A stretch of DNA of 26,760 nucleotides from a virus. Location of the stretch: the IMG/VR virus record IMGVR_UViG_3300046331_000136, positions 1-26,760 of that record; one strand, given 5' to 3'. The translations under genes and the position numbers were made by a program. Below the pieces are notes generated by a model. That model saw only the letters and a list, made by a program, of their open reading frames with translations, was not told the origin of the DNA and ran no database searches. Position 1 is the stretch's first letter; every line of letters starts with the position of its first letter. Of the stretch, positions 1 to 26,760 are shown one piece after another.

Positions 1-132
1 ATATATTCAGAGTATGACTGTGGTTATATGCGTGGTTATACCACTCATGTTACCTATGAAAACGAGAGTTTAATTTGTATCTGGAGACAGAACTCTTGGC
101 CTTTTAAAACTATTTCAGGAGTAAAAGTATGA
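1..132 (+). CDS. C-terminal end of an unrecognised protein, cut by the window edge
   Basis: Frame 1 is open from the first base to the TGA at 130-132 and gives 43 codons, ending in ...FKTISGVKV. The start lies outside the window. The stop overlaps the next start as ATGA (129-132), the same coupling used throughout this operon, which supports real coding. The fragment is rich in Tyr, Thr and Trp and has two Cys, with no motif I recognise. It is probably a small early phage protein. Confidence 0.55.
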   Translation: MYSEYDCGYMRGYTTHVTYENESLICIWRQNSWPFKTISGVKV

Positions 133-365
133 TTAACGAACACGACATTAATGACCATGAGTGTGCTCTGTATGAGCTATCAATGGGTGCTAGGTTTAAA
201 TTAGCAGACGATGAGATTAAGGTGCCCATAGCTTCTAATGAGTTTAAAATAAATGACATTTTTAAATTTGAAACTATTGATGGTATGTATAGTCGTTGTT
301 TTGACAGCGCTGGTAAATTACACCATTTTGCAGCTTGGACTAAAGTGAGGGTATTACATGAGTAG
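129..365 (+). CDS. Hypothetical protein, 78 aa, early operon
   Basis: A 78-aa acidic-to-neutral protein with no signal peptide, membrane segment or known motif. Its start is overlapped by the upstream stop (ATGA at 129-132), and CAGGAG at 117-122 provides a Shine-Dalgarno about 6 bases upstream. Its end overlaps the next start by 8 bases. The middle part (residues about 18-60) alternates charged and hydrophobic residues and suggests a small beta-rich domain, but I do not recognise a family. The operon position suggests an accessory early function. Confidence 0.7.
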   Translation: MINEHDINDHECALYELSMGARFKLADDEIKVPIASNEFKINDIFKFETIDGMYSRCFDSAGKLHHFAAWTKVRVLHE

Positions 366-627
366 ATCACATTACAATTGCCCAGTTTGTGGGGAAACGA
401 CAATGAGTGGTATGAATTGTTGTGACCACGAGGAAAACAATGGAGAGTTACATTTTGTTTTATTAGAACAGGAAATAGTTAACCTAAGGAATGACATTGC
501 CATTCTAGAGTTAGAAAGTGTTTTAATGAGGGCCCGGAACGAAAGGTTACAAGCTGAAAATGAGGTACTTATGCGTAAGTTAGCTGGTCCTTGTAGTTCT
601 CATGCTTTTGAAGAGGGGGATAAGTGA
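358..627 (+). CDS. Small Cys-rich protein with coiled coil, 89 aa
   Basis: The N-terminus carries CPVCG (residues 8-12) followed by NCC and DH (about residues 20-24), a likely metal-binding knuckle. Residues about 30-75 form a Leu/Glu-rich heptad-like stretch (LLEQEIVNLRNDIAILELES and onward) predicted to be a coiled coil. This resembles the many small zinc-finger-plus-coiled-coil proteins of phage early regions, whose roles are mostly unknown. The ATG lies inside the 3' end of the previous gene and the stop overlaps the next start as GTGA. Oligomeric nucleic-acid or protein binding is only an inference. Confidence 0.7.
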   Translation: MSRSHYNCPVCGETTMSGMNCCDHEENNGELHFVLLEQEIVNLRNDIAILELESVLMRARNERLQAENEVLMRKLAGPCSSHAFEEGDK

Positions 628-1007
628 AAGATTTAGTTGAACGGTTACGCAAACGAGCAGAGATACGTAGACATATACCTAGTCGCAAGTCGGTTCAGAA
701 CAATGAGCCTGACCGTATTGCTGATCTGTTAGAAGAAGCTGCCGCTGCACTAGAATGTAAACATGAAGATAAGCTAGGAACTTTAGAAGAAGCTATTGAG
801 TTTGATAAGAAAAGAAATTATCAATACACCGCACCAATAGAACTAGAACCTGCTGATAAAGTTGATGATGCTTTGTATAGTGCATGGCGACAATATACAG
901 GTTGGGGAATACCGAGTAAGAAGGGTGAAGAAGAATTTACAGCACAGTACCATGCTTTTCAAGCTGGGTGGAAATACGCAATACTAAAGAAAGCGAGTGA
1001 GAAATGA
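624..1007 (+). CDS. Hypothetical protein, 127 aa, Ead/Ea22-like N-terminus
   Basis: The GTG start at 624-626 overlaps the preceding stop (GTGA) and lies just after the purine-rich Shine-Dalgarno GAGGGGGA (612-619). The N-terminus (VERLRKRAEIRR, then DRIADLLEEAAAALE) has the helical pattern of Ead/Ea22-type accessory proteins seen in many phages: a short helix, a loop, then an Ala/Glu-rich helix. The C-terminal part has WRQYTGWGIPSK and FQAGWKYAI, typical of phage proteins of unknown role. There are no catalytic residues or membrane segments. Function unknown; the family link is weak pattern recognition only. Confidence 0.65.
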   Translation: MKDLVERLRKRAEIRRHIPSRKSVQNNEPDRIADLLEEAAAALECKHEDKLGTLEEAIEFDKKRNYQYTAPIELEPADKVDDALYSAWRQYTGWGIPSKKGEEEFTAQYHAFQAGWKYAILKKASEK

Positions 1008-1204
1008 TTGAAGGACTAACAGCTAGGCAGGTGATTGAGATGATAGCTAATGAGTACTATGAGTTATCACACGATAAGATTAAGCTACAGAGAGATGACC
1101 ATGTACGATGGTGTAAGTCATGGCTTGAGTTAAACCCTGTTATTGAAACACCGTTACAACAGGTTAGAAGATGGTGGGAACAACAGAAGGAACTAAACAA
1201 ATGA
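1004..1204 (+). CDS. Hypothetical protein, 66 aa
   Basis: A small protein rich in Trp and charged residues (VRWCKSWLELNP, VRRWWEQQKELNK), probably helical. Its ATG overlaps the previous stop as ATGA (1004-1007) and its own stop overlaps the next start the same way (1201-1204). It is therefore most likely translated by coupling within the operon. No family recognised. Confidence 0.6.
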   Translation: MIEGLTARQVIEMIANEYYELSHDKIKLQRDDHVRWCKSWLELNPVIETPLQQVRRWWEQQKELNK

Positions 1205-1485
1205 AAGCGCCTACAATGTTTAAAATTAAACCAAAGTTTGAAGTAAATATTTACCCATATATTGAAGATAACACTTTTAATATGGATGTTGTATTAAATG
1301 GTCAGGAAGATAAAACAGTATCTGTAGAGCTAACTAAGTTATTTAAAGAGTACTTAGAATTTAGAACAGTAGTTGGTCAAAAAAGAGTAAGCCCTAATCA
1401 TCGCCAAGAAGTTATTGAGATGGTGGCTACATTGCGTTATGTTGCAAAAGAAATGGAGAATGAAGTTGACGATCTTATTAATTGA
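1201..1485 (+). CDS. Hypothetical protein, 94 aa
   Basis: I place the start at ATG 1201, within the ATGA overlap, rather than at the upstream in-frame codon at 1171, because every neighbouring gene uses this coupling. The N-terminal half (FEVNIYPYIEDNTFNMDVVL) looks like antiparallel beta-strands. The C-terminal half (residues about 40-94) is helical and acidic, ending in DDLIN. The 3' end overlaps the start of the exonuclease by about 26 bases. No known motif. Its position just before the exonuclease suggests, without proof, a DNA-metabolism accessory role. Confidence 0.65.
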   Translation: MKAPTMFKIKPKFEVNIYPYIEDNTFNMDVVLNGQEDKTVSVELTKLFKEYLEFRTVVGQKRVSPNHRQEVIEMVATLRYVAKEMENEVDDLIN

Positions 1486-2197
1486 TGCTGACATATTAGC
1501 ATACCAATCTACATCATCAGCAGAGTCTGAAGTAGAGTGGGATGTAGATACCTGGACTGTAGACACAGACTTAAATAAAGCAAAGGATCACTTTAATTAT
1601 TTATTAAACGAATATAAGAAACTAACAGGTGTTGACAAATATAAACTGTGTTTTTCTCATAAAAATATATTTAGAAAAGAGATATACCCTCAGTACAAAG
1701 CCAATCGCAAGGGGCGAAAACCTGTAGGATACTCTGCTATTAAAGAGTGGGCCTTAGAGAACTATGAAAGTTTTATTAAAGACCAACTAGAAGGGGACGA
1801 TTGTCTTGGCATTTTGGCCACTAAGTATACAAATAAAACAATTATTGTATCTATGGATAAAGACATGAAAACGATTCCTGGGAAGTTCTTTAGGATATCT
1901 CCCTCAGGAAACCATGAGATGCTAGAGATCACTAAAGAGGAAGCTAACTACTACTTCTTGACTCAAGCGTTAACTGGAGACTCATCTGATGGATACCCAG
2001 GCTGTCCTGGGATTGGTCCTAAGAAAGCTGAAGAGCTCCTTAAGAAGCATGGGGCTGTATGGAAGACTGTAGAAGACGCCTTCCTTAAAGCTGGATTGAC
2101 AGCTGAAGATGCCCTAGTACAGGGAAGGCTTGCTAAGATTCTACAGGCTGATAATTGGGATTTTGAAAATGAAAAGGTTAAACTATGGATGCCATGA
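1460..2197 (+). CDS. 5'-3' exonuclease (FEN / T7 gp6-like)
   Basis: A phage flap-endonuclease/5'-3' exonuclease, the class that removes RNA primers and degrades host DNA during replication. Visible motifs in order: LLIDADILAY at the N-terminus (first metal-binding Asp), YPQYKANRKG (helical arch), EGDDCLG (acidic cluster), SMDKDMKTIPG (second metal cluster) and TGDSSDGYPGCPGIGPKKA (H2TH/helix-hairpin-helix DNA binding). At about 245 aa it is close to the usual length for small phage members. An upstream in-frame ATG at 1415 would add 15 non-conserved residues. ATG 1460 sits very close to its GGAG (1455-1458), so TTG 1466 with a spacing of 7 is a possible alternative start. The 3' end overlaps the next gene by 13 bases. 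Confidence 0.93.
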   Translation: MKLTILLIDADILAYQSTSSAESEVEWDVDTWTVDTDLNKAKDHFNYLLNEYKKLTGVDKYKLCFSHKNIFRKEIYPQYKANRKGRKPVGYSAIKEWALENYESFIKDQLEGDDCLGILATKYTNKTIIVSMDKDMKTIPGKFFRISPSGNHEMLEITKEEANYYFLTQALTGDSSDGYPGCPGIGPKKAEELLKKHGAVWKTVEDAFLKAGLTAEDALVQGRLAKILQADNWDFENEKVKLWMP

Positions 2198-2586
2198 AAA
2201 ACTGTAAAAACTGTTATTGGAACTCACACTATGATGTACACCAATCTATATTCCCTGCTATGTGCTCTAGTTGTAGCGCTTACTCTAGTCCTGGTAACCC
2301 TTACCCAAGGTGGACTGTAAATGCTGAGGTGGTCTCTGAGGAAACCAAAGCAGCCATTGAAGAACTAGAAGATATGGTTAATCAGCCCCCACATTACACA
2401 GGGCACCCATCAGGAGTTGAGTGTATTCAGATTACTGAGCACATGAACTTTTGCCTGGGAAACGCCATGAAGTACATTTGGCGGGCAAATGATAAGCATA
2501 TCAGTCCCTTAGAGGACCTTAAGAAGGCTAAATGGTACATTGAACGGGAGATAGAGCGAATTGAGAGCACCTGTGAAAACATTTAA
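2185..2586 (+). CDS. DUF3310 protein with N-terminal zinc-ribbon-like segment
   Basis: The C-terminal half (residues about 65-130) is a clear DUF3310 domain (SaV-like): a VNQPPHYTGHPSGVECIQ core, then NAMKYIWRANDKH and the DLKKAKWYIEREIERI helix. This domain is widespread in phage nucleotide/replication modules and its biochemical role is not settled. The N-terminal 45 residues add CKNC and, after about 20 residues, CSSC, spaced like a zinc ribbon. Start ATG 2185 has AAAAGG (2172-2177) 7 bases upstream. It sits between the exonuclease and the metallopeptidase with short overlaps, so it is co-translated with DNA-metabolism genes. Confidence 0.9.
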   Translation: MDAMKNCKNCYWNSHYDVHQSIFPAMCSSCSAYSSPGNPYPRWTVNAEVVSEETKAAIEELEDMVNQPPHYTGHPSGVECIQITEHMNFCLGNAMKYIWRANDKHISPLEDLKKAKWYIEREIERIESTCENI

Positions 2587-2866
2587 AATACCTAAGCAGT
2601 TTGATCTTGCTGGTGCCACCTTTAAAGTTTTTATTAAAGAAGGCCTTAGCAAAAGCGGTGCCCATGGTCAAACCCATTATGATGCTGCTGAAGTTTGGTT
2701 AGATAAGGACCTTAAGCCTGAAGATTTAAAGGCCATCACCTTCTACCATGAGCTTTTCCATGCCATGTTTAATACATTGGGCAAGGACGATCTGAAGAGT
2801 GATGAAGGTCTCGTGGATGCCATGGGTAATCTCATGTGGCAGTTCCATAAATCAGCTAAATATTAA
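2573..2866 (+). CDS. Minimal HExxH zinc metallopeptidase, 97 aa
   Basis: A very small protein with the zincin motif HELFH (residues 59-63), embedded in TFYHELFHAMFNTLG, and a downstream acidic SDEGLVDAM (Glu78 is a candidate third zinc ligand). This layout is common in phage proteins annotated as metallopeptidase-like or IrrE/ImmA-like. The substrate cannot be inferred. I chose GTG 2573 because GAGAG (2563-2567) precedes it by 5 bases; TTG 2561 is the in-frame alternative and adds 4 residues. It overlaps the end of the DUF3310 gene. There is no signal peptide, so it should act in the cytoplasm. Confidence 0.75.
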   Translation: MKTFKIPKQFDLAGATFKVFIKEGLSKSGAHGQTHYDAAEVWLDKDLKPEDLKAITFYHELFHAMFNTLGKDDLKSDEGLVDAMGNLMWQFHKSAKY

Positions 2867-2867
2867 G

Positions 2868-2999
2868 ATGAAAGTTAGTTTCTTTAAAACTCATTGTTTT
2901 AGGGGTGGTTTCTTTCATTGGGGCGAGTTTCGCTTTAATGGGGGAGACTGTTACACTAGCTATAGGATTGGCCCAATACTTATAAGGATAAGAAAATGA
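2868..2999 (+). CDS. Hypothetical small protein, 43 aa
   Basis: ATG 2868 follows the previous stop by one base and the ORF ends by overlapping the next start (2996). The product is rich in Phe, Gly and Arg (RGGFFHWGEFRFNGGD), with two Cys. A longer version starting at 2799 would run inside the metallopeptidase gene and is unlikely. The Shine-Dalgarno is weak, so translation would rely on coupling. Function unknown. Confidence 0.45.
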   Translation: MKVSFFKTHCFRGGFFHWGEFRFNGGDCYTSYRIGPILIRIRK

Positions 3000-3184
3000 A
3001 AGAATACACAAACCAACAATTATTAGATATTTGTGATAATATGCCTGAAGATCAAAAGAAATGTGGAGTAACCACTTTAGAAGACGGTTCAGGTACTGTC
3101 GACTTAGCGGATTTTATAGTAAACTATGGACGTGCACTATTAACGGAGTTTAATAAAGAAGATGAAACCAAGGTATCTAGTTAG
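2996..3184 (+). CDS. Hypothetical acidic protein, 62 aa
   Basis: The start ATG 2996 is preceded by AAGGATAAG, a good Shine-Dalgarno. The protein is acidic and Asp/Glu/Asn-rich (CDNMPEDQKKCGVTTLEDGS) with no membrane segment or known motif. Its last 23 bases overlap the following 53-aa ORF. The place in the operon suggests an accessory early role; nothing more can be said. Confidence 0.6.
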   Translation: MKEYTNQQLLDICDNMPEDQKKCGVTTLEDGSGTVDLADFIVNYGRALLTEFNKEDETKVSS

Positions 3185-3323
3185 TGATGAAATAGGCCCT
3201 CTAAGGATATTTGACTCTAAAGAGGAGGCACAGGCCTTTATGGATTCAGAAATGACCATGAAGACTGTACCTGGCAAACCAAAACCAGATCCATTTAAAA
3301 TTGTTGGTGACGCCCCATTTTAA
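3162..3323 (+). CDS. Hypothetical small protein, 53 aa
   Basis: ATG 3162 opens a frame of 53 codons to TAA 3321-3323, beginning MKPRYLVSDEIGPLRIFDSK and ending DPFKIVGDAPF. The start lies inside the end of the preceding gene, as for its neighbours. The pattern (short strand, SKEEAQAFMDS helix, Pro-rich tail) is what a small genuine phage protein looks like. It fills the space up to the integrase promoter, part of which lies within its last codons. No family recognised. Confidence 0.5.
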   Translation: MKPRYLVSDEIGPLRIFDSKEEAQAFMDSEMTMKTVPGKPKPDPFKIVGDAPF

Positions 3324-3332
3324 TGTTATACT
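3304..3332 (+). promoter_or_regulatory. Candidate sigma70 promoter for the integrase
   Basis: TTGGTG at 3304-3309 and TATACT at 3327-3332 are separated by exactly 17 bases, and TG at 3324-3325 gives an extended -10. Initiation would fall near 3339, leaving a leader of about 18 bases that contains GGAGAGAG just before ATG 3357. The -10 is strong and the -35 matches only its TTG half. It overlaps the end of the 53-aa gene and would let the integrase be expressed apart from the early operon. Confidence 0.5.
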
Positions 3333-3356
3333 AGATTTACTTTATAGGAGAGAGAT

Positions 3357-4172
3357 ATGAAAAACACACAACCTAAGACATACAGAGAACTCTATAGAAG
3401 AGCTATTCCACTATTGTGGACAACTCCAAATATGCTTAAGTTGTCTTCAGCTTATCTTATGGATGCTGAGGATATCATTGGTAATCCTAACCTTGAGGAT
3501 ATCACCACAGACACTATAGACCTTTATAAGTCTAAGGTTTCTGTGGGTCTCTCTCCAGCTACTGTAAATCGCAAACTATCATCTATGCACAAGCTTCTTA
3601 AGTATGCCCATGATCGTGATTGGTTATCTAAGATGCCTATGTTCTCTTGGAATAAAGAAGACAACGAAAGAGTACGCTGGTTGTCTAAGGAAGAGGAACT
3701 ACAGCTTCTATCGTTATTGCCTAAGGATGTCTCAGTATTCTGTGAGTTGTTATTACAAACAGGCATGAGACGTAGTGAATTACTTAATTTAACAGGTGAT
3801 AACGTAGACGGTAACTATATTAGATTATGGAAAACTAAGAACGGTAAACCTAGATCAGTACCAATGAGCCAAAGAGCTCAGGTATTGATTAAAGATTTCT
3901 TAGGTGACAAGCCTGATGTAGTTAGGATTCATAAAGAATGGCTTAAAGCTAAGAAGACTATGGGCCTAGAAAAAGACAAGAACTTTGTATTGCACATCCT
4001 AAGACACACCACAGCTACCCGTATGTTAGACACTACTGGTAACATTGCTGTAGTCCAAAAGATGCTTGGTCATGCCAAGATAACAACTACTATGAGATAT
4101 GCTCATATAGCTGATGATAAACTGTTGGAGGCCGTACAAGCCACCTCAGAGAAACACAACTGCCTCGCTTAA
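3357..4172 (+). CDS. int: Tyrosine recombinase / phage integrase
   Basis: A 271-aa site-specific recombinase that would insert and excise the phage genome. The N-terminal part (about residues 10-100) is a SAM-like core-binding domain with LSPATVNRKLSSMHKLLKYA. The catalytic domain shows all expected residues: Arg138 in TGMRRSELLNL, Lys161 in the TKNGKPRSVP hairpin, His213 and Arg216 in HILRHT, His239 in MLGHA and the nucleophile Tyr248 in MRYAH. It is short and probably lacks a separate arm-binding domain. ATG 3357 has GGAGAGAG directly upstream, and a dedicated promoter and terminator flank it. It is the last gene of the + strand. No excisionase or repressor is recognised in this window. Confidence 0.93.
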   Translation: MKNTQPKTYRELYRRAIPLLWTTPNMLKLSSAYLMDAEDIIGNPNLEDITTDTIDLYKSKVSVGLSPATVNRKLSSMHKLLKYAHDRDWLSKMPMFSWNKEDNERVRWLSKEEELQLLSLLPKDVSVFCELLLQTGMRRSELLNLTGDNVDGNYIRLWKTKNGKPRSVPMSQRAQVLIKDFLGDKPDVVRIHKEWLKAKKTMGLEKDKNFVLHILRHTTATRMLDTTGNIAVVQKMLGHAKITTTMRYAHIADDKLLEAVQATSEKHNCLA

Positions 4173-4189
4173 TTGCGGGGCTTTTTTTT
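4162..4189 (+). terminator. Rho-independent terminator of the integrase
   Basis: GCCTCGC (4162-4168) pairs with GCGGGGC (4175-4181), 7 bp with one G-U pair and a 6-base loop, followed directly by eight T. The left arm lies in the last codons of the integrase, and the loop contains its TAA stop. Confidence 0.85.
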
Positions 4190-4237
4190 GTTTCTTATTG
4201 TATACAAAACACTATAAATGTATAGTATATAACACAT
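4190..4237. other. AT-rich convergent gap, possible attachment-site region
   Basis: About 48 bases between two facing terminators, without an ORF. It holds GTATAC (4200-4205) and a 6-bp inverted repeat ACTATA (4211-4216) / TATAGT (4221-4226) around a 4-base spacer. Phage integrase genes usually lie next to attP, and this is the adjacent non-coding DNA, so it is the best local candidate. No tRNA 3'-end-like sequence is visible, and the arms could be a product of the AT-rich composition. Confidence 0.25.
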
Positions 4238-4275
4238 AAAAAAAAGGCAGCCCCTAGAGTTACCTAGAGGCTGCC
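4238..4275 (-). terminator. Rho-independent terminator ending the late transcript
   Basis: On the - strand a 12-bp stem (arms 4264-4275 and 4246-4257, one G-U pair) with a 6-base loop is followed by eight U (A at 4238-4245). It lies just after the stop of the DUF6496 gene and closes the leftward structural/lysis operon. With the integrase terminator it insulates the two convergent transcripts. Confidence 0.9.
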
Positions 4276-4282
4276 TGTTGTA

Positions 4283-4447
4283 TTACTTTTTCTTCTTCTT
4301 TGGTTTAGCCATGCCAGCTTGGCTCATAGCGATTGCTACGGCTTGCTTAGGGCTCTTAACCACAGGACCGCCTTTACCAGAGTGAAGGCCTCCTGCTTTA
4401 AATTCTTTCATTACTTTACCAACTTTAGTTTGACTCTTTGTGGCCAT
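4283..4447 (-). CDS. DUF6496-like small basic protein, 54 aa
   Basis: Start ATG at 4445-4447 has AAAGGA a few bases upstream. The longer in-frame version would begin inside the endopeptidase gene and is rejected. The core VGKVMKEFKAGGLHSGKGG, then VVKSPKQAVAIAMSQAGMAK, matches the small DUF6496 proteins frequent in phages and bacteria. The tail is KPKKKKK, giving a strongly positive C-terminus that may bind nucleic acid. It is the last gene of the late operon, after the lysis genes. Its function is unknown. Confidence 0.8.
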   Translation of the reverse strand: MATKSQTKVGKVMKEFKAGGLHSGKGGPVVKSPKQAVAIAMSQAGMAKPKKKKK

Positions 4448-4455
4448 ATTATCCT

Positions 4456-4923
4456 TTAAACTATTAATCCTGGTGTATATACAGTTTTGCCTTTTTCTTT
4501 TACTGCTGTTAAGCACTGACATTTTAAGTCTTGTGGGTCATAAGAAACATGGACCCATCCTGATTCAGGAACACCTTGGGTATAAAACTCTAAGATAACC
4601 TGGGTAAATTCAAAATTTCCAGCTATGTACTTAGCTAAGTCTCCATTAGCAACCCCTGAAATCTCAATATCAGCCGCTTGCCCTTTACAGTGGTCGCTAG
4701 TCTTAGAGCCACCTACTGAAGCGTTAACTTCAGGTGATCTATAACCAGAATTAACTTTAACTGCCTTACCATAATGGTCACGAACAGGTTGTAGTATGTT
4801 CTCACATAGTGTTTTTAGATTAGATGTAACTGTTTCGTTAGGTGTGTTATCTAAGCCCTTGCGAACAGCTGTTTCACTTACTGTTAACTCTTTTAAACTA
4901 AAACTAGCTGTTAACTGTGTCAT
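4456..4923 (-). CDS. M15-family peptidoglycan endopeptidase (endolysin)
   Basis: A 155-aa zinc D-Ala-D-Ala/L-Ala-D-Glu-type peptidase of the peptidase_M15_3 (VanY-like) family, expected to cut peptide bonds in peptidoglycan at lysis. The zinc ligands are visible: His78 and Asp85 in SDHCKGQAADIEI, and His125 in GWVHVS. NSGYRSPEVNASVGGSKTS is the typical substrate-side loop. There is no signal peptide, so release needs the holin encoded nearby. The start overlaps the previous stop as ATGA. About 30 C-terminal residues after the catalytic core contain two Cys (KCQC) of unknown use. Confidence 0.9.
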   Translation of the reverse strand: MTQLTASFSLKELTVSETAVRKGLDNTPNETVTSNLKTLCENILQPVRDHYGKAVKVNSGYRSPEVNASVGGSKTSDHCKGQAADIEISGVANGDLAKYIAGNFEFTQVILEFYTQGVPESGWVHVSYDPQDLKCQCLTAVKEKGKTVYTPGLIV

Positions 4924-5276
4924 TCTTCAACTCTTCCTGCTCTCAAAGGTTTAATCTTCTTAGCTACACCTAGCTTCTCTTCTAAGATAGCAATGTGTAA
5001 TCTGTTCTCAGCAATAGCATCTCTATTCTTTTGAATCTCGATACCTAAGTCTTGTCTTAGTTTCTCACGAGCTAACTCAGCACCTGTATTAGATGCTTGT
5101 TTGTTATCGCTAGTAACTACCAAGGAAACTTTGCTGTTAAGAATCGTTACATCATGTTGAATAGCACTTAATGCTGATACAAGATACCCTGTACATCCAA
5201 TGAGTAATGGAAGAAGTGCAAATAGCATCTTCTCAATAAATGCTCCCTTAGCTGATTCTTTAGTTTCTTCTGCCAT
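4920..5276 (-). CDS. Membrane-anchored coiled-coil protein (inner-membrane spanin-like or holin accessory)
   Basis: A 118-aa protein with one N-terminal transmembrane helix (residues about 17-42, MLFALLPLLIGCTGYLVSAL) followed by a long charged helix (residues about 45-105, with ELAREKLRQDLGIEIQKNRD) ending in a basic tail. Short N-terminus, one membrane segment and a periplasmic coiled coil is the shape of i-spanins such as Rz. No outer-membrane lipoprotein partner (Rz1-like lipobox) is visible, embedded or adjacent. It lies between the holin and the endopeptidase, with AAAGG upstream. It could equally be a second holin-like factor. Confidence 0.6.
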   Translation of the reverse strand: MAEETKESAKGAFIEKMLFALLPLLIGCTGYLVSALSAIQHDVTILNSKVSLVVTSDNKQASNTGAELAREKLRQDLGIEIQKNRDAIAENRLHIAILEEKLGVAKKIKPLRAGRVEE

Positions 5277-5277
5277 G

Positions 5278-5676
5278 TTACTTACCTTTCTTTATATCAA
5301 TAATCTTTTCTAGTGTCCTGCCTCCGAAGTAAAAAGAGACGATGAGCATAATCATCTGACCTAGCAACTCTACGTAAACCTGATTCACATTAATACCAAA
5401 AGCAGAAACAGAAGCAAATATAAAGTAAGATACTAACAGAGCAACAAGGGTCATCGGTCTTACGTTCTTACTTAACCATGAATCACTAGACATATCTGCT
5501 TCGTGTCTCTTAGTTAGTTCTACTTGCTCAGCAGTATCAGCCTGTATTTGAGCTAGTTCACCATTTTGTTGCATCTCTAATAGTTTTAATTTAGCTTGTT
5601 CTGCTTGTGCAGGATCTGGAAATACTTTATCTAATATTTTAGATCCTATCCCAAGCACTGCTTCTAGTGGAAACAT
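5278..5676 (-). CDS. Holin, GTA_holin_3TM-like
   Basis: A 132-aa membrane protein with an amphipathic N-terminus (FPLEAVLGIGSKILDKVFPD), an Ala/Glu/Gln-rich helix (residues about 22-60) and two clear membrane segments (about 78-97 and 104-122). SWLSKNVRPMT precedes the first segment and GGRTLEKI follows the second. This architecture and the RTxEK ending match the 3TM holins of gene transfer agents and many podoviruses. It would form the membrane lesion that releases the endopeptidase. AAGGAC lies 8 bases before the ATG. The 36 bases upstream are AT-rich and hold no gene. Confidence 0.8.
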   Translation of the reverse strand: MFPLEAVLGIGSKILDKVFPDPAQAEQAKLKLLEMQQNGELAQIQADTAEQVELTKRHEADMSSDSWLSKNVRPMTLVALLVSYFIFASVSAFGINVNQVYVELLGQMIMLIVSFYFGGRTLEKIIDIKKGK

Positions 5677-5712
5677 TAGTAGTGTCCTTATTAATAATAT
5701 ATAAATTAATTT

Positions 5713-5922
5713 TTAGTTGAGGTGCTTAAATATCCAGTCTTTGAAGACTGTTAAAGCAACCCCTAAACATGAAACTAAGAAAGCGACACCACCAAGGAAT
5801 CCTTTGTATCTGGTCATTTCATCTTTAATCTCGTGCATTATTTTCAGCATTTCTGTATGGTTATCTTCTAGAGCTGTTACCTTAGTCTCTAGAACAGCCG
5901 TGCGTTCTACGTGATCTGTCAT
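5713..5922 (-). CDS. XhlA/hemolysin-like small membrane protein
   Basis: A 69-aa protein with an N-terminal coiled-coil helix (residues about 5-38: AVLETKVTALEDNHTEMLKI) and one C-terminal membrane segment (about 43-60, FLGGVAFLVSCLGVALTVF) followed by a short basic end. This is the layout of XhlA-type lysis accessory proteins, which assist the holin at the inner membrane. It opens the lysis cassette. AAAGGAAC lies about 11 bases before ATG. The family call rests on topology, not on catalytic motifs. Confidence 0.65.
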   Translation of the reverse strand: MTDHVERTAVLETKVTALEDNHTEMLKIMHEIKDEMTRYKGFLGGVAFLVSCLGVALTVFKDWIFKHLN

Positions 5923-5936
5923 TCTAAACTGTTCCT

Positions 5937-6452
5937 TTAAATAAGTGGCTCTACATATTCAACAATCAGCCCAATAGGCTGGTTGCTCCAAGCAAAGATT
6001 CTGTCTTTGTGGGCAAAATCGTTTAGAAGCTGTTTTTTATCTTCTGGTATAAAACCATAACCTTGAGAAAATTTATCCCATTGTTTAGTGTTATCAGAAA
6101 AGGTATACTCACTAAATGACAAACCATCGCCATTAGTTTTGTAATAGGTTATTGGTAGGTTGTTTTCAAAATAAACATAATCGTATTTAACACCACCAAC
6201 TACACAGTCTTTTTCAAAAAGCTCTGTTCTATTATCTTGATAAACACGAACTAAAAATACACCAGATACAAAAACATGACACAAGACCTGTTTTGTTGTT
6301 GCGTTGTAAATAGAGTTTAAATAAAAACACCCAGGTTTAATAGAATCAGCTACAGCTTTTTTATCAGGAAGTAAAGAACTATTTGGATACTCCCCTGTAA
6401 GGCCTAAAGCCAATACCGAGTTTGTTTCTAACTGCTCAACAGATAGTGTCAT
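5937..6452 (-). CDS. Hypothetical protein, 171 aa, accessory cassette
   Basis: A soluble 171-aa protein without recognised motif, signal peptide or membrane helix. The central part (residues about 40-125) is rich in aromatic and beta-branched residues (CHVFVSGVFLVRVYQDNR, YDYVYFENNLPITYYKTN), suggesting a beta-sheet or beta-barrel fold. The C-terminus has WSNQPIGLIVEYVEPL. It starts 2 bases after the oxygenase gene stop, with GGGG upstream of ATG, so it is co-transcribed with the oxygenase. It could be a partner or substrate of that enzyme, but nothing in the sequence proves this. Confidence 0.6.
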   Translation of the reverse strand: MTLSVEQLETNSVLALGLTGEYPNSSLLPDKKAVADSIKPGCFYLNSIYNATTKQVLCHVFVSGVFLVRVYQDNRTELFEKDCVVGGVKYDYVYFENNLPITYYKTNGDGLSFSEYTFSDNTKQWDKFSQGYGFIPEDKKQLLNDFAHKDRIFAWSNQPIGLIVEYVEPLI

Positions 6453-6453
6453 T

Positions 6454-7080
6454 TTAACCCCTTAAAGAATTGTGTACGTTTATGCCCATGACAATACGCT
6501 CTTTATCGCTAGGGTTTGGTTGTGTTTTGTGATACAACCACCCTGGAAATAACACAAGTTTTCCTGGGGCTGGTGACTCTACGTGGTCAAAAAAGTATCT
6601 ACCCTGTTTAGACTCAGCTGAGTTATAGATGGGAAGTCGGCCCCTAATGACCTCAAGTGGGTCAACCATAGCAATACAACCCATATCTGGAGTTGCATTG
6701 ACATAAAAAGAACCAGCTATTTCAAAAGGGTTATGATTATGGTGAATAATATTTCCACCTTTTGGTGTTAAGTTAGCCCACATATGGTCTATAGTTGGCT
6801 GTGACCCACTATAGAACCCTAGCTCTTTCCAATACTCTTTTAAGTGGTGTTCGATAAACTCGACAATCTTTTGATTCTTTAGTCGTTTATGTAGATCACG
6901 AACCTCGTGAGGCAAAGTACCTTCTAAGCTGTATGAGTTATTAAATAAACGATGCTTGCTAAAAGCTTCTCTATCTGTATCAAAATAAGCACGTATCTCA
7001 GCCTCTAAGTCTTCTTGAATTAGTTCATAATCAGGAAACTGGGCCGTGTATATTTTTATAGGAAATATTTCTTTAATCAT
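6454..7080 (-). CDS. Putative 2OG-Fe(II) oxygenase (TIGR02466-like)
   Basis: A 208-aa protein with the C-terminal double-stranded beta-helix pattern of 2-oxoglutarate/Fe(II) oxygenases of the TIGR02466 type, known from many marine and freshwater phages. Residues 113-116 (HHNH) are the candidate first metal ligands, followed by EIAGSFYVNATPDMG. GKLVLFPGWLYHKTQPN supplies the distal His184, and KERIVMGINV supplies Arg195 for 2-oxoglutarate. These enzymes hydroxylate proteins, nucleic acids or small molecules; the substrate here is unknown. Its ATG overlaps the upstream cupin gene stop (ATGA). The location between host-recognition and lysis genes suggests late expression. Confidence 0.8.
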   Translation of the reverse strand: MIKEIFPIKIYTAQFPDYELIQEDLEAEIRAYFDTDREAFSKHRLFNNSYSLEGTLPHEVRDLHKRLKNQKIVEFIEHHLKEYWKELGFYSGSQPTIDHMWANLTPKGGNIIHHNHNPFEIAGSFYVNATPDMGCIAMVDPLEVIRGRLPIYNSAESKQGRYFFDHVESPAPGKLVLFPGWLYHKTQPNPSDKERIVMGINVHNSLRG

Positions 7081-7538
7081 GATATATCAACCAAAGCTGT
7101 ATGGGAATCACCACAGGTTTCCCCTTGCCATCTTATGGTGACACTGGTTGGCTTAAGACCTTCGTCCCACTTTTCAAGACTCAAGAAAGCGCCCCCACGA
7201 TCACCAACATGAAGAGCATGGGTATCTCCGCTATTAATAGTAGGGCCAAGTATTCCAAATATATCAACATTAGATGGTATCAACGTTGTTACATTATTTT
7301 GCTTTGTACCAATATCTCCACCTAGCAACATGATGATGTTATTAACACCTGGGTGGCTATGGTCTGGAGAGCCTGTGTTAGGCCTTACTAAATAAAGTTC
7401 AGCCTGGTACTGCCCTTCTCTATAAAGCACATAGCTGTAGCTAATCTCAGTTACATAAATCGGGTCTTCTTTTGGTGGGCGCAACGGCATACCGTTAGCT
7501 TTATACCAAGCTGCAAACTCTTCAACTGTTTTCCACAT
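7077..7538 (-). CDS. Cupin-like protein, paralogue 1 (153 aa)
   Basis: A cupin-fold candidate that is clearly related to the next gene upstream (7522-8067). Both share a WY..N.MP N-terminus, an R.GQ.Q.ELYLV strand, an HxHP motif and a final W..G.KP....RW.G.T block. Here the motif is DHSHPGVNN (His60, His62), but the usual cupin Glu is replaced by Asn66. A second motif GDTHALHVGDRGG provides His107/His110. Metal binding is therefore plausible but may be altered. It overlaps its paralogue by 17 bases and the oxygenase by 4. The role could be catalytic (dioxygenase, isomerase) or only ligand binding. Confidence 0.65.
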   Translation of the reverse strand: MWKTVEEFAAWYKANGMPLRPPKEDPIYVTEISYSYVLYREGQYQAELYLVRPNTGSPDHSHPGVNNIIMLLGGDIGTKQNNVTTLIPSNVDIFGILGPTINSGDTHALHVGDRGGAFLSLEKWDEGLKPTSVTIRWQGETCGDSHTALVDIS

Positions 7539-8067
7539 TTTTTAACTCTTTTAAATAACCCATTGTTTTAGTAATATCAGCATACCCATCAATAACTAAA
7601 GCATCTGGGTGAAAACGCCTGATTAAGTTTTCTTGCATAGGTCCCACTGTTTTGCCCCGCCACTGAGCAGCAACGGTGTGCGGTTTTTCCCCACTAACCC
7701 AATGCTGTACTGCAATTAAAGGAAAACCAAGATTTTCGCCTTCTACCCTAAAACCAGCACCGTGGAATTCTCCCTTGGTTAAGGGGTTAGAGGCTACTGC
7801 TGTTTTTTCATAAAGACGTACTTTAATAACTTCAACATTAGGGTGTTCATGAATAGGTACTTTTGGTTCTGGATATACGAGGTATAATTCAACTTGAAAC
7901 TGTCCATGCCTGAATAAACAAACAGCAGTTGCATCATCAGATAAAAAGACTTCTGATTCGTTTGAAAAAGTAATTGGCATGTTGTTTTCCATATACCAAT
8001 CACAAAAAGACTCAACATTATCCCAAGTTTCTGGAATTTCTAAATGTTTAAGGTTGTATGTTTTCAT
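7522..8067 (-). CDS. Cupin-like protein, paralogue 2 (181 aa)
   Basis: Carries a good first cupin motif: IHEHPNVEV with His73, His75 and Glu79, spaced HxHxxxE. The second motif candidate is KGEFHGAGFRVEG with His102. N-terminal FCDWYMENNMPI and C-terminal QHWVSGEKPHTVAAQWRG align with the downstream paralogue, so the pair arose by duplication or joint acquisition. This copy has about 25 extra C-terminal residues (GYADITKTMGYLKEL). Its start lies inside the 3' end of the 87-aa gene and has only a weak Shine-Dalgarno. A metal-dependent small-molecule role is inferred. An alternative is a non-enzymatic beta-barrel protein. Confidence 0.68.
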   Translation of the reverse strand: MKTYNLKHLEIPETWDNVESFCDWYMENNMPITFSNESEVFLSDDATAVCLFRHGQFQVELYLVYPEPKVPIHEHPNVEVIKVRLYEKTAVASNPLTKGEFHGAGFRVEGENLGFPLIAVQHWVSGEKPHTVAAQWRGKTVGPMQENLIRRFHPDALVIDGYADITKTMGYLKELKNVENS

Positions 8068-8311
8068 TTATTTTACCGACATATTCAGCCAACAACTCTT
8101 CAGGCAGTTCTGCCCCTTGATCTGAGTTAGTGTTTTCATATTCACGCCCAGTTTCATCAACATAAACAACTTTGTAATGAAACCCTGAAGTTTGTGTGTA
8201 ATATAAATCAAGAGCGTTTTTTATAATAGCAGAAGCAACTTCTTCTTTGGAATCGAAGTAAACATATTGCCCTGTTAAACAATTAAAAACAATGTGCTTT
8301 TCTGTAATCAT
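8048..8311 (-). CDS. Hypothetical protein, 87 aa, following the adhesin
   Basis: Directly coupled to the adhesin gene by an ATGA overlap (8308-8311) and overlapping the next gene by 20 bases. The sequence (HIVFNCLTGQYVYFDSKEEV, then YKVVYVDETGREYEN) suggests a small alpha/beta protein; the C-terminus is acidic. Genes in this place, just after a fibre tip, are often fibre assembly factors, but no known chaperone motif is visible. It may alternatively belong to the cupin/oxygenase cassette. Confidence 0.6.
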   Translation of the reverse strand: MITEKHIVFNCLTGQYVYFDSKEEVASAIIKNALDLYYTQTSGFHYKVVYVDETGREYENTNSDQGAELPEELLAEYVGKINENIQP

Positions 8312-9192
8312 CCTAATCCACCGTATCTATTTCCTGTTGCTGACCAAGTAATGTAGCCGTTTCCACTAACAGCTAAACCGCCACCACCACCTGCACCTCC
8401 AGCCGTTGGAACAGTACCAGCCATGCCAGACGCACCAGCAGCACCAGAGGAGCCCCAACCACCACCAGAGCCTCCATTACCACCATAATAAGTCCCTGGA
8501 GTATTCACCAAACCAGCACCACCACCACCTGGACCGCCAGATGTTCCAGCACCTCCTGCATTGTATCCAGCACCTCCGCTTGAGTTTTGTAGGCCTGTTC
8601 GTCCACCGCCTCCGCCACCGCCTCGGTAATAAGCGTATGTGCCCAGTGCGCCAGTACCACCACCGCCGCCTCCTCCACCACCGCCACCGATGTTGGAATT
8701 GTTTTGGATAGTAACATAAGTTCCGACAGCTAAACCAGTTCCACCACCGCCACCAGCAACGCCTAAACCAGCTGTAGGGGATAAACCACCATCACCACCC
8801 ATACCAATAACGTTTCCGTTATTAATAAAAGTCACACCACCAGGCCAGGAACCATCAATAGTTAAAGCAGCTTGCCCTGTTGATGCTGAATAAATCCAAA
8901 CACCACCTGCCAGTGTAGCCTGAACAGTAGATGAGCCGTTCCACCCAGCGTTTAATGCTAGAGTTCTAAGGTTTGCTCTATCTTGATTAGATGAAATGGT
9001 AAAGGAGAACAACGGTGAAGTAGCTCTTTTACCATAGAAGTCACTAATAGATAAAGAGCCACTAGAGAAGGTACCAGAGCCACCTGCATCGGTATACCAT
9101 GTAGTTCCACGGTATGAGTTTAAATTGTTTCCTCTGCCAAACTCAGCATTGATTTGCTGTATTGACAAAGAACCTGAAGCAGGTAGCGCCAT
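8308..9192 (-). CDS. Glycine-rich tail-fibre tip / adhesin
   Basis: A 294-aa protein. The N-terminus (SLSIQQINAEFGRGNNLNSY, ...TFSSGSLSISDFYGKRA) is the conserved attachment segment found in many phage glycine-rich tail proteins. A middle domain (residues about 58-150, with FTISSNQDRANLRTLALNAG) is followed by Gly-rich runs from about residue 130 to 280, including NNSNI followed by 11 Gly, GGAGTSGGPGGGG and GGSGGG. Such runs form polyglycine-II sandwich tips in phage S16 gp38-type adhesins, with variable loops between runs that bind the receptor. It follows the S74 fibre gene by only 2 bases, which fits a fibre-plus-tip pair. The receptor is unknown. Confidence 0.82.
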   Translation of the reverse strand: MALPASGSLSIQQINAEFGRGNNLNSYRGTTWYTDAGGSGTFSSGSLSISDFYGKRATSPLFSFTISSNQDRANLRTLALNAGWNGSSTVQATLAGGVWIYSASTGQAALTIDGSWPGGVTFINNGNVIGMGGDGGLSPTAGLGVAGGGGGTGLAVGTYVTIQNNSNIGGGGGGGGGGGTGALGTYAYYRGGGGGGGRTGLQNSSGGAGYNAGGAGTSGGPGGGGAGLVNTPGTYYGGNGGSGGGWGSSGAAGASGMAGTVPTAGGAGGGGGLAVSGNGYITWSATGNRYGGLG

Positions 9193-9194
9193 AG

Positions 9195-11900
9195 TTAATT
9201 ACCTTTCTTTATTTCTTCTATTTCTTTTCTTAATAAGGTTACTTCTTCAGCTAGTTTAACAGCTGCTACAAGTGCAGCGTTACCATAAGCTAACGATAGA
9301 ACACCATCAGACCCTGTTAAGACTGTCTCAGATAAAATCTTTTGCATATCTTGAGCAGATACACCAGCTTGTCTTTCGCCTGTATCTTTACGAGTATAAG
9401 TACCACACTTAATTTTACTTAGGTCTTCTAAGAAAGTCTTTGGTAGTGTAGACCAGTTTTCTTTTAATCTCTCATCAGAATAAGCTGTTACGTTACCACC
9501 AGCTGTAAAATTGTTAGCAGTGTCTGTAGTCCATCTAGAGCCACCTACGGAATCATAACAGCCAATAGTTCCACCAGCTTGACCGTAGAAATAAGCACTT
9601 CTACCTGTCATATTCCAGCCATACGCTTTTTCGCCTGTTGTAGCATTAGCGAAAATATTGCCGTTCATGGTGAGACCAGCCATAGTATAACTGTTACCTG
9701 AATTTAAGGCATTGGCTGTAGAGGCTGTAGTGGCTGTGGTTGCTGAGTTAGCTACATCTGCTGTTCCTGAAGATTGAGCATATGTTACAGACTGAGCACC
9801 AATGTTTGCTGTGGTTATAGCATCGGTAATACCATAGCCACTGATTGTAGTTGGTTTAGAAGTAACACCAGACCAGGTTACTGTAGCTGCCGAACCCGAA
9901 ACAGAAATTGCCCAGGTACCTGTAGCATTAGATCCAGAAGTATTTGCCTTAGAGTCTAAAGCTGTCTGTAGGCCTGTAACCGCAGATATAGGGTGCTGAT
10001 CTGAAGCTGATCTATCAGTTAAAGAGTTATGACTAGATGCACTAAAAGATAGAACACTAGATTGTTGTCCTTCAATTAAACGAACACCTGCAATCTGTAC
10101 GCCAGCATTGTTAGTGTATGTGCCTACCTTTAAAACAACCTGATACATTGTGACAAACTCTGGTAAAGATAAACCATAGTCATCAAAGATTTCAGCATAA
10201 GCCTCATCAATTTGGTTATAAGAACCACGGCCCATTACAAGCTTAACTGGGTAGTTCTTATCGTTTGTAGCAACAACCCAATATGAAATATATTTATTTA
10301 ATGTTGAGTCGGCTAAACTGCCTGAGGCCCCTGAAATTGAGTTGTAGGCTGCATATACAGAACCCTTAACCCAAGGGTCTGTAGAAGGTGTTGTTTCTAC
10401 GTATCCTGTACCGTTTAAATAAATAACAGGCAATGAAGCAATAGAATCTAATACTTGATTATAGTTACCTGTAGGTGTAGCTGAGTGTGTAATAGAGTGT
10501 TCTACGTCTTCATCAGCAATATTAATAGGTGTTACAAAACCTACAGATACTGTGTTGCTGTTTAGTGTATAACTAATAGCTCCACCAGATCTCCAGATAG
10601 CTCCTATGTCTCTATGTTGAGAATAGTGCCATTGTGTGTCTCTTTGTACTGAATGTCGTTCATCACCAACAATGATAGACTTACTATTAACAGCGTCCCA
10701 GTATACATATGAAACCAGAATAGATGATCTAATGTTTGGTGTAGAGCTGCCCTCAACTAAAACGCCAGCTACTGGGTCATAAGTAATATAACGACCACCA
10801 GTAGTATTTGTAATCTGGATAGTTTTAGCAGTATCAATAGTATACTCAAGTCCTCTGTAGTAGACTAAAGTTGCTGTAGTTGGTGTTAATGTTAATGTCC
10901 TTGTACTATTATCAAAAGAAATAGTAGAAGTTGTTCTATTTAAGAACCCAGACATATCAGAAGTTAGCTCACCAACTGTGTTAATGATTCCATCAATATC
11001 AACAGAACTGGCGGCAGCCGCTGCATCTTGAGCATATTTTTTAGCTGAGTACTCTAAACCATCTACAGTACCTGTTGTTTTGTTAGCCCAGTCTTGTGCT
11101 AGACTAGCAGATACCACAGCTTCGGCAGCCTTAGTAGAAGCTGTAGAGGCACTTGTAGCAGCCGCTGTTTGACTGGCTGCTGATAAGTTAGCATTATATT
11201 TAGATGAGTAGTCAGAGCCTAATACAGGACCTGAAACTTTAATTGCCCAATCTTGAGCCAAACTAGCAGCAGCCTCAGAATTAACCTCAGCTGTCTCAGC
11301 CGCTTGCTCATGACTAGCAGCTAAATTAGCAGAGGCTAAAGAAGCACTAGCAGAGGCAGAAGAGTTGTTTGCCTGAGTAGTAGCAATACCAGCCTGAGTG
11401 GTAGATATTCCAGCTTGAGTAGTAGCAATGCCAGCCTGAGTTGATGCTGTAGAAGCACTAGAAGCTGCGGCATTTTGAGATACTAATGCAGCAGAAGCAG
11501 CAGCCTCAGCATTGGTTTCAGCTGTCTCAGCGTTAGTCTTTGCTGTCTCAGCAAGAGCCTGGGCAGCCTGAGCAGCTACTTTAGCAGCCTCAGCTTGTAC
11601 CACGCCAGCATTAACTGTAACAATAGCAGCCTGAGCAGCAGCAAGGGCCGCTTCAGCAGCTTGTTGGGCCGCAACAGCAGCATTTAGTGTTGCTTGTGCT
11701 TGAGCCAAAAGAGAAGATACACTATTCTCAGAGGCCTTAGAGTTATTAGCAGAAGCTAAAGCATTAGCAGCAGAAATAGCAGCAGCGTTCTGGGATTCTT
11801 GGGCAGCCGCTACCTTTGCTTCTAAGTCAGCAATTAGCTCGTTAAGTGTGCTTTGTTCAGGAGCAGGAGAACTGCCATAAAAGAAACTGGTAGTAGCCAT
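9195..11900 (-). CDS. Tail fibre with C-terminal S74 intramolecular chaperone
   Basis: A 901-aa trimeric-fibre protein. The first 300 residues are Ala/Gln/Ser-rich coiled coil with heptad-length repeats (TQAGIAT) and two copies of SLAQDWA..K..G.V.G..YS.K, a repeat known from phage fibres. Residues about 310-500 form a beta domain with [10 protein letters not shown] and [25 protein letters not shown] and GYGITDA are further fibre repeats. The last 94 residues are a peptidase S74 chaperone: SDERLKENW gives the Ser808/Lys813 dyad used for self-cleavage after folding, ending in a coiled coil. AAGGA lies just before the ATG. It sits between the adaptor and the adhesin tip. Confidence 0.93.
11371..11443 (-). 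repeat. 21-bp tandem repeat in the fibre coiled coil
   Basis: Three full 21-bp units (11371-11391, 11392-11412, 11413-11433) and a partial fourth, each beginning GCYTGAGT on the + strand and encoding the heptad TTQAGIA/S. Copies differ at a few positions. Changes in copy number would alter the length of the fibre shaft without changing frame. Confidence 0.75.
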
Positions 11901-11911
11901 GGTTTTCCTTA

Positions 11912-12526
11912 TTAATATTCAGGATAGTTAGCAGAAGTAGAGATAGCCATACCGTCTTGGGCAAACTCCATCTCAAGAGCTTGATTTGTTAGCTCTTCAT
12001 AAATACGTACAGAAGCTGCTTCAAAAGCTTCTTTTCGATCATCCAAGAAGAAGTCAGCAGCAAACGTCAAGGCGCCATATACTAATAAATCTGGTGCAAT
12101 ATCTGTAACGAAGTTAGTAGACGTATCAATGTCTAGGTCTGGAATTTCACCATAGTAGACCATGTAAATTTTATATCCAACAGGGGGAGTTGATTTGATC
12201 TGAAGGCTTCCCTGGATACGTGTGTAGATGCTAGGTGCATTACCTGGGGCATCTTGTGTTCTTATATACTCATCCAAACCAACATAACGAAGTGTGCCGC
12301 TTGGGGTATACAAATGTTTTAACTGTAAGAAATCTGTAGGAAGTGTTAATAAGTCCTGTCCTGTGGTTCCTGTAGTATATACAACAGTCTTTTCCATACT
12401 AGGGACACGCAATGAGCGTTGAATCCTTGCTACAGCTTGGTCAATAAAGATGTCAGCTTGAGTATCCGTAATGTCGTTACGGTTTAATAGACCTTTAATC
12501 TGATTGCGAATTCCTAATTTGTTCAT
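11912..12526 (-). CDS. Head-tail adaptor (SU10 adaptor-like)
   Basis: A 204-aa protein with the pattern of podovirus head-to-tail adaptor proteins: [20 protein letters not shown], a helical [20 protein letters not shown], then the beta part [20 protein letters not shown] and the C-terminal helix around [16 protein letters not shown]. It is expected to form the ring between the portal and the tail nozzle. It lies 11 bases before the fibre gene and 1 base after the 97-aa gene. The length is usual for the family. It is not a T7 gp11 in strict sequence terms; I infer functional equivalence. Confidence 0.82.
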
Positions 12527-12527
12527 T

Positions 12528-12821
12528 TTATACCTTATCTGAAGTTACAAAGAAGTCTAGACCTTCAGCCTTTAGTTTAGCTACAGATTTAGCTACAGGC
12601 TCGTTATGTACGTCATATCCTTCTGAAAGCCACTTCTCTACCACCGCTTGTGGTACTGAAGCAACCCTGTGCATTTCCCTTGCTGGGGTAAACTTAGAAT
12701 GAAAGCGAGCTTCCTTAAGTTCATCTACCCACCACTGAGGGATGTCTTGTGACTTGATGACCACTAAGCCATCGCTATTCTCATCAAAGTCAATTTTTTG
12801 TTCAATGAATTTTTCTGTCAT
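12528..12821 (-). CDS. Hypothetical protein between capsid and adaptor, 97 aa
   Basis: A soluble 97-aa protein with SQDIPQWWVDELKEARFHS and HRVASVPQAVVEKWLSEGYD, a pattern repeatedly found in small genes beside capsid genes of podoviruses. The role is unknown. It lacks a clear Shine-Dalgarno: the 15 bases before ATG are an A/T-only run (TTTTAAATATAAAAAT). It lies after a hairpin-bearing gap, so its expression may be lower than that of the capsid gene. Its stop is one base from the adaptor start. Confidence 0.65.
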   Translation of the reverse strand: MTEKFIEQKIDFDENSDGLVVIKSQDIPQWWVDELKEARFHSKFTPAREMHRVASVPQAVVEKWLSEGYDVHNEPVAKSVAKLKAEGLDFFVTSDKV

Positions 12822-12903
12822 ATTTTTATATTTAAAAGAGGATGAGGCAGGTAGGAGAGAGAACCCACCCCACCCAAAAACGGTTACTGTCCTAAAGAGG
12901 AAA

Positions 12904-12915
12904 GGTTATATAACC
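12904..12915. repeat. 12-bp perfect palindrome GGTTATATAACC
   Basis: A perfect dyad in the gap after the capsid gene, about 5 bases beyond the hairpin tail. It could be an operator, a small RNA hairpin or an mRNA-processing site. It is short, so chance is possible. Confidence 0.4.
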
Positions 12916-12919
12916 AAGT

Positions 12920-12945
12920 AAAAGAAGGGAGCCAAAGCCCCCTCC
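12920..12945 (-). terminator. Hairpin after the major capsid gene, weak terminator
   Basis: On the - strand GGAGGGGGC pairs with GCTCCCTTC (9 bp with two G-U pairs, loop TTTG), followed by only four U. The stable stem with a short U-tract suggests partial termination or protection of the capsid mRNA 3' end rather than a full stop, since essential genes follow. Confidence 0.65.
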
Positions 12946-12963
12946 TATTATACCGTTAACTTA

Positions 12964-13890
12964 TTAAGGTAAATTGCCGTTTGAACCAGTTAAACCAGTG
13001 ATACGACCAGTACCTTTGTAGTTCAAATGCTTCAATGAAAGCTCACCAACGATCATGTGACGATCAGAGTCACCTGTCTTAGCTAACAATTCACGTGTGA
13101 ACGGACGCAATGAAACCATCTTCCACATTTCTGGCTTGAATACCAAAGCTTCAGTAGCTTTCATGAAACGGTTGATGATAACTTTTTGCTCACCGAATGG
13201 TGAAACATATAAATCAACAGCGTTAACTACAGTCTTGCCGCTGTCGTTGATTGTACGGTTACGACCAGCAGACTTGTCAAAACCAGCGATAATCAATGAA
13301 TCAGCAGGTTTAACCATGATGTATGAAGCATCAGAACCAGCTTCGTACAACTTTTGGTTAACGTCAAGGATGTCTTGTTCTGTCAATGCACCAGCTGTAT
13401 CAACTGTTACAGAAGCGTCAATAACTTGAGCGCCAGCAACGTCTGTACCGAAAGCGTTAGCAAATCTACGTGCTGTGTCTGTACCGTTACCAACAGTAGC
13501 GTTCTGAGCCTTACCAACTAAGTGGTATTCTACTTCACGCTTTAGTTCCGCTGATTTCTTGCTCAACTGGTATGCTGTCTCTTTAGCACGACCATAAGTA
13601 GCGATAGCATCGGCAGTAGCTGTTACGTTAACTACTTTAGACATAATCTGTGTGTAGTTTTGACGTAAAGTAGTTGCTGTCAATGTGTTGTCAGTAGCTT
13701 GGAAACCTTCTACCTGTGCATTGTCTGCAACAGAAGAAAGGCTGTCTTCTTGCCAACCGAAAACTGTGTTCATAACCTTTTCGCTCTTTAAAAGAGATTG
13801 GAAAGGAGTTGTAGTTGGAGAGATGTTTGAGATTACATCAGAAATGTCTTCTTTTTTACCAACTTGGTCATAGGTCTTAAAACTTGCCAT
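12964..13890 (-). CDS. Major capsid protein (DUF5309 / SU10-like)
   Basis: A 308-aa HK97-fold-type capsid protein of the DUF5309/SU10 MCP family. The N-terminus TYDQVGKKEDISDVISNISP, then TTTPFQSLLKSEKV and FGWQEDSL, is the family signature. Further marks are RQNYTQIMSKVVNVTATADA, the basic LSKKSAELKREVEYHLVG helix and the C-terminal RELLAKTGDSDRHMIVGE. It builds the icosahedral shell around the scaffold encoded just upstream. Its own codon usage appears more regular than that of neighbours, as expected for a highly expressed protein. A hairpin follows its stop. The start has a purine-rich GAAAGAAA upstream. Confidence 0.93.
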   Translation of the reverse strand: MASFKTYDQVGKKEDISDVISNISPTTTPFQSLLKSEKVMNTVFGWQEDSLSSVADNAQVEGFQATDNTLTATTLRQNYTQIMSKVVNVTATADAIATYGRAKETAYQLSKKSAELKREVEYHLVGKAQNATVGNGTDTARRFANAFGTDVAGAQVIDASVTVDTAGALTEQDILDVNQKLYEAGSDASYIMVKPADSLIIAGFDKSAGRNRTINDSGKTVVNAVDLYVSPFGEQKVIINRFMKATEALVFKPEMWKMVSLRPFTRELLAKTGDSDRHMIVGELSLKHLNYKGTGRITGLTGSNGNLP

Positions 13891-13928
13891 TATTTATTTC
13901 TTTCTTTTTGGATTTTGGATTGTGAAAA

Positions 13929-14996
13929 TTACTCGTCTTGCCAACGACTTAAGAACAAATCAGCTGCATCATCTAAATCACCACTGTTACGAAGCTTTTG
14001 AGCCATTGCTTCTTTTGCGTCAGGCTTAAACTCTTTATTAGAAGTAGTCTTTGTTGATTTGATGACTTTCTTAGGTGTAAGAACTTTTTTCTTAGTAACT
14101 ACTTTCTTTGATTCATCATATAGACGAGCTTTGTGAATCAGTTGAATAGCCACTGGATCTACTAAGTTATTAATAACTTCAGAATCCATGCCTAATGTGA
14201 TTGCATATTCACGAATAGAATCATATAAATTTGAGTTCCAGTTCGGGATATTTTTCTTAAGTTCAACAACGGCCTCTTGAGCTGCTGTCTTTAGTTGCTC
14301 TTGTCGCTGTGCCTCAGTCTGTTTAACGAATGAGTCAGCTTCTTCAGAGATAAAACGGAAGTCCTCCCAGGCAGCTTGAGCTTCAGCACGTAGGGCAGCG
14401 AACTGGTCAGCATCTAACTGTTTACTAGCTACAAGCATATCAATTTTACTATAAGGCTCCCATTTATTGACGGCCTTTTGATACAACTTTTCTAGTGAAA
14501 CAGCGAGCTTTTGTTCTGTCTGCTCGACATCTTTTCTCTTGGCTGCTACTTCTTGGCTTTTCCGTGTGAGCGCTGCTTCTTGTCCCCAAAGCCTCTTAAG
14601 CTCTTTAACAGATACCTTATTAACTTCATCGCCTACCTTGATTTCGACTTCAGCATCATCTTCAAGAGTTTTCTTAGCCTTAGGCTCTTCTTCCTCTTCT
14701 TCTGATTCTTCATCGTCCTCTTCAGTTTCTTCTTCAGTCTCTTCGTCAGGGTCTGTCTCGTCTTCTTCGGTTTCTTCGGTTTCTTCTTCAGTCTCGTCTG
14801 ATTCCTCTTCTTGAGTTTCCTCTTCAGTTTCTTCAGACTTTGGTTTGACTTCAGGCTTTTCGGATGTCTCCTCAGGAGAGTCCTCTTCAGTCCATCTGTC
14901 CAAAAATGCCGCCTCAGCATCGGCCTCAGTTAAAAGACCTAGTTCAAGCTGAGTGTTAGTTCCTTGAACCACGCCCTGTTGGGTAGTAGTTGTCAT
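13929..14996 (-). CDS. Acidic capsid scaffolding protein
   Basis: A 355-aa protein between the portal/84-aa genes and the capsid gene, the usual place of a scaffold. Residues about 35-115 are extremely acidic low-complexity sequence of Glu/Asp/Thr (ETEEDETDPDEETEEETEED). A helical coiled-coil core follows (about 125-290, with QEAALTRKSQEVAAKRKDVE). The end is basic, then DLDDAADLFLSRWQDE, a small C-terminal helix-turn-helix-like segment that could bind the capsid protein, as in other scaffolds. No protease motif is seen. Assignment is by position and composition, not by a specific family motif. Confidence 0.8.
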   Translation of the reverse strand: MTTTTQQGVVQGTNTQLELGLLTEADAEAAFLDRWTEEDSPEETSEKPEVKPKSEETEEETQEEESDETEEETEETEEDETDPDEETEEETEEDDEESEEEEEEPKAKKTLEDDAEVEIKVGDEVNKVSVKELKRLWGQEAALTRKSQEVAAKRKDVEQTEQKLAVSLEKLYQKAVNKWEPYSKIDMLVASKQLDADQFAALRAEAQAAWEDFRFISEEADSFVKQTEAQRQEQLKTAAQEAVVELKKNIPNWNSNLYDSIREYAITLGMDSEVINNLVDPVAIQLIHKARLYDESKKVVTKKKVLTPKKVIKSTKTTSNKEFKPDAKEAMAQKLRNSGDLDDAADLFLSRWQDE

Positions 14997-15001
14997 AATG
15001 T

Positions 15002-15256
15002 TTATTCTTCCTCGGAAGTGTTATTAGATAAAATGTTGTCCTTAACTACAACCCATTGCTGTAGTACAGCGATTAGGTCTTGCAAGGAACGACATTGAAA
15101 ATATGCAGAGTTTCTACCATCAGCATCGTTAGGAGCTGTAGAAAGGAACATAGAAATATAATGATCTAATAGCTCCTTACTAAGCAAATTAAACGTGCTG
15201 TTAGATAGTAAATCTTGGGCTGAGGTTCCCCTCGCCACTAGTTGTTCATCATTCAT
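15002..15256 (-). CDS. Small helical protein between portal and scaffold, 84 aa
   Basis: Consists mostly of helices: TFNLLSKELLDHYISMFLST, then APNDADGRNSAYFQCRSL and DLIAVLQQWVV. The pattern of a short helix, a loop with DADGR and a second helix ending in an acidic tail recurs in small genes beside podovirus portals. The role is unknown and may be a minor head or packaging-related factor. AAAGGAGAGA precedes the ATG and a 5-base gap separates it from the scaffold. Confidence 0.7.
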   Translation of the reverse strand: MNDEQLVARGTSAQDLLSNSTFNLLSKELLDHYISMFLSTAPNDADGRNSAYFQCRSLQDLIAVLQQWVVVKDNILSNNTSEEE

Positions 15257-15280
15257 AAATCTCTCCTTTATCTGAATGAA

Positions 15281-17320
15281 TTAGTTAGGTGATACGATAG
15301 CTCGTACTTGCTCGTCTGGTGCTTGTTTAGCAATTTCCATTTCTTGTACAGCAATGGCTGCCTTAGAAGCAACATCAAAGTCTTTACGTTCTGCCTCTTG
15401 CATACCAAGCAACTTCTCAAGTTCATACTTGAGTCTGTCAATCTCAATACGCTGTGATTCAAGTTGAGCATTAAACTCGACTTTCTTACCACTATTTTCT
15501 GCAACCTTCTCTTGAGTAACAACTTTACGCTCTTCAAGCTCCATCTGCTTAACAGCCATTGGATCTGGTTGTGGAGGTTGTAACTCTTCTGGTTTCATTA
15601 GGAATGAGTCGATATTCTTGATACCAGCCTTTTCCATAATGGTTTTAGCCATGTTGTATTTCTTATCTGGACCATATAGAGCAGATAAACCAGGGTCAGT
15701 AGATAGGAACTGGTGTAGTGCTACAAACTTTTCAGATTCTTTCTCTTGTTCGCCATAGCCTAGCTTCATCTCTACAATAGCATCAGTCCGCTCTTCCCAT
15801 GTTGATGGGAGAACTCGTTGAAAGCTGCCAGCTACCTTAATAATCTTTTCACCAACCTCATGGGCTGTTACAAGACGATATACTTCAAGGTACAATGGTT
15901 TTAAGAAGCCATTAGCAAAGTTACGAGCAATGATTTTCTCTCGTTGCTGTGATAAAGAAACTAAGTTTTCTAAACTACCTTGTGAGTTTTGTTTAGAAAT
16001 AGCATCTTTATTCATGCCTTGGGATAGCTTAGAAACACCCGTAGCTTCTTCTTTATCCTCGTCCAACAATTGAATTGTTTGGAATACAAAAGGATTTAAT
16101 GAAGCTTGAGTAAGTGGACTAATGCCATCTGGACGTGTTACGTTTACAATACCACCAAAACGGTTTTCAATTAGCTCCTTAGGGTTAGTTAGGGAACCTT
16201 TTACTACCTGATATCGTGGATTGTTTGTGCTTACTGTATGGTCTAAAATACCACGAACTAAAGTTGTTCTAGCGTTTTGCGTAGGGATAACTTTAGCTGC
16301 ATAGTTAGAGCCATAGAAACTGTGTGGAATAGGTAAAGGAACAAAATCAATAAAAGGCTTCTTATCAACTTCTTCTTCATCCAAAACTACACTGTTTACT
16401 TTTACTATTTTATATAAGCTGGTTTTGCCTGTGCCTTCTTTGTCTAAATAGACATAGCACTCGTAGACAATAACTTTTCTTGATTGCTCTTGACCGTTAT
16501 CCTCTAGGTTTAATCTATCAGCACCAATTGACTCAAAACGGGCTAGAACTTCAGGATCTGTTGTAAGCTCTGCTTCGTCTCCACCTGGGCCAATCTTAGC
16601 GACTAGCTCTGGATCATAGCCCTCTTCAATAAGGTCTGAGATAGACTTAGAAGTTCTATGGGCAACAAAAGGTGCGTCTTGAATACTTTTAGCTTGAGGT
16701 GTAATTAAGAATTCCTCAGGAGGAACAACATCAATACGAACCTGGCTTTTATTAATTTGACGTGTTAGTTCACCATCATATAGCCCTGTTACTTCATTCA
16801 TCTCAGCTTCTATTTCAATAATAGAATCATCAGCATAAAGTACATCAAGCTCGTCTGAGGTAATGTTTGAGAACTCTTCCTCACACTCTTCTAACTGTTC
16901 GTCCCAGTAAATCTTAGCTACGCCTACACGAGCCATTAGGCCGTCTTGGATAACATCAGAATAGATTTTATATCCTGAGTTTTGACGATTAACTACAAAG
17001 TCGCAATAGTCTGTCTGAACCTGGGCTGTCTCTACATCATCCTCGCCTTGAGGATCAAACTGCACAATTCTATTACCAGCTGCAAAAGTCTCTAACAAAA
17101 CAGCCTTAAGAGACTCTACTGAGTCGTATACGTCCATAGAGACATACTTAGACTGCGAGGGGTGTGTTGGTTTTGGTAAGATTGCGTTATAGTAATCTAG
17201 AACCTTTTCACGCTCTTTGGAAAGCTTTGAATCATAGTACCCGACTGAAGATTTAATCTGCCGTTCTACAAGAGATGCAAGCTCATCCTTTTTAATTGGT
17301 TTAAATATTTTTTTATCCAT
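15281..17320 (-). CDS. Portal protein
   Basis: A 679-aa podovirus portal that would form the dodecameric DNA channel at one capsid vertex. The N-terminal block (SSVGYYDSKLSKEREKVLDY, then KYVSMDVYDSVESLKAVLLE, TFAAGNRIVQF) is characteristic of portals paired with DUF5309-type capsids. The central wing region includes IDVVPPEEFLITPQAKSIQD and HRTSKSISDLIEEGYDPE. The stem/clip part has PHSFYGSNYAAKVIPTQNAR. The last 130 residues form a long charged helix (KVEFNAQLESQRIEIDRLKY), like the barrel of P22-type portals. Lies 6 bases after the terminase stop, with AGGAT before the ATG. Confidence 0.9.
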   Translation of the reverse strand: MDKKIFKPIKKDELASLVERQIKSSVGYYDSKLSKEREKVLDYYNAILPKPTHPSQSKYVSMDVYDSVESLKAVLLETFAAGNRIVQFDPQGEDDVETAQVQTDYCDFVVNRQNSGYKIYSDVIQDGLMARVGVAKIYWDEQLEECEEEFSNITSDELDVLYADDSIIEIEAEMNEVTGLYDGELTRQINKSQVRIDVVPPEEFLITPQAKSIQDAPFVAHRTSKSISDLIEEGYDPELVAKIGPGGDEAELTTDPEVLARFESIGADRLNLEDNGQEQSRKVIVYECYVYLDKEGTGKTSLYKIVKVNSVVLDEEEVDKKPFIDFVPLPIPHSFYGSNYAAKVIPTQNARTTLVRGILDHTVSTNNPRYQVVKGSLTNPKELIENRFGGIVNVTRPDGISPLTQASLNPFVFQTIQLLDEDKEEATGVSKLSQGMNKDAISKQNSQGSLENLVSLSQQREKIIARNFANGFLKPLYLEVYRLVTAHEVGEKIIKVAGSFQRVLPSTWEERTDAIVEMKLGYGEQEKESEKFVALHQFLSTDPGLSALYGPDKKYNMAKTIMEKAGIKNIDSFLMKPEELQPPQPDPMAVKQMELEERKVVTQEKVAENSGKKVEFNAQLESQRIEIDRLKYELEKLLGMQEAERKDFDVASKAAIAVQEMEIAKQAPDEQVRAIVSPN

Positions 17321-17326
17321 AAGATC

Positions 17327-18898
17327 CTAAAGGGCTTCGATATAGAAATCGTCAGTGACTTCAATGGGTGTAAATCTACCTTCGTGAACATGATTAGCTA
17401 AAGCCATAGAGATAACACAGTCATCAAAACAACCGCTTTCAGCTTCCATACCACCAGTTTCATTAGCAATATAAGTCATTAATTCACGAATAGTAATCTT
17501 ATCGTTTAACTCAACTTCATTCTCTCTTAAAGAGGCTCTTAGTTGGTCAATAATAAGAGGTTTTGTTTTTACGTTAGTTGTAAAACCAATCTTAACGGTC
17601 TCTTTTTCAGTAAGCTTGTCTACATCCGTTGTCATATAGATATTCGGATAAGCCAGGTCTTTACCTAGACGAGTACAAGTTAAGATACCATGGTTGTTAT
17701 TTTCTGGGATAATCTTTGCTGTGTTGTAGTACATACCTAAGTGGTATAAAACAGTAGCAAAATAATCAGGATGAACGTGAGCTCTATACACAGCTACTTG
17801 TCTCTTTTTAGAGTCTAGCACCTGGGCTACAGAATAGTCACCGCCTCTAACTCCCATACTAATATCAGACCCTATGTAATAGGTTTCACCTGGGTCATGT
17901 TGTTTGTAGACAATTAACTCGCCTCTGCTGTTTTCTACCCACTCTTCTTGCTCTAGTGCCAACCTTTCGATTGGGTCTGGAGCCTTATTAAGCATATTTT
18001 GCAACTGCTCAAGATTAAAGATAGGCCTACCAGATGTAATAAAAGCTTCCTCAGGTGATAGTGGATACTCTTGCATAAAGAGCTCCCTACCAGAGGCTGC
18101 TATTTTTTTACGTCTGAACATTAGCTGCTCATTGTCGAGCCCATGTTTTTCAACCAATTCTTCTTCTTCAGGTGATAACTTGAAGTTAGCTGGAACTGGT
18201 TCACGGTACTCTTTTTGTATGTTCCAGGGGAGGAATACAGGTATAAAACCATTAGTACCTTCAACAGCGCCACGCCATAGTTCTGCAAAAGGACCAGCAA
18301 CACCGTTAGCGGTGCTCTCAACAAAGATAGCTGTGTCTTTTGTATTAGGAATGGCTTGTAAAATAGCGTTAAGGTTGTCTCTTGCAGTTGCTGGAGACCA
18401 GAAGGCTAACTCGGATAAGTGAGCGTCTGTAATAGTTTCACCACGAGCAATACCATCACCACCAGCTGTAGCAACAGCATAGGCACTATCAAGAATATTA
18501 AATACTAACTCTTTTCTAGATGAGTATTTAGTCTGAGGTTTAAGAATCTCTGGACAATTATCATGGTATCGTTTAGTTAAGTCAAAAAGAGATTTAGTTG
18601 ACTCAGCTAAGTGAGTTACAACCAAAGCCTTCTTAGCTTTTCTTTGAGATACCCTAGAATAAAGGAAACCACCAACGAAAGTTGATAGCCCCATTTGACG
18701 AGCTTTTAGAATTATGATTCTGATCTTGCCTTCTGTTGCTAGTTGGCTTTCAATCTTATCTAATAAAATACGCTGCGCTTCGTTAAGAACAAACGGCCTT
18801 ACATCACCATCTTTAGTTCTAACTTTAAGTGCGTGTTTTGAGTAGAAAGAGAAATCAGTGAACAGCTTCTTACGTATTTCTAAAAGCTTATCATCCAT
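17327..18898 (-). CDS. terL: Terminase large subunit (packaging ATPase-nuclease)
   Basis: A 523-aa DNA-packaging motor. The ATPase domain shows a Walker A variant KARQMGLST (residues 65-73), a Walker B-like TDAHLSELAFW (157-167, with acidic SEL) and coupling motif ESTANG (194-199). The nuclease domain, RNase H-like, shows Asp345 in YIGSDISMGVRGGDYS, IPENNNHG (Glu399) and FDDCVISMALA (Asp492/493). The length is normal. The start follows the small-subunit stop by 2 bases with only a weak GAG signal, so translation is probably coupled. It moves DNA into the prohead through the portal encoded next. Confidence 0.95.
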   Translation of the reverse strand: MDDKLLEIRKKLFTDFSFYSKHALKVRTKDGDVRPFVLNEAQRILLDKIESQLATEGKIRIIILKARQMGLSTFVGGFLYSRVSQRKAKKALVVTHLAESTKSLFDLTKRYHDNCPEILKPQTKYSSRKELVFNILDSAYAVATAGGDGIARGETITDAHLSELAFWSPATARDNLNAILQAIPNTKDTAIFVESTANGVAGPFAELWRGAVEGTNGFIPVFLPWNIQKEYREPVPANFKLSPEEEELVEKHGLDNEQLMFRRKKIAASGRELFMQEYPLSPEEAFITSGRPIFNLEQLQNMLNKAPDPIERLALEQEEWVENSRGELIVYKQHDPGETYYIGSDISMGVRGGDYSVAQVLDSKKRQVAVYRAHVHPDYFATVLYHLGMYYNTAKIIPENNNHGILTCTRLGKDLAYPNIYMTTDVDKLTEKETVKIGFTTNVKTKPLIIDQLRASLRENEVELNDKITIRELMTYIANETGGMEAESGCFDDCVISMALANHVHEGRFTPIEVTDDFYIEAL

Positions 18899-18900
18899 GA

Positions 18901-19410
18901 TTACTCAATCTGTTTTGATTGTTCCATTTCTACAGCGATGTCCGCTAAGAAATCTTCTGCTCTCTTAACTGTAACTTCAGCTTGAGATGCAGGTTTTGCT
19001 AATGTGAAATCTAATACTAATCTAGCAGCAGCTAGTTTATCTTTAGCACTGATCGCTTCCATTCTCATTGTCTCTACAGCCGCTACAATAGCTTCACGAG
19101 CAAACTCAGCCTTAGGGACTACAAATCCTTTAGTTTCTTCCATATATTTAACTATTCCTTTTGCTTCTTCTTTGGCAACTTTACGTTGTTTTGTGAGCTC
19201 TGTTTTACTGTAGCCATCTATAGACCCTAAAGGTCTTCCTGGGCCCCTACCGTTTGGTTTTAGAAACCTTCGGTCTGTCCAAATTTTCCACAGTGCTCTT
19301 CCCTCTTCCGTCTCCTGCATCCTTACGAACAGGTTTTTCTGAGGCTCTGTTCTCGACTTGCTTAGGTTCTTGTCTCTCTTCTTTTTTCTCGGTTGTGCTG
19401 GTGCACCCAT
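18901..19410 (-). CDS. Putative terminase small subunit
   Basis: A 169-aa basic protein directly before the large subunit. The Lys/Arg-rich N-terminus (QPRKKKRDKNLSKSRTE) is followed by a GRGPGRPLGS AT-hook-like motif (about residues 55-65). Two helices follow (FAREAIVAAVETM and SAKDKLAAARLVLDFTLAKP), a pattern seen in the C-terminal half of small terminases. It would recognise phage DNA and load the motor. I use ATG 19408-19410 because AAAGGA (19418-19423) lies 7 bases upstream; the in-frame ATG at 19431 has none. The first 164 bases overlap the preceding gene in another frame. Confidence 0.68.
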   Translation of the reverse strand: MGAPAQPRKKKRDKNLSKSRTEPQKNLFVRMQETEEGRALWKIWTDRRFLKPNGRGPGRPLGSIDGYSKTELTKQRKVAKEEAKGIVKYMEETKGFVVPKAEFAREAIVAAVETMRMEAISAKDKLAAARLVLDFTLAKPASQAEVTVKRAEDFLADIAVEMEQSKQIE

Positions 19411-19618
19411 CTGTATTTCCTTTAATATCATTCAAACGTCCCAACATTGCATTTTTAACAATGTCGTAGGATAGTATGCTCGATGTACAGAGCTGCCTAG
19501 GTGGGAGTGCTCTAATCCACTCCTCACCCAAAGCAATCTTATCTGTATTTGACAATGTTGTATTAGCAGACATTGCCTCGAACTGTGACCATTGCTGGTA
19601 TAGTTCTTGTGGTTTCAT
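19247..19618 (-). CDS. Hypothetical protein overlapping the small terminase, 123 aa
   Basis: The start ATG 19616-19618 has an excellent GGAGAGAA directly upstream. The N-terminal 60 residues look like a folded helical domain (LYQQWSQFEAMSANTTLS, DKIALGEEWIRALPPRQL). The last 50 residues are charged and disordered (EKKEERQEPKQ, DRPKVSKTKR), and this is the part encoded in the 164-bp overlap with the small terminase. Order constrained by the other frame would explain the unstructured tail. Function unknown; the position suggests packaging or an ejection-protein accessory. Confidence 0.65.
   Translation of the reverse strand: MKPQELYQQWSQFEAMSANTTLSNTDKIALGEEWIRALPPRQLCTSSILSYDIVKNAMLGRLNDIKGNTDGCTSTTEKKEERQEPKQVENRASEKPVRKDAGDGRGKSTVENLDRPKVSKTKR
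19418..19423 (-). promoter_or_regulatory. Shine-Dalgarno that sets the small-terminase start
   Basis: AAAGGA on the - strand, 7 bases before ATG 19410 and inside the coding region of the preceding 123-aa gene. It decides the internal start over the upstream ATG 19431, which has no such site. Its presence within another gene is evidence that the overlap is used. Confidence 0.7.
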
Positions 19619-19627
19619 TTCTCTCCT

Positions 19628-21901
19628 TTATTTCTTACCAAATTTAGTAAGAGGTCTTACAAAGTTATTTAAGTAGTCAATTTCAGCTTGATCTGTTGTT
19701 TTAGCTAAACGCTCTTCTATAATTTTTACTTTATTTGCAGGGTCTTTTGTACCAGCAACTGTATTAGCAAACTGGCTTAATACTTTAGTTGGTGCAGAGT
19801 CTCTAGCAAGTTTTGAAGCTTCTTCTGCTGTTTTAACATTAGCTGCATAACTGATTGGGTTACGAATTGAACTAGACAAAGCACCACTTTGTGTTAGGTT
19901 TACCCCAGGAAGTTTACCTTCTTCAGATAACCTACGAATAGTGTTTTGAACATTGTAGAAATCATCAGCGTTTTTAACAGAACCACTCTTTAGAATAGTT
20001 TTAGCAGCATCACTTACTGGGCTATCTTTAGCCATTTTAGACACGACACGTAAGGCTTTAATCGCCTCATCAGATCCCATGTTTAAGCCTGATCTACCAC
20101 CCTGTAACAACTCTTGAAAACCACCGCCTAATGGCATACGAGAAACCTCGAGACCTTTATTTCTATTAAGAATAGATTCAGTCATTTTAGCTTGGTTTGC
20201 TTGAGCAGCAGCAGCTCTTCTTGCAACATCGGCTTGTTGCGCTTTAGTGGCCATGCCCTGAAGAGTGTTTAAGGACTCTGTAGCTTTAGACGGACCAAAC
20301 CTAGCTAGGATATCGTCAGCAATGGTTGCATTTTTATCAATTAGCCGCTGTCCTACATCTTCTCTAGATTTTCTATTATTAAGAATATAGTTAATAGGTT
20401 TACTAACTACACCTGGTAATGCAAAATCTGAGATTACTCGGGCGCCCTTAACTAAAAGGTTATTGTTAGCTGGCATAGCCGCAGTTAGTTTATCAGCTCT
20501 TTGAGCTTTATTGATAATATCAACTACTTCTTGTCCACCCTTAATTTTAGAAAGAGCCGCTAGTTCATCTTGAGTATTATTAATGCCCCTAGATAAAGCT
20601 TTAGTAAGCTCTTTTTTATTAGGGTCGTTCTTAGGCAACTGACTTACAATGTCTTTACCTTCTCTTAGGAAACTATTAGTAATCTTTTGATTTAGCTCTT
20701 TAGCGCCTAATGGAGGAAGCTTGCCGTTTACAAGTCTAGCTGGGTTATTAAACTCAGCCTGAGCTCTTTTAATGATTTCAGCATTAACTGACGCCTCAGC
20801 TTCAGATCCTGCTTTACGAACAAACTCATTTCCTTTTTGGGCAGCCGTTGCTGGTAAAACACCACCGAGAATCCCCCCAGTAGTTCCACCAAGTACAGCA
20901 CCTTTTACACCATCAGCTAATCTTTGTTCTAAATCTCCCTCAGAAGACCCAGTACCATATAGACCACCTTGAACAGCGCCTGTAAGGGCTCCTGCTCCAG
21001 CACGTGCAGCTCTAGAGGCCCCAGCTGTACTGGTAGTCACTGCACCAAAAGGGATTAAAGCTCCCCCAACCTGACCTATTGTTCTATAACCACCACCCTC
21101 TTTATCCCTTTGGCGTTGAGCCGCAAGAATAGCATCATAGCTTTGTGGGTCTTGGCCTGGAGCAGTAACTTGTTTGGTATTATTAGCAGTGTTTAAGCCT
21201 GTTAGTTGATCTAGTTTTGCCGCTATTTCATCAGCATAACCAAAAGATAAAGTATCAGCAGCACCTCGAACAATATCATCAATTTTTGTAAGTAGACTCT
21301 TTTCAGGTACTTTTTCTTTTTTAGGTTTTTGAGCTTTTGCGCTTTCCCAACCGTCTCCCTGAGCTTTTGCGCTTTCCCAACCAGCATCCGCACTTACAGG
21401 GGCTGTGGAGGCTGACTCCCATCCATTTTCTTTTGCCATATTGTTTGCGTTCGCTGGTGAGACCACTAAATCTAAAGCTTTTTCAACAAAGCCTTGCGAT
21501 CTCTTAGGTTGACTATAGGGACTACTAGGTAAAGAAGCCCAGGTTTTTCCAAGCTTACCAATGGCAGCGTTGTAATCACCTTTTTGAACATCTTCTAGAG
21601 CACCGTTCCGTTTAATTAATGCTAAAGCTATTTTATCTTGGCTTTCAGGGCTAAAATCATTAATGCCGAGTTTAGACGCAACATCTTTATAAGTGGTATT
21701 TGTTATCTGATACTTACCCGCAGCTGTAGACGGGCCCTCTTTAGTACGAAGGCCTACCACATTAGGGTGTGCATTAAAATCTTCAAACTTACTACCACCT
21801 ACAATCGTGTTGTAATCTGCTCCTTCAGCTTTCCCTAAAAAATCTAAGAATTTCTTTGTATTATCGTCCAGCGGTGCTGGAGCAGATTCCCTTTGTGCCA
21901 T
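19628..21901 (-). CDS. Ejection/internal virion protein with N-terminal lambda-R-like muramidase
   Basis: A 757-aa virion protein. Residues about 15-135 match the lambda R lysozyme/transglycosylase pattern: KKFLDFLGKAEGADYNTIVG with catalytic Glu26, STAAGKYQITNTTYKDVASK, FSPESQDKIALALIKRNGAL and KTWASLPSSPYSQP. Three GWESA repeats (about 165-195) form a linker. Residues about 265-355 are Gly/Ala-rich segments (GGTTGGILGGVLPATAAQKG) that could insert into membranes. The rest is helical. Such proteins are injected first and locally open the peptidoglycan at infection. Separate from the M15 enzyme, which acts at lysis. AAGGAAA lies 8 bases before ATG; the start overlaps the preceding stop as TAATG. 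Confidence 0.9.
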   Translation of the reverse strand: MAQRESAPAPLDDNTKKFLDFLGKAEGADYNTIVGGSKFEDFNAHPNVVGLRTKEGPSTAAGKYQITNTTYKDVASKLGINDFSPESQDKIALALIKRNGALEDVQKGDYNAAIGKLGKTWASLPSSPYSQPKRSQGFVEKALDLVVSPANANNMAKENGWESASTAPVSADAGWESAKAQGDGWESAKAQKPKKEKVPEKSLLTKIDDIVRGAADTLSFGYADEIAAKLDQLTGLNTANNTKQVTAPGQDPQSYDAILAAQRQRDKEGGGYRTIGQVGGALIPFGAVTTSTAGASRAARAGAGALTGAVQGGLYGTGSSEGDLEQRLADGVKGAVLGGTTGGILGGVLPATAAQKGNEFVRKAGSEAEASVNAEIIKRAQAEFNNPARLVNGKLPPLGAKELNQKITNSFLREGKDIVSQLPKNDPNKKELTKALSRGINNTQDELAALSKIKGGQEVVDIINKAQRADKLTAAMPANNNLLVKGARVISDFALPGVVSKPINYILNNRKSREDVGQRLIDKNATIADDILARFGPSKATESLNTLQGMATKAQQADVARRAAAAQANQAKMTESILNRNKGLEVSRMPLGGGFQELLQGGRSGLNMGSDEAIKALRVVSKMAKDSPVSDAAKTILKSGSVKNADDFYNVQNTIRRLSEEGKLPGVNLTQSGALSSSIRNPISYAANVKTAEEASKLARDSAPTKVLSQFANTVAGTKDPANKVKIIEERLAKTTDQAEIDYLNNFVRPLTKFGKK
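21331..21382 (-). repeat. 22-bp direct repeat encoding GWESAKAQ
   Basis: The 22 bases GAGCTTTTGCGCTTTCCCAACC occur exactly at 21331-21352 and 21361-21382, with a 30-bp period (10 codons). A third, diverged GWESA copy lies to the right (about 21411-21431). Near-identical copies point to recent expansion in the ejection-protein linker. Confidence 0.9.
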
Positions 21902-23034
21902 TATTTTGGTTTCCTTAGTAGATCACCGTTAACTATTCTATATTCGTAAGCATTGGTATTCATAGGTCCCCATGTAGGAGGCGCCAAGGAATAATCAATT
22001 CCACCAGCAACAGGCGCTTTAGGGGCAGCTGTTAGACCAGGGAACCCGTCTAATGTTCCTTTTGCTTTCATCCAAGCAAGGGCTTCTTCTTTATTGTTTT
22101 GAAGGTTTTCAAGCTCTTGAGCCATTTGAGTTAACCTACGAGCATTTTCAGCTTCAGATTGCTGTGGATCGTAAGCACGAGCCAAGAATCTATTACCCTC
22201 TTTCTCAGTAAACTGAGCACCGAGAGTCGCACGTAAACTTTGTTGAATAACCTTTTCAGCTCTGTCTTGTAAAGCAGCACCCTCAGGTGTAGCAATATTT
22301 CTAACAGTCTTAGGTAAAAGCCCGATCCAAGGCCCTGTAGCGTTGGGTGTTTCCGCAAGAGCCTGAGCCACAGTTCTAAGTTCTGTTGCTGCATCTTGAG
22401 TAGCAACTGTGTCACCAGCTGACTTAACCTGCTCACCACCAGCCTTCTTCTTAATATCAGAGGTAACACCAACATCACCTTTGAATAGCTCTTTTCGTTG
22501 CCAAAGTGCAACTTCATCAGCCTTAGCTTTATCCATGGCTGCTTTAAGAGGATCTGTACCATCAGTGCTAGTAAGAGGTTTGCCCATGCTGTCAACAACT
22601 TCCATTCTTCCATTAGAATAAGACTTCTGGAAATAAGGAGTTCCTGGAATTTGGGTTATCTTTGCTTTAGCATTGCCAGCCGCCTCAGCATCAGCTGCCT
22701 GTAGCTTAGTAATCATTTCACCAGGGTTCTTAGAACCTCCAGCTAACAAAGCATTAGCAAATTTATTACCAAAACCATCAAAGAAACCAGGCTTAGGTCC
22801 CATACCGTCTTGGTTTAAAACACCAGGCTGTTGTTGGTTCAATATGCCAGGGTTTCTATTAGCATTAGGATTAAATCCAGGTGTTGCTAAAGATTGGTCA
22901 GGCATGATTTCTTCGCCAGGAGCTAAACTATCAGCAGTATTTACAGAAGAAAGCGCTCCACGTCTTTTCCAATCAATTGGTGTTTGATTAGTGTCTTGAG
23001 ACATTCCAGATAGTATATCAAAAATCGAAGCCAT
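21901..23034 (-). CDS. Probable internal virion/ejection protein, 377 aa
   Basis: Rich in Ala, Gln, Pro and Asn with a disordered N-terminal third (NPNANRNPGILNQQQPGVLN). The C-terminal third has GPWIGLLPKTVRNIATPEGA, then QSLRATLGAQFTEKEGNRFL and ENARRLTQMAQELENL. This is a helical segment typical of large virion/ejection proteins in podoviruses. It has no membrane helix or enzyme motif. It sits between the S74 virion protein and the muramidase protein with 1-base contacts on both sides, so the three probably form an ejection set. No clear Shine-Dalgarno is seen. Assigned by context; moderate certainty. Confidence 0.68.
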   Translation of the reverse strand: MASIFDILSGMSQDTNQTPIDWKRRGALSSVNTADSLAPGEEIMPDQSLATPGFNPNANRNPGILNQQQPGVLNQDGMGPKPGFFDGFGNKFANALLAGGSKNPGEMITKLQAADAEAAGNAKAKITQIPGTPYFQKSYSNGRMEVVDSMGKPLTSTDGTDPLKAAMDKAKADEVALWQRKELFKGDVGVTSDIKKKAGGEQVKSAGDTVATQDAATELRTVAQALAETPNATGPWIGLLPKTVRNIATPEGAALQDRAEKVIQQSLRATLGAQFTEKEGNRFLARAYDPQQSEAENARRLTQMAQELENLQNNKEEALAWMKAKGTLDGFPGLTAAPKAPVAGGIDYSLAPPTWGPMNTNAYEYRIVNGDLLRKPK

Positions 23035-23035
23035 A

Positions 23036-24214
23036 TTAGTTCACCATAGAGTAATCAACTATCTTGTAGCCGTTAGCGGCAACAGAGATAGCTTTAGGTA
23101 GGACCGCTTCAACTTCATCAGCCATAACGCCACGGAATGTACCATGACCCGCAATATCTTTAAACTCTGGCTTGTACTCGTAATCATAAATGTTATGACC
23201 ACCTTGAGATTTGCCAACATATTTAATGTTTTCTTTCATTCTAGGATCTGAGAAGAAAGATTTAGCAATACCACCTAAAGTAGAAGCTGTTGATGGTCTG
23301 TATGTCTCTGTTCCTGATTTAGAAGAGGCGCCACCATCAAAAGTACTACCAACACCAGCAACACCAGAGATAGTCTTAAGAGCGTTAAGAGTGTTAGCTT
23401 GACTTTCATCAAACTGTGCTTTATTAGCATCCAACTCTGCTTGATTTTGTGTCTGATATAGACCACCAGCTGTTTGACCTTGACCAAAAGCTGTGTTAGC
23501 AAAGTCTTGACCACCCGCCATAGCATTAAGGCCGAACTGCCCGCCTTGTAGAAGCTGTGTATTAGCGTTCAACTGGTTTTGCAAGTTTTGGTTATATTGG
23601 CTTTGACCCTGAGATAGCCCTGTTTTAAACAAATCACCACGAATTGTACTAGCTAAGTCAGTCATCCGATCAGCAGCACCACGTGTTGCAATAGCAGACT
23701 CTACACCAGCTCTAGATGAGTTAATATTACCAGAGCCTGAAGCAGACCTATTAATGCCTGGTAACTGTTGTTCAAATAAATTACGATTTACATCTCTAGT
23801 AGCAGCATCAATCATGCCGCCAACATACGGATTGTTAGCGTAAGAAGACGCAGTACCTAAAATTTGTTGTGTAGGGTCACCGCTGTATTGTTGAAACAGG
23901 TTTTGTGCGTTAGCGCCGGCATTTCCGCTTGCCAATACGTTAGGAAGACCAGCTGCAAGACTGGCGTAGCCTAGGTTACCTGTGTTTTGCCCAAAGTTTC
24001 CTAAGGTGTCCGCAGAGCCTGTCTGATACGGGTTTAGACCCGCAACCCTTTGACCTGTATAAGCAGGTGTATTAAGAATATTTGTTAAAGCTGTGCCACT
24101 ACCTGTGACTGCTTGTTGATAAAGTGGTTTAGAAATCCCCCACGCTGCGTTGGAGATAGCATCACCAGAACTTTGCTGGCTAGATGTACCCTTATCACTG
24201 AAAAACTTACCCAT
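23036..24214 (-). CDS. Virion protein with C-terminal S74 chaperone, 392 aa
   Basis: Residues 1-300 are Gly/Ala/Gln/Asn-rich with helical segments (AWGISKPLYQQAVTGSG, DRMTDLASTIRGDLFKTGLS, SQYNQNLQNQLNANTQLL). This composition is common in proteins coded beside podovirus ejection proteins. Residues 322-392 form a short peptidase S74-type domain: SDPRMKENIKYVG carries the Ser322/Lys327 pair, then NIYDYEYKPEF and FRGVMADEVEAVLPKAI. The domain lacks the long C-terminal coiled coil of the fibre copy. It may be a tail or ejection component that is trimmed after folding. GGAG lies 6 bases before ATG. Confidence 0.78.
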   Translation of the reverse strand: MGKFFSDKGTSSQQSSGDAISNAAWGISKPLYQQAVTGSGTALTNILNTPAYTGQRVAGLNPYQTGSADTLGNFGQNTGNLGYASLAAGLPNVLASGNAGANAQNLFQQYSGDPTQQILGTASSYANNPYVGGMIDAATRDVNRNLFEQQLPGINRSASGSGNINSSRAGVESAIATRGAADRMTDLASTIRGDLFKTGLSQGQSQYNQNLQNQLNANTQLLQGGQFGLNAMAGGQDFANTAFGQGQTAGGLYQTQNQAELDANKAQFDESQANTLNALKTISGVAGVGSTFDGGASSKSGTETYRPSTASTLGGIAKSFFSDPRMKENIKYVGKSQGGHNIYDYEYKPEFKDIAGHGTFRGVMADEVEAVLPKAISVAANGYKIVDYSMVN

Positions 24215-24536
24215 TTTTACTCCATATCCATATTTCTTTAAAGTTTGGTAGGTGTTTTAACCTCTTAAAACCAAACAACTTTAAGAATTTTTGATGTTTT
24301 TGGTCATGTAAATCGTGCAAAGCATGGATCGGACCACCGTGTGTGTTTGCTACAGAGCACCAAGACTCCTGTAGTTTCTCTTTTATACTTTTATTCCAGT
24401 TAAACACATCACAATGGACAAAAGTACCTTGTAAATGCTGTTCAAACCTTATTACATAATCATTAGTAATACAGACAGACACCTTTAGATAGTGCTCATG
24501 TACTACTTCAGGTATCAGAGGAGAACCATAGATCAT
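24207..24536 (-). CDS. Hypothetical protein, 109 aa, possible GNAT-like fold
   Basis: A His-rich soluble protein with GTFVHCDVFNWNKSIKEKL, GGPIHALHDLHDQKHQKFLK and FGFKRLKHLP. The final helix plus KFLKLFGFKRL resembles the end of GNAT-like proteins often coded beside phage tail/internal virion genes (T7 gp13-like/DUF2833 class). The acetyl-CoA P-loop is not clear, so enzymatic activity is doubtful. Start ATG overlaps the stop of the 57-aa gene (ATGA, 24533-24536), and its end overlaps the next gene by 8 bases. The fold call is inference. Confidence 0.6.
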   Translation of the reverse strand: MIYGSPLIPEVVHEHYLKVSVCITNDYVIRFEQHLQGTFVHCDVFNWNKSIKEKLQESWCSVANTHGGPIHALHDLHDQKHQKFLKLFGFKRLKHLPNFKEIWIWSKNG

Positions 24537-24706
24537 GGTCCCTCCAATACTTTGATTCTAGCTTCGGCCTCATATAAAGCCTCCACCACAGTCTGAAGCA
24601 TAGACTCTAGTTTCCTGAGTTCTTCTTGAAGATACTTCAATTGAGACTCTGGTAAGGAAGGCTGAGGGCTCCTAGTATATACCTGTAGTGGAATTTTATA
24701 TGCCAT
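24533..24706 (-). CDS. Small coiled-coil protein, 57 aa
   Basis: ATG at 24704-24706 opens 57 codons to TGA 24533-24535: MAYKIPLQVYTRSPQPSLPE, then a Leu-zipper-like helix (SQLKYLQEELRKLESMLQTV) ending in EARIKVLEGP. The stop overlaps the next start as ATGA, and the start lies 1 base after the nozzle-gene stop, so it fills the space exactly. The N-terminal Pro-rich arm and C-terminal helix are seen in small proteins beside tail genes of podoviruses. A structural or assembly role is possible. Confidence 0.7.
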   Translation of the reverse strand: MAYKIPLQVYTRSPQPSLPESQLKYLQEELRKLESMLQTVVEALYEAEARIKVLEGP

Positions 24707-24707
24707 T

Positions 24708-26423
24708 TTATCGCCTACTTGTAACTATAATGTCTGCATCAAACCCAGAAATACGGAAGTTTTCAATATCGCTTGTGCTTATCTTATAAGCTAAATATCG
24801 ACCAGAAACTTTAGTATCTATCTTGTATTCGGTGTCAGGACTATACATATAATTTGTTGAATATACGATAGCACCGCCAGGTAAATCTGTAGCACCTAGT
24901 TGCCATAAAAACTGACCATCGGTAACTTCAAATTGAGCCTGAGGCACAACGCTTCTAATTTGTTTGTAACCTCTTAAACCTGCTTGTTGCTCATCTAAGT
25001 CAATACCTTCACGAGCAACCCATGATGGTTTAAATGTTTCTAATGCTGCTGGTAAGTTAACCGCACCTACAGTAGGTAAATCGATAGCATATATCCTAGA
25101 CTCTGTAAGACCATTAGTAACATCCGTAATTCCTAACATAATAGGAATCTTAGGTGTTGATGTCTCAAAAGAAACATAGTCAGTGTTGTAGTTTTCGTAT
25201 GTATCTGTAACGTCTGGATATAAAGTCTTGTTAAGATTTACCTGTGCTTCAGCACCACCGATTATATTCGGTAAATCCATAAAAGACCAAGTATCAGATC
25301 TATAGTTATATACAGCAGATCTATTACAGAACTTAGTATTAGCAAAGTTTGCTTCGTTCTGGCGGGTATAGAAACTAAAATAAATTAAGTTAGCTACTGA
25401 GTCATGTAAGACAAAGCAACGGGATTTCTTATTAATGTCCAGATTCTTATAAATGGCCCTGCGTACTCTTCCGTCAGCTAGTGACTTCTTAGTAGAGCCA
25501 TCGTGTACATAGATGTCATCAGAACCAAACACATAATGTTTACCTTCAACCTCGACTACACAGTTTACGTTTAGAATACCTCCAGTAGGAAATAGCCTAC
25601 GGAAGTTGAACACAAAACTAGAACCAGTGTACTCCATTTTCCAGACTTGATCTGAAGAATATAATACAAACTCTGTGCCTAACGCTAGGCCGTCAATAAG
25701 GGGGTTCTTTAGTTCCCCTAATACGTTTTCACCAGCGTTGTTTGTAGTGGATGACTCATCCCAATCAATAGACTCTACCGACTGACCATATTGTACAGGG
25801 TCAGACCACTTAACCATCGTAGGATAATTGATAGCACCCTTAGTAACGTTAAGGGCAATAAGGTAGTCATTGTATGACCGCATGACTGCACAGGTTTCAT
25901 CAGCCGCCCAGGAGGCAGTATTGAAATATTTATACGCCACATCAGTAGTTAGATTACGAGCGTATGGTCTAGTGTTCTTACGAGATAAGACAGATAAACC
26001 AGCTACTTGTGTAGACGCCCAAGGCTCTTCGTTAGTAATTAGTGTTCCAGTAACTGGGGTTTGTAACTGTAGGTTACCACTTGGATAACCACGTACAGTA
26101 CCGTCCTTATCACAGACAAAAACAGTTTCACCAGTGGCTGGATCAGACACAGAACCTACATATCTAGATGAGTCTGTATTGTTTCCCTCAGCTGCCTCAT
26201 AAGTTACTGTAGTTGAGTTCCAGGTTTCTAGATTAAAATCATTCCAAGTCTTTGCAGACTTAACAGCCTGATACAACTGTTTAAACACAGGTGCCCTAGA
26301 GATCCTGTCTTCGTCAAAGATTACGTTGTTACCGTCACTAAAAGCATTAATAGGAAGGTCATAGGGGTTAGCATCAGTAACAATCCCTACCCCACCTAAT
26401 TGTCGAATAGGGAGTGTAGCCAT
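24708..26423 (-). CDS. Tail nozzle-like protein (T7 gp12/tail-tubular-B-type)
   Basis: A 571-aa protein whose N-terminus (LPIRQLGGVGIVTDANPYDL, then INAFSDGNNVIFDEDRISRA) is a strong signature of the podovirus tail protein that forms the nozzle of the tail tube. The rest is beta-rich and WD-like in spacing: SYNDYLIALNVTKG, YPTMVKWSDPVQ, FSFYTRQNEANFAN, then a final immunoglobulin-like block YKIDTKVSGRYLAYKISTSD. It would dock under the adaptor and keep the DNA channel closed until ejection. It follows the collar-type fibre by 1 base. The Shine-Dalgarno is weak (TTAAG). Confidence 0.85.
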   Translation of the reverse strand: MATLPIRQLGGVGIVTDANPYDLPINAFSDGNNVIFDEDRISRAPVFKQLYQAVKSAKTWNDFNLETWNSTTVTYEAAEGNNTDSSRYVGSVSDPATGETVFVCDKDGTVRGYPSGNLQLQTPVTGTLITNEEPWASTQVAGLSVLSRKNTRPYARNLTTDVAYKYFNTASWAADETCAVMRSYNDYLIALNVTKGAINYPTMVKWSDPVQYGQSVESIDWDESSTTNNAGENVLGELKNPLIDGLALGTEFVLYSSDQVWKMEYTGSSFVFNFRRLFPTGGILNVNCVVEVEGKHYVFGSDDIYVHDGSTKKSLADGRVRRAIYKNLDINKKSRCFVLHDSVANLIYFSFYTRQNEANFANTKFCNRSAVYNYRSDTWSFMDLPNIIGGAEAQVNLNKTLYPDVTDTYENYNTDYVSFETSTPKIPIMLGITDVTNGLTESRIYAIDLPTVGAVNLPAALETFKPSWVAREGIDLDEQQAGLRGYKQIRSVVPQAQFEVTDGQFLWQLGATDLPGGAIVYSTNYMYSPDTEYKIDTKVSGRYLAYKISTSDIENFRISGFDADIIVTSRR

Positions 26424-26424
26424 C

Positions 26425-26760
26425 TTAAGCCTTCATAATATAAGCTAATGCGTAGTAAGGGGGTCTATTTTCATGAGCTAAACCACCACCAGTAGTCGTA
26501 GCTGAAGCTGTAATAGTATGGGTGTGGTCGCCAACACCACCAATAGACACAGAGATTCCTGTGGTTGCTGCGGCAGTTTCAGGTGTAAATAGGATGTTAT
26601 TGTTTGCATCACCCTCGCCAGTAGGATAGCCAGGGGCTCCTATACCGTTACCTGCATAGTAAATATGTCTATGACCTGGGTCAGACACTGACGCTGAGTG
26701 GTTATGTGCACCTGCTCCACCAGAAGTAGCAGAGATGTTGTGTGTATGTGATGGGATCTG
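26425..26760 (-). CDS. C-terminal end of a collar-domain tail fibre, cut by the window edge
   Basis: The reading frame is open through 26760, so only the last 111 residues are seen; the apparent internal GTG start at 26688 is unlikely. The fragment has repeated His pairs (SHTHN, AHNH, GHRHI, DHTHTI) and ends in ENRPPYYALAYIMKA. This is the classic end of phage tail-collar/short-fibre proteins (T4 gp12-like), in which HxH pairs hold metal ions along a trimer. The preceding gene body lies outside the window. It is a second fibre-like protein, distinct from the S74 fibre and the adhesin. Confidence 0.85.
   Translation of the reverse strand, partial: QIPSHTHNISATSGGAGAHNHSASVSDPGHRHIYYAGNGIGAPGYPTGEGDANNNILFTPETAAATTGISVSIGGVGDHTHTITASATTTGGGLAHENRPPYYALAYIMKA

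Follow-up and report, generated by a model that had tools for sequence, protein, structure and literature searches.

Probable late genes for two cupin-like proteins and a predicted 2-oxoglutarate-dependent oxygenase behind a phage receptor-binding tip gene: a candidate tailoring cassette

The viral contig record analysed here, whose 26,760 bases constitute the window, carries between the gene of a putative receptor-binding tip and the lysis genes a cassette for a predicted 2OG-Fe(II) oxygenase (F208), two homologous cupin-like proteins (H181 and G153) and two further proteins (I87 and E171). Related gene sets recur at this place in freshwater phages. The five genes do not form a constant set; G and F behave as a pair, acquired or lost together behind H on repeated occasions. 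We consider it about an even chance that the cassette belongs to a modular tailoring pathway expressed late, as judged from gene content and conservation. The proteins would accordingly be enzymes acting late in infection on a shared substrate, with a possible link to the tip.

Results

Organisation of the late gene region

The genes for virion structure and packaging (portal, terminase, major head protein) occupy the right part of the window on the minus strand. The features relevant to the cassette are:

9195-11900, minus strand: fibre, upstream of the GP38-like tip
8308-9192, minus strand: tip (J294), glycine-rich, GP38-like, putatively receptor-binding (PF05268, E=1.9e-7; phrog_2056, tail fibre/host specificity, E=8.7e-4)
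8048-8311, minus strand: I87, small protein tied to the tip and cupin H (alignment; H present in every matching contig)
7522-8067, minus strand: H181, cupin-like metal-site protein with H73, H75, E79 and H102 (alignment, ligand table, AlphaFold2 model)
7077-7538, minus strand: G153, cupin-like paralogue of H with H60, H62 and H107, N66 replacing the usual Glu (alignment, tree)
6454-7080, minus strand: F208, predicted TIGR02466/PF13759 2OG-Fe(II) oxygenase with H114-N115-H116, H184 and R195 (profiles, alignment)
5937-6452, minus strand: E171, optional protein (alignment; 6 viral loci)
4456-5922, minus strand: lysis genes past the cassette, for a 69-aa protein, holin, a 118-aa protein and M15 endolysin (profile matches)
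5278-5676, minus strand: holin (PF11351, E=1.6e-12)
4456-4923, minus strand: M15 endolysin (profile match)
4245-4276, minus strand: strong terminator-like stem-loop 3' of the lysis genes, where the late transcript probably ends

The five minus-strand reading frames which an earlier note on this DNA had placed at 5937-8311, between tip and lysis genes, are all present. Their tight coupling, claimed there for the whole set, holds from the tip through F, as the genes overlap by 4 nt (tip/I87, ATGA), 20 nt (I87/H), 17 nt (H/G) and 4 nt (G/F, ATGA), but not for E171, which follows F after a 1 nt gap and has its own AAGGGG-like ribosome-binding-like site. Because of the gene overlaps and the terminator-like stem past the lysis genes, a single late transcript probably spans the tip, the cassette and the lysis genes. 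The left-arm genes (129-4172) lie on the plus strand and converge on this late operon.

The oxygenase

F208 scores 84.9 bits against TIGR02466 (cut-off 62.5) and 61.2 bits against PF13759 (cut-off 27) and is on this basis assigned to the TIGR02466/PF13759 family of 2OG-Fe(II) oxygenases. The HHNH-type motif, distal His and Arg recognised earlier are present, and H114-N115-H116, H184 and R195 are invariant in the alignment of 10 orthologues. From knowledge of the superfamily we take these residues to be the HxH motif, the distal His ligand and the 2OG-binding Arg, respectively. Aquatic phages commonly encode TIGR02466 oxygenases, for which, to our knowledge, no substrate is established. The closest relatives of F208 in isolate phages share only 25–28% identity with it, and the closest outside the tip phages, in T4-like contigs (L142-L148), share 59–61%. 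All 17 loci in which an F orthologue with 59% identity or more is flanked by sequence on both sides also have an HG cupin, i.e. a member of the family of H and G, nearby.

A cupin-like family with an invariant metal site

H181 and G153 share 28% identity (BLASTP E=3e-22), a homology absent from the earlier note, and are, judged from their sequences, ancient paralogues: in a tree of 77 divergent family members (<88% identity) the H and G clades separate with 100/99 support. The three metal-site His are invariant in 77/77 of these proteins, the fourth ligand is Glu or Asp in 71/77, and E60 and W123 (H numbering) are likewise invariant. The HxH motifs already noticed in both proteins are confirmed, and to each a third His, previously overlooked, has to be added. 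The metal motif of H181 is complete, consisting of HxH(x)3-4E and the His of the second motif, whereas G153 keeps the three His and has Asn at the position of the Glu that most G relatives retain.

No Pfam, NCBIfam or PHROGs model recognises H181 or G153 of the window. With the Cupin_2 profile a relative in L032 reaches the cut-off (27.2 bits) and 5 of 15 G members match at E values up to 1 (best 3.3e-6), while H and G of the window stay below the curated cupin cut-offs. An assignment of H181 as PCO/ADO thiol dioxygenase was rejected (14.5 bits against a cut-off of 27), as was DMSP lyase (PF16867), which gave a best E value of 0.036 among the G members and no match for G153 of the window. The AlphaFold2 model of H181 (pLDDT 87.9, pTM 0.83) finds cupin-type structures as top Foldseek matches, mostly with probabilities of 0.9–1.0 but with query TM scores below 0.35; the match to phosphomannose isomerase reaches a TM score of 0.43–0.50 if normalised to the length of the isomerase, and that to the unnamed BFVD entry D6PF24 reaches 0.61. 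The cupin fold proposed earlier has support from the motif, the one member at the Cupin_2 cut-off and the type of the fold matches, but not from superposition, which is poor. Mainly because of the motif, the family-level Cupin_2 match and the set of fold matches, we regard H and G as probable cupins of an unmodelled family. That a single run of late genes encodes three barrel proteins, putatively metal-dependent, as the earlier note had it, is supported. For I87, two hairpins and two helices are predicted (pLDDT 86.5), and the model has no fold match in the PDB.

Relatives of H and G were recovered from IMG/VR contigs; none was found among 50,697 phage records, and tblastn against isolate phages detected no relative of H, G, the cupin family cupin42 or the SAM methyltransferase described below. 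Sequence searches of the PDB gave no meaningful relative of H or G, and no relative of known function was found for either. The only cellular match is a single bacterial locus of Quisquiliibacterium, which is prophage-like and lies amid phage structural genes; all other matches are to uncultivated viral contigs. No further genome matched when the H profile was run on 300 genomes of the order of Quisquiliibacterium and the G profile on 399 of its phylum. The strain, Quisquiliibacterium transsilvanicum DSM 29781, is the one cultured carrier that turned up, with H and another cupin behind the tip. This prophage-like locus also encodes a fibre with long collagen-like GPQ repeats (L033:4762-6354), next to the tip, the two cupins and a DUF4376 protein. 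The HG cupins form a family of cupin-like proteins restricted to viruses; its metal ligands are invariant, and current family libraries miss it.

Gene neighbourhoods in phages of the window's type

Several independent queries supplied the loci whose neighbourhoods were mapped. Loci with identical cupins were merged into 63 groups, which are contig fragments and not phylogenetically independent. The window's type comprises 27 groups, 26 with I87 and L077, which has tip-H-G without I87. Both G and F are present in eight of the 27, G only in one, F only in none and neither in 18 (Fisher 4e-6, ancestry ignored). Three of the eight groups with G followed by F have a 4Fe-4S protein between the two. 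The 4Fe-4S protein has 270 residues and partial similarity to reductive dehalogenases (L004:6966-7787, L020:6459-7271, L028:6456-7268). The single G-only group carries ThyX (PF02511) in place of F behind G (L010:7000-7689). Outside the 27 groups, L189 has the order tip-small protein-cupin42-H-G with no F in the stretch covered, and in L085 a PF13759 oxygenase more distant from F occurs without G. When the presence of G-F is mapped on the tree of H, the best tree needs four changes, two of which are forced by well-supported branches, so that G-F behaves as a two-gene unit.

I87 was found in 26 groups, always together with H, and all 11 of its viral scan matches fall in H-carrying contigs. In 25 of the 26 the tip is no more than 1.5 kb away, the remaining contig starts at I87, and I87-H stands directly behind the tip in every I87 group whose contig reaches that far. 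Most of the 18 groups without G-F have a SAM methyltransferase behind H, whose profile matches are weak, to small-molecule methyltransferases and far below cut-offs. E171, found at 6 viral loci, never shares a group with this methyltransferase, and the window has E171 and lacks the methyltransferase; E171 is thus optional and alternates with the methyltransferase at the same spot in sister phages. The earlier view of the five genes as one system is not supported in that form, as I87-H occurs without G-F in 18 groups and E171 is replaceable. It had named independent occurrence of the genes in related phages as the argument against a common system; H and I87 are indeed partly independent of G-F, but F is not independent of G.

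Tips are 293–303 aa long in 8/9 phages with G-F and 357–389 aa in 12/14 without G-F, the exceptions being L028, L009 and L053. The association of short tips with G-F (8/9 versus 2/14, Fisher 7e-4, phages not phylogenetically independent) is suggestive and not separable from ancestry. A second fibre-like gene set and a second tip-cluster protein lie past the cassette in L006, L007, L008 and L020, and some phages of this kind may have two tips.

Selection on the cassette

The dN values of F are 0.04–0.08 versus six of eight sister phages and 0.21 versus the other two, and those of G are 0.04–0.06 versus four and 0.22–0.32 versus the other four. Values versus the sister phages are 0.20–0.47 for H, 0.19–0.36 for the tip and 0.29–0.82 for I87. 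Synonymous sites are saturated in all these comparisons, so that recent horizontal transfer was rejected as the cause of the high G-F identity, which is attributed to purifying selection. F, and partly G, therefore deal with a substrate or partner that does not change; H and I87, in contrast, drift at roughly the rate of the tip. The protein-level constraint at saturated synonymous sites and the arrangement kept by the orthologues also exclude chance as the source of the observed gene run.

The same families in other arrangements

Adjacent HG pairs occur in 32 of the 63 groups and in both orders. T4-like contigs (L142-L148) have SDR-G-G-oxygenase operons, and the island of L143 additionally contains radical SAM, QueC-like and Asp/Asn-hydroxylase-like genes. 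L052 and L229 show the order MTase-SDR-G-H-oxygenase (MTase, the SAM methyltransferase), L227 has MTase-oxygenase with G divergent, and distant MTase relatives directly adjoin TIGR02466-like oxygenases in L225, L226, L227, L228 and L231. In L031, on a contig shared with L058, the MTase upstream of SDR-G-H-F is split into two ORFs (4889-5439), while that of L052 is intact; a cytochrome P450 (PF00067, E=1e-16; L031:7646-8779) lies in a phage island beside cupins and oxygenases. In humic-lake phages, G-G pairs stand in tandem elsewhere in the genome, for the most part with neither oxygenase nor MTase nearby. Several of the tandem G-G pairs in L088-L113 are near an apparent (by eye) DNA cytosine methyltransferase and replication genes.

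Discussion

The recurrence of HG cupins, TIGR02466-like oxygenase, MTase and SDR in other orders, in T4-like biosynthetic islands, supports a shared tailoring pathway over chance neighbours. In such a pathway, F might hydroxylate or otherwise oxidise a substrate using Fe(II), O2 and 2-oxoglutarate, and the two HG cupins, made side by side, might carry out metal-dependent steps on the same compound by isomerisation, oxygenation or lyase chemistry. Further steps would be added by the SAM methyltransferase in sister phages and by the SDR in T4-like phages. The substrate would most likely be a small conserved compound or group and not a fast-evolving protein surface; the much stronger conservation of F relative to the tip speaks for one that is constant and probably small. 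Since H and I87 keep to the tip, they may connect the product with the receptor-binding apparatus. Because of the contrast in dN, a small constant substrate is favoured for G-F and a possible tip link is kept for H-I87. The single late pathway proposed earlier remains reasonable as far as the strict co-occurrence of G and F and the recurring family combinations of distant phages are concerned, but not as a unity of five genes. Several observations count against a pathway, namely that no relative of H or G has a known function or, by sequence, a solved structure, Asn for the usual Glu in G153 of the window, the poor superposition of H, L189 without F and the G-G pairs that mostly lack such partners.

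A direct post-translational modification of the tip or fibre, whose residues would be hydroxylated or oxidised by the oxygenase and the cupins so as to alter stability or binding, appears rather unlikely. It is in line with the fixed position of I87-H behind the tip, with the association of tip length with G-F, with cupin42 also following tips (L182, L189 and L190; its weak PHROG matches are to families of short tail fibres and tail fibre adhesins), with the island of L143 abutting a gene that is fibre-like by eye and with SPASM radical SAM and Asp/Asn-hydroxylase-like proteins in T4-like islands. However, F hardly changes while the tips diverge, HG pairs are also found without a nearby tip, and in the alignment of tips from phages with and without G-F no residue column cleanly separates the two, only length: none of the residues fixed in tips of G-F phages is missing from all others.

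A late modification of a host envelope glycan or lipid, which might block re-adsorption of progeny or superinfection, is likewise unlikely. The relative of F208 in P-SSM2 (27% identity) lies amid nucleotide-sugar epimerases and glycosyltransferases, and a GT2-like gene follows two genes after H in L003; decoration of capsular polysaccharide was proposed, besides secondary metabolite synthesis, for cyanophage cupin-like and 2OG enzymes (PMC7824862). Against this reading, a scan of ten cassette and lysis genes of the window revealed neither an epimerase nor a glycosyltransferase, and most sister cassettes lack one as well.

We regard it as improbable that a hot spot between the tip and the lysis genes has collected unrelated cargo whose functions are separate. 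ThyX, the 4Fe-4S protein, a glycosyltransferase, MTase or E171 do occupy this region in different phages, as expected for a cargo hot spot and to the disadvantage of a pathway, and I87-H occurs without G-F. Yet F is never without G in phages of the window's type, and the same families are reassembled in different orders in distant phages. Very improbably, finally, the cupins are structural, as virion tip or chaperone domains whose barrel serves binding and not catalysis: the place of H and I87 behind the tip, their tip-like divergence and the weak tail-fibre matches of cupin42 would fit, but the metal ligands are invariant in 77/77 and HG pairs also occur away from tail genes and next to oxygenases, P450 and SDR.

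The most far-reaching reading would be a phage-restricted module of paired cupins, TIGR02466 oxygenase and SAM methyltransferase that makes a small group and installs it on the tip. We consider this speculative and unlikely; if true, host recognition would depend on a virus-encoded chemical modification of the receptor-binding tip. As a minimal cassette tying a TIGR02466 oxygenase to a specific cupin partner beside a tip, G-F and its neighbours offer a short gene list for reconstitution.

Comparison with known systems

Among the systems tested, the whole module fits no named one, and the literature collection searched contained no precedent for phage cupins beside tail genes or for hydroxylated fibres. 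The fibre followed by a GP38-like glycine-rich tip corresponds to the gp37-gp38 fibre/adhesin pair of T-even phages, but here the tip is followed by the extra genes I87-cupin-(G-F). The cupin metalloenzymes DMSP lyase DddQ, cysteine/cysteamine dioxygenases and phosphomannose isomerase share the HxH(x)3E...H pattern, and cupin-type matches were found by Foldseek; they differ, however, in having no significant sequence relation, the PCO_ADO and DMSP_lyase matches being not significant or below cut-off. The TIGR02466/PF13759 oxygenases of T4-like cyanophages and pelagiphages share with F the family score, HxH, distal His and Arg, but are distant in sequence and have no cupin annotated beside them in the three isolate-phage regions examined. 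2OG oxygenases are widespread in cyanophages, with roles that are only speculative (PMC3037559).

Similar in kind are the biosynthetic clusters of jumbo phages and cyanophages, in which 2OG oxygenases, cupin-like DSBH proteins and methyltransferases are likewise clustered and, for cyanophages, were predicted to decorate capsular or surface polysaccharides or to produce a secondary metabolite (PMC7824862). The window differs from these in its minimal cassette of 2–4 genes, its small tip-lysis operon and a cupin family not found in isolate phages. Phage-borne tailoring clusters are already known as a kind; the paired HG cupins would be a family not described before. By analogy, the cassette may work like a short oxidative tailoring pathway and resembles a minimal version of the cyanophage tailoring clusters equipped with a distinct cupin-like family.
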